This document shows positions 1 through 64,000 of a DNA stretch of 64,000 bases, piece by piece. The translations under genes and the position numbers were made by a program. Origin of the DNA: Candidatus Zixiibacteriota bacterium (GTDB lineage Bacteria; Zixibacteria; MSB-5A5; UBA10806; 4484-95); contig JAGGSN010000134.1 in assembly GCA_021159005.1 (NCBI GenBank), positions 1-64,000 on the forward strand, given 5' to 3'. The notes beneath the pieces are model-generated. The model saw only the letters and a list, made by a program, of their open reading frames with translations, made no database searches and was not told the DNA's origin. Every line of letters starts with the position of its first letter. Position 1 is the first letter of the stretch.

Positions 1-1
1 A

Positions 2-88
2 TCGAATCAAAGTCGACTTCTGAAATCTAATCCGGAAATATCTATTGAAGCAAAAAACAGAACACAGGTGTTTATAAAGATATTCTAA
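2..88 (+). CDS. C-terminal tail of an unidentified protein (cut by window edge)
   Basis: An open frame enters from the left edge and stops at TAA 86-88, giving 28 residues that end in EAKNRTQVFIKIF. The spacing of Asn-Arg before a final beta-strand resembles the end of OmpA/MotB-type peptidoglycan-binding domains, but this is too short to assign. The frame may also be chance. Confidence 0.3.
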   Translation, partial: SNQSRLLKSNPEISIEAKNRTQVFIKIF

Positions 89-197
89 CGGCTTATTGTT
101 TTATATGTTATGGCTTAAGCAAGTTTCATTTATTGTGTATTAATTGGAGAATTCTATTGAAAAGACCGGACAGTAGTGATTTTACTACCCAAATAAA

Positions 198-223
198 GTT
201 GATGCACGAGGACGTACACCAAC
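198..223 (+). repeat. 26-nt dispersed palindromic repeat, copy 1
   Basis: The arms GTTGATG and CACCAAC flank CACGAGGACGTA. The same unit appears at 15283-15308 and, inverted, at 58043-58068, always in spacers. Confidence 0.7.
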
Positions 224-303
224 CACAATCAGCGTTTTTCGCGGTGTCGGGAATCCTTTTTTAGCGGTGTCGTGAACCCTTTCCCGACACACTTCGAAGC
301 TGG

Positions 304-324
304 ATTCCCAATCAAGTTGGGAAT
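304..324. repeat. Palindromic spacer repeat (ATTCCCAA / TTGGGAAT)
   Basis: A near-perfect inverted repeat around ATCAAG, followed by GACA. The form (GGATTCCC..GGGAATGACA) is a common intergenic palindrome type in bacteria. Only one copy is seen in this window. Confidence 0.5.
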
Positions 325-487
325 GACATTGCCTCTGGCTGCCAAGCGCTGGTCTGATAACCTCGCCGCTTGCAAACTCGTTAATCCGCCGCGGTGGACG
401 CCTCAGGTGGATTGACCTACAAATTATTAGCAGAAACTAAACTATAGGCAATGTTAAAACTGATATATAATCACACGGGCAATATGG

Positions 488-562
488 TCGGGGCGAGCCG
501 ATTTGAACGGCCGACCTCTTGCACCCCAGGCAAGTGCGCTAACCAGGCTGCGCTACGCCCCG
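488..562 (-). tRNA. tRNA-Pro (anticodon GGG)
   Basis: The reverse complement folds as a full cloverleaf. The acceptor stem is CGGGGCG/CGCCCCG, the anticodon stem CTTGC/GCAAG encloses the loop CTGGGGT (anticodon GGG), and the T arm carries TTCAAAT. The discriminator base is A and no CCA is encoded. It lies just downstream of the MerR-like gene, at the end of the housekeeping superoperon. Confidence 0.97.
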
Positions 563-596
563 ACACAAAACTAAAATATTAAATTATTCCTCAAAA

Positions 597-932
597 TCAA
601 GGAAAAAGCTTTAATAGATTATCAAGCTCGGAACGCACCTCTTTAAGAAGGGTTACAGCTATATCCGATTTTAAGCTGTCTCCGTTGTTCTTTCCCTCGT
701 TTTTGAAATAATTACGTGCTCCCTCTATAGTGAAGCCTTTTTTATAAAGCAGATGTTTAATCTGAAGCAAAAGATCAATATCTTTCTGCTGATAGATACG
801 GTTGCCGGCTTTGTTCTTTTTTGGGTGAAGCTGATTAAATTCCTTCTCCCAGAAACGGAGCACATACGCCTCCAAATTCATCATACTGGCAACCTCGGAA
901 ATCGAATAATATATTTTTGTATTGTTAATCAA
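597..932 (-). CDS. MerR-family DNA-binding protein, small
   Basis: 111 residues. The N-terminal half is a MerR winged helix-turn-helix: YYSISEVASMM, then VLRFWEKEF, then an AGNRIYQQKDID wing. A short hydrophilic, helical tail follows, with no effector-binding domain. The start is a TTG whose bases overlap the xseA stop (TTGA), so translation is probably coupled to xseA; the next in-frame Met would cut into the helix-turn-helix. Short MerR genes of this type often sit near pheST/xseA housekeeping operons in diverse bacteria. The regulatory target cannot be told from the sequence. Confidence 0.85.
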   Translation of the reverse strand: MINNTKIYYSISEVASMMNLEAYVLRFWEKEFNQLHPKKNKAGNRIYQQKDIDLLLQIKHLLYKKGFTIEGARNYFKNEGKNNGDSLKSDIAVTLLKEVRSELDNLLKLFP

Positions 933-2134
933 TTTTCAGCCCTAACTTTAGTTACGCCTGCTTGAAGTTCACCTTTAAATAACTTTATATCTACTATATC
1001 ATTAACAGCGACCTGTGTAAAGGATTTTATTGCTTTTTTTGTTGATGGCGATGACACATAAGCAAAACCCCTGCTCATAATCTCCTTAGGCGAAGCTGAT
1101 TTCAGTTTCGCCTGAAGCATTGCCAGATTGCCGCTATATCTTTCGAGCATATGGACGGTTGTTTTCTGAAAGCTCTGGTCAAGTTCATCCAAATGCTGGG
1201 TTCTGGAATTGATTATCTCCATCGGTTTGCGCAAGCCGTATCGGTTTACCAAAGTCATCAGGTCATCCCTGTTTGACTTTAAGCTGTCAATCTGAATATG
1301 GCATAATCGGCGATAGCTGTCGATAAAATACGCTTTCAATTCGGCGCCATCGGGCACCGCCAGTTCAGCCGCCGCCGATGGTGTTGGCGCCCTTTGGTCG
1401 GCGACAAAATCAGATATTGTAAAATCTATTTGATGGCCAACCGCCGAGATAATCGGGATTTTAGAATTATAAATCGCCCGCGCTGTTAATTCCTCATTAA
1501 ATGGCCAAAGGTCTTCCAGTGAACCTCCCCCCCTGCCGATAATCAGCAAATCGACTTGATTATATTCATTAAAATCAGCTATTGCCTGAGCAATATCAGC
1601 GGAGGCTGTTTTCCCCTGAACCATAGCCGACCTGACAATGATTTTCACCCAAGGCGCGCGGCGGCGTATTATCTTTATAATGTCTCTAACAGCCGCACCT
1701 GTCGCAGAGGTAACCACGCCGATTGCTTCGGGTTGTTGGGGAATCGGCAGTTTATGGAGCTCATCAAACAGCCCCTCTTTTTCCAGCTTCATCTTCAATT
1801 GCTGGAATGCCAGTTCGAGTTCGCCAATACCAGCCGGCTGCATCGCTGATACTATCAGCTGATACTGTCCCGACCGCTCATATACGGTTACCTGACCGCA
1901 GGCTTTTACTTTCATGCCGTTTTCAGGTTCGAAAAAGAGGTAGCGGCTCATCCCTTTCCAGATAATGCATTTAACCTGGGCGTTTTCATCTTTCAAGGTG
2001 AAATACCTGTGGCCAGAGGTATGGTTGATATAATTAGATATCTCCCCCTCGACCCAGATTTTAGGGAAGTTATCCTCAAGAAGACGTTTAACAGATTTAG
2101 TTAACTCTGTTACAGTTAATATGGTATCAGCCAT
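929..2134 (-). CDS. xseA: Exodeoxyribonuclease VII large subunit
   Basis: 401 residues, a little shorter than E. coli XseA (456). An OB-fold nucleic-acid-binding domain occupies about residues 1-100. The catalytic ExoVII domain follows, with the GRGGGSLEDLW motif at 200-210, AVGHQIDFTI at 231-240 and APTPSAAAE at 249-257. ExoVII degrades single-stranded DNA to oligonucleotides and needs the small subunit XseB; no xseB-like gene lies next to it, where MerR is found instead. The start ATG sits inside a 21-bp sequence repeated at the end of folD, on the far side of the RAYT insertion. Ancestrally folD and xseA probably overlapped. Confidence 0.96.
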   Translation of the reverse strand: MADTILTVTELTKSVKRLLEDNFPKIWVEGEISNYINHTSGHRYFTLKDENAQVKCIIWKGMSRYLFFEPENGMKVKACGQVTVYERSGQYQLIVSAMQPAGIGELELAFQQLKMKLEKEGLFDELHKLPIPQQPEAIGVVTSATGAAVRDIIKIIRRRAPWVKIIVRSAMVQGKTASADIAQAIADFNEYNQVDLLIIGRGGGSLEDLWPFNEELTARAIYNSKIPIISAVGHQIDFTISDFVADQRAPTPSAAAELAVPDGAELKAYFIDSYRRLCHIQIDSLKSNRDDLMTLVNRYGLRKPMEIINSRTQHLDELDQSFQKTTVHMLERYSGNLAMLQAKLKSASPKEIMSRGFAYVSSPSTKKAIKSFTQVAVNDIVDIKLFKGELQAGVTKVRAEN

Positions 2135-2144
2135 TATTACTCAT
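2124..2144. repeat. 21-bp direct duplication, left copy (xseA start)
   Basis: This stretch is identical to 2971-2991. It contains the xseA start codon. The two copies bracket the RAYT/REP block, so the insertion appears to have duplicated the folD-xseA junction and left both genes intact. Confidence 0.85.
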
Positions 2145-2154
2145 TATTTTTTAT

Positions 2155-2197
2155 GCCTCAGGATGGAGTCCGCCCCAGGCGGACGACATCCTGAGGC
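2155..2197 (+). repeat. REP palindrome A1 (43 nt)
   Basis: Outer arms GCCTCAGGATG and CATCCTGAGGC, inner arms GTCCGCC and GGCGGAC around CCA. On the minus strand it encodes the last 13 codons of the adjacent transposase, and the TGA stop lies in the distal arm. Confidence 0.9.
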
Positions 2198-2754
2198 CAA
2201 CTGTTTATAGGTAAACCAACCGTTTCACTATTAGCATAATACCTGAAACTTGAATGTTTCCATTCCTCAATTGAATTCACCAATCCTCGTTTAATCGGAT
2301 TATTATGAATATAGTCTAATTTCCTTTCAATCTCAGTTTCTTTTGTTATAGGGAAAATTCTTGGCTTTTCTTTCCAAAAACGAAACGATGATTTGCCCGC
2401 TGTTTTGATGTAAAATGCATTCATACTAACATTATTGGCTGCACAAAATGATATTATTTTTTTATCTTTGTTCTCAATAATATGTTTTACTTTGCCTGAG
2501 ATGGAGCGTCTCCCTCCACGAATAAAATTCATGATGTTTTTACTGGAATAGCTTTGAATTAGCATATGAAAATGCTCCGGCATTATTACATAGCCAAGGA
2601 GATTTACATTCCATCTGTTTAGCATTTGACTGAAATCTTGATAGAATACTGCTACTATATCAGGGAATAATAAAATCGGCTGCCAGTTGTGTACTGTGCC
2701 GGTAACATGATGTACTGCGTTATCGGTGTAGTAGTTTTTCCAGTTCTTTACCAT
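2158..2754 (-). CDS. REP-associated tyrosine transposase (RAYT), copy 1
   Basis: 198 residues, a Y1/HUH single-strand transposase of the IS200-like RAYT group. The HUH metal site is HFH at 61-63, within MPEHFHML. The probable nucleophile is Tyr148 in YIHNNPIKRGL, and the family motif WKHSS lies at 165-169. RAYTs cleave and join single-stranded DNA at REP palindromes. The gene sits among four 43-nt REPs (A1-A4); the 3' end runs into A1, so residues from about 186 are REP-encoded. The block interrupts folD-xseA and is bounded by a 21-bp duplication. The reading frame is intact, so it may be functional. Confidence 0.93.
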   Translation of the reverse strand: MVKNWKNYYTDNAVHHVTGTVHNWQPILLFPDIVAVFYQDFSQMLNRWNVNLLGYVIMPEHFHMLIQSYSSKNIMNFIRGGRRSISGKVKHIIENKDKKIISFCAANNVSMNAFYIKTAGKSSFRFWKEKPRIFPITKETEIERKLDYIHNNPIKRGLVNSIEEWKHSSFRYYANSETVGLPINSWPQDVVRLGRTPS

Positions 2755-2775
2755 TGTATTGCTATCATACCTTTG

Positions 2776-2818
2776 CCCTCAGGATGTCGTCCGCCTTAGG
2801 CGGGCTCCATCCTGAGGG
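2776..2818 (-). repeat. REP palindrome A2 (43 nt)
   Basis: Same family as A1 but inverted. It lies just upstream of the RAYT start and has outer arms CCCTCAGGATG and CATCCTGAGGG. Confidence 0.9.
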
Positions 2819-2835
2819 ATAACCGTAACTTCTAT

Positions 2836-2878
2836 GCCTCAGGATGGAAATCCGCTACTGCGGATAACATCCTGAGGC
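2836..2878 (+). repeat. REP palindrome A3 (43 nt)
   Basis: Same orientation as A1. The outer arms are conserved and the inner arms have changed together (ATCCGC / GCGGAT). The bases after it (to about 2905) resemble those after A1, that is, the 3' end of the RAYT gene. Confidence 0.9.
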
Positions 2879-2918
2879 CGACTGCCTATCAGTAAGCCAA
2901 TTGTTTATCGTCATATCG

Positions 2919-2961
2919 CCCTCAGGATGTCGTCCGCTTTAGGCGGGCTCCATCCTGAGGG
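2919..2961 (-). repeat. REP palindrome A4 (43 nt)
   Basis: Same orientation as A2. It lies ten bases before the right copy of the 21-bp duplication. The A1-A2-A3-A4 orientation alternates, as in BIME-type REP clusters. Confidence 0.9.
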
Positions 2962-2970
2962 ATAAATACA

Positions 2971-2991
2971 GTATCAGCCATTATTACTCAT
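2971..2991. repeat. 21-bp direct duplication, right copy (folD stop)
   Basis: Identical to 2124-2144. It contains the folD stop codon: on the minus strand ATGGCTGA would serve as both the folD end and the xseA start in an uninterrupted operon. Confidence 0.85.
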
Positions 2992-3858
2992 CAATTTAGC
3001 CGCTTTTACGGTATTTGTCAACACCATTGCGATTGTCATCGGGCCGACTCCGCCGGGTACCGGTGTGATGGCTTTGGCAACATCTTTGACCTGCTCGAAA
3101 TCGACATCCCCTACAAGTCTGGCACCTTTGGGATGGCTCGGGTCTTCAATCCGGTTTGTGCCGACATCGATAACAACCGCGCCGGGTTTAACCATATCTT
3201 TTTTGACAAAGAAAGCCTTGCCTATTGCCGCCACTAATATATCCGCCTGACGAGTATAATCTGCGATATTCGGAGTTCGTGAATGACAGATTGTAACGGT
3301 TGCGTTTGCCTTATCGTTTTTCAGCGCCAGCAATACCGCCAGAGGACGACCGACAAGATAGCCCCTTCCCAGAATGACAACATGTTTCCCCTCGGTTTTA
3401 TTGCCAGACCGCCAGAGCATCTCGACAATGCCGGCGGGAGTGGCAGGCAAAAATGATGGCTTGCCGGCTAGCATCAAGCCCTGATTAACAGGATGGAAAC
3501 CATCGATATCCTTAGCCGGATCGATTGTTAAAATAGCCTTGCCCTCATCGATATGACCGGGAAGCGGCGACTGGATTAGCATGCCGTGGATGTCATCCCG
3601 ATTGTTTAGCGATGTAATCAGGTCTAACAAATCTGCTTCTGGGGAATCCTGCGGTTTGATTATTTTCTCGAAATATATGCCTAGTTTTTTGCAGGCTTTC
3701 TCTTTCATGCTGACATACAGCGCCGAGGCAGGGTCATCACCGACTAACACGCCTGCCAAGCCTGGTGTGATGCCGTTTTGTTTCAGGTTTTCGATTTCGA
3801 GTTTTAGTTCGGCTTTTATCTCTTTTGAGATTTGCTTGCCGTCTATTATTTCAGCCAT
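2974..3858 (-). CDS. folD: Bifunctional methylenetetrahydrofolate dehydrogenase/cyclohydrolase
   Basis: 294 residues, the usual FolD length. It interconverts methylene-, methenyl- and formyl-tetrahydrofolate in the cytosol. Visible active-site features are Tyr48/Lys52 in YVSMKEK, Gln96 in IQSPLP, Asp119 in KDIDGFHP and a C-terminal PVPGGVGPMT. The NADP-binding turn reads GRGYLVGRP, where many homologues have GRSxIVGxP. The start is supported by AAGGA upstream. The last codons overlap the duplicated 21-bp junction, consistent with an original folD-xseA overlap. It belongs to the ymdB-folD-xseA end of the superoperon. Confidence 0.96.
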   Translation of the reverse strand: MAEIIDGKQISKEIKAELKLEIENLKQNGITPGLAGVLVGDDPASALYVSMKEKACKKLGIYFEKIIKPQDSPEADLLDLITSLNNRDDIHGMLIQSPLPGHIDEGKAILTIDPAKDIDGFHPVNQGLMLAGKPSFLPATPAGIVEMLWRSGNKTEGKHVVILGRGYLVGRPLAVLLALKNDKANATVTICHSRTPNIADYTRQADILVAAIGKAFFVKKDMVKPGAVVIDVGTNRIEDPSHPKGARLVGDVDFEQVKDVAKAITPVPGGVGPMTIAMVLTNTVKAAKLMSNNG

Positions 3859-4117
3859 GTGGGTTGTCCTTTTATATTTATTTGTATCTCAGTCAAATAT
3901 TATCATTCCGCCATTAAATAGGGCAGGAGTCGGGGACTCCTGCCCTACTGTAATCAATTATCTATTCCTTGCTTGTTAAGTTTTACTTGAATTGGAATAC
4001 TTAAGGTTAATAAAAAATATATTATCAGGATAATTTCAATTTTATGTTTATTCATTGATAATTTTTCAATTCCTCAGTATTAAAACATGTCTTTGTAGGG
4101 CAGGAGTCTCCGACTCC
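3859..4117. other. Spacer between folD and RAYT copy 2
   Basis: No gene is seen. It holds two family-B palindromes (3919-3947 and 4096-4123) separated by AT-rich DNA. With 4650-4949 it forms the surroundings of the second RAYT. Confidence 0.5.
3919..3947. repeat. REP-like palindrome B1
   Basis: TAGGGCAGGAGTC and GACTCCTGCCCTA flank GGG, a perfect inverted repeat. Related copies lie at 4096-4123 and 4843-4865, surrounding the second RAYT. Confidence 0.85.
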
Positions 4118-4123
4118 TGCCTA
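4096..4123. repeat. REP-like palindrome B2
   Basis: A variant of B1 with TCTCCGA at the centre. It immediately precedes the repeated 67-nt segment that contains the 3' end of RAYT copy 2. Confidence 0.8.
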
Positions 4124-4184
4124 TTCGGCGCGCTTATAAACAAATTTACTCTCCATAATCATCATCAAATTTAATCTCATCCAT
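4118..4184. repeat. 67-nt direct repeat, copy 1 (RAYT-2 3' end)
   Basis: It covers the end of palindrome B2, the stop codon and the last codons of the second RAYT. It is nearly identical to 4721-4787, with a few substitutions in the first half, so the gene is bracketed by copies of its own 3' end. Confidence 0.85.
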
Positions 4185-4649
4185 AACTCCCCAATCCTTC
4201 GAATAATAACCCCGCTTGAAATATTCGTTTATCGATGAATGCTCCCAATCGAAAGGGCTTTTCATATAACCATATTTCACCGGATTATAATGAATATAAT
4301 CTATATGATTATTCATATCCTCCTGATTGCGAATGACATGATCCCAAAATCGACTTTGCCATATACGCCCTTTGTTAACACCTGATAAATAGCGAAATTT
4401 CTTTGAGAATGAAAGCTTAATCTTGTTAAATAATTTAGAAAGGTTGTTATCTCTTGGATTTATTATCATGTGAAAATGGTCTGGTAATATAACCCAGGCA
4501 ATAATAGAGAAGTTAAGTTCAGCTTTATATTTTCGAATAGAATCTTTTAACTGGCTTTGATGTTGAATGAGAATTCGCTCTCTATTTTGCGTAACACAAG
4601 TAATGAAATAGATATTTCCTTCATTGTAATATCTTTTTAGTATGGACAT
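4146..4649 (-). CDS. REP-associated tyrosine transposase (RAYT), copy 2
   Basis: 167 residues, a Y1/HUH transposase. The HUH site is HFH at 58-60 in LPDHFHMII. The WQSRFWDHVIR block lies at 97-107, the probable nucleophile is Tyr118 in YIHYNPVKYG, and WEHSS follows near 135. It is clearly a different subfamily from the copy at 2158-2754, and its surrounding palindromes (family B) also differ, fitting a RAYT/REP pairing. An ATG start is used with no obvious ribosome binding site. It lies between ymdB and folD in the same orientation as the host operon. The frame appears intact. Confidence 0.92.
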   Translation of the reverse strand: MSILKRYYNEGNIYFITCVTQNRERILIQHQSQLKDSIRKYKAELNFSIIAWVILPDHFHMIINPRDNNLSKLFNKIKLSFSKKFRYLSGVNKGRIWQSRFWDHVIRNQEDMNNHIDYIHYNPVKYGYMKSPFDWEHSSINEYFKRGYYSKDWGVMDEIKFDDDYGE

Positions 4650-4690
4650 AATAGATTAGTTATTTTAAAATACGCTGCTTTCCTTTAATA

Positions 4691-4720
4691 GTAGGGCATC
4701 CGCCTGGGGCGGACGAGACT
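4691..4720. repeat. Degenerate hybrid REP-like element
   Basis: It starts like family B (TAGGGCA), then carries the family-A-like core TCCGCC..GGCGGA. It lies in front of the second copy of the 67-nt repeat, where B2 lies in front of the first. Confidence 0.55.
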
Positions 4721-4787
4721 TGCCTATTCGACGCATCTATATACAAAATTACTCTCCATAATCATCATCAAATTTAATCTCATCCAT
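4721..4787. repeat. 67-nt direct repeat, copy 2 (displaced RAYT-2 tail)
   Basis: It still encodes the final residues of RAYT copy 2 (MDEIKFDDDYGE and stop) on the minus strand, but there is no gene body behind it. It is either the relic of a second RAYT or a by-product of the insertion. Confidence 0.85.
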
Positions 4788-4842
4788 CACTGTCCTACTT
4801 TCTGACACAACGTTTATAACTTTAGTTCGCTTTCCCTTAATT

Positions 4843-4865
4843 GGCAGGAGTCGGGGACTCCTGCC
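4843..4865. repeat. REP-like palindrome B3
   Basis: GGCAGGAGTC / GACTCCTGCC around GGG, with the same core as B1. Confidence 0.85.
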
Positions 4866-4900
4866 CTACAAAATCTTAGCGAGTGTCATCCTGAAAAAAA

Positions 4901-4927
4901 GGGCGTATCCGCCTTAGGCGAACGCCC
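4901..4927. repeat. REP-like palindrome C1
   Basis: GGGCG TATCCGCC / GGCGAACGCCC with loop TTA, followed by CCTACGCTC. A related element with the same right flank occurs at 61884-61902. Confidence 0.7.
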
Positions 4928-4949
4928 CTACGCTCAACAACAATTATTG

Positions 4950-5732
4950 CTACGCATCGAGCAGCATACTTTCAATATACTTGCACTTGCCGGTTTGCTC
5001 GTCGATTTCAATCTGTACGCCGGCAAACTTTAAATTCTCAGTCGCTACTTTCAGACGGTTAGGACGCCCCTTTAATAATCGAAATAATGCCGCTTCTATT
5101 TCCATGCCGATAACCGAATCATACGAGCCGCACATGCCGGTATCGGCGATAAAACCGGTGCCGCCCGGCAAGATTCTTGTCTCGGCGGTTTGGATGTGAG
5201 TATGAGTGCCAACTACCGCCGATACGCGGCCATCCAGATACCAGCCCATAGCCTGCTTTTCGCTGGAGGCATCTGCATGAAAATCGACAAATATATTATC
5301 AAACCGGCCGTTGATTTCATCTAAAATCTTGTCAGCCGTGAGAAAGGGGCAGTCTATATTGTTCATATATACGCGTCCCTGAAGATTGATTACGGCAATT
5401 TCCAAACCATCAGCAACATTATAGACCTGCCAGCCAAACCCCGGATTGCCGATGGGGTAATTAGCAGGTCGGAGAAGCTTTGGCTCATCATTTATGTATT
5501 TATTTATATCGGGGCGGTCCCAGATATGGTTGCCGGATGTCATGCAGTCAATATCCAATTCGGATAGTTTTTCCCATGAATCTTTGTTAATTCCAAAACC
5601 GCCGGCTGAATTTTCAACATTGGCAATAATGAAATCGAATTTTTTTCCCTGCGCCTTAAAGACATCAAGAGTATTCGCTACAGCCTTCAAGCCCGGATTT
5701 CCCATGATGTCGCCGATAAATAATATCTTCAT
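4950..5732 (-). CDS. ymdB: YmdB-family metallophosphoesterase
   Basis: 260 residues, the usual length. Calcineurin-like metal-binding motifs are all present: GDIMG (Asp8), VENSAGGFGI (Glu40/Asn41), SGNHIWD (Asn68, His69), VDFHADASSEK at 149-159, and GTHTHIQTAE at 175-184. Bacillus YmdB is a 2',3'-cyclic-nucleotide phosphodiesterase linked to RNase Y and biofilm/motility decisions. Here the gene is two genes downstream of rny and overlaps the CoA-binding gene's stop (ATGA), which supports a functional link. The substrate cannot be proven from sequence. Confidence 0.92.
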   Translation of the reverse strand: MKILFIGDIMGNPGLKAVANTLDVFKAQGKKFDFIIANVENSAGGFGINKDSWEKLSELDIDCMTSGNHIWDRPDINKYINDEPKLLRPANYPIGNPGFGWQVYNVADGLEIAVINLQGRVYMNNIDCPFLTADKILDEINGRFDNIFVDFHADASSEKQAMGWYLDGRVSAVVGTHTHIQTAETRILPGGTGFIADTGMCGSYDSVIGMEIEAALFRLLKGRPNRLKVATENLKFAGVQIEIDEQTGKCKYIESMLLDA

Positions 5733-6169
5733 TTTTTCCCGCCAAACAGTTCATATAAAAACCTGTGAAATTTATGAATAAATCCGGCTGAGGGAATATA
5801 CATCATCAGACAACCGGAGTATGTCTCAATACCTGAATCATTGCATTTCTTGAGGACTTCATCATTATATGCGCCATACTGAAACCAGGCTCTTTTAATG
5901 CCGTATTCGCTTAAGTCATTTATTATGCTTAGAGCATTGTTCGGATTAATGGCGATATACGCGGATTTTACTTTGCCGGGCATGGCTTTAAGATTTGGAT
6001 AGAAACCGCTATCCGCTTTGGGATGAATGGGAAAAACCTGATAGTCAGATTGTTCCAGATTATCTTTAATGCCTACTGCAAAAGTTCGCCGTTTGGGCGA
6101 TAATCCATATACGGCAATTCCGTCTTTGGATGACTGCAGAAAGGTCTCATTACTTGGCATATTCGACAC
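5729..6169 (-). CDS. CoA-binding domain protein (YccU type)
   Basis: 146 residues with a single Rossmann-like CoA-binding domain: [23 protein letters not shown] near residue 48, then [10 protein letters not shown] and a KRAWFQYGA strand. A conserved Cys lies in SGCLMMY. Homologues such as YccU bind CoA, but their role is unknown. The start overlaps the end of rny by 20 bases and its stop overlaps the ymdB start by 4, so the three genes are probably translated together. The C-terminal [13 protein letters not shown] is basic. Confidence 0.85.
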
Positions 6170-7712
6170 TTCTTGTTTCTCTGATGACAGTTACCTTAAT
6201 CTGTCCCGGGTATTCCATTTCCGCTTCTATTTTACGCGCAATCTCGCTTGATAATTGAGAGCACTTGATATCATCCATTTTATCCGATTCAACAATCACC
6301 CTGATTTCGCGGCCTGCCTGTATGGCATAGGCTTTACCTACTCCGCCAAATGAGTCAGCCATATCCTCGAGTTTTTCGAGGCGTTTAATATAGCCCTCAA
6401 GGGTCTCACGTCGGGCGCCAGGCCGGGCGCCGGAAATAGCATCCGCCGCCTGAACTAAGACAGCGTATGGAGTTTCCATAGGCACATCCTCATGATGGCT
6501 GGCAATGGCATTAACGACCGCCGGATGCTCGTTAAATTTGGATATAAAATCGACTCCGATTTCGGTATGCGTTCCCTCGGTTTCTCTATCTATCGCTTTG
6601 CCAATATCATGAAGCAAGCCGGCGCGTTTGGCAATGTTGGCATCAAGCCCCAACTCGGCGGACATTATGCCGCATATAAAGGCTACTTCTTTAGAATGCT
6701 GAAGCACATTCTGGCCATAGCTGGTGCGGAAATTTAATCTGCCTAATAGCTTGACAACTTCGGGATTAACTCCGTGAACGCCAACATCGAAACAAGCCTG
6801 CTCGCCCACTTCGCGGATAATAACTTCCATTTCTTTTTCAGCCTTGACGACTATTTCTTCGATACGAGCGGGATGAATTCTGCCGTCCATTATAAGTTTT
6901 TCCATGCTGATACGGGCAATTTCGCGGCGTATCGGGTCATAGCCCGATAATATTATAGCTTCCGGTGTATCATCAACAATAACGTCGATACCGGTAGCGG
7001 TCTCGAATGAGCGGATATTTCTGCCCTCGCGTCCGATGATTCTGCCCTTCATCTCATCGGTAGGGATATTTACCACAGATACACATGATTCCATAGCATA
7101 ATCGGCGGCGCATCGCTGGATTGCCTGAATGATGATATTTTTTGCTTCTTTTTCAGCATCCCGTTCAGCTTGTTCTTTAATTTCTTTAATTAGCTGAGCG
7201 GCATCGCGGCGAGCCTCCGATTCCAGATTTTCCATCAAGAGTTTTTTAGCCTCTTCGGATGTCATACCGGCAACTTTTTCAAGTTGGGCATTTTGTTCGG
7301 CGATAAGACTATCAAGCTGTTGTTCTTTGTGGAGAACAGTTCGTTCTTTAGCTACTATTGATCTTTCGCGATTGGTGATATCTTTTTCTTTGGCATTTAA
7401 GATATCGACTTTTCTATTAAGCGATTGTTCTTTATCCCTTAAACGAGATTCCAGCCTTTGTATTTCGGTTCGTTTATTGCTGGTCTCCCTCTCGAATTTG
7501 GATTTTTCTTTCAGCCAGTGATCTTTTGCTTCTAAGGCGGTTTCTTTCTTTTTAACTTCCGCGTTTCTCTCAGCATCGGCAATGATTTTAGCTGCTGATT
7601 CTTCGGCTTTAGAGATTTTCTTTTCACCGGAACGGCGAGCAATAATAACCCCAATGGCAAATGCCAGAATTATTAATAAACCGCCAATAATAAGAAAATA
7701 TGATTGTTCCAT
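6150..7712 (-). CDS. rny: Ribonuclease Y
   Basis: 520 residues, full length. An N-terminal membrane anchor (about 5-25) is followed by a long charged coiled coil (30-190). A KH RNA-binding domain contains [17 protein letters not shown] (221-237), and an HD nuclease domain has His339, the HD pair in LLHDIGKA (about 366-373) and the second His pair in ASHHED. RNase Y is the membrane-bound endonuclease that initiates mRNA decay in bacteria lacking or supplementing RNase E. It follows zapA by 30 bases and overlaps the CoA-binding gene. Confidence 0.97.
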
Positions 7713-7742
7713 TGCGCCTCCTTAGGCGAGCGGAGAGAAAAG

Positions 7743-8021
7743 CTAATCTTGTAAAGCGGCGCTGAGAGTATCGATAAGTTTTTTGGTTTTTACCTCAAGG
7801 CTATTCGGTATTTGTTGTCGAGCTTGAAATAATTCATCTGCAATATTCAATGCAGCCAAAACCGCTATCCGCGTATCGGATTGATCTTGAAATTTTGAGG
7901 CAATCTCCCTCATGGTTTTATCAACATGAGCGGCGGTTTCTTCTATATATTTATTGCTGGCATCAGCCTTGAGCGCATATTGGTTGCCAAAAATGGTTAC
8001 CTTCAGCTTACTTTTTTCCAT
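7743..8021 (-). CDS. zapA: Cell division protein ZapA
   Basis: 92 residues. The ZapA pattern is clear: KVTIFGNQYALKADASNKYIEETAAHVDKTM, a short globular dimerisation head, then IAVLAALNIADELFQAR and a C-terminal coiled coil. ZapA crosslinks FtsZ filaments at the division ring. It sits between the coiled-coil gene at 8057-8383 and rny. The pheT-zapA-rny order recurs in several phyla. No 6S RNA can be placed downstream because only 30 bases separate it from rny. Confidence 0.92.
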   Translation of the reverse strand: MEKSKLKVTIFGNQYALKADASNKYIEETAAHVDKTMREIASKFQDQSDTRIAVLAALNIADELFQARQQIPNSLEVKTKKLIDTLSAALQD

Positions 8022-8056
8022 GCGATTAACTAAAACTCCCCAATCTATATTAAAAA

Positions 8057-8383
8057 TTAATTCTCTATTGAATATCTTTTTTCAAATACCGAAAGTTTTG
8101 CCGACAGGTTTTTAAGCCTGTTTTTAACATCCTGTTCCCTAACCTGCCATGCTTCCTGACCGGATGCTTTTAGCTTTTCGAGGTCTTGCTTCAATCTTTC
8201 GGCTTTCTTTTCACTTAACGCATATAAACGCTTAAGTTCGTTTATTTCTCCTGTTATCTTCTTATTGATATCCTTTAATTCATTTATTTTTACAATAGCA
8301 TTATAAACTACTATTTCAAGTTTTTCAAAGTTTTTATCAATATCTTTTTCGTTATTTTTCATATTCATATTCATATTAATCAC
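8057..8383 (-). CDS. Small coiled-coil protein, possibly ZapB-like
   Basis: 108 residues, almost all predicted coiled coil (about 15-95) rich in Lys, Glu and Leu, with no membrane segment. The first codons are a tandem repeat (MINMNMNMKNN), so the start could be any of four Met codons. It lies directly upstream of zapA and downstream of pheT. Position and composition suggest a ZapA partner like ZapB, but the family is not recognised with certainty. Confidence 0.6.
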   Translation of the reverse strand: MINMNMNMKNNEKDIDKNFEKLEIVVYNAIVKINELKDINKKITGEINELKRLYALSEKKAERLKQDLEKLKASGQEAWQVREQDVKNRLKNLSAKLSVFEKRYSIEN

Positions 8384-8399
8384 TATTTAGAATTTATCA

Positions 8400-10781
8400 T
8401 CAGGATCTTAATTCAGCGCCAAATTCCTCATTTAATTTAAGGACTACTTTTTTATGAACCTCGTCAACCTCATCATCTGTAAGCGTTTGCTTAGCAGAAC
8501 GATATATTATCCTGAAAGCAATGCTTTTTTTGCCTTCCGGGATATTTTTACCTTCATATACATCAAACGGATATACATTTTCAACCAAATTATTATTAAC
8601 CGACTGTATCATGTTTATAATATCAATGGCGCGAATACCCTGACCGACTATCAGCGCAATATCTCTATCTGAGGCAGGGTATTTCGGCAATGATTTAAAA
8701 TATTTGGGTTTTGCTGCCAGTTGAGCAAATTTTTCAAAATCAAATTCTGCGATAAAGCAATCTTGTTTAATGCCTACTTGTTTTCCCGCCCGGTTGGAAA
8801 CCTTGCCTAACATTCCCATATTTTGACCATCAAGAGCGACAATAATGAAACTGCAATCATCATCAAAATAGGGGTTGTTTTGCGGCTTTATCTCCAATTC
8901 AATCTTAAAATAATCAAAGATTGCTTCAAGTTCTGCTTTAAGCGAATAAAAATCAGTATATTTTTCTTTATTGCGCCAGCTTACCGGTTGCTCGCGGCCG
9001 CAAAGACCAAGACAAATGGCTTCCTTTTCATCAGATAGCTCGCCTGATGATGGTTTATATACTACGCTAATCTCAAACAGCTTGATATCTTTATTGCCAT
9101 AATTAATGTTATGCTTCAGCGTTTTAAGCATAGATATTGTTAAATTAGGCCTGAGAACCGACATTTCCTCAGACAGAGGATTTTGTAATTCTACTAAGGA
9201 TGCGTTCTCATCGATTTTTTTCAACTGCCGGCCATCAATTAGAGTGAGCGAACATGTTTCAACAAAGCCGCCGCCAACAAGAAGATTTCTCAGACTATCT
9301 TTGATTAACGATTCGGGATTTATTTCGACCCCGAGAGCGCCTCCGGGCTGGAATCTTTCGGGGATATTATCAATACCGTAAATACGAGTGATTTCCTCAA
9401 TGAGATCGATTTCACGGGTAAGGTCGGGTCTGAATGACGGCTGAGTAATCTGCATTGGCGAGCCGTTTTTATATTCAATATCAAGGCCATCGAAAATCCG
9501 GCATATTTTGGCTTTATCGATATTCACGCCTAATATTATTTCAACTCTCTCGGGACGAAAATCGATTTTTGCCGGTGAGAACTTTTTGGGATAACAATCA
9601 ATTATTCCTCTGTGTATTTCTCCGCCGGCAAGTTTAGCAATTAAACCGCAAGCCCTGTTATTGGCTTTGGGCGCCATCAGGCGGTCGGCTCCCCGCTCGA
9701 ATCTTTGCGATGATTCGGTCGATAAGCCTACAGTTTTGGCACCACGGCGAATTGTCGCCGGGTCGAAATAAGCAGATTCGAGCAGAATATCAGTTGTGTT
9801 ATCTGTTACCTCAGAGTTTAGTCCGCCCATGATGCCAGCCAAGGCAACGGCATTCTCGCCATCGGTTATAAGCAGGTGACTATCATTAAGTTCCCTGTCT
9901 TCGCCATCAAGCGTGGTAAATTTCTCGCCCTTGACTGCATTTTTAACTACGACTTTCTTCGTTTTGAAAAATTTATAATCAAAGGCATGAAGAGGCTGGC
10001 CGGTTTCTAAAAGCACATAGTTAGTAATATCAACAACATTATTTAACGGGCGAATTCCCAAATAGTAAAGGCGGGCTTTAAGCCATAATGGCGACTGTTT
10101 GATTTTCACACTGGAAATTAATCTTCCGGTATAACGCGGACAGCCATCCGAGTTTTCGATTTCAATGGCAAGGTCGGATGAAGTCTCCGGTCCGGCTTCG
10201 ATTACGTTGAAATCGGGGTAATTAATCTTTCCGCCAAGCAACGCCTTAACCTCTCTGGCGATGCCTATATGCGACAGGCAGTCCGGACGGTTGGGAGTGA
10301 TTTCCAGTTCAAATATATAATCAACAAGTGTAAGGATTTGTTCGATTGGCGTTCCCGGCGCGATGCCGCCATCAAGCTCGATAATGCCGGTGTGGTCATC
10401 CGATATGCCAAGCTCATCCTCGGCGAGTATCATGCCGAAAGATTCAACGCCGCGGATTTTAGCTTTTTTTAATTTAGTTCCATTGGCTAAAACTGCGCCT
10501 ACCTTAGCAAAAAATACAATCAGCCCGGGTTTGGCATTAGGCGCGCCGCAGATAGCGGTGAGCTTTTCATTGCCGACATCAACTGTGCAAACAGTCAGTC
10601 TATCCGCCTGCGGATGCGAATCGACAGTGAGGATTTTGCCGGCGACTACTCCCGAAATATCGAGGCCTTTTTTCTCTATAGCTTCAATCTCAGAACCCGA
10701 CAGGGTCAGTAGGTCGGCGATTTTATCAACCGAGACGTCAAATTCGATTAGCTCTTTTAGCCAGTTATAACTTATTTTCAT
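8400..10781 (-). CDS. pheT: Phenylalanine-tRNA ligase beta subunit
   Basis: 793 residues, typical length. An N-terminal tRNA-binding (EMAP-like) domain occupies about residues 40-150. B3/B4 editing domains follow (RLISSVKIKQSPLWLKARL; NVVDITNYVLLETGQPLHAFD), then B5 (SAYFDPATIRRGAK; STESSQRFERGAD), a core-like region and a C-terminal ferredoxin-fold anticodon-binding domain (KYPASDRDIALIV). It forms the alpha2-beta2 PheRS with PheS; the start ATG shares a base with the pheS stop (TAATG), giving tight coupling. Confidence 0.97.
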   Translation of the reverse strand: MKISYNWLKELIEFDVSVDKIADLLTLSGSEIEAIEKKGLDISGVVAGKILTVDSHPQADRLTVCTVDVGNEKLTAICGAPNAKPGLIVFFAKVGAVLANGTKLKKAKIRGVESFGMILAEDELGISDDHTGIIELDGGIAPGTPIEQILTLVDYIFELEITPNRPDCLSHIGIAREVKALLGGKINYPDFNVIEAGPETSSDLAIEIENSDGCPRYTGRLISSVKIKQSPLWLKARLYYLGIRPLNNVVDITNYVLLETGQPLHAFDYKFFKTKKVVVKNAVKGEKFTTLDGEDRELNDSHLLITDGENAVALAGIMGGLNSEVTDNTTDILLESAYFDPATIRRGAKTVGLSTESSQRFERGADRLMAPKANNRACGLIAKLAGGEIHRGIIDCYPKKFSPAKIDFRPERVEIILGVNIDKAKICRIFDGLDIEYKNGSPMQITQPSFRPDLTREIDLIEEITRIYGIDNIPERFQPGGALGVEINPESLIKDSLRNLLVGGGFVETCSLTLIDGRQLKKIDENASLVELQNPLSEEMSVLRPNLTISMLKTLKHNINYGNKDIKLFEISVVYKPSSGELSDEKEAICLGLCGREQPVSWRNKEKYTDFYSLKAELEAIFDYFKIELEIKPQNNPYFDDDCSFIIVALDGQNMGMLGKVSNRAGKQVGIKQDCFIAEFDFEKFAQLAAKPKYFKSLPKYPASDRDIALIVGQGIRAIDIINMIQSVNNNLVENVYPFDVYEGKNIPEGKKSIAFRIIYRSAKQTLTDDEVDEVHKKVVLKLNEEFGAELRS

Positions 10782-11794
10782 TAGAACTGCCTTATAAATC
10801 TGACATCATTTTCGTACAACAAACGAACATCATCAATACGATACCGCAGCATGGCGAGACGGTCTATACCCATCCCCCAAGCAAAACCGGTATATTTTTC
10901 GCTATCGTAGCTGACAGCTTTAAACACCTCAGGGTCAACCATACCGGCGCCGGAAATTTCCAGCCAGCCGTTATGTTTGCAAACACGGCAGCCTTTACCT
11001 CCGCAAATTACGCAGGAGAAATCATATTCAACCGATGGCTCGGTAAACGGGAAAAAGTGAGGTCTGAACCTGACTTTGACATTTTTGCCAAACATCGCCT
11101 GGGCAAAAGCGGTGATTGTGCCTTTCAAATCGGCAAAAGTAACGCCTTTATCGACATACAAGCCCTCACACTGATAAAATACGGGCGAATGCGAGGGGTC
11201 GGGAGTATCCGAGCGGTAGCATCTGCCGGGAGCAATAATTCTGACTGGCGGTTTTTGCTTTTCCATAGTGCGAATTTGCACCGGTGATGTATGTGTTCTA
11301 AGGCAAACGCCTTTTTTGATATAGAAGGTATCGGATAAATCCCGCGAGGGATGGTCCTCCGGCGTGTTTAAGGCATCGAAAGTATAATATTCGGTTTCAA
11401 CATCAGGGCCAGAAGCAACCTCGAAACCCATGCCATGAAATATAGAGACTATATCATCAATGGTTTGCAATAATGGATGTTTATGTCCCGTAAAATCTCT
11501 TCTAACAGGAAGCGTATAATCAAGAACATCTTTTTTTATAGATTCAGCCAATGCGGCTGTTTTGGTATCGATTTTTTCTTGAATCAGCTTTTTCAGACGG
11601 TTTATTTCGCCGCCGATTTTCGGGCGCATTTCGGTAGAAGCTTTGCCAATGTATTTCGAGAGTTCGGTTAGTTTACCCTTTCGCCCTAAAAATTCGATTT
11701 TCAGGGCATCGAGATCATTTTTATTGACAACAGAACCCAGCTTTGATAAAGCGAACTCTTCAAAATGTTTTATCTGAATTAATAAATCATCCAT
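10781..11794 (-). CDS. pheS: Phenylalanine-tRNA ligase alpha subunit
   Basis: 337 residues. An N-terminal coiled coil (about 1-90) binds tRNA. The class II catalytic core shows motif 2 (APGRCYRSDTPDPSHSPVFYQCEGL), FTEPSVEYDF and motif 3 (GFAWGMGIDRLAMLRY). A Cys cluster (CVICGGKGCRVC) probably binds zinc. It charges tRNA-Phe together with PheT. The gene follows rplT by 63 bases, the classic infC-rpmI-rplT-pheST order. Confidence 0.97.
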   Translation of the reverse strand: MDDLLIQIKHFEEFALSKLGSVVNKNDLDALKIEFLGRKGKLTELSKYIGKASTEMRPKIGGEINRLKKLIQEKIDTKTAALAESIKKDVLDYTLPVRRDFTGHKHPLLQTIDDIVSIFHGMGFEVASGPDVETEYYTFDALNTPEDHPSRDLSDTFYIKKGVCLRTHTSPVQIRTMEKQKPPVRIIAPGRCYRSDTPDPSHSPVFYQCEGLYVDKGVTFADLKGTITAFAQAMFGKNVKVRFRPHFFPFTEPSVEYDFSCVICGGKGCRVCKHNGWLEISGAGMVDPEVFKAVSYDSEKYTGFAWGMGIDRLAMLRYRIDDVRLLYENDVRFIRQF

Positions 11795-11857
11795 TTAAAT
11801 ATATATTAAAGCTTTTCGCTGAAAGCCTTATTTAATAGTTATATAAAGAGCAATTAA

Positions 11858-12208
11858 TTAGCTGGCTTTAACAGCCTCGACAACCTGTCGGAAGCCCTCG
11901 CTATCTTTAACCGCCATATCGGCAAGAACTTTGCGGTCTAATGTAATGCCCGCTTTTTTCAAGCCGTTAATAAACTGTGAATAACTAAGGTCATAAAGCC
12001 TGACAGCGGCATTAATTCTTATTATCCATAATCTGCGGAATTCTCTTTTTCTATTGCGACGGTCGCGATAGGCATAAGCAAGGCCTTTCTGGACCGTTTC
12101 TTTGGCAGTACGGTATAATTTTCTTCGCCCGCCATAATTGCCCTTGGCCGCTTTTATGACTTGTTTGTGACGTCTTTTAGCAGCCGGGTTATTAGTAGTA
12201 CGAGGCAT
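11858..12208 (-). CDS. rplT: 50S ribosomal protein L20
   Basis: 116 residues with the highly basic N-terminal extension of L20 ([24 protein letters not shown]) and the globular C-terminus ([31 protein letters not shown]). L20 binds 23S rRNA early in assembly and in some bacteria represses its own operon. It follows rpmI by 17 bases. Confidence 0.98.
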
Positions 12209-12225
12209 TTTGTCTCCCTACAACT

Positions 12226-12420
12226 TTAATATGGAATCATCTTGTTTACGCGATCCCTATCAGCATCCGAAACAAGTCCTGATTTTCTAAGTTGTCTTTT
12301 GCGTTTTTTAGTTTTTTTGGTCAATATATGACTGGTATTCATATGGCTTCGCTTTATTTTTCCGGTTCCTGTTTTTTTGAACCTTTTAGCGGCAGCCCTG
12401 TTTGTTTTAATTTTTGGCAT
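12226..12420 (-). CDS. rpmI: 50S ribosomal protein L35
   Basis: 64 residues, basic, with the L35 pattern [36 protein letters not shown] and a C-terminal VNKMIPY. It is a structural protein of the large subunit, in the standard infC-rpmI-rplT order, 84 bases after infC. Confidence 0.98.
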
Positions 12421-12504
12421 TTCTTACTCCCATAGGGAATGAATATATACTAAATTAATCATAAGCGCAACAAAAATTTACATTGCGACGATTAAACCAT
12501 TTCA

Positions 12505-13038
12505 TTAAGCCTGAACTTCTTTTTTGGCCGCAAACATTAAAAACATCCGACGACCCTCCATAAAGGAGTCAGATTCTGGTTCGGCAATATCGGCAAGGTC
12601 GGCTATTATTTTATCTAATAGTTTCTTTCCGAGTTCTTTATGAGCCATTTCCCTGCCTCGAAAGGCAACATATACTTTCACCTTATCGCCTTGTTTCAAG
12701 AACTCGATGATGTGTTTCAACTTAAATCTATAATCATGCTCTTCGGTTTTAGGTCGAAACCTCATTTCCTTAAGGTTAACAGTATGCTGTTTCTTTTTAG
12801 CGATTTTAGCTTTTTTCGATTGCTCGTATAGATATTTGCCAAAATCCATTATTTTACAAACTGGCGGTTTGACAGTAGGCGCAACTTCAACTAAATCAAG
12901 TCCTTTACTTTTAGCAATCTCCTGCGCTTTCTGGATACTGACAACGCCAACCTGCTGGCCTTCATCATCAATCAGCCGCACTTCCGGCGATCTGATTTTA
13001 TAGTTGACCCTGATTCTGGTTTCTCGTCCTTTGGCTAT
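12505..13038 (-). CDS. infC: Translation initiation factor IF-3, probable AUA start
   Basis: 177 residues if started at ATA 13036-13038. The usual starts fail: the first GTG/ATG/TTG in frame (12979-12981) would remove the conserved N-terminal block that reads RIRVNYKIRSPEVRLIDDEG. Upstream, the frame is open only back to a TAA at 13054-13056. A strong AGGAGG (13046-13051) sits 7 bases before the ATA. E. coli infC starts at AUU, so that IF-3, which rejects poor start codons, represses its own synthesis; the same logic probably applies here. The SD overlaps the thrS stop codon. N- and C-domains of IF-3 are complete. Confidence 0.9.
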   Translation of the reverse strand: MAKGRETRIRVNYKIRSPEVRLIDDEGQQVGVVSIQKAQEIAKSKGLDLVEVAPTVKPPVCKIMDFGKYLYEQSKKAKIAKKKQHTVNLKEMRFRPKTEEHDYRFKLKHIIEFLKQGDKVKVYVAFRGREMAHKELGKKLLDKIIADLADIAEPESDSFMEGRRMFLMFAAKKEVQA

Positions 13039-13045
13039 TAAAACA

Positions 13046-13051
13046 CCTCCT
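13046..13051 (-). promoter_or_regulatory. Strong Shine-Dalgarno deciding the infC AUA start
   Basis: AGGAGG on the minus strand, overlapping the thrS TAG stop and 7 bases from the proposed ATA initiation codon of infC. Confidence 0.75.
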
Positions 13052-14981
13052 ACTTAAGAGCTTTTGTTTGTATTTTTTGAAGCATTTCCGCTAATACAGA
13101 TTTAGGTTCAGCTATGCCGACATCTCCGATTTTATGACGTCGGACAGAAACTTTACCCTCTGCGGCTTCTTTTTTACCAACAATAAACATATATGGAATT
13201 TTTAGATTTTCAGCTTCACGGATTTTAAAGCCAATTTTTTGACTGCGTAAATCAGTTTTCGCGCGCACGCCGGCGGATTTGAAAAAGGCTGTGATTTCAT
13301 TCGCATAATCGTTAACCTCATCGACAACCGGCAGAACAATAGCCTGTATGGGAGCTAACCAAAGCGGGAAATCACCGCCATAATGTTCTATCAATATGCC
13401 AAAGAATCGCTCCATCGAACCAAGCAAAGCGCGATGCACCATAACAGTTTGGTGTTCGGCGCCATCCTCACCGGTGTAGGTAAGATTGAATCGTTCGGGA
13501 AGGTTAAAATCGACCTGAATTGTAGTGCATTGCCATGATCTGCCTAAGACATCTCGAATTTTCACATCAATTTTGGGACCGTAAAATACGCCTTCGCCGG
13601 GGTCGACTTGATATTCCAAGCCTTTTTTCTCCAGCGCTTTCTTTAAAGCATCAGTCGCTCTGTCCCAGTTATCCTGAGTACCGACATATTTTTCCGGCTG
13701 AGTTGAGAGATAAGTTTCATATTCCTCGAAGCCAAAGGTTTTGAGGAAAAACAGGTTAAAATCAAGCAGTTTTAGCAGTTCATCCTCAAGCTGGTCTTTT
13801 CGACAAAAAACATGAGCATCATCCTGAGTGAAACCTCTGACTCTGAATAAGCCCTGAAGAACGCCCGAGCGTTCATAACGATAGACAGCTCCCAGTTCAG
13901 CCCATCGGTACGGCAAATCGCGATATGAATGTTTTTTGCTGTTATATATCCCGATATGGAACGGGCAATTCATCGGCTTGAGTTGGTACTGCTGATTATC
14001 GATAACCATGGGATTATACATGCTGTCTTTATAGAACTTAAGATGGCCGGATTTCTGCCAGAGGTCGATTTTGGCGATATGCGGAGTAAAGACTATATCA
14101 TAGCCATTTTTCAGATGTTCTTCGCGCCAGAAATTTTCGATTAGATTTCTGATTAAAGCGCCTTTCGGATGCCATAATGCCAAGCCGGGACCGATATCAT
14201 CGGTAAGTGAGAACAGATCGAGGTTTTTGCCCAGTATTCGATGGTCTCTTTGCTTAGCCAGTTCGAGGCGGTCGAGATGCTCTTTGAGCATCTTTTTATC
14301 AGGGAAAGAGACGCCGTATATTCTCTGCAGCATTTTATTATTTTCATCGCCGCGCCAATAGGCTCCGGCAATGCTTAGCAGTTTAAACGCTTTTATTTTT
14401 CCGGTTGATGGTATATGGGGGCCGCGGCACATATCCTCGAAATCGCCGAGGGTGTAGAAACTTACGGAATCTTCCTCAAATTCGTTCGCCATTTCAAGCT
14501 TATATATATCGCCTGAATCATTATCTTTAATATGACGGATAGCCTCCTCTTTAGACATCTCGACGCGTTTAAAGAGGAGATTTTCCTTGATAATTTTAGC
14601 CATTTCCTTCTCGATAGCTTGCAGGTCGTTTTCGTTTAGGTTTTGCGGCAGGTCTATATCATAATAAAACCGGGCGGAAAAATCATCGGGGATAGCAGGA
14701 CCGATAGCCAGTTTGGCATCGGGGTAAAGAAGCATAATAGCTGAGGCCATTATATGCGCTGATGAATGCCAGAATATCTCTTTGCCCTCGCTATCATTAT
14801 AGGTAATGATTCTAAGGGAAGCGTCTTCATTAATAGGGAAATCGATATCGACTAAGCGCCCATTAACCTCAGCGGCTAAGGCGGCTTTTTTCAGGCTTGA
14901 ACCGATAGACTCCGCTACATCAGCGGCGGTTATTTCCTTTGAAAATTCCTTTATCGATTTGTCGGGCAGCGTTAACTTCAT
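13050..14981 (-). CDS. thrS: Threonine-tRNA ligase
   Basis: 643 residues, full length. An N-terminal TGS domain (1-60) precedes the editing domain with HSSAHIMA. The class II catalytic core follows, with the zinc ligand Cys in MNCPFHI and motif 2 RYERSGVLQGLFRVRGFTQDDAHVF, and the C-terminal anticodon domain has VLPVVDEV. It charges tRNA-Thr and removes mischarged serine. It heads the operon, 20 bases downstream of a hairpin (15001-15024), and its stop overlaps the infC ribosome binding site. Confidence 0.98.
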   Translation of the reverse strand: MKLTLPDKSIKEFSKEITAADVAESIGSSLKKAALAAEVNGRLVDIDFPINEDASLRIITYNDSEGKEIFWHSSAHIMASAIMLLYPDAKLAIGPAIPDDFSARFYYDIDLPQNLNENDLQAIEKEMAKIIKENLLFKRVEMSKEEAIRHIKDNDSGDIYKLEMANEFEEDSVSFYTLGDFEDMCRGPHIPSTGKIKAFKLLSIAGAYWRGDENNKMLQRIYGVSFPDKKMLKEHLDRLELAKQRDHRILGKNLDLFSLTDDIGPGLALWHPKGALIRNLIENFWREEHLKNGYDIVFTPHIAKIDLWQKSGHLKFYKDSMYNPMVIDNQQYQLKPMNCPFHIGIYNSKKHSYRDLPYRWAELGAVYRYERSGVLQGLFRVRGFTQDDAHVFCRKDQLEDELLKLLDFNLFFLKTFGFEEYETYLSTQPEKYVGTQDNWDRATDALKKALEKKGLEYQVDPGEGVFYGPKIDVKIRDVLGRSWQCTTIQVDFNLPERFNLTYTGEDGAEHQTVMVHRALLGSMERFFGILIEHYGGDFPLWLAPIQAIVLPVVDEVNDYANEITAFFKSAGVRAKTDLRSQKIGFKIREAENLKIPYMFIVGKKEAAEGKVSVRRHKIGDVGIAEPKSVLAEMLQKIQTKALK

Positions 14982-15000
14982 TTCGTTTCTAAATTAAATT

Positions 15001-15024
15001 GACCACTCCATATATAGAGTAGTC
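15001..15024 (-). promoter_or_regulatory. Stem-loop in the thrS leader
   Basis: GACTACTC and GAGTGGTC form an 8-bp stem with one G-U pair around TATATATG, 20 bases before the thrS ATG. It could be a translational operator or part of the tRNA-Val 3' end processing region. The loop does not show a threonine anticodon. Confidence 0.4.
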
Positions 15025-15073
15025 GGTAAATTCATCTTTTAGTTTATCTTCACTCTACAACAACTATCAAAAA

Positions 15074-15150
15074 TGGTGGGCGATACTGGAATTGAACCAG
15101 TGACCTCTTGCATGTCAAGCAAGCACTCTAACCAACTGAGCTAATCGCCC
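15074..15150 (-). tRNA. tRNA-Val (anticodon GAC)
   Basis: A complete cloverleaf on the minus strand. The acceptor stem is GGGCGAT/ATCGCCC, the D loop has AGTTGGT, and the anticodon stem CTTGC/GCAAG holds the loop TTGACAT (GAC). The T loop has TTCAATT and CCA is encoded (15074-15076). It precedes thrS in the same direction. Unlike the tRNA-Pro at 488-562, its CCA end is genomically encoded. Confidence 0.97.
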
Positions 15151-15594
15151 AACTCTCTTTGCGACAGAATATTAATGATTAACCGGCATCAGTCAAGAAA
15201 AAATTGTCTTTTCTCGCTATTTAACTACAAAATCTTTTATTGGTCATATTTTCGGCATAAGGCGGGGAAAGTTGATAATGAAGTTGGCGCACGAGGACAT
15301 ACGCAAACTACGGAAATAATTGTTATACAAGGTGGTATGCCAACTATGCAAAAAGTTGGTGCACCGGGAGAATCGCCAACCATACTGAGATATTTTAATT
15401 TATGTATAAGAATAGTTGTTAAGAATTATAGCAATAATTCGATAATCTGTAATAGGAACCGAATATTTATAGAAGGGATTTTTGATTTAGCTCAGGTGTG
15501 TTAATTATGCTGTTGTATAATAAGATGTTCATTCAGCAGCAGTTTTTATCATTTCACAACACTATCAAAATAAACATTTAACTAAGTATGTATA
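15151..15594. other. Spacer between divergent tRNA-Val/thrS and cysC
   Basis: No convincing gene; a 109-codon plus-strand frame at 15175-15504 has no ribosome binding site or recognisable family. It holds copy 2 of the 26-nt repeat (15283-15308) and GTTGG/CCAAC half-sites to about 15382. Confidence 0.5.
15283..15308 (+). repeat. 26-nt dispersed palindromic repeat, copy 2
   Basis: GTTGGCG, then CACGAGGACATA, then a degenerate right arm GCAAAC (one arm mismatch relative to the copies at 198-223 and 58043-58068). Confidence 0.6.
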
Positions 15595-15606
15595 GGAGAA
15601 ATCGCT

Positions 15607-16254
15607 ATGGCTCTTCGTACAAAAAAACCAGGCGCTGCAAGTGATGAAATAATTCCCTTACAAAGAAAGGATCTGTTTTGGACAGACGGTCAGATAAATC
15701 GAGCTGAACGTGAAAGGCGAAATAAGCATAGAAGTTGTATAATCTGGCTAACCGGATTAAGCGGAGCCGGTAAATCAACGATTGCACAGGAGCTTGAAAA
15801 GTTTCTGTTTGCTCAGGATTATCAGGTTGTGGTTCTTGATGGAGACAATGTTCGTCATGGGCTTAACAAAGATCTTGGTTTTTCTCAAGAAGACAGAGAT
15901 GAAAACATAAGGCGGATTGGCGAAACCGCCAAGCTTTTAATGGAAGCCGGGATAATTGCTATTACGGCATTTATTTCACCCTACGCTAAAACCCGGGACA
16001 GGGTTAGAGAAATTGTGCCGGAGGGTGATTTTATTGAAGTTCATATTGAATGTTCGCTTGATGAATGTGAACGCCGCGATGCCAAGGGGCTTTATAAGAA
16101 AGCAAGAGCCGGCCTTATCAAGAACTTTACCGGAATAGACGACCCATTTGAGGCGCCTGAGCATCCGGAGATTACAATCAACACAGAAAAATTAACGATA
16201 GAGCAATCGGCAAAAACAATTGTTCATTTTTTATCAAGCCGGGGATATTTATGA
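15607..16254 (+). CDS. cysC: Adenylylsulfate (APS) kinase
   Basis: 215 residues. A polar N-terminal extension of about 40 residues precedes the kinase. The P-loop GLSGAGKST lies at 50-58, followed by LDGDNVRHGLN (77-87), FISPY (122-126) and a KARAG-containing lid. It phosphorylates adenylylsulfate to PAPS, the sulfate donor. No sulfate adenylyltransferase is adjacent. AGGAG lies 7 bases upstream of the ATG. Its stop overlaps the sulfotransferase start (ATGA), so PAPS supply is coupled to a user enzyme rather than, or besides, cysteine synthesis. Confidence 0.94.
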   Translation: MALRTKKPGAASDEIIPLQRKDLFWTDGQINRAERERRNKHRSCIIWLTGLSGAGKSTIAQELEKFLFAQDYQVVVLDGDNVRHGLNKDLGFSQEDRDENIRRIGETAKLLMEAGIIAITAFISPYAKTRDRVREIVPEGDFIEVHIECSLDECERRDAKGLYKKARAGLIKNFTGIDDPFEAPEHPEITINTEKLTIEQSAKTIVHFLSSRGYL

Positions 16255-17183
16255 TCGATACAGCCGCGCCGCAGATTTCATTTAAGGATTTGTTAGGTCA
16301 GGAGCTTGCAAATAAGCAGCCCGCTAAAATAAAGGATATAGCTTTTAAGTCGCCGATAATAATCGGCGGCTGCGGCTCCAGCGGCACTACGCTTTTAAAA
16401 ACGATGCTTGACAGCCATAAGAATATCGCCTGCGGACAGGAAATATCGTTTTTTGACAGACCGGCCTTTTTTAAGAGCAATCTTGATAAGCTTTATAACA
16501 TGTTTTTAAATCAAGATTTTGATGAATTGGATAAGGGACAGATTTTTCCTCTCAAGACGAAATTCGGCGATAATTTCGGTTTATTTATTCCCAATACCGG
16601 AAAGCTATACCATGATTTTCCCACGACAAACAGTATGTTTAAACTCGCTCGCAATCTGCGTCACTTTGTTGATCTTTATTTTTCGAATTTCGCTGATATT
16701 AATGGCAAGACTCGATGGGCTGAAAAGACACCAAATAATATATTTTGCATTAATGAGACGCTCGATTTCTTTCCCGACGCTAAGTTTATACATGTCATTA
16801 GAGACGGACGAGACGTAGTATTATCATTGTGTCAGGGACGCAATTTTAACCCGGTAACCGCTATATTTCGTTGGCTGGTTTCGGCAGAGGCAGGTATTCG
16901 TTTTAGAGGCAATCCGCGCTATTATGAAGTCAGGTATGAAGATTTGATACTTGATACTGAAAATACGCTTAAGAAGCTAATGGCGTTTCTTGATGAAGAC
17001 TTTGATCCCAACATGTTAAACTATACTGAATCCGGGAAAGATAATATTCTCGGTTATGGTTCCTCGCCGATATATTCAAATAAGATTGGCAAATGGAAAA
17101 CTCAGGAGCTAAACCCGGTGATTTTAAAATCTTTTGATTTAGCGCTATCAGATTTATTAGAAAAGGTCGGATATGAGGTGTAG
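16251..17183 (+). CDS. PAPS-dependent sulfotransferase
   Basis: 310 residues, soluble, single domain. The 5'-phosphosulfate-binding loop is GGCGSSGTTLL (39-49), and the 3'-phosphate-binding strand is KFIHVIRDGRDVVLS (about 178-192), preceded by RWAEKTP (155-161). This is the Sulfotransfer_1/3 fold, transferring sulfate from PAPS to a hydroxyl or amine. It overlaps cysC by four bases. The acceptor is unknown; candidates are cell-surface glycans, given the sugar-nucleotide and glycosyltransferase genes elsewhere in the window. Confidence 0.9.
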   Translation: MIDTAAPQISFKDLLGQELANKQPAKIKDIAFKSPIIIGGCGSSGTTLLKTMLDSHKNIACGQEISFFDRPAFFKSNLDKLYNMFLNQDFDELDKGQIFPLKTKFGDNFGLFIPNTGKLYHDFPTTNSMFKLARNLRHFVDLYFSNFADINGKTRWAEKTPNNIFCINETLDFFPDAKFIHVIRDGRDVVLSLCQGRNFNPVTAIFRWLVSAEAGIRFRGNPRYYEVRYEDLILDTENTLKKLMAFLDEDFDPNMLNYTESGKDNILGYGSSPIYSNKIGKWKTQELNPVILKSFDLALSDLLEKVGYEV

Positions 17184-17241
17184 CTTAGGTTATCTATATT
17201 TGGATGCTTAATAGATATTCTATCACAATAAGAGGAATTTA

Positions 17242-17826
17242 ATGCAATTAACCGGCAACAAAGAAAAAGATTCGGAATACTACGACGGTTTATATCTTCG
17301 TGGTTTTACAGCCGCTGAATATTACCCGATTTATAAGTTTGCCCTACAGATTCTAAAAAGCTTCCCCTCGCCGCGGGTTTTAGAGTTGGGCTGCGGGCTT
17401 GGCGATATGGCCAAGATGATAATGGCTGAGGGGATATCATATCGGGGGTTTGATTATAGCGAAGAAGCGATTAAGCGATGTAAGAATTTGTGTCCGCAGG
17501 GTGATTTCCGGGTTGGCAATATATATAATGATAATGATTACAAACCTTTCGATTATAATACGGTAATTGCTCTTGAGGTTTTGGAGCATGTAGATGATAT
17601 GCAGATATTTCGCAGTATCCCGCCCGGGGTACGATTAATAGCATCGGTGCCAAATTTTAAAGATAAAGCACATTTACGAATATATGAGGATATCAAAGAA
17701 GATATTATCGAAAGGTATTGGCCTTATTTTCAGGTATTGGCGATTAAGACATTCAAAGGGAATAGTCCGGGCACAGACTATGAGGCGAATGTTCATTTGT
17801 TTCATGGGATAAAAATGCTATCTTAG
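17242..17826 (+). CDS. Class I SAM-dependent methyltransferase
   Basis: 194 residues. Motif I is VLELGCGLGDMA (46-57), followed by GFDYSEEAI (motif II) and VIALEVLEHVDD (about 112-123), the pattern of small-molecule methyltransferases near UbiE/COQ5. It follows the sulfotransferase by 58 bases with an AAGAGGAATTT ribosome binding site, and may act on the same molecule. A terminator hairpin lies right after the stop. Confidence 0.85.
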   Translation: MQLTGNKEKDSEYYDGLYLRGFTAAEYYPIYKFALQILKSFPSPRVLELGCGLGDMAKMIMAEGISYRGFDYSEEAIKRCKNLCPQGDFRVGNIYNDNDYKPFDYNTVIALEVLEHVDDMQIFRSIPPGVRLIASVPNFKDKAHLRIYEDIKEDIIERYWPYFQVLAIKTFKGNSPGTDYEANVHLFHGIKMLS

Positions 17827-17834
17827 CCAAATTT

Positions 17835-17872
17835 TCGGGTTTTTTCCTCGCCTTCGGCGAGTCAGAACCCGA
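17835..17872 (+). terminator. Intrinsic terminator between convergent genes
   Basis: TCGGGTT/AACCCGA outer arms and a CTCGCC-TTC-GGCGAG inner hairpin, followed by CCTATTTTTA on the plus strand. It lies between the methyltransferase (+) and the flagellar region (-) and may serve both. Confidence 0.75.
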
Positions 17873-17908
17873 CCTATTTTTACTGATTATTAATTATTAA
17901 TATGCGGA

Positions 17909-18286
17909 TTAATAGAAAAGTTCTTTTAATATTTCGTAATCGACTCTGATTATTTTTCGGCATGTTTTGCAGACTGGGATTCTGCTTTTGATATCATCAT
18001 CATCGAGCTGGCTGCTGCATCCGATGCATTTATGAAGTGATATTGGTTTTTGCGATTTGCTTGACTTTGAAGCTTTGGATATTAGTCTTTGGTCAATATC
18101 AAAGGGACTTTCGCCGAGAACGATCATTTTATAGTATTTAAACGCCAAGCTGCTCAATTGTTCTATATTCAAGCCATCGATTTGCATCCGTCGATCGGCA
18201 ATACTCAGTATGCCGCGGTTGACTATTATTTCATCAACCATTTCTTTTATTTTACGTTTTTGAAGGGGAGTTATTTCGCTGGTCAT
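17909..18286 (-). CDS. Zinc-ribbon protein of unknown function
   Basis: 125 residues. The N-terminal half is helical and charged. The C-terminal part has CIGCSS and VCKTCRK, two CxxC pairs that probably bind zinc. I do not recognise the family. Its start overlaps the HDOD gene's stop, so it is probably the last gene of the operon starting at the FlgM-like gene. The N-terminal EIIVNRGILSIADRRMQIDGL block could be an anti-sigma or adaptor surface, but nothing specific supports this. Confidence 0.7.
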   Translation of the reverse strand: MTSEITPLQKRKIKEMVDEIIVNRGILSIADRRMQIDGLNIEQLSSLAFKYYKMIVLGESPFDIDQRLISKASKSSKSQKPISLHKCIGCSSQLDDDDIKSRIPVCKTCRKIIRVDYEILKELFY

Positions 18287-19221
18287 TCTTCGCCGCGAGC
18301 CATATTTATAAATGTTTCAGCTTTCATGTATTCATCTCGTAAAAGCTGAATAAGCTGTTCTTCATAATCCTGCCGTAATCCCAGAACTTGCCAAGCTTTT
18401 TGGCTGCAGTAAATATAGCGTGAATCGGGCAAGAAATTCGAATCATCGTTTTCGGATATTTTAGACAGATAATCAGACATATGAATTATCCATGTAGTGA
18501 TGTTGTCTGGTTTATCATCATCCGGTTTATGATGATACAGGATAGCAGCAGCAAGTTCATAAGGAAGGTTCCATTTCTGAGCCAGATAATTTCCAACCAG
18601 AGTATGATCGAACCCATATATTTCATTCTCAATTTCACAAATAGGTTGTTCCGGATTTTCTTTTACAATTTGCTTTACTGTTATAAACTCGGATGGCATA
18701 TGAGTAAAGATAACCAGTTTTCCTATGTCGTGGAGTAAGCCGGCCGAAAAAGATTCTTCAGCTTCTAAGAATGAAGGGAAATTTTTGGTTCTTGAAATAA
18801 TGCGAGACATAAAGCCAACAGAAAGAGAATGCCGCCAGAAAGCATCAAGATATTCTTTATCAAGTTTATACAATTTTGAGAACGTTTCGAAAACGGATGC
18901 CGAGAGAACCAGGCTGCGAACAACATCCAAACCAAGTATAATTATTGCCTGTTTAACGCTGGTTATAGATCTTGGGATGCCATAGAATGCCGAATTGGTA
19001 AGTTTGAGGATTTTGGCGGTAAGCGCCGGATCTTCAGAAATTATCGCCCCGAGTTGATATGCTGAAGTATCCGGATTGTTGATAGCTTTATTGACCTGTG
19101 TAAAAACCATTGGAGGTGTGGGAAGATTGTGGATTCTGTTGATAATAGTTTTTATTTTTTTTTCAGTGGAAGCTTCCATTTCAGGCATAGTTTTAGGCTC
19201 TCGTTGTTGATGAAATATCAA
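18283..19221 (-). CDS. HDOD-domain signalling protein
   Basis: 312 residues. The HDOD domain covers most of the protein: LPTPPMVFTQVNKAI, ISEDPALTAKILKLTNSAFYG, SVKQAIIILGLDVVRSLVL, then [10 protein letters not shown] (HD retained) and ILYHHKPD. HDOD proteins are HD-like regulators commonly tied to motility and two-component signalling; most are thought not to be enzymes. It lies 6 bases after the FlgM-like gene and shares its sigma-28 promoter, implying production late in flagellar assembly. Confidence 0.9.
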   Translation of the reverse strand: MIFHQQREPKTMPEMEASTEKKIKTIINRIHNLPTPPMVFTQVNKAINNPDTSAYQLGAIISEDPALTAKILKLTNSAFYGIPRSITSVKQAIIILGLDVVRSLVLSASVFETFSKLYKLDKEYLDAFWRHSLSVGFMSRIISRTKNFPSFLEAEESFSAGLLHDIGKLVIFTHMPSEFITVKQIVKENPEQPICEIENEIYGFDHTLVGNYLAQKWNLPYELAAAILYHHKPDDDKPDNITTWIIHMSDYLSKISENDDSNFLPDSRYIYCSQKAWQVLGLRQDYEEQLIQLLRDEYMKAETFINMARGEE

Positions 19222-19227
19222 TGAACG

Positions 19228-19713
19228 TTATATCTGGAAATATGCAATAATTTTATCGGCGAATGCACCGAAGTTAGTCTGGTCATTATAATACCCTATA
19301 GAGATATTCTTTTTTATTCCCGCAATTTTTTCATAACGTATATCTGATGTATTGTCGGCGGTTTTATCGATTGAATTAGAATGATGGTATTGTCTAACAA
19401 CATTTTTTAATCCTTCGCTATTAATAAGTTTATCGGATGTTTTTTCTTTAGTATCTTCTATGTCGTAGAAACCGGAAGATGTTTTCTGTTTTATACCGGA
19501 GAGCTGTTTTGTTGCGTTTTTGTCTTGCGCTGCTTCTTTGTTAATTTTATCCGAATAATCTGTTTGGCTTGATAGATTTTTAGTTTTATCAAGTTCAATT
19601 TTATCAAGGTTAGCCGCTTTTTTTTGAACGTCATTTTCGGATTTTGGGGATGTATTAAGTTTTTTATTTTTTTGATCCGTCTGCTGTGATGGACCCAGAC
19701 CTTCAATTTGCAT
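19228..19713 (-). CDS. flgM: FlgM-like anti-sigma-28 factor with two FlgM-type motifs
   Basis: 161 residues, hydrophilic and probably disordered. The start MQIEGLGPSQ resembles FlgM N-termini. Two stretches fit the FlgM sigma-binding pattern (hydrophobic-xx-IK..I..GxY..[12]..ADKI): residues 71-97 (SGIKQKTSSGFYD then SDKLI) and 130-156 (IAGIKKNISIGYYND then ADKII), with equal internal spacing. FlgM holds FliA inactive until secreted through the finished hook. It has its own sigma-28 promoter immediately upstream, giving negative feedback. FlgM is usually about 90-100 residues, so this is long. The family is assigned from pattern only. Confidence 0.7.
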   Translation of the reverse strand: MQIEGLGPSQQTDQKNKKLNTSPKSENDVQKKAANLDKIELDKTKNLSSQTDYSDKINKEAAQDKNATKQLSGIKQKTSSGFYDIEDTKEKTSDKLINSEGLKNVVRQYHHSNSIDKTADNTSDIRYEKIAGIKKNISIGYYNDQTNFGAFADKIIAYFQI

Positions 19714-19731
19714 ATTTCACCTCTATTCCTT

Positions 19732-19758
19732 ATATCGGAAACAGGTTTTAAAACTTTA
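19732..19758 (-). promoter_or_regulatory. Sigma-28 promoter of the FlgM-like operon
   Basis: TAAA, 15 bases, then TCCGATAT (6 of 8 to GCCGATAA with the CCGATA core intact). The -35 overlaps the end of the fliT-like gene. The predicted start is only about 12 bases before the FlgM-like ATG. Confidence 0.7.
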
Positions 19759-20178
19759 ATACAGACAATCTACAGAAATTTTATTTAACGCATTTTTTTG
19801 CCGATAACCCTCTATATCCATTCTTTTTATTATATTTTTAAGATTTTCGAAAACGACTCGCTGACCGCCTGCGACCCGAATCTGTAAAATATCCATAAAA
19901 CGTTTTATCTTTAAGATGGCGTTTTTAATTTTATTTACAATATCCACCAATTCTATTCTGTGAGCGAATTCGGGATTAATCTTCAAAATTCCATTTATTT
20001 CACGTTCCAATTTTTTCACTTTGTCAAACTGCAAGTTGATATTTTCGACTTGTTCAAAAGCCCATTCCGATCCTTGTCTGTGACCGACAATTTTCCTTAA
20101 AAACAACTCTATCTCCTGATATACATCTAATTGAGACGATAAAAGCCGTTTTACATAATCGCTGGCAGATGACATCAT
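19756..20178 (-). CDS. FliT-like flagellar export chaperone (putative)
   Basis: 140 residues, all helical and basic, with no membrane segment. It directly follows fliS, overlapping by 4 bases, where fliT (chaperone for FliD) stands in many flagellar clusters. Sequence similarity to FliT is not obvious by eye, so the call rests on position, size and helical character. An alternative is an unrelated helical regulator of the late operon. Confidence 0.5.
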   Translation of the reverse strand: MMSSASDYVKRLLSSQLDVYQEIELFLRKIVGHRQGSEWAFEQVENINLQFDKVKKLEREINGILKINPEFAHRIELVDIVNKIKNAILKIKRFMDILQIRVAGGQRVVFENLKNIIKRMDIEGYRQKNALNKISVDCLY

Positions 20179-20609
20179 ACCTCCGCTGAAAATACTTGTA
20201 CGGGTTTAGAATTTACTTTTTTTACACTTTTGGGAATATCTTCTTTGGTAATGTCAATATTTTCCCATGAATTTTTTATATTTTCGATTAGCGGGATTAT
20301 ATCATCCAGTTCGCTAATTATTTTTGTTGCATTTGCCATAGTAATTTTTTCGACGAAATATGCATAAAGGGCTGATAGTTTATCGGCGAATTCACCGCCT
20401 TTTTCCATATCGAGCGTTGAGAGAAGATGAAGAAAGATGTTCCTTGCCCTGTTTAGTTTTTCAAAAGTGCCCGGAACGTCATTCTTGTTAATCATCTCTT
20501 TGCCTTCATCGATGAATCGCAAAGCACCGGAGTATAACAGTACGATTAATTCTTTCTGATTAAGGCTTGACACATGTATATTTTGGTATGTTTTTAAGTT
20601 GTTTTCCAT
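20175..20609 (-). CDS. fliS: Flagellin export chaperone FliS
   Basis: 144 residues. The FliS signature is visible: YQNIHVSSLNQKELIVLLYSGALRFIDEGK, then RARNIFLHLLSTLDMEKGGEFADKLSALYAYFVEKI. FliS binds the flagellin C-terminus and keeps it unfolded for export. The tail beyond about residue 125 is extended and basic. It lies 39 bases after fliD. Confidence 0.92.
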   Translation of the reverse strand: MENNLKTYQNIHVSSLNQKELIVLLYSGALRFIDEGKEMINKNDVPGTFEKLNRARNIFLHLLSTLDMEKGGEFADKLSALYAYFVEKITMANATKIISELDDIIPLIENIKNSWENIDITKEDIPKSVKKVNSKPVQVFSAEV

Positions 20610-20648
20610 GATCTCCCTTAAGCTTTATATCTATATTATTGATACTTA

Positions 20649-22976
20649 TTAATGATTACCTTTCATTAACGACCAGTTGCTATCAAGGCTGGAAATTGTT
20701 TGGCTTAAATAGCTCTGCTGCGACTGTAATTGCGACAGCGCTTTTTCCATTGCTGTAAACTGCTGATAAAGCGAAGCACGTTTTATTTCAAGTTGTTCGT
20801 TTATATTTTCAATTTGATCGGCAATGCTGTCAATCTGCAGCTGCAAACCGTCTTTTCTGCTGGCAATAACCCCATCCGAATCGGTATATGAGGCGATTTT
20901 CTCGCTGATGATAGCGGCAACTCCTTTATTGAAACATACAGTATCCTCAGGGCCTTCTACTAATTGGTTTTCGGTGAGAGTTATCAGCAGTTTCATGCCT
21001 GCGGTGTTTTCATTATCACTATCGCCGATTAAATATTGGCCGGTGCCGGAAGCGGTTTCACCGTTAATAGTTCCTTCGACATCAAGACCATCAACGCTGG
21101 TTCCATTTGTTAATCCCAAAATATCATGAGCCGTATTTTCGGAAGCGGTTTCGAGCGTAACGGTAGAATTTGAACCATATGTAGAGGAGGTAATCTCGAG
21201 ATGTCCATTAGCGCCGTTATCAATCCATTCAACATCGACGCTTACTCCCGAAAGACTGGTATCGCTGTTTATAGCGTTTTCGACTTCCTCAGCGAGAGCT
21301 TCCCCCGAGTTGTAGGTTGCTTCAGCAAGAAAGATACTACTGCTGATCTTGTTGCTTATTTTTATATTTAACACATTGTTTGAGCCGTCTATTGTAAGAG
21401 GAGTATTTGAGGGACTGGCAATCTCGCTTGCTGTTAACGACCCTTGTCTTGCGGCTTGAGTGATATCGACCGCATAACCGGATGCTGATATTTTGGTAAG
21501 AGCGTTTGATGAAATATATTCGACAAACGTAGTATTTGTTGTGCCGCTGGACTTGAATAAGCTTATAACATCCTCAAGATTCTCATTGATTTTATTATCG
21601 AAAGTTAATTCGTTGAATGTTAGTCGGCCGCTTGAGTCGAATTTTACACCCACTTGCGACAGCATTTTAACATTATCGGGGCGCCCAGATAGGACGCTTG
21701 TTAATGTTGTTCTGATATTATTGTGAAGCATCATCAGGGAGATATCGCCTATAAGAACTCCAACCTTGCCGGTTTCTTCAGTATAAGAAAATTGTGAATC
21801 TACAAATTCCTGGTATTCGTTATATTTAGCAACAAATTTATTTATTTGCGATTTTATTTGTGATCTATCTTCGTTGATAGTAATCTCGACAGGATCGCCT
21901 GTACTGATAGAGTTTAATTCAAGAGTTACGCCTTCGATTAAATCATCGATGGTATTTTCATAATGAGTGAACGTAATAGGCGAGCCGCCGTTTGAAGAAC
22001 TGCCAAGCTGTACGATGGCATCCTGACCGTTCTGTATAGTTGGCGCAAAAGCCTGAACCTGGAAAGTATCGCCTGCCTGAAGAGCACCTTCGGTAAAATA
22101 GACGCTTAAACCGTCAGCTCCATCTCCAACTAAGGCAATATCCGTATCTGCCGTCGAGACGGTGATAGTGCCGCTGTTTGTGCCGTCGGTCCAGTCGATA
22201 TCAATATCGCCGGCGCCAATAGTCTGCAGACCTGTTCCTCCTATGGTAAATGTGTAGGCTTTATTTTCGCTGCCTGTGTATGCCGCGCCTGTACTGGTTT
22301 GAGGGTTGGAGGAGGCGTTGCTTGACCATGACAATTTTTCAGTCCAATCGAATGCGGCTGAAAATTCGGGGGCAGTTCCGCCGCTTAAATTATAATTAAC
22401 AGTGATTTGATTATCGGCTCCCGAGTCTTTCGCGGTTAGCACTAAACGGTATGGATTATGTTCGGAGCCGTCATTTATTATAGCCGCCGTGACTCTGGCG
22501 CTGGAGTTATTAATAGCATCCTTAAGCGTAGTAAGAGTATTATTGCTATCATCAATTGTAATAACTGTCGAGCTGTTATCGCCTAAGCTTATTTCGATGT
22601 CGCCCGTGCCGATACTTTCGGTTAGGGAGTACATTCCCGTACTGGCTATCTGGTGGCGAGTCGCCAGTTGTTCAACCGTAAGATAATAGGTTCCGGGGGC
22701 AGCGTCATTGGAGGCATTGATAGATATCACATTTTCATCTGAGGATACGGCTGATTTTGCATACCATAATTTTTCATCGGATAATATAGATGCCTGCGAT
22801 TTTACCGACAGGAGCATTGCTTCAATTGAACCCCATGTTGACAGCTTGTTTGTGAACTCGGTTTGTCTTTGGGCGAAAACATTAATTCTCTGGCTTTCAT
22901 ACTTCATTATTGATTCGATAATTTCGGTAGTGTTCAAGCCTGATGCTATTCCGTCAATTGCGCCACTATAGCTCAT
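20649..22976 (-). CDS. fliD: Flagellar cap protein FliD, enlarged
   Basis: 775 residues; common FliDs are about 450-500. The N-terminal FliD domain (SGLNTTEIIESIMKYESQRI) and C-terminal helices (ITINEDRSQIKSQINKFVAKYNEYQ; end IKRASLYQQFTAMEKALSQLQSQQSYLS) are normal. Extra length lies in Thr/Ser/Gly-rich middle segments, including flagellin hook-in-like units near residues 105-205 and 520-610. FliD caps the filament and folds incoming flagellin. A terminator sits between flaG and this gene. AAAGGAA precedes the ATG. Its enlargement parallels that of the flagellin it must accommodate. Confidence 0.93.
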   Translation of the reverse strand: MSYSGAIDGIASGLNTTEIIESIMKYESQRINVFAQRQTEFTNKLSTWGSIEAMLLSVKSQASILSDEKLWYAKSAVSSDENVISINASNDAAPGTYYLTVEQLATRHQIASTGMYSLTESIGTGDIEISLGDNSSTVITIDDSNNTLTTLKDAINNSSARVTAAIINDGSEHNPYRLVLTAKDSGADNQITVNYNLSGGTAPEFSAAFDWTEKLSWSSNASSNPQTSTGAAYTGSENKAYTFTIGGTGLQTIGAGDIDIDWTDGTNSGTITVSTADTDIALVGDGADGLSVYFTEGALQAGDTFQVQAFAPTIQNGQDAIVQLGSSSNGGSPITFTHYENTIDDLIEGVTLELNSISTGDPVEITINEDRSQIKSQINKFVAKYNEYQEFVDSQFSYTEETGKVGVLIGDISLMMLHNNIRTTLTSVLSGRPDNVKMLSQVGVKFDSSGRLTFNELTFDNKINENLEDVISLFKSSGTTNTTFVEYISSNALTKISASGYAVDITQAARQGSLTASEIASPSNTPLTIDGSNNVLNIKISNKISSSIFLAEATYNSGEALAEEVENAINSDTSLSGVSVDVEWIDNGANGHLEITSSTYGSNSTVTLETASENTAHDILGLTNGTSVDGLDVEGTINGETASGTGQYLIGDSDNENTAGMKLLITLTENQLVEGPEDTVCFNKGVAAIISEKIASYTDSDGVIASRKDGLQLQIDSIADQIENINEQLEIKRASLYQQFTAMEKALSQLQSQQSYLSQTISSLDSNWSLMKGNH

Positions 22977-22995
22977 AATACATTTCCTTTAAAAT

Positions 22996-23019
22996 TCGGG
23001 GGCTATAAGAAGCCCCCGA
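22996..23019 (-). terminator. Terminator downstream of flaG
   Basis: TCGGGGGCT / AGCCCCCGA perfect stem with a TCTTAT loop, followed by ATTTTAAA on the minus strand. It separates flagellin/flaG from fliD, probably as a partial terminator. Confidence 0.75.
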
Positions 23020-23022
23020 TTC

Positions 23023-23430
23023 TTATACGGTTTCATCATAAATGATCCCCAACAGATCATTTATTCTTTCCTTGAGTCTTAAAAATTCTTCAGGCGGTAT
23101 TTGCCTGATTAGTTTATCAGTACCTTTTTCGAAGATTTTAATAATCAGTTCATCGGTTTTATCGTCAATTTCATATTTCAAATCGACCTGGAAGCTTTTA
23201 ACGAATTTGTCAAAATCGCTAATAGCCTCCTGAACTAATTCTTTAACTTTCTTAGGGTCATCAGACAGTTTTACGCTTTTGTCCTTTTCAAGACTTTGGG
23301 TATTTTCACTGACCTGAGTTTTTATTTTATCTCTATGGACAGGGGTCTTTGGAGACACCCCACCCAGAGGCTGGTCTGCGCTTTTGCCAACCCTTTCAAG
23401 AGCCATCTGGGTAGTTATTTCACCATTCAT
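23023..23430 (-). CDS. flaG: FlaG-family flagellar protein
   Basis: 135 residues. The C-terminal FlaG domain is clear: LKYEIDDKTDELIIKIFEKGTDKLIRQIPPEEFLRLKERINDLLGIIYDE. The N-terminal half is disordered and charged. FlaG proteins affect filament length and are encoded beside flagellin or fliD. It is located between them here, followed by a strong terminator hairpin. Confidence 0.9.
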   Translation of the reverse strand: MNGEITTQMALERVGKSADQPLGGVSPKTPVHRDKIKTQVSENTQSLEKDKSVKLSDDPKKVKELVQEAISDFDKFVKSFQVDLKYEIDDKTDELIIKIFEKGTDKLIRQIPPEEFLRLKERINDLLGIIYDETV

Positions 23431-23450
23431 TTGAATATCCCCTTTATAAT

Positions 23451-23476
23451 GAGGAGAGCGTTAGAACGCCCTCCTC
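23451..23476 (-). terminator. Hairpin downstream of flagellin
   Basis: GAGGAG-GCGTT and AACGC-CTCCTC arms around CT, in the spacer after fliC. There is no good T run, so it is more likely an mRNA-stabilising or attenuating hairpin that gives flagellin more transcript than flaG. Confidence 0.5.
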
Positions 23477-23487
23477 AAAAGATATGA

Positions 23488-25770
23488 TTATCCGAATAGA
23501 GACAGTACGACCTGCGGTATCTGGTTGCCCTGAGCCAGCATCGCAGTACCAGCCTGCAATAGGATCTGTTGGCTGACAAAGGTTGACATCGTCGAAGCCA
23601 TATCTGTATCGCGGATTGTGGATTCGGCTGCTGTCAGGTTCTGAGAGGCGATACGCAAGTTGGTCAAATTTGAAGCCAGGGTGTTTTTCTGGAATGAACC
23701 GAGATTACCTCTGATGTTGGTAACATCATTAATGGCTTTATCGATTACCAACAGCGCATCCTGCGCTCCCTGTGCCGTCATCACGTCGACCTCAGAAAGA
23801 TTCGACCACATGGCATTGTTTGTTCCGCGGCCAAGTGTAGCGGCAGACAGATTATCAATACCTATTTTAACTGTCTGGCCATAGTTACCGCCGATCTGGA
23901 ATACTAACGATCTATCGGTAGTATAGAGAGTTTCGGTGCCGCCATCTGATTTGAGGTCATAGTTTACCATGATTGATTGCGTACGGTCGGAGTTATAAAC
24001 TCTGGATTCATTACCAGCTATAACAGTAGCGGATGTTCCGCCATCCAGCTGAACAGCATAAGTTCTGGCGTTAACTGTCATCAGCATATTGCCGACATTA
24101 ATACCGCCCTCATAACCCTGCACTTTTTCAAAATTTACAGAGCCTCTGGTATCAGTATTGTCAGATGTATACAGGCTTACGCTGTTAGTATAAGTGGCGC
24201 TGTAGCCATAGCGAACTTCGTCAATAGTGTTGACAAAACCGTCGAAACGAACCTGAGCATCCATGCCCTTGTTTGACGACGTATCAGCTGTTAGACCAAG
24301 CACTTCGTAAGCGGTTGCATCGGTACTGACAGCCGCAGGAGCCCCGTCAAGCTTGATATAGAATGTCGACCCTTCATCCAAGCCGAAAAATTTCAGCCTT
24401 TGCTGGCCGCCGGCTGAGACAACAGTAGCTTGAATTCTTGCCGCCGCGCCAACGGAGGCATCGAATGTGCCGAAGTTTGCCGCCAGTGTAAGCGAAGCAT
24501 TAAGTGTCGCTACCAAATTCGACAATGATGTGAATGTTACCGTACCGCCTGAAGCGATATCAATAGAAATAGCATTCTTAAGCTCGTTCGGGTTGCCATA
24601 ACTTGATACTAAAGCGGTTAGAACGAACCGGCTGTCGGAGGTGCCGCGGTGATTAACATTAGACATTTCACCGCTAAGATCAGAATATAATGCGGCATTA
24701 ATTGTCGAATTGGTGCATGATACATCACCTATCGCAAGAGAATACTGCGCTCCATTTTTAACGGTCTTGATTGCAATATTATCATTACCAGCAAGAGTTG
24801 TCAAAGAAGCCGCAACTTTACCTGCCAGATGAGCATTAGCGGCAATAGCGTTTTGAAGAGCGGCTTGAATATTACCAGCCATATCAGCGGTAGCCGCGCC
24901 AATGTTGTCTAAGTGGAATGTTATGGTTTGCATGCCGACCGGATTAGAGCCGACTTCCTGGTAGTTGATATTCCAGGTAAATGTTGCGGAAGTACCCGTT
25001 GTCCAGGCGTTTGTATCCCAGGAACCGATGACTTTAGCTTTAGCTTCAGTGGCATCGACAGCGGTATTTAGACTTAAGGTATTGCCCCAGGCATCGCGGA
25101 AATCAATGGCATCGCCAACTTTAGCTGCACCGGCGGAAGCCTGAACAACATCGATATTATGAACACCGTCAGAAAGGTTATAGGGTCCGGACACGTTTGT
25201 AAGACCTAAGGTTTCATTGTCGATAGAGGCGGTTGAGTCTGTCAACTGAGTAGCGGAGATGTTATGATTACCTTCAAGCAATTCAGAACCCGACAGAGTT
25301 AACATAGCGGTATTCTGAGAAGTAATACCCGATGTGTTTGACGCAGAGCCATCAAGCAAAGCCTTAGTGCCGAACTGGGTAGTTTTAGCGATACGAGTAA
25401 TAGTGGAGATAGCGTTTGAGATTTCAGCCTGGTCGGCGGCCAACTGGTTAGTGTCGTTGAAACCTTCGTTAGCAGCATGAATTGATAATTCACGCATATT
25501 AACCAGCAGGTTGTTAATTTCATTTAAGGCGCCCTCAGCGGTTTGAATCATGTTGATTGAACCCTCTGAGTTCTGGATGGCGCGGTTTAAGCCGGCAACC
25601 TGAGCCCTGAACTGCTCGGAAATTACCAGACCGGCTGGATCATCGGCGGCTCTGTTAACACGAAAACCAGAAGACAGTTTTTCCATTGTGGAACTCATCT
25701 TACGAGTGGTGTTGGTTAAGTTTCTCCAGGCATCCAGAGCGGTGACGTTGTGATTAATTCTTAGTGCCAT
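23488..25770 (-). CDS. fliC: Flagellin, large (760 residues)
   Basis: 760 residues, against about 270-500 in many bacteria. The N-terminal D0/D1 (LRINHNVTALDAWRNLT, LSSGFRVNRAADDPAGLVISEQFRAQVAGLNRA) and C-terminal D1/D0 (ASQNLTAAESTIRDTDMA, QQILLQAGTAMLAQGNQIPQVVLSLFG) are conserved. The 450-residue middle is Thr/Ser/Ala/Gly-rich and would form outer D2/D3 domains. The adjacent GT/TPR genes suggest the surface is glycosylated. AAGGAGGAA lies 6 bases before the ATG. The leader carries CsrA-type GGA sites, and a sigma-28-like promoter lies at 25921-25948. Confidence 0.96.
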   Translation of the reverse strand: MALRINHNVTALDAWRNLTNTTRKMSSTMEKLSSGFRVNRAADDPAGLVISEQFRAQVAGLNRAIQNSEGSINMIQTAEGALNEINNLLVNMRELSIHAANEGFNDTNQLAADQAEISNAISTITRIAKTTQFGTKALLDGSASNTSGITSQNTAMLTLSGSELLEGNHNISATQLTDSTASIDNETLGLTNVSGPYNLSDGVHNIDVVQASAGAAKVGDAIDFRDAWGNTLSLNTAVDATEAKAKVIGSWDTNAWTTGTSATFTWNINYQEVGSNPVGMQTITFHLDNIGAATADMAGNIQAALQNAIAANAHLAGKVAASLTTLAGNDNIAIKTVKNGAQYSLAIGDVSCTNSTINAALYSDLSGEMSNVNHRGTSDSRFVLTALVSSYGNPNELKNAISIDIASGGTVTFTSLSNLVATLNASLTLAANFGTFDASVGAAARIQATVVSAGGQQRLKFFGLDEGSTFYIKLDGAPAAVSTDATAYEVLGLTADTSSNKGMDAQVRFDGFVNTIDEVRYGYSATYTNSVSLYTSDNTDTRGSVNFEKVQGYEGGINVGNMLMTVNARTYAVQLDGGTSATVIAGNESRVYNSDRTQSIMVNYDLKSDGGTETLYTTDRSLVFQIGGNYGQTVKIGIDNLSAATLGRGTNNAMWSNLSEVDVMTAQGAQDALLVIDKAINDVTNIRGNLGSFQKNTLASNLTNLRIASQNLTAAESTIRDTDMASTMSTFVSQQILLQAGTAMLAQGNQIPQVVLSLFG

Positions 25771-25776
25771 TTAAAA

Positions 25777-25785
25777 TTCCTCCTT
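25777..25785 (-). promoter_or_regulatory. Flagellin ribosome binding site and probable second CsrA site
   Basis: AAGGAGGAA, 6 bases from the start codon. The GGA within a strong SD is the position where CsrA blocks ribosomes in the flagellin mRNA of other bacteria. Confidence 0.65.
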
Positions 25786-25796
25786 GAATTTTGTTG

Positions 25797-25813
25797 CAGA
25801 CATCCTTTGTCTG
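25797..25813 (-). promoter_or_regulatory. CsrA-type hairpin in the flagellin leader
   Basis: On the minus strand CAGACA-AAGGA-TGTCTG is a perfect 6-bp stem displaying GGA in a 5-nt loop, close to the CsrA consensus RUACARGGAUGU. It lies about 27 bases upstream of the start codon. Further GGA motifs occur at 25863-25873 (AAAAGGAGGTA) and near 25901-25912 (ACAGGATAA). Confidence 0.7.
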
Positions 25814-25920
25814 TTTTAATCAGTTAGTTTTAAGTTTAAATACAGGGTGTTTTGTTTAGCCATACCTCCTTTTCATAAACTACATTTTAACTGAAAAAAG
25901 TTATCCTGTTTTCAATACTT

Positions 25921-25948
25921 ATTTCGACAGAAACGGCAAAAAAGTTTA
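25921..25948 (-). promoter_or_regulatory. Candidate sigma-28 promoter of flagellin
   Basis: TAAA, 16 bases, GTCGAAAT (5 of 8 to GCCGATAA). It is weaker than the other sigma-28 sites in this window but is the best match upstream of flagellin, and it implies a leader of about 145 bases. Confidence 0.45.
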
Positions 25949-25980
25949 GCGATATGTGAAACAATTTGGATAAGCTTAAC

Positions 25981-28800
25981 CTATTTAGCTGCAACGGGTT
26001 TAACAAAATCGTTCAATTCGTTCAGACGATTTCTTACTGTTTTATTAGACGCGTCTTTTAATAGAACGGTTTTATAGCCTAAAACGGCGGCTTGCATTTT
26101 CCCGAGATTAAGATAACAGTCTGACAGGCGAATCAAGGCGTCGATACTTGAGGGGTTGACTTTGAGATATACCTCATAATGTGAGATAGCCTTATTGTAT
26201 TGTTTGATGTTATAATATAAATCGCCGATTGTCGCATGGACTTCATAGTCATCATATTTTTTAGAAAGGTAATGTTCGAGATATTCAATAGCCTCCGATG
26301 TTTTTTTCTGATTAATCAGGGTTATGCCGATATTTTTATAGCCGGCGACAAAATCGCTGTTTTCTTTCAGAGCAGCTTGATAGCATTCGACCGCTGAGGC
26401 ATAATTTTTGGTTTTCAGATAGCAGTTACCGAGATTATTCAATATCTTGTAGTCATCCGGGCTTTGTTTATTTGAATCGATATAACTCTGCAAAGCGGTA
26501 TCGAATTTGCCGAGCTTAAATAATACATCCCCTTTAGAGGCAAGAACCCGCGGCGATAAGGGCGATTTTTTCAGGCATTCATCAATATACTCAAGCAGTT
26601 CTTTCGGGCTTTTTTCGAGCGATTCGACTCCTATCATACCAATCACAGCAGATTTCTCATCGGGTTTAAGTTCTAAGACTTTATCGAAACAGTGGCGCGC
26701 CGTTTTGGAATCGTTTAAGTTTAGGCACGCCTCACCTTTAATCATCCAGATTTCCCAGTTTTCATGTTCGAAATTTACAGCCTTATCGCACTGTTCGATT
26801 GTTTTCTTATAATTGTTTTTCTCGCGATAGCATCGAGCCATTAAATAATGCATGTTTTCAAAATCATCTACATAACCTAAAGCCTTGTCAAAATATACCA
26901 GCGCTTGTTCATATTTCTCCTGGGAGAAATTTATAAAGCCCAGCGAATAATAGGCGACATGTTCGCTGGTCAGATTATTTAAAATGACTTTTATTTTATC
27001 TTTAAGGGGGGAATAAACGCTTTTTACTTTCAGGTATTTCAGGAAATATTTTTGGGCTTCGTCGTATTTTTTCATATCCATATACGCAAAGCCGAGATTG
27101 AACAGCGGGTCTAAGTAATCTTTGTTATATTCTAAGGCTTTATTGAATGTCTCAATAGCTTCCTCGTATCGCGCCAAGCCAACTAAGGCGCACCCTGCCT
27201 GGTCTAAAGCCATCATGTAAATCGGGCGTTTTTCCATATCGCTAAAACTTGTCTTATTGATAACGAATTCCGCATGTTTTAAGCATTCTTCACATTTTGA
27301 TTCACCGCGGAAAAGCTGAGCCAGATTGAAATGCGCGAAAACATCATCAGGGGTTTCCTCGAGCTGTTTCAATAATAAGGCTTCCGTGCGTCTTGACTTT
27401 TTGTACATTTTTTCCTCGGAAAGCCCGTATCCGTGATGCATTACTCTAAAATCAGTTTGCTTTATCGAACCTGTCATTTTCAATTGATTATGAACGATGC
27501 CCTCATACTTAGTTCCTTTGTGGTTGCGAAACATTCTGGTTGAATGCAAATATCCTACGCGTCCTTTCTGAATTTTATTAAGTACAATAAAAGAAACGCC
27601 GTCTATGTCTTTGCGTTTGATAAGCATCTTGATTTTTTCATGTTCTTCCGGATAAAGTTCTTCATCGGCGTCAATTATCAATATCCAATCGCTTGCGGCG
27701 TAATTTATTGATTGGTTGCGGTGAAGCGAAAAATCGTTTTGCCATGGATGTTCGTATATTTTTGCGCCGTATTCGCGGGCGATATCCATAGTTCTATCGG
27801 TGGAGCCGGTATCGACTATTATTATTTCATCGACTAAATCCTTGATGGATTCCAAACAGCCGGGCAGGAAATTTTCCTCATTTTTAACTATCATGGCGGC
27901 TGATATTTTCTGCGGCTTGTCGTCGATTAGTTCGTTTAACCTATCGAGATTTTTACGGGCATATTCATTCTGCGGGTCTGCTTTGATTGTCAGTTCAAAT
28001 TGATTCTTAGCGAGATCGGTCAGTCCCTGCTTTTCATAAATCACGCCGAGATTGTTTAAGGTATCGAAGTTATCCGGATGCTGAAGGAGGATTTCTTTGG
28101 CATGTTTTTCAGCAATTTCAAAGTTTTCTAATTGTCCCAAAATCATAACCCGGGCATTTTTCAGGGTCAGATAATCGGGGAATAGCTTAATGCCTTCTTC
28201 GATAATATCAAGGGCGCTGTCTTCTTTTTGATATTCAATAAACCGTTCTGCAAGTTCGACTCGATGAGGGTGATTATCAGGTTTAATATCCAGAGAACGT
28301 TTCATGTATTCCAGCGCCTGGTCTGTCTCGTTAAGTTTTAAAGCGGCCTCTCCCCCGATCCATAAAACTTCATCCAGCGATTTATAACTTTGCTTTAGAT
28401 ATTCATCGGTGTTGGGGTTTGTGTTGTTATGAAGCTTTTCAAATTCATCTGCATATTTTAGTGTTGTTTCGTAATCATCAATTCCCTTAGCCGCCATTAT
28501 TTTGAAGAATATTAAATCGAGGTAAGTTCCTATTCGGTTTTGAGCCTTATCGATTATAGTATCGATGGCTTTGTAATCGCCAAGTTTCATGGAAGCCAAC
28601 ACCCATGAAAAATACACTTTAGCCGCTAATGAATTATCAGTATTGTTATCGAATTTGGAGGCTGCTTTTTTGCAATATAATACCGCTTTGCGGAAGTTGC
28701 CATTTTCAAATTTCCCGGCGATTTTCTCAATAAGCATATTTATAGTGTCGGGTTTCGGATTGTGAGATTTCGCCTTAATTTTTCTATTTTTTTTGCTCAT
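25981..28800 (-). CDS. TPR protein with embedded family-2 glycosyltransferase
   Basis: 939 residues. The N-terminal helical/TPR repeats span about 20-290. A GT2 domain spans 298 to about 480, with SAAMIVKNEENFLPGCLESI, VDTGSTDRT at 329-337 and the metal-binding IDADEE at 376-381. About 10 further TPRs run to the C-terminus. The TPR-GT2-TPR form is seen in putative protein glycosyltransferases. It lies just upstream of flagellin in the same orientation, and the operon starts at a perfect sigma-28 promoter, so flagellin or another filament protein is the likely acceptor. This is inference. Its N-terminal ~140 residues are paralogous to the next gene upstream. Confidence 0.88.
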   Translation of the reverse strand: MSKKNRKIKAKSHNPKPDTINMLIEKIAGKFENGNFRKAVLYCKKAASKFDNNTDNSLAAKVYFSWVLASMKLGDYKAIDTIIDKAQNRIGTYLDLIFFKIMAAKGIDDYETTLKYADEFEKLHNNTNPNTDEYLKQSYKSLDEVLWIGGEAALKLNETDQALEYMKRSLDIKPDNHPHRVELAERFIEYQKEDSALDIIEEGIKLFPDYLTLKNARVMILGQLENFEIAEKHAKEILLQHPDNFDTLNNLGVIYEKQGLTDLAKNQFELTIKADPQNEYARKNLDRLNELIDDKPQKISAAMIVKNEENFLPGCLESIKDLVDEIIIVDTGSTDRTMDIAREYGAKIYEHPWQNDFSLHRNQSINYAASDWILIIDADEELYPEEHEKIKMLIKRKDIDGVSFIVLNKIQKGRVGYLHSTRMFRNHKGTKYEGIVHNQLKMTGSIKQTDFRVMHHGYGLSEEKMYKKSRRTEALLLKQLEETPDDVFAHFNLAQLFRGESKCEECLKHAEFVINKTSFSDMEKRPIYMMALDQAGCALVGLARYEEAIETFNKALEYNKDYLDPLFNLGFAYMDMKKYDEAQKYFLKYLKVKSVYSPLKDKIKVILNNLTSEHVAYYSLGFINFSQEKYEQALVYFDKALGYVDDFENMHYLMARCYREKNNYKKTIEQCDKAVNFEHENWEIWMIKGEACLNLNDSKTARHCFDKVLELKPDEKSAVIGMIGVESLEKSPKELLEYIDECLKKSPLSPRVLASKGDVLFKLGKFDTALQSYIDSNKQSPDDYKILNNLGNCYLKTKNYASAVECYQAALKENSDFVAGYKNIGITLINQKKTSEAIEYLEHYLSKKYDDYEVHATIGDLYYNIKQYNKAISHYEVYLKVNPSSIDALIRLSDCYLNLGKMQAAVLGYKTVLLKDASNKTVRNRLNELNDFVKPVAAK

Positions 28801-29314
28801 TTAATTTACTCCGGTTCGTATTTATTTTATTCTCAGATTGAGTACTTTCAATTTTTTTTTGAAGGATTAATATTTCATCCAACTGATTATAGGTGTTGTT
28901 GAATGCGCCCGATGGTTTCTCTGTCATGCTTTTTCGCAGCGCAATAAATTCTTTGGCAAGTTTGGCGGCAATATTGAAATCATTTTTATTGATAGCCGCT
29001 ATGAGTTCATAATATAGAGAATCAAGATTGTTGCCAAATTTACTTCGCGCCAAACAACATACTTTTTTAATATCGTAATAGTTGCTGTCTTCGAATAAAA
29101 CTTTAATCCAGAGTTCAAAAGCTTTGGCGGCTTGTTTAAGGTTATTATCCGATAGCGCAATATTTGCGGCATGACGGCAGTTATCAACTGCTAACGAGTA
29201 GTTTTTCACTATAAAACTGTTGCTGGCAAGCTTATAAAATTTCTTGAAACCGAATTTGCTTATGCTGCCTTTTTTTAGATTGAACATATGGGAATCTCTT
29301 ATCATATTTACCAA
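28784..29314 (-). CDS. TPR-like helical protein, paralogue of the GT2 protein N-terminus
   Basis: 176 residues as drawn. Ser/Lys-rich at the end, helical otherwise, no membrane segment. The central part (YSLAVDNCRHAANIAL, AAKAFELWIKVLF, LDSLYYELIAAINKNDF, NQLDEIL) matches the first ~145 residues of the downstream 939-residue protein block for block. It overlaps that gene's start by 17 bases. The TTG at 29314 is doubtful; ATG at 29305 or 29287 is more likely. It may be a duplicated docking domain that pairs with the glycosyltransferase. Confidence 0.7.
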   Translation of the reverse strand: MVNMIRDSHMFNLKKGSISKFGFKKFYKLASNSFIVKNYSLAVDNCRHAANIALSDNNLKQAAKAFELWIKVLFEDSNYYDIKKVCCLARSKFGNNLDSLYYELIAAINKNDFNIAAKLAKEFIALRKSMTEKPSGAFNNTYNQLDEILILQKKIESTQSENKINTNRSKLNEQKK

Positions 29315-29344
29315 GCTGAGTAATATTATGTTTAACTATATGGT

Positions 29345-29578
29345 TTATATATTTATTGCTTTTTCCATTTTTCGGCGGCTTTTTCTTTTAACAATAGCAT
29401 TACTATTTTTTACAGAAGTATGGGTTATATGGAAATTGCCGTGTTGTTTTCCTGTTCTAAGCCGTCCAATTCCCGGCACCTCAAATTGGCAGGAAAGGCG
29501 GTTTTTAAGTTGGCTTAAACGCTCGCTGTATTTCGGGCAATCATTGTCAATAGATTTGATTAATTTCAGCTTTTTCAT
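29345..29578 (-). CDS. Small basic protein, unknown
   Basis: 77 residues from the ATG at 29578 (an upstream TTG at 29590 is less likely). Very basic, with RKSRRK near the end, and no recognisable family. It fills the gap between the formyltransferase-like gene and the TPR gene in the same direction, which is the main reason to keep it. There is no clear ribosome binding site. It may be spurious. Confidence 0.35.
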   Translation of the reverse strand: MKKLKLIKSIDNDCPKYSERLSQLKNRLSCQFEVPGIGRLRTGKQHGNFHITHTSVKNSNAIVKRKSRRKMEKAINI

Positions 29579-29590
29579 AATAAACAGCAA

Positions 29591-30568
29591 TTACACCCGG
29601 ACAGCTGGTATATCTTCCTTAATTTTTTCAAATACCTCAAAAGGCCTGACATGAGCATAATCCGCCCAGACCCAAGCCGGCAGTTCCGGCATACCGGCAG
29701 GCTGAATGCGTGTAATTAAAAACAACCCGTCGCCGGCTTTGACCAAAACCCCGATTTCATTTAATATATCAACAACTGTTCCCGGCGCTATATCCTCGAA
29801 TTCACTGTTAGTCATTTCAAAATGATGACCGCGCCAAATGGTTATTCTGCTTCCTTCGTAATTTGTATAAGCACCGTTTACGGGATGGGTTAATGACCTT
29901 ACCAGATTATATATTTTGTTTGTGCTGTGATTCCAGTTGATATTCCCTGCAACCTTAATGTTATTAAAGTAAATTTCTTTTGATAACGGTTCGAGTATTT
30001 TGCCGCCATTTTTAATTTTATTTAGCAGTTTGAGAAGATGCCAATAATAATTAGCAAGGGTTTTTGTTTTAATCGAACGAACATCATCAAATATGTTAAT
30101 TTCAACTTCGGAGAAGCTGATAACTTTAGATTGATTTTTTACCGTTTCTATTTGAGGATTATTTTTGTCATGTTCATTTGCGTATTCTAATATCAATTGG
30201 CTCTCAAATTGTGATTTGCCGTTATAAATATCAGCGGCTACATCGGTAAGAAATTCCTTAGCGTATTGACCTTTCAAGTTGCTGCCTAATACTGCAATCT
30301 TGGGGATAATCGGGATAGCCTGGTTGTCAGGCCATTCAAGTTTTATCAGGATATCTATTTGAGATATGTTTTTGGCATCACTTTTTAATGGAAGCTTAAT
30401 TTGTCTGAAATCGAATTCGCCGGCCAGGGAATTAAAATCTGCAATATCAAGGGCTTTACCTGAATTCATTTCAGGTATTATTACAGCCGCCACATTAAAA
30501 CCCGCTCGGCAAAGTTTTTCAAGGCAATAATAGACTGCTGACGTATTTCCGGCAAAAGCTATTTGCAT
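29591..30568 (-). CDS. Formyltransferase-like protein with degenerate catalytic domain
   Basis: 325 residues. It starts like a formyltransferase (MQIAFAGNTSAVYYCLEKLCRAGFNVAAVI) and ends with a clear Formyl_trans_C domain (about 205-320: NINWNHSTNKIYNLVRSLTHPVNGAYTNYEGSRITIW, ARVP-like APGTVVDI, LITRIQPAGMPELPAW). The catalytic N-HPSLLP-D elements of tRNA or sugar formyltransferases are not visible. The family includes sugar N-formyltransferases of glycan pathways, and the setting upstream of a glycosyltransferase fits a flagellin-glycan role, but it may be non-catalytic. Confidence 0.75.
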   Translation of the reverse strand: MQIAFAGNTSAVYYCLEKLCRAGFNVAAVIIPEMNSGKALDIADFNSLAGEFDFRQIKLPLKSDAKNISQIDILIKLEWPDNQAIPIIPKIAVLGSNLKGQYAKEFLTDVAADIYNGKSQFESQLILEYANEHDKNNPQIETVKNQSKVISFSEVEINIFDDVRSIKTKTLANYYWHLLKLLNKIKNGGKILEPLSKEIYFNNIKVAGNINWNHSTNKIYNLVRSLTHPVNGAYTNYEGSRITIWRGHHFEMTNSEFEDIAPGTVVDILNEIGVLVKAGDGLFLITRIQPAGMPELPAWVWADYAHVRPFEVFEKIKEDIPAVRV

Positions 30569-30628
30569 CGATTTATTTTATACTTTATTTTAGATGTTTG
30601 CTTAATGTTATTAACTATTTAATTGTGT

Positions 30629-31339
30629 TTACGCTTTTTGTATTTTAAGCGATTTTTGAACAGGCGATTCTTGTTTAACAGGGTTATTGTTCGTCATTTC
30701 ATTGACAAGTTCGGCAGAGTTCTTATTCGAAAGTTCTTTAAGAAAATTATACGCGTATTCTAAAGCAATATCATATTTGTTTTCATTCCAGAGGAGTTCG
30801 AATAAATTTAAGAATGCATCGTTAAATGTCGGAGTCGCTTCCAGCGCTTTCGAAAAACAATCCTGGCTTTTTTCGTTATCGCCTAAGGTAAAGTTGATAA
30901 CTCCGAGATCGTTTAAAGCATGCGCATCAGTAGGATTTAGTTTTATAGTGTTCTCGAAGTCATGCTTTGCTTCCGAAAGACGGTTTTGCTGACTGTGAAT
31001 TAATCCCAGATTAAAATGAGCATCAGCTTGAGCAGGATTTAATTCCAGTTCCTTTTTAAAATATCTCTCAGCGTTTATATAATCATTTTGTTTGGCGAAT
31101 ATAGTACCCAACAGATGAATAGCTTTAATATCATCTTTGTTTTCCCGGAGGTAATCCTGCAGTTTAATTTTAGCGTCATCATACTTTTGTTGGTTTAAAA
31201 GCTCAATAGCTTCATTAATAGCTTCATTAACAACAGGCGAATATTCTGCTTGTGAAAACCCGGATGACTGTTGGGTTTTTCCTCCGTCGCGGTCCACCTT
31301 AGGCGAAATACCCGACCTGCTAAGATTCTCGGTACTCAT
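30629..31339 (-). CDS. Tetratricopeptide-repeat protein
   Basis: 236 residues. A disordered N-terminus of about 40 residues is followed by four to five TPRs (for example EAIELLNQQKYDDAKIKLQDYL, ERYFKKELELNPAQADAHFNLGLIHSQQNRLSEAKHDFENTI) and a Lys/Gln-rich tail. No signal peptide, so cytosolic. It is the first gene after a perfect sigma-28 promoter and heads the formyltransferase/glycosyltransferase operon. It probably scaffolds protein-protein contacts, for example with flagellin or the GT2 protein. Confidence 0.85.
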   Translation of the reverse strand: MSTENLSRSGISPKVDRDGGKTQQSSGFSQAEYSPVVNEAINEAIELLNQQKYDDAKIKLQDYLRENKDDIKAIHLLGTIFAKQNDYINAERYFKKELELNPAQADAHFNLGLIHSQQNRLSEAKHDFENTIKLNPTDAHALNDLGVINFTLGDNEKSQDCFSKALEATPTFNDAFLNLFELLWNENKYDIALEYAYNFLKELSNKNSAELVNEMTNNNPVKQESPVQKSLKIQKA

Positions 31340-31426
31340 AAAAACCTCGTTTAGAATTTTAATAATTTTTCAAATACAATCCCGGTGTACTACAATTATT
31401 TATCGGGCAATAACAACTATTAATTA

Positions 31427-31453
31427 TTATCGGCTTTTTCATAATTTAATTTA
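31427..31453 (-). promoter_or_regulatory. Perfect sigma-28 promoter of the TPR/glycosylation operon
   Basis: TAAA, exactly 15 bases, GCCGATAA on the minus strand, matching the FliA consensus at every position. The predicted start is about 80 bases before the TPR gene at 31339. Confidence 0.85.
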
Positions 31454-31667
31454 CAATAAGATTGGCTCCATTATTTTGTATAGATGCCAGTCGGGTTTCC
31501 CCTTTAGTCAGAATCAGACCTGCTTACCTTTCCAATAAGTTTTTTCGCGGCAGTAACATCGATTTCATTGCCAGATCTTTCGGAAGTAACTTGCGGCAGC
31601 ACAAGAAAAACTTAACAGTAGAGAACGCATTAAATTGCTAATAGGCTGAGAATAGTAATATCTTGAA
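31454..31667. other. Spacer after fliW, possibly holding a decayed small gene
   Basis: No intact gene. On the minus strand three short frames follow one another: MRSLLLSFSCAAASYF (signal-peptide-like), then VTSERSGNEIDVTAAKKL, then LTKGETRLASIQNN. They look like one coding sequence broken by shifts. This is only suggestive. Confidence 0.3.
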
Positions 31668-32117
31668 TTAAGCTGTTATTTTATTATCTGCTATTTTGTA
31701 GCGTATATCATAATCAGGATTATTTAGAATCAATTGAACGGCATTAAGATTTTTAGAATTTATTATAACAGGACCTTGCAAATTAATTGTCATATCTTCA
31801 GGATGCCCCCTGGGAACCGTAACAATTCCATACACATGGTAATCATTCTGGTTGTCAGATCCTTGCATCTGTCTGATATCAAAAGCGCTTATTTCTACGG
31901 AATAGTCGGGGCAAATTAATATTGGTTCAAGGATAACAAAACAGGCAATCGGATCATCTATGGATTGCAGCCACTTAAACGGTTCCGATTCGGGACGGGA
32001 GATAATAATATACCGCTGCAGGTCATTAAAGCCAAGAATAGGTCTGATAAAAGAAACAACATCGCTTTTGTTGTAGCTAATCTCTCCGAATTTGTCAGTA
32101 TTAATTGTTGGCAACAA
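31668..32117 (-). CDS. fliW: Flagellar assembly factor FliW
   Basis: 149 residues, the normal size. Typical blocks are FGEISYNKSDVVSFIRPILGFNDLQRYIII, FKWLQSIDDPIACFVILEP, YGIVTVPRGHPEDMTINLQGPVIINSKN and an ending around LNNPDYDIRYKI. FliW sequesters either flagellin or CsrA, so that flagellin translation is switched on only when flagellin has been exported. It lies 6 bases after flgL; csrA is the gene before flgL. Confidence 0.95.
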   Translation of the reverse strand: MLPTINTDKFGEISYNKSDVVSFIRPILGFNDLQRYIIISRPESEPFKWLQSIDDPIACFVILEPILICPDYSVEISAFDIRQMQGSDNQNDYHVYGIVTVPRGHPEDMTINLQGPVIINSKNLNAVQLILNNPDYDIRYKIADNKITA

Positions 32118-32123
32118 TGCCTC

Positions 32124-34052
32124 CTATCGTAAAAAATCCATAAGCGATGGTTGAATTACTCTGGCGGCGGAAGCCAGAGCCGTTTGATAAATTATTTCGG
32201 CGTTAGCAAGTTCGGTTATAACTCGAATCATATCGGCATCCTCAACCTCCGAGAGCTGATTGGTTATCAGCAGTTCCTGATTCAGCATGTCTGTTTCGGC
32301 GCTTTCAGCTCTGATAACCCTCGAGCCAACGCTGGAACGCGAGATAAGGAGATTATCGAGAGCCTTAGTAAACACATCAAGAGTAACTTTAATCTCTTCG
32401 ATATTGTTTCGAGTTAAGGCGTTTTCAAGTATTCTCACTGTTCCCAAAAGGTCGCTCGAACCAAAAATGCCCAGAGCCGAGGCGGTTCTTCCGCTATCAG
32501 CTTCGGTTATCATAAATGAACGGTCATCATACTGCGATTTGACCATGATACCGGTTCTATCATCATTAAGATAGGCTTTGGCGCCAATCCCCGAATTATT
32601 TATCATTTCCACTATATCTAAAATAGTGGCATTGGGGTCATCCTGAAGAGGCGACAGATCGATATCGACCTTTTTTACGCCGTTGTTAATTTGAATAACG
32701 CCAAGCTGTATACCGGCATTACTATTTAGCGATGCGAGTTTTGTGTGATAAGTTAGGCGGGGATTAGTATCATCGCCCAACAGGATATTATTTTCCGTAC
32801 CCATCAGCAAGCCAAGGTCGTCGGCTAATGTTTCGCCAGCTGCAGATTCCAATACCTGTATATGGAGCGGCTGCAAATCAGTACCCTGCATAACTGCATT
32901 CACGGTGCCTTTAATACCCAAGTCGGCGGCGGTAGTTCCGTTTGAGAACTCATCGATTATTAAATCTCGCGGAATGGCGCTTGTGTCGGTAATAACGATT
33001 TTGTTGTCATCCGGGTCTATTGAAGCTGTAACATTCATTATACCAGCGGCAGGCAGCTGGGCATTGATAATATTAATAGCATCATTAAGGTCGGCAGCTC
33101 CCGAAAGATCAATATTAGCGGTGAGTGGTCCCGGAATGCCGGTAGAAATAGTAATATCCGTTCCAGCCGCCGTTGAAATGCCGCTGCCGCCATTCAGCAT
33201 CGAAATCGGGGTGTTTAATGTCAAATGATGAGCAGTAGTGTCTTCCAACTGCAAGCCCGACCCGCTACCGGCAATAGAGGCGATTAAGTTGGGGATTGCG
33301 GTCGTAATGTTAATCTCATCGAGAATCTGCTGAATGTTATTAATATTGCCGCTTAAATCGACATCATACGAACCGTTTAAGGTATTAATAGTAATATGGC
33401 CGGCACCCATATTTACACCCGCACCGGCATTAAGTTCGGTAAGCCAGAGGTTGGGCTGCAAGCCCGGATTCAAGTCGAAATTTTCACCGAGGACGGTTAC
33501 TCGTTTAGTCATAAACTCAGAACCGAACGAGTTTATGTTCAGATAAGAGTTTTTATCGGTTTCAATCATAATATCTTGGTAATCGCCCTGATAAATTATT
33601 CCGCCGTCAGCAGCAAGGATCGGGGGCAAATCCATTTTTGATCCGCCAAAAATATAATTTCCCTGATACTGTGAGTTTACCGCTTCTAACATCCTGCTGA
33701 AAATATCACTAACCGTTTCAGCCCCCGCGATTCGGGCAGCTTCATCATAGGTATCATTGCTTAATTGAACAGCAATATCATTAGCGTTAATAATCAGGTC
33801 GTTAATGCTGCTTAGAGCCATGTCGGAATACGACAGCCATGATTTGGAATGACGTATATTGGAATTAAACTGGGCAATATCAGACAGTCTGAACCGATAG
33901 TTCAAGTCATCGATTATCCCCAAGGGATCATCCGAGGGTCTATTAATCCGTCTTCCGGAGGAGGAAGCTGTTTGTAAATCCAACAATCGGGTAGTTGCCC
34001 TGGTAAGGTTGAACAATACCCTGTCAGACATCATTTTACTTGATACTCGCAT
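32124..34052 (-). CDS. flgL: Hook-filament junction protein FlgL, enlarged
   Basis: 642 residues, twice the common size (about 300). The ends are flagellin/FlgL-like: N-terminus MRVSSKMMSDRVLFNLTRATTRLLDLQTASSSGRRINRPSDDPLG, C-terminus EVEDADMIRVITELANAEIIYQTALASAARVIQPSLMDFLR. The middle contains three hook-in-like repeats (about 210-270, 280-365 and 445-525), each with an N-or-D-LS turn followed by an IxxIN helix and an IVITD-like strand. It joins hook and filament. Csr/FliW genes flank it on either side. Confidence 0.92.
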   Translation of the reverse strand: MRVSSKMMSDRVLFNLTRATTRLLDLQTASSSGRRINRPSDDPLGIIDDLNYRFRLSDIAQFNSNIRHSKSWLSYSDMALSSINDLIINANDIAVQLSNDTYDEAARIAGAETVSDIFSRMLEAVNSQYQGNYIFGGSKMDLPPILAADGGIIYQGDYQDIMIETDKNSYLNINSFGSEFMTKRVTVLGENFDLNPGLQPNLWLTELNAGAGVNMGAGHITINTLNGSYDVDLSGNINNIQQILDEINITTAIPNLIASIAGSGSGLQLEDTTAHHLTLNTPISMLNGGSGISTAAGTDITISTGIPGPLTANIDLSGAADLNDAINIINAQLPAAGIMNVTASIDPDDNKIVITDTSAIPRDLIIDEFSNGTTAADLGIKGTVNAVMQGTDLQPLHIQVLESAAGETLADDLGLLMGTENNILLGDDTNPRLTYHTKLASLNSNAGIQLGVIQINNGVKKVDIDLSPLQDDPNATILDIVEMINNSGIGAKAYLNDDRTGIMVKSQYDDRSFMITEADSGRTASALGIFGSSDLLGTVRILENALTRNNIEEIKVTLDVFTKALDNLLISRSSVGSRVIRAESAETDMLNQELLITNQLSEVEDADMIRVITELANAEIIYQTALASAARVIQPSLMDFLR

Positions 34053-34108
34053 GATTCATCTCCAGCTATATAAATTTATTATGCTCTTCTTCATTTTATC
34101 GGAACATT

Positions 34109-34354
34109 TTATTTTTTCTCTATTCGTTTAGCCTTTAAAATTTTAGCGACTTCAAACAAATCTTCTTTCAGCGCCAATGACGCAGATTTGTTTTCCTCTT
34201 GAATTCGCTTAAATACTTCCTCACGATGAATGGAGACTTTTTCAGGGGCAATTATTCCAAGTTTCACCTGATTGCCGGACATGGCAATAACAGTTACTTT
34301 AATATCGTTATCGATAGTAATCGATTCGCCTAACTTCCTTGTCAGGATTAACAC
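34109..34354 (-). CDS. csrA: Carbon storage/translation regulator CsrA
   Basis: 81 residues. The CsrA core MLILTRKLGESITIDNDIKVTVIAMSGNQVKLGIIAPEKVSIHREEVFKRIQEE is fully conserved, including the RNA-contact Leu4 and Arg44-equivalent positions. The C-terminal tail is longer than in E. coli (61 residues). CsrA binds GGA in mRNA leaders. Its position between flgK and flgL and next to fliW points to control of flagellin; the flagellin leader has matching sites. Confidence 0.97.
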   Translation of the reverse strand: MLILTRKLGESITIDNDIKVTVIAMSGNQVKLGIIAPEKVSIHREEVFKRIQEENKSASLALKEDLFEVAKILKAKRIEKK

Positions 34355-34386
34355 TTCATACTCCTATTATATTTATTAACAATTAA

Positions 34387-35769
34387 CTAACCCATATTAT
34401 TTATAATGGTATTTAACGCATCATCCATAGCGGTTATCACTCTGGCCGCTGCTTCATAAGCATGTTCATATTTTATCATATTCGTCATTTCTTCATCAAG
34501 AGAAACACCCTCAAGAGATTGTTTGCTGTTTTCAATATGGAAGACTAGTGCTGTTTGATTTTCAGCCATGTTTAAAGCTTCATTCGTCTTGATGCCAATT
34601 ATGCCAACTATAGAGTTGTAAAAATCGTTGATAGTTGCAGTGCCGTTATTCATAACAAGTTCATGTCTCAAGCCGGCAATTCTCAGGGCATTCGAGTTGT
34701 CGCCGGTTTCGCCATTTAAGGAGGCTGAGATATATCCCTCATCGGCAATAATCAAATCATCAAGCTTGATATCGGCGGCGCCTGTCGTATCAGGATCGAA
34801 AAAGCAAATATTAGTTTCGCCGTTTAAGCTGTAGCCGTCTTTATGCAGTTCATTAAGTTGTTCCACAAGCGATAGAGCCAGCTGGTCTAGTTCGGCAAGG
34901 CGTTCAGGCACTATTTCATCTCTTGTCTCGATATATCCGGCAAGTTTTCCGTTAACAATTTCCGGGCTAATCGGGGAATTGGCAAATTTAATATCATGAA
35001 TCACCGTAGTGCCGGTATCTCTTACAGATAATTCGAGATTTGAAACCGTGTTGCCGTCAACAAAAGCCATAGAGCCGACAAATACCGTATAATTTCCGTT
35101 GGGCTGTTCCAAAACTTCTACATTGATATAATCAGATAGTTCATCCACCAGTAAGTCGCGGCGGTCGCGAAGGTCGTTAGCTTGATGGCCTGAAAGTTCG
35201 GCTGTTTGAATCGTTTCGTTCAAAGATGCCAGCTGATTGGCAATTTCATTGATATATTCGACGCTTTTTTGTATGTCATCGTCAATAGATTTCTGCAAAT
35301 CAGTCATTTGATTATTCATTTGATGTAAGCCATTAATTAGCAGGTTTGCCTGTTCTCTAACAGCGGATCGAGCAGCCATGCTGTCCGGCGAGATTGATAA
35401 ATCCTGCCACGAGTTCCAGAAATCTTCCAGCAGAGAGCCAAAGCCGTTATCGGATGGTTCAACGAAGATTCTTTCAACTTGCTCCCAACTATATGAAAGC
35501 GTTTGCCATCGTCCCATACGCTGCGTTTCCTGACGGAACTGTTCATCCAGAAAATACGACCGTATTCGCCGGACAGAGTCGACTTTCACACCGGTTCCGA
35601 ATTGCATTCTATTGGAATCGAAAGGCTGAGTTGAAATCATCATTGCCTGCTGCCGCGTGAAGCCCGGCGTATTGACATTGGCAATATTATGGCCGTTAGT
35701 GTTAAGCGCATATTGCGCTGACAAAAGAGCTCTTCTCCCGATTTCAAGTCCGATATTTACACCATACAT
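34387..35769 (-). CDS. flgK: Hook-filament junction protein FlgK
   Basis: 460 residues, at the short end for FlgK. The N-terminus (IGRRALLSAQYALNTNGHNIANVNTPGFTRQQAMM) and the C-terminal flagellar rod-hook motif (SLEGVSLDEEMTNMIKYEHAYEAAARVITAMDDALNTIINNMG) are diagnostic. It connects hook to FlgL. The gene order flgN-flgK-csrA-flgL-fliW is coherent. FlgK is compact while its partner FlgL is enlarged. Confidence 0.96.
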   Translation of the reverse strand: MYGVNIGLEIGRRALLSAQYALNTNGHNIANVNTPGFTRQQAMMISTQPFDSNRMQFGTGVKVDSVRRIRSYFLDEQFRQETQRMGRWQTLSYSWEQVERIFVEPSDNGFGSLLEDFWNSWQDLSISPDSMAARSAVREQANLLINGLHQMNNQMTDLQKSIDDDIQKSVEYINEIANQLASLNETIQTAELSGHQANDLRDRRDLLVDELSDYINVEVLEQPNGNYTVFVGSMAFVDGNTVSNLELSVRDTGTTVIHDIKFANSPISPEIVNGKLAGYIETRDEIVPERLAELDQLALSLVEQLNELHKDGYSLNGETNICFFDPDTTGAADIKLDDLIIADEGYISASLNGETGDNSNALRIAGLRHELVMNNGTATINDFYNSIVGIIGIKTNEALNMAENQTALVFHIENSKQSLEGVSLDEEMTNMIKYEHAYEAAARVITAMDDALNTIINNMG

Positions 35770-35780
35770 AATAATCTTCC

Positions 35781-36278
35781 TTAGACTGAATGGTTAATAA
35801 TACTGCCCTCATAGACTCCAGTCTTGTTGGGCCCGGGTTTATTATAAATAGGCGAAGGACGGCCGTTGATAATTCTTATCGACTCGGAAATTAATTTTCG
35901 TGATTTGTCTATCAATATTTTATTCCGCATGCTTTTTTCTTCAATCCGTTTATGAGCATCAATGATAGACTCTCGCAATAATACTAATCGGTTGCTGGAG
36001 ACATTATCCAGTTGGGGCAGCAAATCGCGCAAAGTTATGTTTTCTTCCTCGTTAAGATTACAATTCTTAATGTTTTCCTTTAAGATTAACATCCTTCTTT
36101 TTTCAAGATCATTAGCTTTGATGCTTAGCAGATCCAGTTCATTATCGGTTTTATTCAAATCGGCAATGTTTCTGCTAATTATCTGCTTATGCTGGTCATC
36201 AAGCAAAATGAGAAACTTATTAAATGTCTCAAGCTCCTGATCTAATATGTCCACCAGTTTTTTCATAGTTTCTTTCAC
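35781..36278 (-). CDS. flgN: FlgN-like export chaperone
   Basis: 165 residues, helical coiled coil in the first 130 residues (LVDILDQELETFNKFLILLDDQHKQIISRNIADLNK) and a disordered tail with NGRPSPIYNKPGPNK. FlgN escorts FlgK and FlgL to the export gate. The position immediately before flgK and the FlgN-type N-terminal helix support the call. Similarity is moderate. Confidence 0.75.
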   Translation of the reverse strand: MKETMKKLVDILDQELETFNKFLILLDDQHKQIISRNIADLNKTDNELDLLSIKANDLEKRRMLILKENIKNCNLNEEENITLRDLLPQLDNVSSNRLVLLRESIIDAHKRIEEKSMRNKILIDKSRKLISESIRIINGRPSPIYNKPGPNKTGVYEGSIINHSV

Positions 36279-36286
36279 CTATATTT

Positions 36287-37099
36287 TTATCGGGATTTTT
36301 TGAAATTCATTAACCCTTTTAGATTAGCCATGATATTGCTGACATATTTTTCAGTTTCCTCATAAGGAGGAATTCCATCATATTTATTAACAGCTTCTGT
36401 TCCTGCATTATAAGCCGCCAATGCTTTGCCCACATCGCCTTTGAATCTTTTCAATAGGGACGCTAAATATTTTACTCCGCCAAAGATGTTTTGTTTAATA
36501 TCAAAGGGGTCTTTTACGCCAAGCATTTTAGCTGTTGGGTCCATTAGTTGCATCAGTCCCTTGGCTCCTTTGGAGGATACCGCATTAGGGTTGCCGCCCG
36601 ATTCCTGCATCATAACAGCCGTAACCAGCTTGGGGTCGATTTTATTAATATTAGCCGCCTGAATTATTGTTTTGCTGATCAGGCTGATTTCATTGCCTTG
36701 CTTGTAAGTTTTATCTGTTTCGGTTTTAGTTTTTATAATTGGCTTATATGCGATTGATTTATCAAGCTGGTCTAATAGATTTCCGTTTTTATCGGAGGAT
36801 ATATTATCATTATAGCTTTTAAACAACATATCGCCAATACCGAGAGGGCTGGATTCAGCCATTTTATCCGCTAATCCTTCATCGAACATCTGCATGTATG
36901 TATCAGCGCCCAACCCCTCGCCGAAAAGCGAAGACTTTGAAGAAGCCGACCGCATGGTTTTCAACATGTAGAAAAGGAATAGAGACTCGAATTGCTGGCA
37001 GGCTTTTTTAAGTCTTACAATTCTTGCCTGCTTTTCTTTATCATCGATGACCCCGGTTTGCGGTCCCGAATAAACTTTATCTATCGCAGTGATAACCAT
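36287..37099 (-). CDS. flgJ: FlgJ-type rod protein fused to a lytic transglycosylase
   Basis: 270 residues. The N-terminal rod-binding domain (about 30-95: ACQQFESLFLFYMLKTMR, MFDEGLADKMAESSPLGIGDMLF) is linked by about 40 residues to a C-terminal SLT domain (about 145-260). The SLT has Glu166 in MMQESGGNP, KGAKGLMQLM at 177-186 and AAYNAGTEAV. Enteric FlgJ has an N-acetylglucosaminidase instead, so the wall-cutting domain differs in type. The enzyme opens peptidoglycan for the rod. No signal peptide; it should be exported by the flagellar system. Confidence 0.9.
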   Translation of the reverse strand: MVITAIDKVYSGPQTGVIDDKEKQARIVRLKKACQQFESLFLFYMLKTMRSASSKSSLFGEGLGADTYMQMFDEGLADKMAESSPLGIGDMLFKSYNDNISSDKNGNLLDQLDKSIAYKPIIKTKTETDKTYKQGNEISLISKTIIQAANINKIDPKLVTAVMMQESGGNPNAVSSKGAKGLMQLMDPTAKMLGVKDPFDIKQNIFGGVKYLASLLKRFKGDVGKALAAYNAGTEAVNKYDGIPPYEETEKYVSNIMANLKGLMNFKKSR

Positions 37100-37111
37100 T
37101 TTCTTAAATAC

Positions 37112-38224
37112 CTATAAAATTACTAGCTCTGCTCTTAATGCCCCAATTGCTTTAAGGGCTTGAAAAATTGCAATAATATCCCTGGGAGTTGCGCCGATTT
37201 CATTAAGGGCAGCCGCCAGATTGCCAATATTGGCCTGGTTTTCAATATATAGTATTCGGGCTGGTTCCGCCTCAACATTAATTTCAGCTTCGCGTGTTAA
37301 TACCGTTTTTCCCTGTGAAAAAGGTTCCGGCTGGGAAACAAGCGGTGTTGCCTTAATCTCAATATTGAGACTGCCGTGAGCCAGCATCACAGCTGAAATA
37401 GTTACGTTTTGTCCGGCGGCAATGGTGCCGGTTTTTTCATTGATAGCCACGCGCGCCGGCACATCCGGCTCAATTTCAAGTTTTTCCACTTCGGCAAAGA
37501 ACCTAACCAGCTCGCCGGAGTTCTTCAATGAATCGGGAATAGTGATTTCAATATTAGCCTCATCGGAGGCATAAGCTTTAACATATTTGAACTTATTATT
37601 AATTGCGTTGGCCAGTCTATTGGCAGTTGTGAAATCCGGTATTTCCAGATGAAGCTTGACCGCGCCAATATTCTCATCACCGGCAATTTGCTTTTCGACT
37701 GTAGCGCCGTCGGGAATCCTGCCGACAAGAGTGTAATTATTACGAAACTGGTCGCCCATGCCTGTGCTGATATTAAAACCTCCGATTGAGATTGGCCCCT
37801 GAGAAACAGCATATACATCCCCCGAGGCATCCGCCAGCGGCGTGTATAAAAGCGTTCCTCCCTGAAGCGAGGTGGCATCGCCCATCGAGGAAACCATGAC
37901 ATCAACTCTTGAACCGCTTGACATATAAGGAGTGAGTTCGACAGTTACCATAACGGCGGCAACATTTTTAACTTTTACCTGTCCCGGATCGACAGTAACT
38001 CCCATTCTCTCCATCATATTAACAAGCGATTGAATCGTAAAGCGGGTAGATTTTGAATCGCCAGTTCCGTCAAGACCGACAACCAGTCCATACCCGAAAA
38101 GCGGCACGGTATTTTCCAATTGAAATCGCGAAATATCTTTAACGCGAACTTTACCAGCCGTTAAGCCAACGCTTAAAGATAGTATTAATATGACTACCAC
38201 TATTGAATAAAAATATTTTCTCAT
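37112..38224 (-). CDS. flgI: Flagellar P-ring protein FlgI
   Basis: 370 residues. A signal peptide (FYSIVVVILILSLSVGLTAG) precedes a conserved FlgI body: RVKDISRFQLENTVPLFGYGLVVGLDGTGDS, ASSMGDA-type SSMGDATSLQGGTLLYTPL, and the C-terminal DIIAIFQALKAIGALRAELVIL. It forms the periplasmic ring around the rod. It is 1 base from flgH and 12 from flgJ. Confidence 0.97.
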   Translation of the reverse strand: MRKYFYSIVVVILILSLSVGLTAGKVRVKDISRFQLENTVPLFGYGLVVGLDGTGDSKSTRFTIQSLVNMMERMGVTVDPGQVKVKNVAAVMVTVELTPYMSSGSRVDVMVSSMGDATSLQGGTLLYTPLADASGDVYAVSQGPISIGGFNISTGMGDQFRNNYTLVGRIPDGATVEKQIAGDENIGAVKLHLEIPDFTTANRLANAINNKFKYVKAYASDEANIEITIPDSLKNSGELVRFFAEVEKLEIEPDVPARVAINEKTGTIAAGQNVTISAVMLAHGSLNIEIKATPLVSQPEPFSQGKTVLTREAEINVEAEPARILYIENQANIGNLAAALNEIGATPRDIIAIFQALKAIGALRAELVIL

Positions 38225-38225
38225 A

Positions 38226-38801
38226 TTAAAAAATCCAATTTAGAACTCTGGTTATAATTCCGGGACGCTGCCCTTCGGTAACGGTCCCCTTCCCTTTGGA
38301 TGATATTTTTGCATCCGCTATCTGATATGAGTAAATCGTATTGTTATTGTTAATATCACGCGGTCTTACAACACCCGACAGGAAATATGTTTCTTCCTCA
38401 TTATTAATTGTAACCACGCGGCTGCCTTCTATTACCAAGTCGCCGTTTTCCTTAGCGGCAATCACGGTTGCTGTCAGTTTTGCTCTAAGGGCTCCGTACT
38501 TTTCAGTTTGTCCTTGCCCGTCAAATTTTACTTCATTGCCGCCGGCAGCATCATACAAACGGACAAACTCAAACGGTCCGAGGCTGCCCGAGGCGTTCAT
38601 TTTGGTATCGGTTTTTTTCTTGGTTGTGGTTTTAGCTTTGTTTACAGCTCGCGAATCCTCAACTATCAGCACTGTAAGCAGGTCGCCAACTTTGAAAGCC
38701 TTGATATCAGTATAGATTGAACGCTGCTTCGCCTCATTAGCCAAGGCCGGATTGAAAGCATTCAGGCAAATAATCATTATTAAACTAAGCGGTATTCTCA
38801 T
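38226..38801 (-). CDS. flgH: Flagellar L-ring protein FlgH, without a lipobox
   Basis: 191 residues. The FlgH core is clear (RSIYTDIKAFKVGDLLTVLIVEDSRAVNKAKTTT; FLSGVVRPRDINNNNTIYSYQIADAKISSKGKG). FlgH is normally a lipoprotein with a [LVI][AS][GA]C box; here the only early Cys (residue 12, MIIC) does not fit, and ALA|NE suggests cleavage by signal peptidase I. It forms the outer-membrane ring. The gene lies between flgA and flgI. Confidence 0.95.
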   Translation of the reverse strand: MRIPLSLIMIICLNAFNPALANEAKQRSIYTDIKAFKVGDLLTVLIVEDSRAVNKAKTTTKKKTDTKMNASGSLGPFEFVRLYDAAGGNEVKFDGQGQTEKYGALRAKLTATVIAAKENGDLVIEGSRVVTINNEEETYFLSGVVRPRDINNNNTIYSYQIADAKISSKGKGTVTEGQRPGIITRVLNWIF

Positions 38802-38811
38802 CAGGACTCCT

Positions 38812-39474
38812 TTATTTTAATGCCACAGTAGTCGAATCGATTATTTTAGCTCTAATAATTTTCTTTGAGCCAATATTGACTACTCGAATTATATCTCCAA
38901 TACCGCCTCTTTGTCTGGCAATTCCATTGGCTGTGATTTTAATAGACCCTTTTTCAAAGATTATATTGACATTATCACCGGGTTTGACAATCGGTACGTT
39001 TTCAATCATGGCGGGATATATCATAGAACCGGCAGGAATATGCATCTTTGCCTGCATCCCATCCAATTTGGCTGGATCGACAATAGGCAGCATGCCTTTG
39101 TTAGTAATCAGCCTTTTATCCATTTTTAGCTCTTTAAATATCTCGCCGGCATTAACCTGTTCGGTTGTTGTCAGAGCCTCAACCATCAAAGAAACGCCAA
39201 TCGATACCGGCACCGCTTTAATAAGATTATTGTCATTATAAACACCAAGAGTAAAAACCGTATTGCCAAGCGGTGAGTCTTTACCGATTCGAAATACTCG
39301 AACGCTATCGAATTCGTCTGGGAAAAGGTTCCAATTGATGCGTCTGAAATCGAATTGGTAATTGGCGTTTTCGACGCTGAAATTGATTTCGATATACGAT
39401 GCTACAGCCTCCTCAACTCTTTCGGAAACCGTAGAACAAGTAATCGCTAAAGCTAATAATAAAGCTAACATCAT
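38812..39474 (-). CDS. flgA: P-ring assembly chaperone FlgA
   Basis: 220 residues. A hydrophobic N-terminus (LALLLALAITCS) is followed by a variable region and a SAF domain (about 95-215: EALTTTEQVNAGEIFKELKMDKRLI, IPAGSMIYPAMIENVPIVKPGDNVNI). FlgA is a periplasmic chaperone for FlgI. The start is the second base past flgG. The order flgF-G-A-H-I is common outside Enterobacteria. Confidence 0.93.
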   Translation of the reverse strand: MMLALLLALAITCSTVSERVEEAVASYIEINFSVENANYQFDFRRINWNLFPDEFDSVRVFRIGKDSPLGNTVFTLGVYNDNNLIKAVPVSIGVSLMVEALTTTEQVNAGEIFKELKMDKRLITNKGMLPIVDPAKLDGMQAKMHIPAGSMIYPAMIENVPIVKPGDNVNIIFEKGSIKITANGIARQRGGIGDIIRVVNIGSKKIIRAKIIDSTTVALK

Positions 39475-39477
39475 ATT

Positions 39478-40266
39478 CTACCGTTTAAGATTATTTGCAA
39501 TTTGCGTCATCTCTTCCGAGGTTTGAATTGCCTTCGAGTTTATCTCGTAAGCCCGCTGAGCCACAATCATATTTACCATTTCCTCGACAATATCAACATT
39601 AGACATTTCGAGGTATCCCTGATTAATCCTGCCAAATCCCTCAACCGAAGGATTGCCAAGAATCGGATCGCCGGATGCCGATGAACCTGTATATAGATTA
39701 TGTCCTATTGACCGCAAGCCGGCAGGATTTATAAATTTAGCCAGTTCAAACTGCCCCATTTCCTGCGGTTCGGCATCGCCGGGAATAAACACGGATAGAA
39801 TGCCATCAGCCGAGATGCTTATATCGGCGGCATCGGCTGGAATGGTAATGTTCGGTTGAAGATAAAAGCCGTCACTGGTAACAACTTGGCCATCGGCACT
39901 TATCTTTAAGGCGCCGTCACGAGTGTAAGCCATCGTGCCATCCGGCATTAAAACCTGAAGGAATCCCTGTCCCTCGATTGCCAAATCGAGAGGATTGCCG
40001 CTTTGCTGAAGGCTTCCCATAGTAAATGATCTTTGAGTAGCGGCCGGACGAGTGCCATAGCCTACCTCAAGACTGACAGGAACTTTCGAACCTGCCGCTG
40101 ATTCGGTTCCGGCGGCTCGGAGCCTTTGATAGAGGATATCCTGAAACTCGATTTTTGATTTTTTAAAGCCGACAGTATTAACATTCGACAGATTATTCGC
40201 GATAACATCGACATTCATCTGCTGGGCAACCATCCCCGATGCCGCAGTTCTCATTGCTTTAATCAT
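39478..40266 (-). CDS. flgG: Flagellar distal rod protein FlgG
   Basis: 262 residues, standard FlgG size. N-terminus MIKAMRTAASGMVAQQMNVDVIANNLSNVNTVGFKK, internal QGFLQVLMPDGTMAYTRDGAL, and C-terminus EMSNVDIVEEMVNMIVAQRAYEINSKAIQTSEEM are all diagnostic. It builds the distal rod. It follows flgF by 11 bases. Confidence 0.97.
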   Translation of the reverse strand: MIKAMRTAASGMVAQQMNVDVIANNLSNVNTVGFKKSKIEFQDILYQRLRAAGTESAAGSKVPVSLEVGYGTRPAATQRSFTMGSLQQSGNPLDLAIEGQGFLQVLMPDGTMAYTRDGALKISADGQVVTSDGFYLQPNITIPADAADISISADGILSVFIPGDAEPQEMGQFELAKFINPAGLRSIGHNLYTGSSASGDPILGNPSVEGFGRINQGYLEMSNVDIVEEMVNMIVAQRAYEINSKAIQTSEEMTQIANNLKR

Positions 40267-40277
40267 GATTTTCTCCT

Positions 40278-41006
40278 TTATCTAACGCGACCTAATTCAT
40301 TAACAGCTTTATTCAGTGTTTCGTCCTGGGTTTGAATAGCTTTCTGACCGGTTTCATACGCCCTGAATGAAATCATCATATCTACCATTTGATCGATTAT
40401 ATTTACATTTGACGATTCGACATATCCTTGAAGGACTTCATAATTGTCAGCTTTGACCGGTTTCACATTATCGGCGCCGGCAGTTAGATAGCCATAATCA
40501 GTTTTATTCAGGTTATATGGTTTGGCAAAATCGACTACCTTCATTTTAGCGATGGATTCTCCATCAGAAGAAACAAAGCCATCACTACTAATACTGATTT
40601 CATCACCCGATATATTTATAGGGCCGGCCTCGGAAAGAACCGGGTTGTTGTTGCCGTCAACTAATGTTCCCTCAGGCGTCAATGAGAATACGCCACAGCG
40701 CGTATAACGTTCGCCCGCAGGAGTCTGGACCACAAAAAAGCCGTCGCCGTTGATGGCAGTATCTAAAGAGCGTTCTGTTTTTTCAAGACTGCCCTGAGAA
40801 TAGTCGATATAGACATCATCAACCATGGGTATTTCCCAATCGAGGTCGGTTACTAAGCCGTCTTCCGCTTTATTGAGTTCATGCAGGAATACGCTGTCTT
40901 TTTTAAATCCAACTGTTTTAGCATTAGCCATGTTGTTAGCAAAGACTTCCTGCTTCAACACGCGCGGCAGCATCCCGGAGCTTGATGTGTAAATTCCTTT
41001 AATCAT
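40278..41006 (-). CDS. flgF: Flagellar proximal rod protein FlgF
   Basis: 242 residues. The rod N-terminal motif (IYTSSSGMLPRVLKQEVFANNMANAKTVGFKK), GDGFFVVQTPAGERYTRCGVFSL and the C-terminal VESSNVNIIDQMVDMMISFRAYETGQKAIQTQDE mark it as FlgF/FlgG-like; order and size favour FlgF. It heads the rod/ring/hook-junction operon, about 30 bases after a sigma-54 promoter start. Confidence 0.92.
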   Translation of the reverse strand: MIKGIYTSSSGMLPRVLKQEVFANNMANAKTVGFKKDSVFLHELNKAEDGLVTDLDWEIPMVDDVYIDYSQGSLEKTERSLDTAINGDGFFVVQTPAGERYTRCGVFSLTPEGTLVDGNNNPVLSEAGPINISGDEISISSDGFVSSDGESIAKMKVVDFAKPYNLNKTDYGYLTAGADNVKPVKADNYEVLQGYVESSNVNIIDQMVDMMISFRAYETGQKAIQTQDETLNKAVNELGRVR

Positions 41007-41245
41007 AAAGATTCATCTCCTTATCTAATTATCCAGTTGTTAACTATGCAAACTTTATGCCTGATGGAAATAGAGAGCTATCCACCAGATGTGAAATTGT
41101 ACGGTTTTTTAATATAACTATATGAATTATAATATGTTGGCTTTTATAGAAATACTGCAATTACATTGATTAAGCAATTTAGTCGGTGCACAGCAAATAT
41201 AAAAAGGGGAATTTATATCACTTTATGCAGGGATAATATTTCCTG
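41007..41245. other. Promoter region between fapA and flgF
   Basis: AT-rich. It contains the sigma-54 element at 41047-41061 and the flgF ribosome binding site (AAGGAG); no gene is seen in the remainder. Confidence 0.6.
41047..41061 (-). promoter_or_regulatory. Sigma-54 promoter upstream of flgF
   Basis: On the minus strand AGGCATAAAGTTTGCA shows the invariant GG-N10-GC with a full TTGCA at -12. It lies about 42-56 bases before the flgF start and suggests RpoN-dependent control of the rod/hook operon. Confidence 0.7.
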
Positions 41246-42697
41246 TTAATTTGATACGAATGTAACTTGGCCCTGGCTGATTTTTAGAGTGCAGTTTTTA
41301 AGCGTTTTGTTGAATTCTTTTTTGAGCAAACCGATTTGTACGGTTGTTCCCGGATAGACATTACCTGTAACAATTATTTTAGCATTTTTATTTTCATTAA
41401 GCTGACGGTTAATTTCTTCTTTGCGTTCCTCGAGTTTTATTGTCTGATTGGGTATACCATCGCGATGGTCTTTTAGTTGCTTGAGAGCGTCTTTTTGTTG
41501 TTTGCTAAGCTTGTTTTCTATCTCAAGCCGGACCAGGGAATACATGGTTTTGGAGATTTTTTCGGTATCATTATTGAGCCGTTCGATTTCTTCATCGATT
41601 TCATCCAGCTCTTTGACTAATTTAGAACTATAGCCAACTCTCACCAGCGTAGGAGTACCGAATTCAGAGCCAATAGTGCCCGCTTTAATAGTATTCACTG
41701 CAGTAATGCTTCCGCCGACAATGATTGCTTTATTGCCTTCAATTATTACACTATTTCCAGCGTGGATTGTGGCATTCATAGCGCCGCCCCCAACATGCAC
41801 CTCATTGCCTGCTTCAATTGATTGATTTTCAACATATTTTACAAAGACATCTTCCTTAGCTTTAATAGTTCCCTTTCCGGAACCTACGAAGCCGCCTTTC
41901 GCAATAACAGAACCTCCGCAATTAATCTCGGCATCTTCAATATTTTTTCCAATTTCAATACTTCCCCCAGCCTTAATTGTAAAACCGGCTTTGACACCTC
42001 CGGAGATTTTAAGATTGCCAACGAAATCGATATTGCCTGTTGACATATCAACATCAGAATGAACAGAAAAGACATCATCTATTAATACCAAATTGTTAGC
42101 AAAGGAAATGGAGCCATCTTTAGAGGCAATTAATAAATCGGGGTCATCGGGTGAAATCTCAGTATTTTTACCTTTTGGCAATGCACGGTCTTTTCCCGGC
42201 TGGCCTTCGATTGTATTTCCAGCAACATCTGTGCCCGGTTTTCCTGGTTTAGTCGGTATCTTTTTAGCCAGCGGCTGACCCTTGACAGCATTTTTTATAA
42301 TGTTTAGATCCTTGTAGTCAATGAAACCGTCATCGTCGACAGTAGGCGTTTTATCATTTGAGGTGTCAAACAGCAACTCAAATTCAGCATCATTGCCTTT
42401 TTCGGGAAGCGTACCCCGGGCAATTTCAAATGGTTTATCGAAAATCGGGTTGCCCGCAGCCAGACTTGATATTTTATCACTATTGATGCCGTGCTTCACG
42501 CCCGCTTCGTTCAAGACTGCTATCAGTTCGTTTTCCTCAAAGTTAAATGCTAAGTTTTTATCAGCCTTGCTGTCTTTTTCGAGAATCAAATGAGCATGCA
42601 TTTTATCTGGCGATATATTTACAGTAAATATAAAATCCTTTTTTTTCACCTTTTGAGATGCGGCTGTTCCATTTTGAGTTTGTGCTGATTGTACCAT
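41246..42697 (-). CDS. FapA/DUF342 family polymer-forming protein
   Basis: 483 residues. A FapA domain: an N-terminal globular part with GQPLAKKIPTKPGKPGTDVAGNTIEGQPGKD, then a right-handed beta-helix (KISGGVKAGFTIKAGGSIEIGKNIEDAEINCGGSVIAKGGFVGSGKG) and a C-terminal coiled coil (LVKELDEIDEEIERLNND). These proteins are common near motility and surface genes; the biochemical role is unknown. It lies 4 bases downstream of the receiver gene and shares its sigma-28 promoter. Confidence 0.88.
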   Translation of the reverse strand: MVQSAQTQNGTAASQKVKKKDFIFTVNISPDKMHAHLILEKDSKADKNLAFNFEENELIAVLNEAGVKHGINSDKISSLAAGNPIFDKPFEIARGTLPEKGNDAEFELLFDTSNDKTPTVDDDGFIDYKDLNIIKNAVKGQPLAKKIPTKPGKPGTDVAGNTIEGQPGKDRALPKGKNTEISPDDPDLLIASKDGSISFANNLVLIDDVFSVHSDVDMSTGNIDFVGNLKISGGVKAGFTIKAGGSIEIGKNIEDAEINCGGSVIAKGGFVGSGKGTIKAKEDVFVKYVENQSIEAGNEVHVGGGAMNATIHAGNSVIIEGNKAIIVGGSITAVNTIKAGTIGSEFGTPTLVRVGYSSKLVKELDEIDEEIERLNNDTEKISKTMYSLVRLEIENKLSKQQKDALKQLKDHRDGIPNQTIKLEERKEEINRQLNENKNAKIIVTGNVYPGTTVQIGLLKKEFNKTLKNCTLKISQGQVTFVSN

Positions 42698-42701
42698 AAT
42701 T

Positions 42702-43118
42702 CTAACTACCTATTTTTAAATTGGCTGTTTTATTCTTTTTTGACGCTAATTGTCTCCAATAAGCCCTTTCGATAATTAAAGATATTTCATAACTTTTAAA
42801 AGGTTTGGTTACATACTCGTCAGCGCCGAGCATTAAAGCCTCTTTAACTGTGTAGGCATCGCCATAACCGGTCATCATAATCATAGCAGTATCAGGCCAT
42901 TTCTGTTTGATGATTTTGAGAAGATCGAAACCGCTTATCTCTGGCATTTTAACATCAGATAGAACTATATCGAAGTCTGTATTTTCTAATTCCTCCAAAG
43001 CCTCTTTAGAAGATGCGGCTAATGATATTTGATAGCCTTCCTGTTCGAGAATTTTCAGAAGCAAATTTCGCATAAGGGCTTCATCATCTACAACTAATAT
43101 CCTGATGTCATCTTTCAT
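42702..43118 (-). CDS. Stand-alone response regulator receiver
   Basis: 138 residues from ATG 43118, preceded by GGAG at a 6-base distance; an upstream TTG (43130) would add four residues. It is a single REC domain: acidic pair in VVDDEALMR, phospho-acceptor Asp55 in VLSDVKMPE, Thr in IMMTGYGD and Lys in VTKPF. There is no output domain; a short basic tail follows. It is paired with FapA under a sigma-28 promoter, so it appears late. It may act CheY-like on the motor or as a relay. Confidence 0.9.
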   Translation of the reverse strand: MKDDIRILVVDDEALMRNLLLKILEQEGYQISLAASSKEALEELENTDFDIVLSDVKMPEISGFDLLKIIKQKWPDTAMIMMTGYGDAYTVKEALMLGADEYVTKPFKSYEISLIIERAYWRQLASKKNKTANLKIGS

Positions 43119-43130
43119 CCTGCTCTCCAA

Positions 43131-43357
43131 GTTGAAAATTAATTAATAGTGCTGCAGTTATATTATTCGAGTTAATATATATTTATAAATATATTAACTG
43201 CATTCTTTATAATATTTATCGATACTTAATCACTATAGTTTAATAAAATAATAGTGTTTCATTTCCTCAAATATAATTATCTATATAATATTTCATATTT
43301 AAATAACCCAAATATTATGCAATTTTGCGGCTTTTTTCAATAATATTAACTCCTTAT
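43131..43357. other. AT-rich promoter region
   Basis: Very AT-rich. It holds a sigma-28 element (43216-43242) for the receiver/FapA pair and an imperfect inverted repeat GTTAATATATATTTATAAATATATTAAC around 43176-43201. No gene is seen. Confidence 0.5.
43216..43242 (-). promoter_or_regulatory. Sigma-28 promoter of the receiver-FapA pair
   Basis: TAAA, exactly 15 bases, ATCGATAA (6 of 8 to GCCGATAA), about 100 bases before the receiver gene. Confidence 0.7.
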
Positions 43358-43732
43358 TCAAACAACTAAATCAAGTTGAGTAACTTTAGTTATTTTTCGG
43401 CTTATTTCATCAAATGTGAATGGCTTCATTAAGAAATCGTCAATTCCATACTTGTTTATATCGATTCCGGCATCGGCAAGATTGACTCCTGCGGTCATTA
43501 TCACAGGAGCATATTCTTGTTTTTCTCTGATATGGACAGCTAATTCTAATCCATTCATCTCGGGCATGCTCAAGTCAATAATGAACAAATCGAACTTACG
43601 ATTAGCCATAAGTTTCATCGCTTCGATAGCGCTGTTTGCTTTAAATACTTCAAAGTCCAATTTTTCCAGCATGCTAGCGAATACATCAAGAATGTTCGGT
43701 TCATCATCAACAATCAATACAACAGGGTTCAT
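43358..43732 (-). CDS. Stand-alone response regulator receiver
   Basis: 124 residues, a single REC domain: LIVDDEPNILD, phospho-acceptor Asp53 in FIIDLSMPEMNG, Thr in VIMTAG, Lys in FLMKPF. It has no output domain. Last gene of the sensory cluster that begins with the receiver at 47055-47483. It follows the chemoreceptor-tip-like gene by 7 bases. Confidence 0.92.
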   Translation of the reverse strand: MNPVVLIVDDEPNILDVFASMLEKLDFEVFKANSAIEAMKLMANRKFDLFIIDLSMPEMNGLELAVHIREKQEYAPVIMTAGVNLADAGIDINKYGIDDFLMKPFTFDEISRKITKVTQLDLVV

Positions 43733-43739
43733 ATTAACC

Positions 43740-44111
43740 TCAGAAATCTCCCAGAGATTCCTGTTTTACTTTTTTAAGCATTTCCAAAATTTTTTGGCTG
43801 TCATTTAAAATCGTATTGAGTGAGTTTTCAATATTTGAGACTGTTTCGGAATCGTTTTTAATATCCATTTCCTCAGTTAGGATGTCTTTTTTCTGTCTTT
43901 CCGACTTAGCGGCGCGAAGGATATATCCCATGTTTTTTACAGCCAGAGTAGCTTGATTCACAAGCTGACCCAACTTATTGTTAACATCCGGCGCTATTTC
44001 CTTTCGAAACGACATCTTTGCGGCGGCCACAGCAATATTTAGCGCCAATACTTGAATCTGTTCTGATACAGATTCTACTGTTTTAATTAGATTTTCTCTA
44101 TGTTCTGTCAT
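43740..44111 (-). CDS. Mini-protein resembling a chemoreceptor signalling tip
   Basis: 123 residues, helical, soluble. Residues 14-31 (SVSEQIQVLALNIAVAAA) match the hairpin-tip helix of methyl-accepting chemotaxis proteins (EQTNLLALNAAIEAAR), and APDVNNKLGQLVNQA resembles the return helix FAVVADEVRKLAERS. The sensor domain, membrane segments and HAMP are absent, and the GRGFAV turn is not conserved. A second helical hairpin follows. It lies between two stand-alone receivers. It could bind a CheW/CheA-like or kinase-like partner; the function is unknown. Confidence 0.6.
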   Translation of the reverse strand: MTEHRENLIKTVESVSEQIQVLALNIAVAAAKMSFRKEIAPDVNNKLGQLVNQATLAVKNMGYILRAAKSERQKKDILTEEMDIKNDSETVSNIENSLNTILNDSQKILEMLKKVKQESLGDF

Positions 44112-44114
44112 AAC

Positions 44115-44471
44115 TTATAAAGCTAAAAGCTCTTCCACTTTTTCTTTTAGTTCATTCAGATCATGCGATTTTACCAAGTAAGCATCCGCCAGCCATGAGG
44201 TGAAATCATTTTTATATGTTGAATATGCCGAATTTAAAATTACCGGCAGGCCTCTATGCTTACTTCTTATAGCATCTAAAACTTCAAGTCCGTCTGTTTC
44301 CTCCATTTTTATATCGAGAATAACTAAGTCGATATCATTGTTGCTGTCAACAGTTGAAAGAGCTGTGCTGCCATTCTCCGCCAAAAGAATATCATACCCA
44401 TCATCAGCGAATTCTTTCTGGTATAATCTGCGAATTGCCGGTTCGTCATCAACTATTAAAATTTTTCTCAT
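44115..44471 (-). CDS. Stand-alone response regulator receiver
   Basis: 118 residues, a single REC domain: LIVDDEPAIRR, phospho-acceptor Asp53 in VILDIKMEETDG, Ser instead of Thr in ILNSAYS, and Lys in LVKS. The start ATG overlaps the stop of the preceding HisKA gene by one base, so the pair is translationally coupled. No output domain. Confidence 0.92.
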   Translation of the reverse strand: MRKILIVDDEPAIRRLYQKEFADDGYDILLAENGSTALSTVDSNNDIDLVILDIKMEETDGLEVLDAIRSKHRGLPVILNSAYSTYKNDFTSWLADAYLVKSHDLNELKEKVEELLAL

Positions 44472-46177
44472 TAGGCCTCCTCATAAGCCGGAAGTTCGAG
44501 GTAGAATCTTTTTCCCTCATTATGAGCCGCTTCCAGCCCAATATTACCTCCATAATATTTTAGTATTTCCAAAGAGGTTAAAAACTCTCTCATTTTTTGA
44601 TGGTTTCCCAAAGCATTAAAGCTTTTATATAAATCGGCGGCAAAATAGCCGTTTGATTCAATAGATTTAAAATATATTAGCGCTTTATTGCCTGATCTTG
44701 TTATTGTAAGAGAAATTTGATATTGCGGCGGTCTTATCATTAAGGCTTTTTTTAGAATAATCAACAGGGCTTGGCGGAGCAAGTCGGGGTCGACTTTAAT
44801 CATCACCTGGTAATCAGAATGAACATCGAAGCCGGACTCATTTGGTTCTGACGAGCTTATAGAAAGAGCCGATTTCACCAGTTCGCCAAGGTTGCAAACA
44901 CGGTCATCTTTGCTCTGATAATTCATTAAACTGGTAAAATTCTCCAACGCCTGTTCGATTCTTGAAACTTGGTCGATAATCATAGTCAGGTTTTCAAAAT
45001 CATCATGATCCTTTGATTTTTTCTTTAGCATAAACTTTGAAAAGCCGCCGATGACTGTTAGCGGATTGCGGATTTCATGAGCTACCTGTCCTGCCATTTC
45101 AGACAGCACATTAAGTCTTTCAGCTTTAACGATATTTTCGCGGTTCATTAGGATTGTTTCATTAGCTTGTTTAAGCGCCTTAATTTTCTTTTCGAGATTT
45201 TTGTACAGCCTAAATTTTTCGATAGAGTCGCTGGCATACCTGGCAAAAATCTCCAGCAGATGGATATCATTATTTGTAATTTTTTTACGTGTAATAAAAT
45301 TATCGGCAATCAGGACGCCTTGGAGGCATTCATTTCCAACCAACGGCACAACTGCCAGAGGTCCGGGGCCGATTTTCGAGTGAAGTTCTGGATATTCACC
45401 GTTGGCTAAAGTTATCTCATCGATAATAATCGATTTTTTCTCAATAGCATGTTTAGCGAAAACATTGTCTTTGTTGTCAAGATAAATGACCAGGTCTTTT
45501 ATGAACTTGTTAAGAAAGGGACTCCCGGCATCTTCCTTTTTTAGCGCCTCGTCAAACATATGCTCAAGCGATAATTCACCGCTTGAAAGCTTTTGCCAAA
45601 TTATTCCCGCTTCTTCTGGCGAGGAGGGACCATGAGCAAGCGCGCCTTTCAAACATTTTGGCTCATCACAGGTAAGAAGAATAAAAGCTCGATTAAATCC
45701 CAAACCGCTGCCGGCGGTAACTCCGATTAGAACGATTTTAAGAATATCTCTAAGATTATAAGCCCGATTGAAGGCACGTACGGCTTGAGTTATAAGCGAC
45801 AGAATGAAAAGCTCGGATTCTATGGTTTTAAAAGCAGTATCCTGGCTGATATCATTATAGATTATGCCTATTATTCTATCATCACTTGGGATAGAACCAA
45901 AATAGACCGCTTGATTGGGGTTATCTTCATTATAAATCTGCGAGTTATTAGCGATTTCATAAAATCTGCCGGGAGTTTCAGGATTATCGAGATATTGACG
46001 AAGCATCGGGAAATAATCAACGATATTTTCACAACGCTGTAATATTTCCGCTGTTTTGCCATGAGATTCACACAGTCGTCCTTGATAATCGACAGTGAAA
46101 TAATCGGCAATTGAACCGTTGGCCAGTATGGGAAAACCATTTTCCCTAACAGCATTGTCTTTTAGGAGATTAATCAT
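44471..46177 (-). CDS. GAF-HisKA sensor protein with degenerate ATPase domain
   Basis: 568 residues, no membrane segment. N-terminal PAS-like region (about 15-115), GAF domain (about 125-320), coiled coil, then HisKA with the phospho-acceptor His367 in VAHEIRNPLTVIGG. The following HATPase region keeps a G2-like GGNIGLEA near 543-550, but the N-box Asn is replaced (LLIILKKALM at 471-480) and no DxGxG G1 box is found. It is therefore probably a pseudokinase or phosphotransfer protein. The start overlaps the upstream GAF-HisKA gene by four bases and the stop touches the receiver gene. Confidence 0.85.
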   Translation of the reverse strand: MINLLKDNAVRENGFPILANGSIADYFTVDYQGRLCESHGKTAEILQRCENIVDYFPMLRQYLDNPETPGRFYEIANNSQIYNEDNPNQAVYFGSIPSDDRIIGIIYNDISQDTAFKTIESELFILSLITQAVRAFNRAYNLRDILKIVLIGVTAGSGLGFNRAFILLTCDEPKCLKGALAHGPSSPEEAGIIWQKLSSGELSLEHMFDEALKKEDAGSPFLNKFIKDLVIYLDNKDNVFAKHAIEKKSIIIDEITLANGEYPELHSKIGPGPLAVVPLVGNECLQGVLIADNFITRKKITNNDIHLLEIFARYASDSIEKFRLYKNLEKKIKALKQANETILMNRENIVKAERLNVLSEMAGQVAHEIRNPLTVIGGFSKFMLKKKSKDHDDFENLTMIIDQVSRIEQALENFTSLMNYQSKDDRVCNLGELVKSALSISSSEPNESGFDVHSDYQVMIKVDPDLLRQALLIILKKALMIRPPQYQISLTITRSGNKALIYFKSIESNGYFAADLYKSFNALGNHQKMREFLTSLEILKYYGGNIGLEAAHNEGKRFYLELPAYEEA

Positions 46178-47040
46178 GCATATCCATTTTTAACTGATTT
46201 ATCCAGGTTGATAATTTTTCTGGAATCGCCCTTAATATAGTCCTCAACAACCAGTGAATCTAAATTTCGGAATTTTTCAGTAATTTGGGCAATAGCCGAC
46301 GCTTCCTTATCAATAGCTTTCAGTCTTTTTGTTACAGACGGATTTGAGTTCTTCATTGTCATCAATAGGAACTGCGCATTGCCGACGATTATAGCTAACG
46401 GGTTGTTTATCTCATGATTTAACGTAGCCGCCATATCGGCAGCAGTCTGTTTCTTTTCAAGTTGGATTAATTTAGCTTGGGCTTGCTGCAATTTTTCATT
46501 GATTTCGGTAAGTTTATTATTTTTCTTTTCAAGCCGATATTCATAAATCATTCTCTCGATAGTAACCGCAGTTTCGGCGGCAATAATGCCGACAATCTGC
46601 ATATCTCTTTCGCTGAAAGCATTAAGTTGATCATGGGCAAAATTTATTACGCCGATTAATTCGTCTTTAAATATCATAGGTATGGACATAAATGACCGCA
46701 TGTTATTATTGTTATGATTTTTCCGCAGGTTATTCAGCACAACCGGTCTTTTTTCCTTGGCGACCCAGCCGGCAAAACCCATACCCATATCAAACTTAAC
46801 AAAATCAATCAGATTGACGCTTCGGCCGACTTTTGCCATTTCAATAAGCTGGTCGGTTTCCATAGACACCAAAAACAGGGACGCGGATCTGTAGTCTATT
46901 ACTTTAGTAATAAGTGTTAAAATTTTTTCGAACGTTTCTTCGTTCGATGGAGAAAGCTGAACTAAAGTGCTTATTTCATAAAGTATAGCTAGTTCTTTTT
47001 CGAGCTGACATACAGCATCAACTTTCTTTTTTCGCGGCAC
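46174..47040 (-). CDS. GAF-HisKA protein lacking any ATPase domain
   Basis: 288 residues. Coiled coil, GAF domain (about 18-168: LYEISTLVQLSPSNEETFEKILTLI, GFAGWVAKEKRPVVLNNL, MSIPMIFKDELIGVINFA), a second coiled coil, then a HisKA-type motif TLNHEINNPLAIIVGNAQFLL with His209. The protein ends about 60 residues later with no room for HATPase. The stop is clean and overlaps the next gene (ATGA), so the truncation looks fixed rather than recent. It may dimerise with the downstream HisKA protein or be phosphorylated in trans. Confidence 0.85.
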   Translation of the reverse strand: MPRKKKVDAVCQLEKELAILYEISTLVQLSPSNEETFEKILTLITKVIDYRSASLFLVSMETDQLIEMAKVGRSVNLIDFVKFDMGMGFAGWVAKEKRPVVLNNLRKNHNNNNMRSFMSIPMIFKDELIGVINFAHDQLNAFSERDMQIVGIIAAETAVTIERMIYEYRLEKKNNKLTEINEKLQQAQAKLIQLEKKQTAADMAATLNHEINNPLAIIVGNAQFLLMTMKNSNPSVTKRLKAIDKEASAIAQITEKFRNLDSLVVEDYIKGDSRKIINLDKSVKNGYA

Positions 47041-47054
47041 CTAACCCTCCTTGG

Positions 47055-47483
47055 TTAATATTTTGGAGCAGCTATTAATATGTTTTTCTCAAAAAGGGCA
47101 TCTGCAACCATTTCTAAGAGAGTAGATATTTTAAAAGGTTTGTATACGATTCGATTTATTCCCATTTCTTTTAACGTTTTAATATCCTGATCGCTGGCAT
47201 TTCCGGTAACTATCAGCATAGATACATCATTTTTCAATAACCGGATTTCCTGTATTAAATTGAAGCCTGATATTCCGGGCATAACAAAATCGAGCAATAA
47301 GATATCATATTCGCCGGACCGTAAATAGCTTAATGCCTCAACGCCGTTTGAAGCTGTGTAGATATCGCAGCCAAGATAGCGAGTCAAAGCTTTAGATATA
47401 ATATCGCGAGACAATTTTTCATCATCAACCACCAATGCTTTATTAAACAATCCGAGTTTAGGTTGATGAGCTTTTTTATACAT
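47055..47483 (-). CDS. Stand-alone response regulator receiver
   Basis: 142 residues. REC domain from about residue 15: ALVVDDEKLSRD, phospho-acceptor Asp in LLLDFVMPGISG, Thr in LIVTGNA and Lys in VYKPF. A basic N-terminal extension and a short tail are present, with no output domain. It immediately follows the secreted protein gene (one base) and starts the sensory cluster. Confidence 0.9.
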   Translation of the reverse strand: MYKKAHQPKLGLFNKALVVDDEKLSRDIISKALTRYLGCDIYTASNGVEALSYLRSGEYDILLLDFVMPGISGFNLIQEIRLLKNDVSMLIVTGNASDQDIKTLKEMGINRIVYKPFKISTLLEMVADALFEKNILIAAPKY

Positions 47484-48080
47484 TTACTGTCTCTTGCCGA
47501 TTTTTCCGGACTTATACATTTCGTCAGACACTAATTGAATCAATTTTTCTTCCGCCTTGTTTTCACAAAGAATGCGGCGTCCCTGCGACAGGTATAAAGC
47601 GCCGTCATGCGGGTTGTTTCTTAATATTTGATAAGATGTAGAACCGTCAATTTTAACCTGAAGGTTTTTTATCATAATCGGATTGTTTTTATTCTTATGA
47701 TAAAGCTTAACCAAAGCTCCCAGCTTGAAGTTATTTTTATAGATATTAAAAACAAGCGGTATTTTAAGAAACGGCTGTTCTACAACCCAATGGCGTTCCG
47801 TTACATCAATCAATACAACAAAGCTATTATCAAGGGAAACATCCCAATGATCAAAATCATCGTGGGAACCTGCAATAGTATTAATCTGAACCTGTTCATT
47901 TTGAAAATATTTTTGAAGATGTCGGGAAAAAAGTCGACTGATTCTTGATAAGAAGTCAGGCTCGTATTTATCCTGATTAATATAGGCGATAATATCAATA
48001 TCCGGCGCCGGTGTTTGTGAATCAACCTGACATGTGCCGGCAAGCAAAACTAATAATATTAACCATGTTATTGATTTCAT
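47484..48080 (-). CDS. Secreted or periplasmic protein, unknown
   Basis: 198 residues. A signal peptide is clear (SITWLILLVLLAGTCQVDS); LLAGTC resembles but does not fully fit a lipobox, so it may be a lipoprotein. The mature part is a mixed alpha/beta domain with no recognised family. It overlaps the PilZ gene's stop by 4 bases and lies among flagellar and sensory genes, so an envelope role tied to the flagellum is plausible but unproven. Confidence 0.7.
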   Translation of the reverse strand: MKSITWLILLVLLAGTCQVDSQTPAPDIDIIAYINQDKYEPDFLSRISRLFSRHLQKYFQNEQVQINTIAGSHDDFDHWDVSLDNSFVVLIDVTERHWVVEQPFLKIPLVFNIYKNNFKLGALVKLYHKNKNNPIMIKNLQVKIDGSTSYQILRNNPHDGALYLSQGRRILCENKAEEKLIQLVSDEMYKSGKIGKRQ

Positions 48081-48844
48081 AAATTGGCTTTCTGCTTTGT
48101 TCTTAAATCAACTTGCTGTTTATAAACAAATGCCACAATAAGTTCTTGAAGCGCATCATTGAAAAAATTAGTATCAGGCGGTAAAATCTCAGCTAAATTC
48201 CAGGGGATATATTTGGGCACACTTTCTTTCGACAGGAATTCTACTCCGACTAAGTGCTCGCTTTCCAGATTATCAGAGTTCGCTGATTGTTCCGCTCTTT
48301 TAACAACTCCGAGAATATTGCTTAAACGTTGATTGTCTTTCATCCAAAAGTTTAAAAGCAGGATATCATTCTGCTTGACAGGTTCGTCGACAGTTATCAG
48401 GATGCCGCCGGCAGAGATATTAAGCAGTTCGCCTTTTCTGTCGCCGCTAAAAGCGCCTTTATTATCCGCGCTGGAATCAAGGATTCTGAAAACTATATCG
48501 CCGGCTATGTCGATTCGGACGAACCTTCGTTTTTGAGACCTTTTAACTTCCGATACAGGCTTTAATGTGGTCATGTTTTCCCTGTCAGAATCAATAGCGG
48601 CAACTATGGCCGTAAAACCGTAGGAGGCATCAGGCCTGTTAAAAACAACCTCGATATTCTGTCCGGGACTCAATTCAAGGTCTCCTGATATTCTTATAGG
48701 GCATTCGACAGTTAACGCATCCTTATCTATATCTTCAATACGTGTAATGTAACAGGCAGCACTGTCGTCAATATCCAGTTTTAACTCCAGCCTTTCCCAA
48801 AGGTCTAGCATATCTATGGGTTTATTATTTTTATCCTTTTTCAT
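48077..48844 (-). CDS. PilZ-domain c-di-GMP-binding protein (YcgR-like)
   Basis: 255 residues. An N-terminal YcgR-type domain (about 15-100: ECPIRISGDLELSPGQNIEVVF) is followed by PilZ. RRFVR at 106-110 is the RxxxR motif, and NISAGG at 142-147 is the second PilZ motif. YcgR proteins act as a c-di-GMP-dependent brake on the motor. The gene overlaps DUF2225 by 4 bases in the flagellar cluster. The C-terminal helix is longer than usual. Confidence 0.9.
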   Translation of the reverse strand: MKKDKNNKPIDMLDLWERLELKLDIDDSAACYITRIEDIDKDALTVECPIRISGDLELSPGQNIEVVFNRPDASYGFTAIVAAIDSDRENMTTLKPVSEVKRSQKRRFVRIDIAGDIVFRILDSSADNKGAFSGDRKGELLNISAGGILITVDEPVKQNDILLLNFWMKDNQRLSNILGVVKRAEQSANSDNLESEHLVGVEFLSKESVPKYIPWNLAEILPPDTNFFNDALQELIVAFVYKQQVDLRTKQKANL

Positions 48845-50025
48845 TTTAAAGATCCTTCATGCTCTTTTTTATTTAATCTCGCCTGATCCATACCCATTTC
48901 GAGGAGTTTTTTAGCGAAGTTTAAAGTTGAGGCATCACCCTTTTTCCCCATAACCAATTCGCGTCCCATACGAACCATTTGATTAAAATATTGAGCGGCG
49001 TTTTTATGGTTTTTTGTTCTGCGTGAAAGCTCGCCTATTAAATAGGCCGCTTGAATCTGTTGAAGTCCATTGCTAATCTGGCCGCCCGACTCGTAAGATT
49101 TCTGGTAGTACTCATTAGCTTTAATCAGAGCATCGTTTTCTGAAAAAGGCACTTCATCCCAGCCTTTCTTAACTTCCGATAAAAAATCAAAATAGCCCGG
49201 ATATTCAAAGAAAGACTGTTCAGATGTTGAGACCTGACCTTTCATGAGAGCTTTCTCGGCATCATTGAAAATATCCATAAGCTTGTCGCCAGCCTGTTTA
49301 AGGGGATTTAACGAATCGGTTATTTCACTTATAATCTTTTCAATTCGTTTTTTATACTCATCAGCTTCGGGAACATCTTCAAACTTCATAGTGAAATCAT
49401 TATCAAGCAGTTCTTTTAAGCCCTGCACTTTATCAGCAAAATCCGGCAGCGTCTTACTGGCTTGGCCGGCAGAACCGCGCAGTTTTGCAAACAGGCCAAC
49501 AGCAGCATTCGTCTGACTGCCGGCTTTGTCTTTATTGCCGCGGAACAGCCAGGCAATTCTTAGAAAGAATCTTCCTATATCAAGATAGGACGGCCTGGAC
49601 ACGAGTAATTCATCATAGATGCCAAGCAAGAATTTATTTACGGAAGATTCAAAGGGATATTTTGCGGTATCGATATGCAATCCCAACAGTTGAATAACGC
49701 CTCCGGCAACGGAATAATTTTTCAGATGTTTTTCTTTGATTGTCTGTAAACGATATGTTTTAAATGACGTATCATTTTGCCATTTTTTAAAGCTGTTATT
49801 AAATTCCCTTGTGTAAAAGCATTCTTTGCAAGTTGCCATAAAATACATCAAGGGGTCATGGGCTTGATATAACGGGTCTTGCCAAACTCTTCCTGTTGGA
49901 CAAAAATCCGTGTCTTTGCCGCTTTCTGTATAGGAACCGGCTCGAATATTTTCAAACTTATTTTTTGTTTTGCACACAGGGCATTCAATAGTGCTATAAA
50001 AAAACGGTTCCTGATCTTTGCTCAT
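48841..50025 (-). CDS. DUF2225 zinc-binding protein
   Basis: 394 residues. The N-terminal DUF2225 region has CPVCKTKNKFEN and, after a gap, CKECFYTREF: two CxxC pairs predicted to bind zinc. A long helical region follows, with TPR-like repeats near the C-terminus (NGLQQIQAAYLIGELSRRTKNHKNAAQYFNQMVRMG). DUF2225 proteins of unknown function occur in many bacteria, often near flagellar genes. It may be an assembly or scaffolding factor. Confidence 0.8.
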   Translation of the reverse strand: MSKDQEPFFYSTIECPVCKTKNKFENIRAGSYTESGKDTDFCPTGRVWQDPLYQAHDPLMYFMATCKECFYTREFNNSFKKWQNDTSFKTYRLQTIKEKHLKNYSVAGGVIQLLGLHIDTAKYPFESSVNKFLLGIYDELLVSRPSYLDIGRFFLRIAWLFRGNKDKAGSQTNAAVGLFAKLRGSAGQASKTLPDFADKVQGLKELLDNDFTMKFEDVPEADEYKKRIEKIISEITDSLNPLKQAGDKLMDIFNDAEKALMKGQVSTSEQSFFEYPGYFDFLSEVKKGWDEVPFSENDALIKANEYYQKSYESGGQISNGLQQIQAAYLIGELSRRTKNHKNAAQYFNQMVRMGRELVMGKKGDASTLNFAKKLLEMGMDQARLNKKEHEGSLK

Positions 50026-50097
50026 AATGATTCACCTTTGTTATTTCATTAATTTCTATCGGCATAAGCTGTTTTTCCTGAATATGCAAACTTACCA

Positions 50098-50499
50098 TTA
50101 AGCTTCGACTCCAATCATTCTCTTGCCTTTTCCGAGTTTTTCAGAGGCAATCAGCAAGTCAACTTCCGAACGCGAAATCCCCAGTTTTTTGCTAATCATA
50201 TGAGGATTTTCTCCGCGTCTGATTAGAGTAAGCGCCTGGTTTTCTTTATTCGCGTTTGAAGATTCCTCAGAGACTTTGCGTACTGCTTCGCCATTATGTT
50301 TTTTCACATTTTTTTTCTGCTCCAGCTTTTCCGCAATTTCGGAAAGGCGATTTAGCGATTGATTAATTAGTTCAAGATTAGCATGCGCTTCGCTGGTTTG
50401 GAATTTTTCCTGTTTGCTAATTTTAATTATTATCAATATTGAAATAATTACGTTAAAAAGCATCAGCGCTGCGGCAAGCCAGGAAACAATCATATACAT
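50098..50499 (-). CDS. Membrane-anchored protein with C-terminal helix-turn-helix (SwrB/YlxL-like)
   Basis: 133 residues. One N-terminal membrane segment (about 3-27), a charged coiled coil, then a helix-turn-helix (LIRRGENPHMISKKLGISRSEVDLLIASEKLG). In Bacillus, swrB/ylxL follows the sigma-28 gene and encodes a single-pass flagellar assembly activator. Here the gene is two downstream of fliA, so the analogy is good in layout. Homology is not proven. Confidence 0.65.
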   Translation of the reverse strand: MYMIVSWLAAALMLFNVIISILIIIKISKQEKFQTSEAHANLELINQSLNRLSEIAEKLEQKKNVKKHNGEAVRKVSEESSNANKENQALTLIRRGENPHMISKKLGISRSEVDLLIASEKLGKGKRMIGVEA

Positions 50500-50508
50500 T
50501 ATTCCTCC

Positions 50509-50823
50509 TTAAGCCAAGTAATCGACATTTTTAGAATGTTTTTCTTGGTCGTCATACGATTTATTTTGTTTGTCTTCTTTTTCTTGTTTTCGTTTTTTAT
50601 CATTTTCTTGATTGTTCTTTTTTTGCTTTTCATCACGATGAATGGCGATTTCATCAGATTTAGGCAAATCGTTCACTTTGCTCTTGCTGTTGGCAACTTT
50701 TTTTTGCATCTCCTGCGCAAACTGTTTCTGCGCTTCTTCGGGACTTGACTTCTGAAGATGCTGTATTTTTTCTAAGAGCTGCGTTTTGGAAAGGTTGTCT
50801 TGCAAATCGACCGGCCTAACCAT
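50509..50823 (-). CDS. Small, highly charged protein, unknown
   Basis: 104 residues, rich in Lys, Glu, Gln and Asp (EKQKKNNQENDKKRKQEK), probably disordered. It lies 9 bases before the SwrB-like gene and 42 after fliA. No family is recognised. A good AGGTTG-type ribosome binding region precedes the ATG. It may be a flagellar accessory protein. Confidence 0.55.
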   Translation of the reverse strand: MVRPVDLQDNLSKTQLLEKIQHLQKSSPEEAQKQFAQEMQKKVANSKSKVNDLPKSDEIAIHRDEKQKKNNQENDKKRKQEKEDKQNKSYDDQEKHSKNVDYLA

Positions 50824-50865
50824 AACAACCTCCGGTCATCTTAGATACATTGGTAAATTTAGTCT

Positions 50866-51624
50866 TTAAAGAGCGAATTTATCTCGAATCATCTGTCTTA
50901 AACGCAAAACCGATTTGGTATGGATTTGGGATACTCTGGATTCTGAAATCAGCATAACTTCTCCAATTTCCTTGAGGGTTAATTCTTCATAGTAGTAAAG
51001 CGCAACAACCAAACGTTCCTGTTCTGAGAGGGAACTAATAGAATTAATCAAAAACGCTCTTAACTCCGAACGTTCGAGGTCATTTAGAACATTATTTACA
51101 GCTTCGTTTTGGATTGTTTCAATTCGAGGAACCTGCCGATTGTCGTCCTCGCGGCAAATTAGTTCATCAAGTGAAAGCAGGGAGGTACATGATACATCTC
51201 CGAGAGCCGACAACAAGTCTTTCATTGGGAGATTCATCTGTTTGGCCAGTTCTTTTTCGGAGGGCGACCTGCCTAATTCATTTTCGAGCGCAGTCATTGC
51301 TTTTTCGATATTTCTTGATTTAGCCCGAGTTGACCGCGGCACCCAATCCAAGGCTCTCAATTCATCCAAAATTGCACCGCGAATTCTAGGCACTGCATAG
51401 GTTTCAAATTTTACACCTCTTGCCGGGTCATAGTTATTAAACGCCTCGATTAGCCCTATTACACCGGTATTGACAAGGTCATTAAATTCCACCGATTTGG
51501 GAAATCCCAATGCCATTCGACTGGCTACATTTCTTACAAGTGGAAGATACTCCCTCAATAATTTGTCGCGGGTATAGGGATCTAACGTTTTCTTGTAATT
51601 TTCCCATACTACTTGAGTTGCCAT
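50866..51624 (-). CDS. fliA: Flagellar sigma factor FliA (sigma-28)
   Basis: 252 residues. Region 2 has EFNDLVNTGVIGLIEAFNNYDPARGVKFETYAVPRIRGAILDELR, region 3 has PSEKELAKQMNLP, and region 4 ends ERLVVALYYYEELTLKEIGEVMLISESRVSQIHTKSVLRLRQ. It directs late flagellar transcription. TAAA-N15-GCCGATAA-type sites are present elsewhere in the window, and a FlgM-like antagonist is encoded at 19228. It follows flhG in the fliR-flhBAFG operon. Confidence 0.95.
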   Translation of the reverse strand: MATQVVWENYKKTLDPYTRDKLLREYLPLVRNVASRMALGFPKSVEFNDLVNTGVIGLIEAFNNYDPARGVKFETYAVPRIRGAILDELRALDWVPRSTRAKSRNIEKAMTALENELGRSPSEKELAKQMNLPMKDLLSALGDVSCTSLLSLDELICREDDNRQVPRIETIQNEAVNNVLNDLERSELRAFLINSISSLSEQERLVVALYYYEELTLKEIGEVMLISESRVSQIHTKSVLRLRQMIRDKFAL

Positions 51625-51699
51625 AATAATATCCCTTATAAATCTAAACGTTATTATCCAATATATTTTATCGTCATTTGACTGGATGCTTTGTTAACT

Positions 51700-52455
51700 T
51701 CAATAACAATTAATTCTCTCCGTTTCATTTTGCAACTTGCCCTTTAAACGACAAATCCGGGCGAGATTTAAGAAATCAGACCGGGCCGGGCAATCATGTT
51801 GACTTAAGAAGAACGGCTGCTGCTCTAAAACCGATAGCGCGAGATGGCGGTCATCATGAATGAAGCCGGCATGATTGAATTTAAAATGCAGGAATTGACT
51901 GGTCAGAATATCAAACCTGGTTTCCAACGAAGCCGCCATGTCAGCTGAGTCGACTCGGTTAAACAGAATTCCGCATCTTTGGGCAAGCTCTTCACGATAA
52001 AGCGATCTCGCTAAGATATAAGCGCCGGCAATTGAGGTGGGTTCTGGCGTGCTCACAATCACTGGTATTTCAGACAAGCCCGCCAGCGTATATGGAATAG
52101 GCCCGACTCCGGTAGGACAGTCAAAAATCGCGAAATCGTTTCCCTGAACCACGCTGACTATCTCTGCCAGAAAGTCCTCCACATCCTTTTCGCCAAGTAT
52201 TGTCGAACAATGCGCAATTGAGGAGCAATATAAATTAACATTATCGGTAAGGTTGAAATTATTCGAGCCATCGCTTTCACAATTTAGATTTCCCGAATTA
52301 GTCAGGTTAACCAAGTCTCCGCTGCCAACGTCAAGCAGAATAGTTTTCATACCCAGCGAACCAAGGCTTAGCGCCAGATTTAAAGCGATTACCGACTTGC
52401 CTACTCCGCCCTTGCCGGAAAGCAAGGCAATGCCTGTTACTTCTTCTATTGCCAT
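51700..52455 (-). CDS. flhG: MinD-like ATPase FlhG (YlxH)
   Basis: 251 residues. The deviant Walker A is LLSGKGGVGKSVIALNLALSLG (GKGGVGKS at 14-21), followed by LLDVGSGDLVNL and DFAIFDCPTGVGP. FlhG regulates flagellar number and place with FlhF. It overlaps flhF by 10 bases. The region around 55-80 is Asn/Asp-rich and unusual. C-terminal membrane-targeting helix is weak. Confidence 0.9.
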   Translation of the reverse strand: MAIEEVTGIALLSGKGGVGKSVIALNLALSLGSLGMKTILLDVGSGDLVNLTNSGNLNCESDGSNNFNLTDNVNLYCSSIAHCSTILGEKDVEDFLAEIVSVVQGNDFAIFDCPTGVGPIPYTLAGLSEIPVIVSTPEPTSIAGAYILARSLYREELAQRCGILFNRVDSADMAASLETRFDILTSQFLHFKFNHAGFIHDDRHLALSVLEQQPFFLSQHDCPARSDFLNLARICRLKGKLQNETERINCY

Positions 52456-53654
52456 ATCCCCACAGCTTCCATTTCATACTTTGGTTCACTATTGTCGCTG
52501 GAATCATCAACAACGAGAGCGCCTGCTAAAGATTCGGGAAGCGCCGGACCAAACTGGCCGGGAATTTCACGCGAGCGGCACAGATAGGAAAGTTTCTTGC
52601 CCGAATTAACAACTGCAGTAACTACTCCGCCGCAAGCCTTTGTCTCATCCAGTTTGCTGACAAGGATTTTATTGATTCCGAACTCATTGAAAGAATCAAG
52701 CATATTAGCAACATCTTTGGCTGGCGTGGATGCAGGTATTACCAAATGAATTTCATGCGGTTTCGAGGCTCTGATTAGCGACAACAGTTCGCTGATTTCC
52801 TCATCGTTGTTTGGGCTAACTCCGGGAGTATCGATTAATATCAATCCTTGTTCCTGTGATTTTATAGCCATCGACAGCTCTTCCGGGGAATAAACGACCC
52901 CAAACGGACAGCCGATTATTCTACAGTATGATTTTACCTGTTGACTTGAATCGGCTCTGAAATTATCGGATGTGATAATAGCGATTCTGTCATTGCTTTC
53001 GATTTTATAATTCATAGCCAGCCGGGCTATGGCGGATGTTTTACCTGACCCGGTGGGACCGACAAACATCACTACAGTTTTGCCGTCTTTGTTTATCTTT
53101 ATCGGCTCGCCCATAGGTATAATTGAACACAGCGTCTGTCTGATTTGCGCTTTTATCTCGGGCATTTCAAGGCTTAGCGGATTTTCTGTTTGGGCGAGAC
53201 GGGATACAATAGATAGAGCCAGCTCCTCTGAGATATTTCTATTAACAAGCTCTCTGCCCGCTTCGAGCATATTGCCTGATAGATTGCCAAAGAAAGTTAA
53301 AGCGCGCTTACTTTCCGGTTTTTCCTCTTTTTTCTCCGCCATCGTATTTTTCAACTCGGCAAGCTGTTCAGACAAGCTGTTTAGCCTCTCTACAGTTATT
53401 GATTCGGACTGCATAGATTCCATCTCGTTCGCTATACTATTAGCGTTTTCAGATTCAATATCCGGAGACGGTTCGAATCTGGATTTTTTCTCCACTTCGA
53501 CTGCAGCAGTTACCTCCACACCCTTAAGATTGCCGGGGCCGCCTGCTTTTCTGTTCATCCTGGTTTTCAGGATAACGGCCTGGTCGCCAAGTTCGCTTTT
53601 AACTTTGGCTAACGCCTCAGGCATACTGGGCGCGACAAATTTTTTAATTACCAT
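52446..53654 (-). CDS. flhF: Flagellar SRP-type GTPase FlhF
   Basis: 402 residues. Basic N-terminus with MPEALAKVKSELGDQAVILKTR, an acidic B region, then NG GTPase domain: P-loop GPTGSGKT at 199-206, DNFRADSSQQVKSYCRIIGCPF, DTPGVSPNN and SKLDETKACGGVV. FlhF sets flagellar position at the pole. It overlaps flhA by 11 bases and flhG by 10, and they are translationally coupled. Confidence 0.95.
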   Translation of the reverse strand: MVIKKFVAPSMPEALAKVKSELGDQAVILKTRMNRKAGGPGNLKGVEVTAAVEVEKKSRFEPSPDIESENANSIANEMESMQSESITVERLNSLSEQLAELKNTMAEKKEEKPESKRALTFFGNLSGNMLEAGRELVNRNISEELALSIVSRLAQTENPLSLEMPEIKAQIRQTLCSIIPMGEPIKINKDGKTVVMFVGPTGSGKTSAIARLAMNYKIESNDRIAIITSDNFRADSSQQVKSYCRIIGCPFGVVYSPEELSMAIKSQEQGLILIDTPGVSPNNDEEISELLSLIRASKPHEIHLVIPASTPAKDVANMLDSFNEFGINKILVSKLDETKACGGVVTAVVNSGKKLSYLCRSREIPGQFGPALPESLAGALVVDDSSDNSEPKYEMEAVGIWQ

Positions 53655-55725
53655 CTGCTAACCTCACTGTTTTTATGCTTTCAACTTCTATTTCCGGGAG
53701 CAACTCATTATATGATATTACCGCCAGCGAAGACGCTATAGGCTTGATGAAACGCTTGAACACAAGCCTTATATTGGGCGATACCAAAAGCACAGGAGTA
53801 TATCCCTGAGCCTGCATCTCCTCGGTTGCCTGAATAATAGCATCGTGAATTTGCTTGGCTATATCCGGCGGCAATGTTAACATTAAACCATGCTTAGTCG
53901 ATTGGATTGATGACGCCACTTTCTGTTCTATGTCAGGATCGAGACTCATTACTGTCATACCACCGACAGAATTAAGATATAATTCTGTGATAGTGCGGCT
54001 TAAGCCGTGTCTTACATATTCCGTAAGGATGTCGGGTTCTTTTGTTGAGGCGACAAAATCGCTGATTGTTTCCAATATTGTTGGCAGGTCTTTAATAGGC
54101 ACTCTTTCCTCAAGCAGGTTTTGCAAGACTTTTTGGATAACGCCATGATTGACCTGCCCCGGCACCAACTCATCGACTAAGGCGCTATTATCGGTTTTTA
54201 TATTTTCTATCAAGTTTGATGTTTCCTGCCGAGTTATGAATTCTGCGGCGTTTGATTTTACAATCTCGGTTAAATGAGTAGCCAGCACTGAGACCGGTTC
54301 GACAACGGTATAACCACTCTTTTCAGCCAATGCTTTGGAACTTTCGCTAACCCATCTTGCCTCTAAACCAAAGGCGGGTTCTTTAACATCCTGTCCCTCT
54401 ACCGGCTCGGTAATAAAACCGGGATTTATTGCCAGATACTGACCGGGGTAAAGTTCTGACGAGGCTACTTTATGGCCGCGGATTTTAATTTGATACTCAT
54501 TTGGCTGAAGCTGAATATTATCCCTGATTCTAATCGGCGGCACTAAAAACCCCATATCGGCGGCAATCTGCCGTCGAATCATGCTGATACGATCGAGTAG
54601 ATCATTGCCTTGGGAAATATCAACCAAAGGGATAAGAGCATAACCAATCTCAACTTCCATAGCATCCACTTTTAAATATTCTTCCATCTTTTCAGGGGGC
54701 GGCAGTTCCCTTGTTTCCTCGCCAGCCTCAGCGGTTTTCTCTTTTTTCTTCTTAGCCTGAATAGATGTATAAGCCAAAAAGCCGGTTACTCCGCCTAAAA
54801 GCATGAATGGAATGGTCGGCATACCGGGGATAATTCCAAAGAATGTTAAGATAAACGCCGCTACCATAATCGCCCTGGGCTGCGTGGTTAACTGGTGAGC
54901 TAAATCTTTGCCAAGGTTTGATTCTGAGGCGGCACGCGTAACAATAATACCGGCTGAGGTAGAAACGATAAGCGCAGGTATCTGAGTAACGAGACCGTCG
55001 CCTACTGTCAGGAGGGTATATGTTGTCAGGGCTTCGCCGATGGCCATTGAGTTTTGGACAACGCCGATAATGATACCGGCGATAATATTAATTAGCGTGA
55101 TTAATATACCGGCAATAGCATCACCGCGAACGAATTTTGAGGCGCCATCCATTGCGCCGTAGAAATCCGCCTCTTTACTGATATCAAGCCGACGTTTTCT
55201 GGCTTCATCCTCGCTAATCAGGCCGGCATTTAAGTCTGCATCGATTGCCATCTGTTTGCCGGGCATAGCATCTAAGGTAAAACGCGCGCCAACTTCGGCA
55301 ATTCTACCGGCGCCTTTGGTAATTACAACAAATTGAATAATCACTAAAATACAGAAGATGATAAAGCCAACGATATAATTGCCGCCAACTACGAAATTAC
55401 CAAACGAGGAGATAACTTCGCCGGCATAAGCCTGACCGAGAATCAACCTGGTTGAGGCGACATTTAATGACAGCCTGAACAGTGTTATAATCAGAAGCAT
55501 GCCAGGGAATACCGAGAGGTCAAGCGGCTTGGTGATATACATTGTTACCAGCAAAATCACTAACGAAATGGTGATATTGAGAGCCAGCATGAAATCTAAA
55601 AACTCTGGGGGCACCGGTAATATAAGTATGCCCAGTATGGCTACTACCAAAACCGCCAGAACGATATCCGAATGCTCGGTGAATTTTGCCAGCATCGGTT
55701 TTTCGGTTTTAGTCAAATCAGCCAT
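53644..55725 (-). CDS. flhA: Flagellar export gate protein FlhA
   Basis: 693 residues. The N-terminal half has about eight membrane segments with the conserved GAGRIAEVGARFTLDAMPGKQMAIDADLNAGLI loop; the C-terminal cytoplasmic domain (about 340-690) ends in SYNELLPEIEVESIKTV. FlhA forms the nonameric export ring of the type III gate. It overlaps flhB by one base. It is a typical full-length FlhA rather than a virulence T3SS homologue. Confidence 0.97.
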   Translation of the reverse strand: MADLTKTEKPMLAKFTEHSDIVLAVLVVAILGILILPVPPEFLDFMLALNITISLVILLVTMYITKPLDLSVFPGMLLIITLFRLSLNVASTRLILGQAYAGEVISSFGNFVVGGNYIVGFIIFCILVIIQFVVITKGAGRIAEVGARFTLDAMPGKQMAIDADLNAGLISEDEARKRRLDISKEADFYGAMDGASKFVRGDAIAGILITLINIIAGIIIGVVQNSMAIGEALTTYTLLTVGDGLVTQIPALIVSTSAGIIVTRAASESNLGKDLAHQLTTQPRAIMVAAFILTFFGIIPGMPTIPFMLLGGVTGFLAYTSIQAKKKKEKTAEAGEETRELPPPEKMEEYLKVDAMEVEIGYALIPLVDISQGNDLLDRISMIRRQIAADMGFLVPPIRIRDNIQLQPNEYQIKIRGHKVASSELYPGQYLAINPGFITEPVEGQDVKEPAFGLEARWVSESSKALAEKSGYTVVEPVSVLATHLTEIVKSNAAEFITRQETSNLIENIKTDNSALVDELVPGQVNHGVIQKVLQNLLEERVPIKDLPTILETISDFVASTKEPDILTEYVRHGLSRTITELYLNSVGGMTVMSLDPDIEQKVASSIQSTKHGLMLTLPPDIAKQIHDAIIQATEEMQAQGYTPVLLVSPNIRLVFKRFIKPIASSLAVISYNELLPEIEVESIKTVRLADGN

Positions 55726-56789
55726 TAGGCTTTACCTTTTAATTTGTAAACATACGCCAGTACCTCGGCAACCGCCTTATACAGCCTGGCGGGAACATAC
55801 ATGCCAATGTCAACAGCCTCAAACAGCGCTCTGGCTAATGGTTTATTTTCAACAACCGGGATTTTAAACTTTTTGGCTATATCTTTAATTCTCTCCGCCA
55901 TAAGCCGTTCGCCCTTGGCTATTACTTTTGGCGCCGACATAGCCTGAGCATCATATTTTAAACCCACAGCAATATGGGTCGGGTTGGTAACCACGACATC
56001 CGCCTCTTCCACATCTTTGAGCATGCGGGCATGAGCCATTTCGCGCTGAATGCGTCTTATTCTCATTTTGATAAGAGGGTCGCCTTCGTATTGTTTATGC
56101 TCATCTTTAATTTCCTGTTTTGTCATCCGGAGATTTTTTTCAAAGTCATATTTTTGATAAGCGTAATCCAAAATTGCTAAAATCAGCAATACTCCGGCAG
56201 CCCTTAATACGATTTTTACGGCAATCTTCATGGCAAATATAAGAATTTGGACAATTTCCTGGTCGGCTAAGGGGATATAGTTGGCCATTTCGCCTTTATA
56301 GGTTATGTAAACAACATACGCTATTAGCGACACTTTTAATGTATCGCGAATAAGACTAAATAATGTCTTGGTCGAAAACATCCTTTTAAACCCTTTAATC
56401 ACATCCAATTTATCAAATTTGGGTGAGAGTGACTCGGGGGTAATGCGTACGCCAACTTGAGCTATATTTATAAGAAGACCGGTTACCGTTAAAAGAATAA
56501 GCAAGGGGGCGAGCACTTTTACTAAAATTGAGCCATTTGCCATAAAGATTTCTTGGAATTTGTTAACGGTAATATCAATGCCGATCATATCAATATTGAA
56601 ATAGAAAGCATTGACTAAGTTTGAATAGATGTAACTGGAAAAGATAACTAAACCAAGCATTCCCATAAATATTATAAATATGGAGTTAAGCTCCTGCGAT
56701 TTGGCAACCTGGCCTTTTTTTCGCGACTCCTCTTTCTTTCGGGGAGTCGCCTGTTCAGTTTTTTCGTCTTTGCTTTTTTCTTCAGCCAT
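55725..56789 (-). CDS. flhB: Flagellar export switch protein FlhB
   Basis: 354 residues. Charged N-terminus (EEKSKDEKTEQATPRKKEESRKKGQVAKSQEL), four membrane segments (about 35-210), then the cytosolic domain with the self-cleavage motif NPTH at 269-272 and FKIPVVENKPLARALF. FlhB switches export from rod/hook to filament. It starts 2 bases before fliR's end. One base is shared with flhA. Confidence 0.97.
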   Translation of the reverse strand: MAEEKSKDEKTEQATPRKKEESRKKGQVAKSQELNSIFIIFMGMLGLVIFSSYIYSNLVNAFYFNIDMIGIDITVNKFQEIFMANGSILVKVLAPLLILLTVTGLLINIAQVGVRITPESLSPKFDKLDVIKGFKRMFSTKTLFSLIRDTLKVSLIAYVVYITYKGEMANYIPLADQEIVQILIFAMKIAVKIVLRAAGVLLILAILDYAYQKYDFEKNLRMTKQEIKDEHKQYEGDPLIKMRIRRIQREMAHARMLKDVEEADVVVTNPTHIAVGLKYDAQAMSAPKVIAKGERLMAERIKDIAKKFKIPVVENKPLARALFEAVDIGMYVPARLYKAVAEVLAYVYKLKGKA

Positions 56790-56791
56790 AA

Positions 56792-57577
56792 CTACGCCGG
56801 CCTTAAAGCCCAGATAAGGTTACTAAGGTTATTGTCCAATCCCTGTAAAAGCTTGGAAAACACATACCCGAATATAGGCAGTGATATTCCCAGCATTAAC
56901 AGACCAAGACCTATTTTAAGAGGGAAACCGATAATAAAAATATTCATCTGGGGAACAGTACGCGCAATAATACCCAGAGAAATACTCAATAAAAACATGG
57001 TAACAATACATGGAGCGCCAAGTTTTATAGCCAAGGCGATAGTGTTAACCGAGGCTTTAATCATAAGCTCCGCTGAAGCATTGGAAAAGTTTATTTGTCC
57101 TAATGGTATCACCTGGAAACTTCCGGAAATAGCCGAAATCACCATGTGATGGCCATTAAGAGCTAAAAATATCAGCATCACGATAATAAACTGGAACTGT
57201 CCTATTATAGGAACCTGCTCCGATGAATTGGGATCTATAACATTAACGATGCCAAATCCCATCTGAAGGCCTATGATATTGCCGGCAAACTGAACGGCTA
57301 AAAATATCATTAATGAGATAAAACCAATAGCCAAACCAGCGGCAACCTCTTTTACGAGAACTGCTGTCATGCCAAATAATTCAGCGGGTAGATTAATAGG
57401 ACGGGTTGGGATTGTTGGCAGTAAAATCAAACTGAAGATAATAATAAAACCGATTTTCGCCATTTTAGGTACATTTCGATGGCCAAAAACCGGAGCTACT
57501 GACATAATTCCGCCAACCCTCAACATTACCAACAAAAGCTTTTCAAATTCGAGCGCACTTAACTGCAAAAGCGACAT
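56792..57577 (-). CDS. fliR: Flagellar export gate protein FliR
   Basis: 261 residues from ATG 57577. The ATG has AGGAGGA nine bases upstream; the TTG at 57586 would overlap that site and is rejected. Six membrane segments; conserved VGGIMSVAPVFGHRNVPKMAKIG and GLQMGFGIVNVIDPNSSEQVPIIGQF. FliR joins FliP and FliQ in the export gate, but neither gene is adjacent; fliR is the first gene of this operon, under a sigma-54 promoter. Confidence 0.95.
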   Translation of the reverse strand: MSLLQLSALEFEKLLLVMLRVGGIMSVAPVFGHRNVPKMAKIGFIIIFSLILLPTIPTRPINLPAELFGMTAVLVKEVAAGLAIGFISLMIFLAVQFAGNIIGLQMGFGIVNVIDPNSSEQVPIIGQFQFIIVMLIFLALNGHHMVISAISGSFQVIPLGQINFSNASAELMIKASVNTIALAIKLGAPCIVTMFLLSISLGIIARTVPQMNIFIIGFPLKIGLGLLMLGISLPIFGYVFSKLLQGLDNNLSNLIWALRPA

Positions 57578-57604
57578 TAAACACAATCCTCCTGTTCAGA
57601 CATT

Positions 57605-57621
57605 GAGCAAAGCTTGTGCCC
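57605..57621 (-). promoter_or_regulatory. Sigma-54 promoter upstream of fliR
   Basis: On the minus strand GGGCACAAGCTTTGCT carries GGCAC at -24 and TTGC at -12 with GG-N10-GC spacing, close to TGGCACG-N4-TTGCW. The predicted start is about 18 bases before the fliR ATG, leaving just the ribosome binding site in the leader. Confidence 0.75.
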
Positions 57622-57801
57622 AACCATCAAACACAAACAGTTTATCTTATCGCCTTATGTATCTTTATGTTACGGCTGTTGTTTAAACCGTTAAAGAAAG
57701 CTGGAAATAATATTTGGAAAAATATTCCGGTAATTTTATGAAGCTTTTTCCAAACAGGATTTTATAATTAATGAAATTTAGGCACGATTTTATATTACAT
57801 T

Positions 57802-57828
57802 TGTTGTCAGAAGTAACTTCTGACAACA
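57802..57828. repeat. 27-nt perfect inverted repeat
   Basis: TGTTGTCAGAAGT, a central A, then ACTTCTGACAACA: 13-bp arms without mismatch. It is followed 10 bases later by the GTCAGGT/ACCTGAC palindrome. The pair may be a REP doublet or a bidirectional terminator. Confidence 0.8.
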
Positions 57829-57838
57829 CCTTTCTTAC

Positions 57839-57858
57839 GTCAGGTCCCCGCACCTGAC
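57839..57858. repeat. Palindrome GTCAGGT / ACCTGAC
   Basis: Seven-base perfect arms around CCCCGC, beside the 27-nt inverted repeat. The sequence GTCAG..CTGAC partly resembles its neighbour's TGTCAG..CTGACA. Confidence 0.7.
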
Positions 57859-58042
57859 AGCGCAGCATTGCTATAAATCGATATCATTACACATTTTTGT
57901 AAAAAAATAACCTCCCGGAAAAGTGAAGTATTAGCCAACGTTCGGCATCCAAATCCTCTGTCAGTGGCTGGGGCAGTTAAATTGCATAACCATATAACGT
58001 GTTAACGCAGATATTATTCCTCTCTTGAGCGGGATTATGGTG

Positions 58043-58068
58043 GTTGGTGTATGTCCTCGTGCACCAAC
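58043..58068 (-). repeat. 26-nt dispersed palindromic repeat, copy 3
   Basis: Inverted relative to copies 1 and 2: arms GTTGGTG / CACCAAC are perfect here around TATGTCCTCGTG. Confidence 0.75.
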
Positions 58069-58283
58069 ATTTTATTATTCCCTTCTTGAGAGGGGCCAGG
58101 GGTGTGTTTTTAACGCTATATATTCAATATAATTCTGGAAAATTTTTAATTTATTTACATTCAACTATAAAATCCGGAATTAATTGTTGGGTGTGATATA
58201 GAAATTTTAGGGGAATCCTATTTCACAATGTCTTGATTTGCAGTTATGATTTTATTATTATTATTAATGAAGCAGGAGGCGAA

Positions 58284-59015
58284 ATGAAAGGTATCGTACT
58301 GGCGGGCGGTCTGGGCACACGGCTTTATCCGTTAACCAAGATTACGAATAAACATCTTTTGCCAGTTTATGATAAGCCGATGATTTTTTATCCTATTCAG
58401 ACGCTCGTTAATGCCGGTATTAAGGATATTATGATTGTAACAGGCGGTAATAATGCCGGTGATTTTTTAAAGCTTTTGGGCAACGGCTCAGAGTTTGGGT
58501 TAGAACATCTGCATTTTACATATCAGGCGCAAGAGGGCGGTATTGCCGAGGCTATTGGTTTATGCGAATATTTTTCTGAAGGCAAAAATGTGATTATCGT
58601 TCTGGGCGATAATATTCTGGGTGGAAATATTATAGGCAGCGTAAATCGATATAAGAAGCAAAAAGAAGGGGCGATGATATTTTTAAAAAAGGTTAAAAAT
58701 CCCCAAGAATATGGAGTCGCCGAATTTGAAAATCGAAAGATAGTTAAAATTGTTGAAAAACCTGTTCATCCTAAAAGCAATCTGGCTGTGATAGGAGTAT
58801 ATATTTATGATAGCCGGATATTCGATATTATAAAAACCCTCAAGCCCTCCAACCGTGGAGAACTGGAAATTACCGATGTCAATAATGCTTATATTCGCAA
58901 GGGTCTCATGTCGTACGCTATGCTTAATGGCGGCTGGGCTGATGCTGGCGAATCAATAGATGGCTACAATAATACTATAAATTTTGTCCGCAAATATGGC
59001 GCAAATAAACTTTAA
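58284..59015 (+). CDS. Sugar-1-phosphate nucleotidyltransferase (RmlA-like, short form)
   Basis: 243 residues from ATG 58284, chosen because AGGAGG lies 6 bases upstream and the conserved start MKGIVLAGGLGTRLYPLTKITNKHLLPVYDKPMI begins there; an earlier frame start at 58233 is rejected. The family makes dTDP-glucose (or similar) from sugar-1-phosphate; long-form RmlA has about 290 residues, so this belongs to the short class. It is the first gene of the dTDP-sugar cluster. Confidence 0.92.
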   Translation: MKGIVLAGGLGTRLYPLTKITNKHLLPVYDKPMIFYPIQTLVNAGIKDIMIVTGGNNAGDFLKLLGNGSEFGLEHLHFTYQAQEGGIAEAIGLCEYFSEGKNVIIVLGDNILGGNIIGSVNRYKKQKEGAMIFLKKVKNPQEYGVAEFENRKIVKIVEKPVHPKSNLAVIGVYIYDSRIFDIIKTLKPSNRGELEITDVNNAYIRKGLMSYAMLNGGWADAGESIDGYNNTINFVRKYGANKL

Positions 59016-59104
59016 ATCAACACAGGCACATAAACTGCGTATGAAGAAGATGACCTGCATATATTATCCGCATAAACCCGAAACCACTTTTTGGAAAATA
59101 ATAA

Positions 59105-59668
59105 ATGATAATAAAAAAGACAAAACTTGAGGGCTTAGTTATAATAGAGCCGGAAGTGTTTCGCGATAATCGAGGATTTTTTACCGAAAGCTATTCAAAA
59201 CGCACTCTAAAGAATTACGGCTTCATTTTCGATATGGTTCAGGATAACCACTCGCTGAGTTTCGAGGAAGGGACAATCAGGGGACTTCATTATCAGCTAA
59301 ATCCTAAAGCGCAGACAAAAATAGTCAGGGCACTGAGAGGCTCATTTATGGATGTCGCTGTGGATATACGCAAAGGAAGCCCGACATTCGGCAAATGGGA
59401 AAGCATAATACTAACTGCCGAAAATATGAAACAGGTTATCATTCCCAAAGGGTTCGCGCATGGCATATGCACCACGGCACCCAATACTGAAGTGTTTTAC
59501 AAGGTCGATCAGTTTTATAATTCTGAGTATGAGCGGGCAATTCGCTGGGATGATCCCGAGCTGGCGATTGACTGGCCATACGTCAAGTGCATTCTTTCCG
59601 ACAAAGACCGCAAGGCGCCGTTTTTTCCCGAGGCGGAAATTAATTTTATTTATAAGGATACTCGATGA
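59105..59668 (+). CDS. rfbC: dTDP-4-dehydrorhamnose 3,5-epimerase
   Basis: 187 residues, typical size. RmlC cupin motifs: FRDNRGFFTESYSKRTLKNYGF, QDNHSLSFEEGTIRGLHYQ (catalytic His region), VRALRGSFMDVAVDIRKGSPTFGKW, and IPKGFAHGICTTAPNTEVFYKVDQFY. It inverts C3 and C5 of dTDP-4-keto-6-deoxyglucose toward L-rhamnose. Its stop overlaps the next gene's start by 4 bases. Confidence 0.94.
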   Translation: MIIKKTKLEGLVIIEPEVFRDNRGFFTESYSKRTLKNYGFIFDMVQDNHSLSFEEGTIRGLHYQLNPKAQTKIVRALRGSFMDVAVDIRKGSPTFGKWESIILTAENMKQVIIPKGFAHGICTTAPNTEVFYKVDQFYNSEYERAIRWDDPELAIDWPYVKCILSDKDRKAPFFPEAEINFIYKDTR

Positions 59669-60699
59669 AAACAGTATTAGTAACCGGCGCCGGAGGGTAT
59701 ATCGGCAGTGTTCTTACACCGAAGCTTCTGCAAAAGGGTTATCATATTAAAGCAATTGACAGGTTTTTCTTTGGCCTTGAAAAGCTGAGTTCGCATGTCA
59801 ATCTCGAAATCATAAGGGATGACTCCCGTCGATTGACCGACGACCATTTTAAAGATGTCGATTACGTTATTGACCTTGTCGCTCTCTCCAATGATCCTGC
59901 CAGCGAGATGTTTAGCGATGCCACTTGGGAGATAAATTATCAAAGCCGCGTAAACAACGCCAAGCGAGCAAAAAAAATGGGAGTTAAACGGTATATCCTG
60001 CCCTCAAGCTGCAGCATTTATGGTTTTACTGAGGATATTGTCGATGAGACTTCAAGAACGAATCCGCTTTCAACATATTCGAAAGCTAATAAAAAAGCGG
60101 AACAGGGCGTCCTTCCCTTAGCGGATGATAATTTCGCAGTGATTGTAATGAGGCAGGCTACTGTTTTTGGCTTTAGTCCGCGCATGAGATTTGACTTAGC
60201 TATAAACGGCATGACCTATGGCGCCTGGAAAACACATAAATTACCCCTTATGAGAGACGGGTCGCAATATCGGCCGATGGTGCATGTTCAAGATACTACG
60301 GATGTGATGCTGCTTTTGCTTGAACATGATTCAGATATGATAAGCGGCCAGATTTTTAATGTCGGAAGCGAGCAATGCAATTATCAGATTAGAAGCCTTG
60401 CCGGAATTGTATCGGATGTGGTAAGCAGAATGACTAACTCTAAGGTTGATATCGAATGGTACGGCGACCCCGACCATCGCAGTTATCGCGTTAATTTCAG
60501 CAAGATTGAAAAGACGCTCAACTGGCAAGCAAAGTATAGCGGCGAGAATGGAGTTGTTGAGATTGTAGAAGCATTAAAAAATGGGCAAACGGATAAAACA
60601 TCAAAAACCATTACGCTTCAATGGTACAACGAATTAGTAAAATGGCATAAGATTATTAAGAGCGTGGAAAAATATGGCGGAATATTCGATATCGAATAG
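59665..60699 (+). CDS. NAD-dependent epimerase/dehydratase, catalytic Lys replaced
   Basis: 344 residues, an extended SDR. The Rossmann motif is TGAGGYIG (7-14), with an active-site SSCS at 114-117 and the family-typical RPMVHVQDTTDV and WYGDPDHRSYRV blocks. The YxxxK pair reads Tyr138-Ser-Lys-Ala-Asn142 (YSKANKKAE), so the catalytic Lys appears to be Asn unless Lys143 takes over. The function (4,6-dehydratase or epimerase) is not settled. It overlaps rfbC by 4 bases. Confidence 0.85.
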   Translation: MKTVLVTGAGGYIGSVLTPKLLQKGYHIKAIDRFFFGLEKLSSHVNLEIIRDDSRRLTDDHFKDVDYVIDLVALSNDPASEMFSDATWEINYQSRVNNAKRAKKMGVKRYILPSSCSIYGFTEDIVDETSRTNPLSTYSKANKKAEQGVLPLADDNFAVIVMRQATVFGFSPRMRFDLAINGMTYGAWKTHKLPLMRDGSQYRPMVHVQDTTDVMLLLLEHDSDMISGQIFNVGSEQCNYQIRSLAGIVSDVVSRMTNSKVDIEWYGDPDHRSYRVNFSKIEKTLNWQAKYSGENGVVEIVEALKNGQTDKTSKTITLQWYNELVKWHKIIKSVEKYGGIFDIE

Positions 60700-60869
60700 G
60701 AAGTATTAATTAATGAACTTTTTGCAAATAAATTTATTTATAGTCATCGCGAGGAGTGGAACGACGAAGCGGTCTCTGTATCCACATAGATTGCTTCGCT
60801 TTGCTCTCAATGACTTCTATTGGTGTTTTAAGAAAACCACAACTTTAAATCATTTTGCAAGTAGTTCTA
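60700..60869. other. Spacer with a palindromic repeat
   Basis: No gene. It holds a long imperfect inverted repeat (60743-60814), from GTCATCGCGAGGAG to CTCTCAATGAC, of a type widespread in bacterial spacers. Confidence 0.5.
60743..60814. repeat. Imperfect palindromic spacer repeat
   Basis: GTCATCGCGAGGAGTGGAAC..GACGAAGCGGTCTC at the left, mirrored by AGATTGCTTCGCTTTGC..TCTCAATGAC at the right. It lies between the SDR gene and the rmlD-like gene and splits an otherwise continuous sugar operon. Confidence 0.7.
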
Positions 60870-61784
60870 ATGAATAGAGTTCTTATTACCGGCGCTAGCG
60901 GCTTGCTTGGACAGTATTTAGTTAAACAGCTTATATTTGAAAAGCCCGACAATAAAACTCCGGATATATTAGCCATCGATTTAGCGGCAAATCCTTTTGA
61001 GAACTCCGGCAGATTGTCATATCATCAACTTGATTTAACCGGTTTTTCTTCTGTCAGAGCTATTATCTATGATTTCAAACCCGATTATATTTTTAACTGC
61101 GCCGCCTATAACAATGTCGATGACTGTGAAGTCAACTATAAGCTGGCAGATGATTTGAATACCGGTATTGTTGAAAATCTATTAAGCTGTTCGTTTAATA
61201 AGCTTATACATTTCTCATCGGATTATATTTTTTCCGGTCAAAACGGCCCCTATTCAGAGTTGGCAATTCCCGACCCTATTAATTATTATGGGTATACCAA
61301 ACTTCAATCGGAAAAAATTCTTCAGGCTTCTAAGAAGAATTATCTTGTGATTCGCACCAATGTTCTATATGGCGATGGAATAAATCTGCGGCATAATTTT
61401 ATCACCTGGCTGATTGATAGTTTGCGTACAGATAAAGAAATTAATGTCGTTACTGACCAGTTTAACAACCCTACTCATGCCGGTAATTTGGCAGGCGCGG
61501 CAATCGAGGCGGCGAAAATGGATTATTTCAAGGTTCTAAACATTGCCGGGGCAGATTATCTTTCGCGGTATGACATAGCGATAAAAACCGCCGAACATTT
61601 CAAACTTGATGCAAATTTGATAAAGCCTATAAAAACCGCCATGCTCGGTCAGATTGCCGAAAGACCGCATAAAGGAGGGTTTAATATCGATAAGGCTAAG
61701 AAGATTCTTAAAACAAGGCTTATTGGTTTGCCTGAGGGGTTGGAAATGATGAGGGATTATTTTGAGCGCAGGGGTTTCCGGTAA
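60870..61784 (+). CDS. dTDP-4-dehydrorhamnose reductase-like SDR
   Basis: 304 residues from ATG 60870; an upstream TTG at 60855 adds only MQVVL and is less likely. RmlD-type SDR: MNRVLITGASGLLGQYLVKQL, IHFSSDYIFSGQNGPYSE, the catalytic YGYTK, and NPTHAGNLA. Reduces a 4-keto sugar, completing dTDP-L-rhamnose if the family holds. Its last codons lie in a sequence duplicated about 60 bases downstream. No strong ribosome binding site is visible. Confidence 0.88.
   Translation: MNRVLITGASGLLGQYLVKQLIFEKPDNKTPDILAIDLAANPFENSGRLSYHQLDLTGFSSVRAIIYDFKPDYIFNCAAYNNVDDCEVNYKLADDLNTGIVENLLSCSFNKLIHFSSDYIFSGQNGPYSELAIPDPINYYGYTKLQSEKILQASKKNYLVIRTNVLYGDGINLRHNFITWLIDSLRTDKEINVVTDQFNNPTHAGNLAGAAIEAAKMDYFKVLNIAGADYLSRYDIAIKTAEHFKLDANLIKPIKTAMLGQIAERPHKGGFNIDKAKKILKTRLIGLPEGLEMMRDYFERRGFR
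61753..61780 (+). repeat. Direct repeat, copy 1 (rmlD-like 3' end)
   Basis: GGGATTATTTTGAGCGC.. through TTTCCG, repeated with a 2-base deletion at 61814-61839. Confidence 0.75.
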
Positions 61785-61813
61785 TACTATCCTCCAAAAA
61801 GTAAACTTGCAGC

Positions 61814-61839
61814 GGGATTATTGAGCGCAGGGGTTTCCG
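61814..61839 (+). repeat. Direct repeat, copy 2 (displaced rmlD-like tail)
   Basis: Matches 61753-61780 and runs straight into the palindrome at 61831-61856, as for the RAYT-2 tail copy. Confidence 0.75.
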
Positions 61840-61856
61840 CCTGAGGCGGATTGCCC
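61831..61856. repeat. REP-like palindrome with CCGCC-TGA-GGCGG core
   Basis: GGGTTTCCGCC and GGCGGATTGCCC around TGA. The core is shared with the family A and hybrid elements near the RAYT genes. Confidence 0.65.
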
Positions 61857-61883
61857 TATTTCTACTTCTCATTGTGTGTCAAA

Positions 61884-61902
61884 GGGCGTATGCAATACGC
61901 CC
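61884..61902. repeat. REP-like palindrome C2
   Basis: GGGCGTAT-GCA-ATACGCCC, a perfect inverted repeat followed by CTACGCTC; the flank matches C1 at 4901-4927, with a shortened core. Confidence 0.75.
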
Positions 61903-61963
61903 CTACGCTCTGGTATTAAATAAGCTGCAATATTTTAAACACGCTTAACTGCAAAATTTGCTT

Positions 61964-64000
61964 TTATTCATCCAGAATAAACCTCGCATCAACAGCCTTA
62001 GACTGGCTGGCGTTTTTGCCGGCTATAAAAGGATTTATATCAATCGATTTAAACTGTGGGAAATCAGATACCAACTGAGATAACTTGAGAAGCGTTTGCT
62101 CTAGTACTTTTAGTTCGACTCCCGCAGCACCGCGGAAACCCTCAAGAAGCGGATAGCCTTTAACCAAACGCAGCATCTCATGCGCATCCTGCTCTGTCAG
62201 CGGGTGCGCTTTTAGGGAAACATCCTTTAATACCTCGACATGAATGCCGCCCAAGCCGAACATTATTAATGGCCCGAATGAGGGATCGTTATTCATACCC
62301 ATAATTGTTTCGATGCCTCCGACTACCATCTGCTGAATGTATACTCCGGCAAATTCATCATCCACGCGGCTGAATTTTTTCTTCATGGCTTTGAAAGCGT
62401 TTACGGTTTCGCTTTTGGTTTGAAGATTGATAATCACACCGCCAACATCCGTTTTGTGCGAAACAGAGGGGTCGTTGATTTTCATAGCAATAGGGAATTT
62501 GATTTTTGTTAATGCTTTGGTTAATTCGGGCTGAGTTTTAGCAACTGCTGATTTCGGCACGCTGATGCCGTACGCCTTTAAAATCTGCATCGCCTCATCG
62601 CCGAGAATTGCCTTATAGCCATTTGCTTTTGCTGATTTTACAATTCGTTCTACCGTATTTTTTTTAACGGTAAATATTGGCGGTTTAGCCGCCGGTTTTT
62701 CGAGCATTTTTCTATACTCAGCCATTGCCGACAATGCCCTGACAGCGGATTCGGGAAACAGATAATCGGGGATACTATTTTCGTACAAAAGTTCGGCACC
62801 GGCGATACCATCCGGCGCGCCCATCAGGCATGAAAGCACGGTTTTTTTATTGCCGGATAGCTTAATTTTTTCAACAACTGAACTAATAACGGCTTTTGAA
62901 TCGACGAGTATCGGCGGCACAAATATTACCAGTACACCATCGACATTTTTATCAGCCAATACAGCTTTAACCGCCGCCCCATAAGCATCCGGACCGCCTG
63001 AAGCGATAACATCGATAGGATTATTAACGGCGGCTACAGCTAAAAGATTTTCCCGCAGATATTCGATTGTCTTTTTCTCAAAGCGCGCCATTTTCAAGCC
63101 CAGACTTTCTATTGCATCGGTAGCCAGCACACCGGGACCGCCGGCATTGGTTATAACCGCGATTCTATCACCCTTTAGAAGCGGCTGGCTGTCAAATGCC
63201 TTGGCGATATCGAAAAGCTCGTCTATTGAAAGGGCGCGTATAATGCCGCACTGTTTGAATACGGCATCGGTAGCAGCATCGCCGCCGGCAAGTACGCCAG
63301 TGTGCGAACTGATAGCTTTAGCGCCTGCTTCGGTGCGTCCGGCCCTAACTGCGAAAACAGGCTTAGTGCGGGTGATTTTTTTGGCAAGGTTTATAAACTT
63401 TTCCGCCTGTTCGATATTTTCCAGATAAAGAAGTATCATCTCGGTGCGCGGGTCATCATAGCAATACTGCATCACATCGATATCGGAGATATCAGCCTTG
63501 TTGCCGATTGAGGCAAACAGCGAGAACCCGAGGTTGAGCTTGTTGGTGTAGTCAATAACCACCTCACCCAGAGCGCCCGATTGCGACATGAAAGCCACCT
63601 TGCCGCAAAGAGGATTCTGCTTGGAAAAAGTGCTGTTTAGCGAAAATTCAGGGTCGGTGTTAAGCACGCCGTAGCAATTGGGACCTACCATCCGCATATT
63701 GTATTTTTTCACAATCTCGATTAGCGTATTTTCCAACTCGATACCCTCGCCGCCTATCTCTTTGAATCCGGCTGTGATAGTTATTACGCCCTTAACACCC
63801 TTTTGACCGCACTGCTCAAGCGATGGTATAACGAAATTGCGGGGAACGACGATAATTGCCAAGTCGATTTCTTCCGGTATATCCATCACCGAGGGGTAGC
63901 ATTGCAGCCAATCAATTTTATCGGCTTTGGGATTCACCGGAAATATTTTGCCTTTATATTCAAATCGCAGCAGGTTATTGACGATAACATTGCCGATTGA
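61964..64000 (-). CDS. NDP-forming acyl-CoA synthetase, fused alpha-beta (5' end outside window)
   Basis: At least 678 residues; the frame is open to the window edge, with GNVIVNNLLRFEYKGKIFPVNP in the CoA-binding domain, so the GTG at 63937 is not the true start. Then CoA-ligase domains with MVGPNCYG, MSQSGALGEV and the phospho-His loop SSHTGVLAGG (His near visible residue 233). The C-terminal ATP-grasp domain (about 440-650 from GTG) has MKINDPSVSHKTDVGGV and GLGGIHVEVLKDVS. It converts acetyl- or acyl-CoA plus ADP and phosphate to acid plus ATP, typical of fermentative metabolism. Confidence 0.93.
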   Translation of the reverse strand, partial: SIGNVIVNNLLRFEYKGKIFPVNPKADKIDWLQCYPSVMDIPEEIDLAIIVVPRNFVIPSLEQCGQKGVKGVITITAGFKEIGGEGIELENTLIEIVKKYNMRMVGPNCYGVLNTDPEFSLNSTFSKQNPLCGKVAFMSQSGALGEVVIDYTNKLNLGFSLFASIGNKADISDIDVMQYCYDDPRTEMILLYLENIEQAEKFINLAKKITRTKPVFAVRAGRTEAGAKAISSHTGVLAGGDAATDAVFKQCGIIRALSIDELFDIAKAFDSQPLLKGDRIAVITNAGGPGVLATDAIESLGLKMARFEKKTIEYLRENLLAVAAVNNPIDVIASGGPDAYGAAVKAVLADKNVDGVLVIFVPPILVDSKAVISSVVEKIKLSGNKKTVLSCLMGAPDGIAGAELLYENSIPDYLFPESAVRALSAMAEYRKMLEKPAAKPPIFTVKKNTVERIVKSAKANGYKAILGDEAMQILKAYGISVPKSAVAKTQPELTKALTKIKFPIAMKINDPSVSHKTDVGGVIINLQTKSETVNAFKAMKKKFSRVDDEFAGVYIQQMVVGGIETIMGMNNDPSFGPLIMFGLGGIHVEVLKDVSLKAHPLTEQDAHEMLRLVKGYPLLEGFRGAAGVELKVLEQTLLKLSQLVSDFPQFKSIDINPFIAGKNASQSKAVDARFILDE

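Follow-up and report, generated by a model that had tools for sequence, protein, structure and literature searches.

A predicted FlgM with a second, more divergent FlgM-type motif in several lineages of Zixibacteria

FlgM serves as a model of how gene expression is coupled to the assembly of an organelle, with one-to-one titration of the sigma factor FliA as a basic assumption. The usual FlgM has a single motif and about 95 residues, features that are customary rather than strictly defining. A 64,000-nucleotide stretch of DNA from Candidatus Zixibacteriota (the window) encodes a 161-residue protein in which the FlgM pattern occurs twice, raising the questions of whether this protein is FlgM, whether both copies of the pattern are genuine, and what an anti-sigma factor might do with the second. 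The gene and its elements are the following.

19228..19713, minus strand: flgM, tandem-motif form, 161 aa, ATG at 19713; assigned from the ORF call, profile matches, HMM, shuffles, and hhalign
19690..19713, minus strand: residues 1-8, MQIEGLGP, conserved N terminus (5/8 positions invariant in family f1)
19588..19605, minus strand: residues 37-42, DKIELD, matching the D-x-[VI]-[ED]-[LI]-[SD] element
19387..19512, minus strand: motif 1, residues 68-109, H3'-GFY-H4' followed by an S-x-x-L tail (S99, L102)
19231..19344, minus strand: motif 2, residues 124-161, canonical C-terminal FlgM H3-GYY-H4, matching PF04316

The initial annotation gave the coordinates of this open reading frame correctly, and the strand is minus. 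The repeated pattern that it described is also real, with the G-x-Y core at residue 81 in motif 1 and residue 140 in motif 2, 59 residues apart, the same interval as between the repeat starts first placed at residues 71 and 130. Comparison of each half with PF04316 was positive for motif 2, where residues 114-156 scored 21.5 bits (E 2.8e-4) against a gathering score of 25, and negative for motif 1. The NCBIfam model TIGR03824 likewise matched motif 2 below its cutoff (17.8 bits, E 0.004, cutoff 40.75), so that neither curated threshold is reached, and motif 1 alone or residues 1-101 gave no credible match in Pfam or NCBIfam. Other accepted FlgM proteins also miss the Pfam gathering score, and just 3 of 14 genomes in a control set pass it. 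The D-x-[VI]-[ED]-[LI]-[SD] element precedes the motif in many FlgM proteins of the phylum.

Whether motif 1 is a true FlgM motif was addressed with a 38-position HMM built from the motif of 60 single-motif FlgM proteins of the phylum, with tandem proteins kept out of the training set. This model scored 13.5 bits on motif 1 and 15.6 bits on motif 2 of the 161-residue protein, which is among the 10 of 11 tandem candidates in which it found two motifs. When residues 1-118 were shuffled 20,000 times, the top score was 7.2 compared to 14.3 observed, and no shuffle reached the score of motif 1. In hhalign comparisons with single-motif FlgM proteins, motif 1 of family f1, the family that includes the window, aligned with a probability of 97.6% (E 2.6e-12) and motif 2 with 98.5%, while the N-terminal 64 residues, used as a control, reached 0.4%. 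Because a model trained on single motifs finds both copies, shuffling does not reproduce the first, and hhalign pairs it with known FlgM motifs, we consider the repeat genuine. A chance resemblance between motif 1 and an unrelated family would fit the lack of a library match and the shortness of the I-x-x-G-x-Y core, strings of which kind are also weakly matched in ribosomal protein S13, but it is contradicted by these three results and by recurrence of motif 1 in four families, and we regard it as highly improbable.

The profile match of motif 2 and the recovery of both motifs by the single-motif HMM support what was first proposed, a FlgM with a duplicated motif, and the Pfam E value together with the hhalign result for motif 2 of the family establishes homology of the C-terminal H3-turn-H4 to FlgM. 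Length proved a weaker argument than it had seemed: with two motifs and 161 residues the protein does depart from the usual form, but single-motif FlgM proteins of this phylum reach about 150 residues. The initial annotation had named one combination that would speak against it, no profile match for either motif and a canonical flgM elsewhere in the genome; instead, motif 2 matches PF04316, and a profile search of the source genome (97% complete) found no second FlgM. The protein is thus the only recognizable FlgM of this organism and the predicted anti-sigma factor of its FliA.

The surroundings of the gene are flagellar and include a single cognate FliA.

18283..19221, minus strand: HDOD-domain gene, downstream of flgM, a conserved neighbor across the phylum
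19732..19758, minus strand: predicted sigma-28 type promoter TAAAGTTT-N11-TCCGATAT, starting 45 bp ahead of the first codon of flgM
19756..20178, minus strand: small ORF between fliS and flgM, without a family match, at the fliT position
20175..20609, minus strand: fliS, profile match
20649..22976, minus strand: fliD, profile match
35781-36278: flgN
36287-37099: flgJ
50866..51624, minus strand: fliA (sigma-28), sole FliA gene of the genome, presumed target of FlgM

The order fliD-fliS-x-flgM-HDOD, where x is a gap or a small ORF, is typical of genomes of the phylum, whether their FlgM is single-motif or tandem; flgM lies near csrA or fliW instead in families f14 and f16 and in some members of f2. 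The initial annotation had pointed out that flgM is missing from the usual flgN/flgK site. The gap between flgJ and flgN is just 8 bp, and therefore no flgM fits there, an absence that is ordinary in this phylum, whose flgM genes typically lie between fliS and an HDOD gene. The promoter ahead of flgM is the best sigma-28 match in the window (14/16), and many relatives have such a site 44 to 49 bp before flgM, perfect at 16/16 in one genome of family f5, so that at the level of sequence a sigma-28 promoter is present and recurrent. A FliA-FlgM feedback loop is known, and a promoter in this position fits it (PMC3861889).

Other features of the flagellar region deserve mention in their own right. 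The small ORF at the fliT position, which has no Pfam or NCBIfam match, is 24% identical to its counterpart in G001, compared to 69% for fliS, and is therefore diverging fast. A TPR gene located after fliW (30629-31339) has a second sigma-28-like site, TAAATTAA-N11-GCCGATAA (31427-31453, minus strand, 13/16), ~90 bp upstream of it. Between fliC and fliW, the interval 25981-31339 encodes a TPR-glycosyltransferase fusion of 939 aa, a protein with a formyltransferase C-terminal domain, and a TPR protein, which are possibly a flagellin modification set.

No genome that we examined, tandem-FlgM genomes included, carries two full FliA proteins, and G008 (69% complete) had no detectable FliA. We rejected on these grounds the idea that the two motifs serve two FliA paralogues. 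In three genomes (G017, G031, and G011), a normal FliA is accompanied by a further sigma factor of the FliA family with a weaker match (about 141 bits, below cutoff).

The two motifs differ in how much of the FlgM pattern they retain. We compared them at the ten positions where at least 75% of single-motif FlgM proteins have a hydrophobic residue; in the 161-residue protein, motif 2 keeps nine and motif 1 keeps five, with T at -3, +7, and +11, S at +12, and E at +19, losses that may affect binding. In family f7 (G013 and G028), by comparison, both motifs retain about nine of the ten. Motif 1 has a tail of its own, with L at +21 in 10/10 copies and S at +18 in about eight, that is absent from motif 2. 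Across the three proteins of family f1, which are 34 to 46% identical to each other, invariant columns number 13 of 44 in motif 1 and 14 of 38 in motif 2, compared to 0 of 13 in the linker, and motif 1 therefore appears to be under selection. Throughout families f1 and f7 (seven proteins), the motifs are separated by 59 to 60 residues, although the sequence in between is not conserved. AlphaFold placed helices at residues 125-138 and 145-159 of motif 2 (pLDDT about 71 to 79), whereas the first half of motif 1 came out without a helix and most of motif 1 had pLDDT <50; confidence in this prediction is low (mean pLDDT 53.5), and its alignment has three rows.

The explanation we favor, with somewhat less than even confidence, is an ordinary FlgM whose C terminus clamps sigma, with an additional upstream module that touches the same FliA in an accessory role. 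Motif 2 would be the canonical helix pair gripping FliA, and the disordered N terminus would let the protein leave through the flagellar secretion system after hook completion, freeing FliA to transcribe flgM from its own promoter and close the usual feedback loop. Motif 1, a second FlgM-type helix pair that has diverged and bears an extra tail, would contact the same FliA more weakly, taking over the position of the N-terminal helices in ordinary FlgM, and might adjust the strength or release of one-to-one binding. We count in favor of an accessory module the preservation of motif 2 and its PF04316 match, the lack of any other FlgM in the genome, the conserved site, the promoter at -45, the conservation of motif 1, the single FliA, and the constant spacing. 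Extra contacts on a single sigma are structurally plausible, since FlgM in the Aquifex complex winds around one sigma and spans several domains (PMC4598750). Counted against it are the five hydrophobic positions missing from motif 1, the lack of a predicted helix in its first half, and its decay in one relative (G130). An H2-like helix, seen in family f9, is absent from all tandem proteins but also from many single-motif proteins, and such comparisons give no specific support to motif 1 as a substitute for the canonical helix H2.

Motif 1 could instead have acquired a new binding partner. Candidates are FliS, another sigma factor, and the small protein, resembling an export chaperone, whose gene lies between those for FliS and FlgM. 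Its conservation in family f1 despite changes at otherwise hydrophobic positions, its own S-x-x-L tail, and the adjoining fliS and small ORF are all compatible with such a switch, as is the binding of FliS to FlgM in Salmonella (PMC8527033). We consider it unlikely, as Salmonella FliS binds an ordinary FlgM and so needs no second motif, and single-motif relatives have the same neighbors.

The distribution of the tandem form bears on a further alternative, that motif 1 is a fading relic of an ancestral tandem FlgM that has been losing one motif or the other by lineage. FlgM was matched in 112 of 133 genomes of the phylum, and among the 94 FlgM proteins read, 10 were tandem, falling into four families: f1 (three genomes, including that of the window), f2 (G006 and G008), f7 (four), and f16 (G054); the rest had one motif. 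Another member of family f1, G003, has no FlgM; there, the HDOD gene begins at a contig edge, and the absence is probably an assembly gap. Tandem proteins are scattered over the FliA tree; with the gap member counted as nontandem, at least two changes are forced and parsimony gives five. Scatter of this kind would fit a relic, as would the differences between families. Family f3 has motif 2 with a weak trace of the motif 1 tail (about 7 bits) and its sister f15 has a motif-1-like single, a pairing that suggests reciprocal loss from a tandem ancestor, and in G130 (L033), from the same genus as the tandem G054, motif 1 has decayed and is thus dispensable there, which makes the two a natural loss series. 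Against a relic stands the excess of invariant columns in motif 1 of family f1, which indicates selection, and decay seems to us a less likely account than recruitment to a new partner. As to whether motif 1 had a single old origin, leave-one-family-out profiles were equivocal; L at +21, S at +18, and the spacing in f1 and f7 are common features, while mean similarity was 33.7 among motif 1 copies across families and 35.7 between motif 1 and motif 2, so that motif 1 copies are not more alike.

Finally, FlgM might be bivalent, with one FliA on each motif and two sequestered per molecule. The initial annotation had raised this possibility, or tighter binding of one FliA through avidity, and its proposal is weakened for the present protein by the five hydrophobic positions that motif 1 lacks. 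Two homologous motifs separated by 59 residues leave room for two partners, and the well-kept motifs of family f7 make the arrangement more plausible there. In the 161-residue protein it is less likely: the depletion of hydrophobic positions in motif 1 relative to motif 2 makes two equal FliA sites improbable, and a second full complex would have little room on the same chain, since a single FlgM wraps the whole sigma in the known structure. As an explanation of the present protein we find it doubtful, more so than a relic.

Compared to the FlgM family described by PF04316 and TIGR03824, the protein shares the C-terminal H3-turn-H4, small size, lysine richness, a low-confidence N-terminal half, a flagellar locus, a FliA-type promoter, and a sole copy beside a single FliA. 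It differs in its second upstream motif, in scoring below cutoff in both families, and in the location of its gene between fliS and the HDOD gene rather than beside flgN. FlgM-FliA of Aquifex aeolicus (PDB 1RP3 and 1SC5) offers a model of FlgM wrapping one FliA and is linked to it by a weak profile match, but that FlgM has 88 aa and one motif. Single-motif FlgM proteins of Candidatus Zixibacteriota are alike in locus, promoter position, and motif. Most of them end just past their only motif, as motif 2 does in the 161-residue protein; others carry a motif-1-like tail in place of the usual C-terminal end (L015, L193, L194, and L195 in f5; L086 and L196 in f15; several in f19).

A scan of named genomes with the family f1 alignment gave two matches, both in Candidatus Zixibacteriota; the same scan with the single 161-residue protein as the query gave none, and plasmids gave none. 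A search of the literature available to us found no paper on a duplicated FlgM and none on FlgM in Zixibacteria. Our survey covered this phylum, and tandem FlgM proteins may exist outside it.

Judged by its sequence, the tandem protein is an uncommon form of a known FlgM, its second motif more divergent, and is found in several lineages of Zixibacteria. Current library models miss this form, leaving the 161-residue protein under both curated cutoffs. A natural two-motif FlgM beside one-motif relatives provides a ready comparison for affinity, stoichiometry, and release. There is a limited chance, slightly better than that of a new partner taken alone, that FlgM here is bivalent and sequesters two FliA for each molecule exported, or that it acts as an adaptor, its motif 1 linking the control of FliA to a second protein of the flagellum; if true, this would change the one-to-one stoichiometry that underlies models of the flagellar checkpoint.
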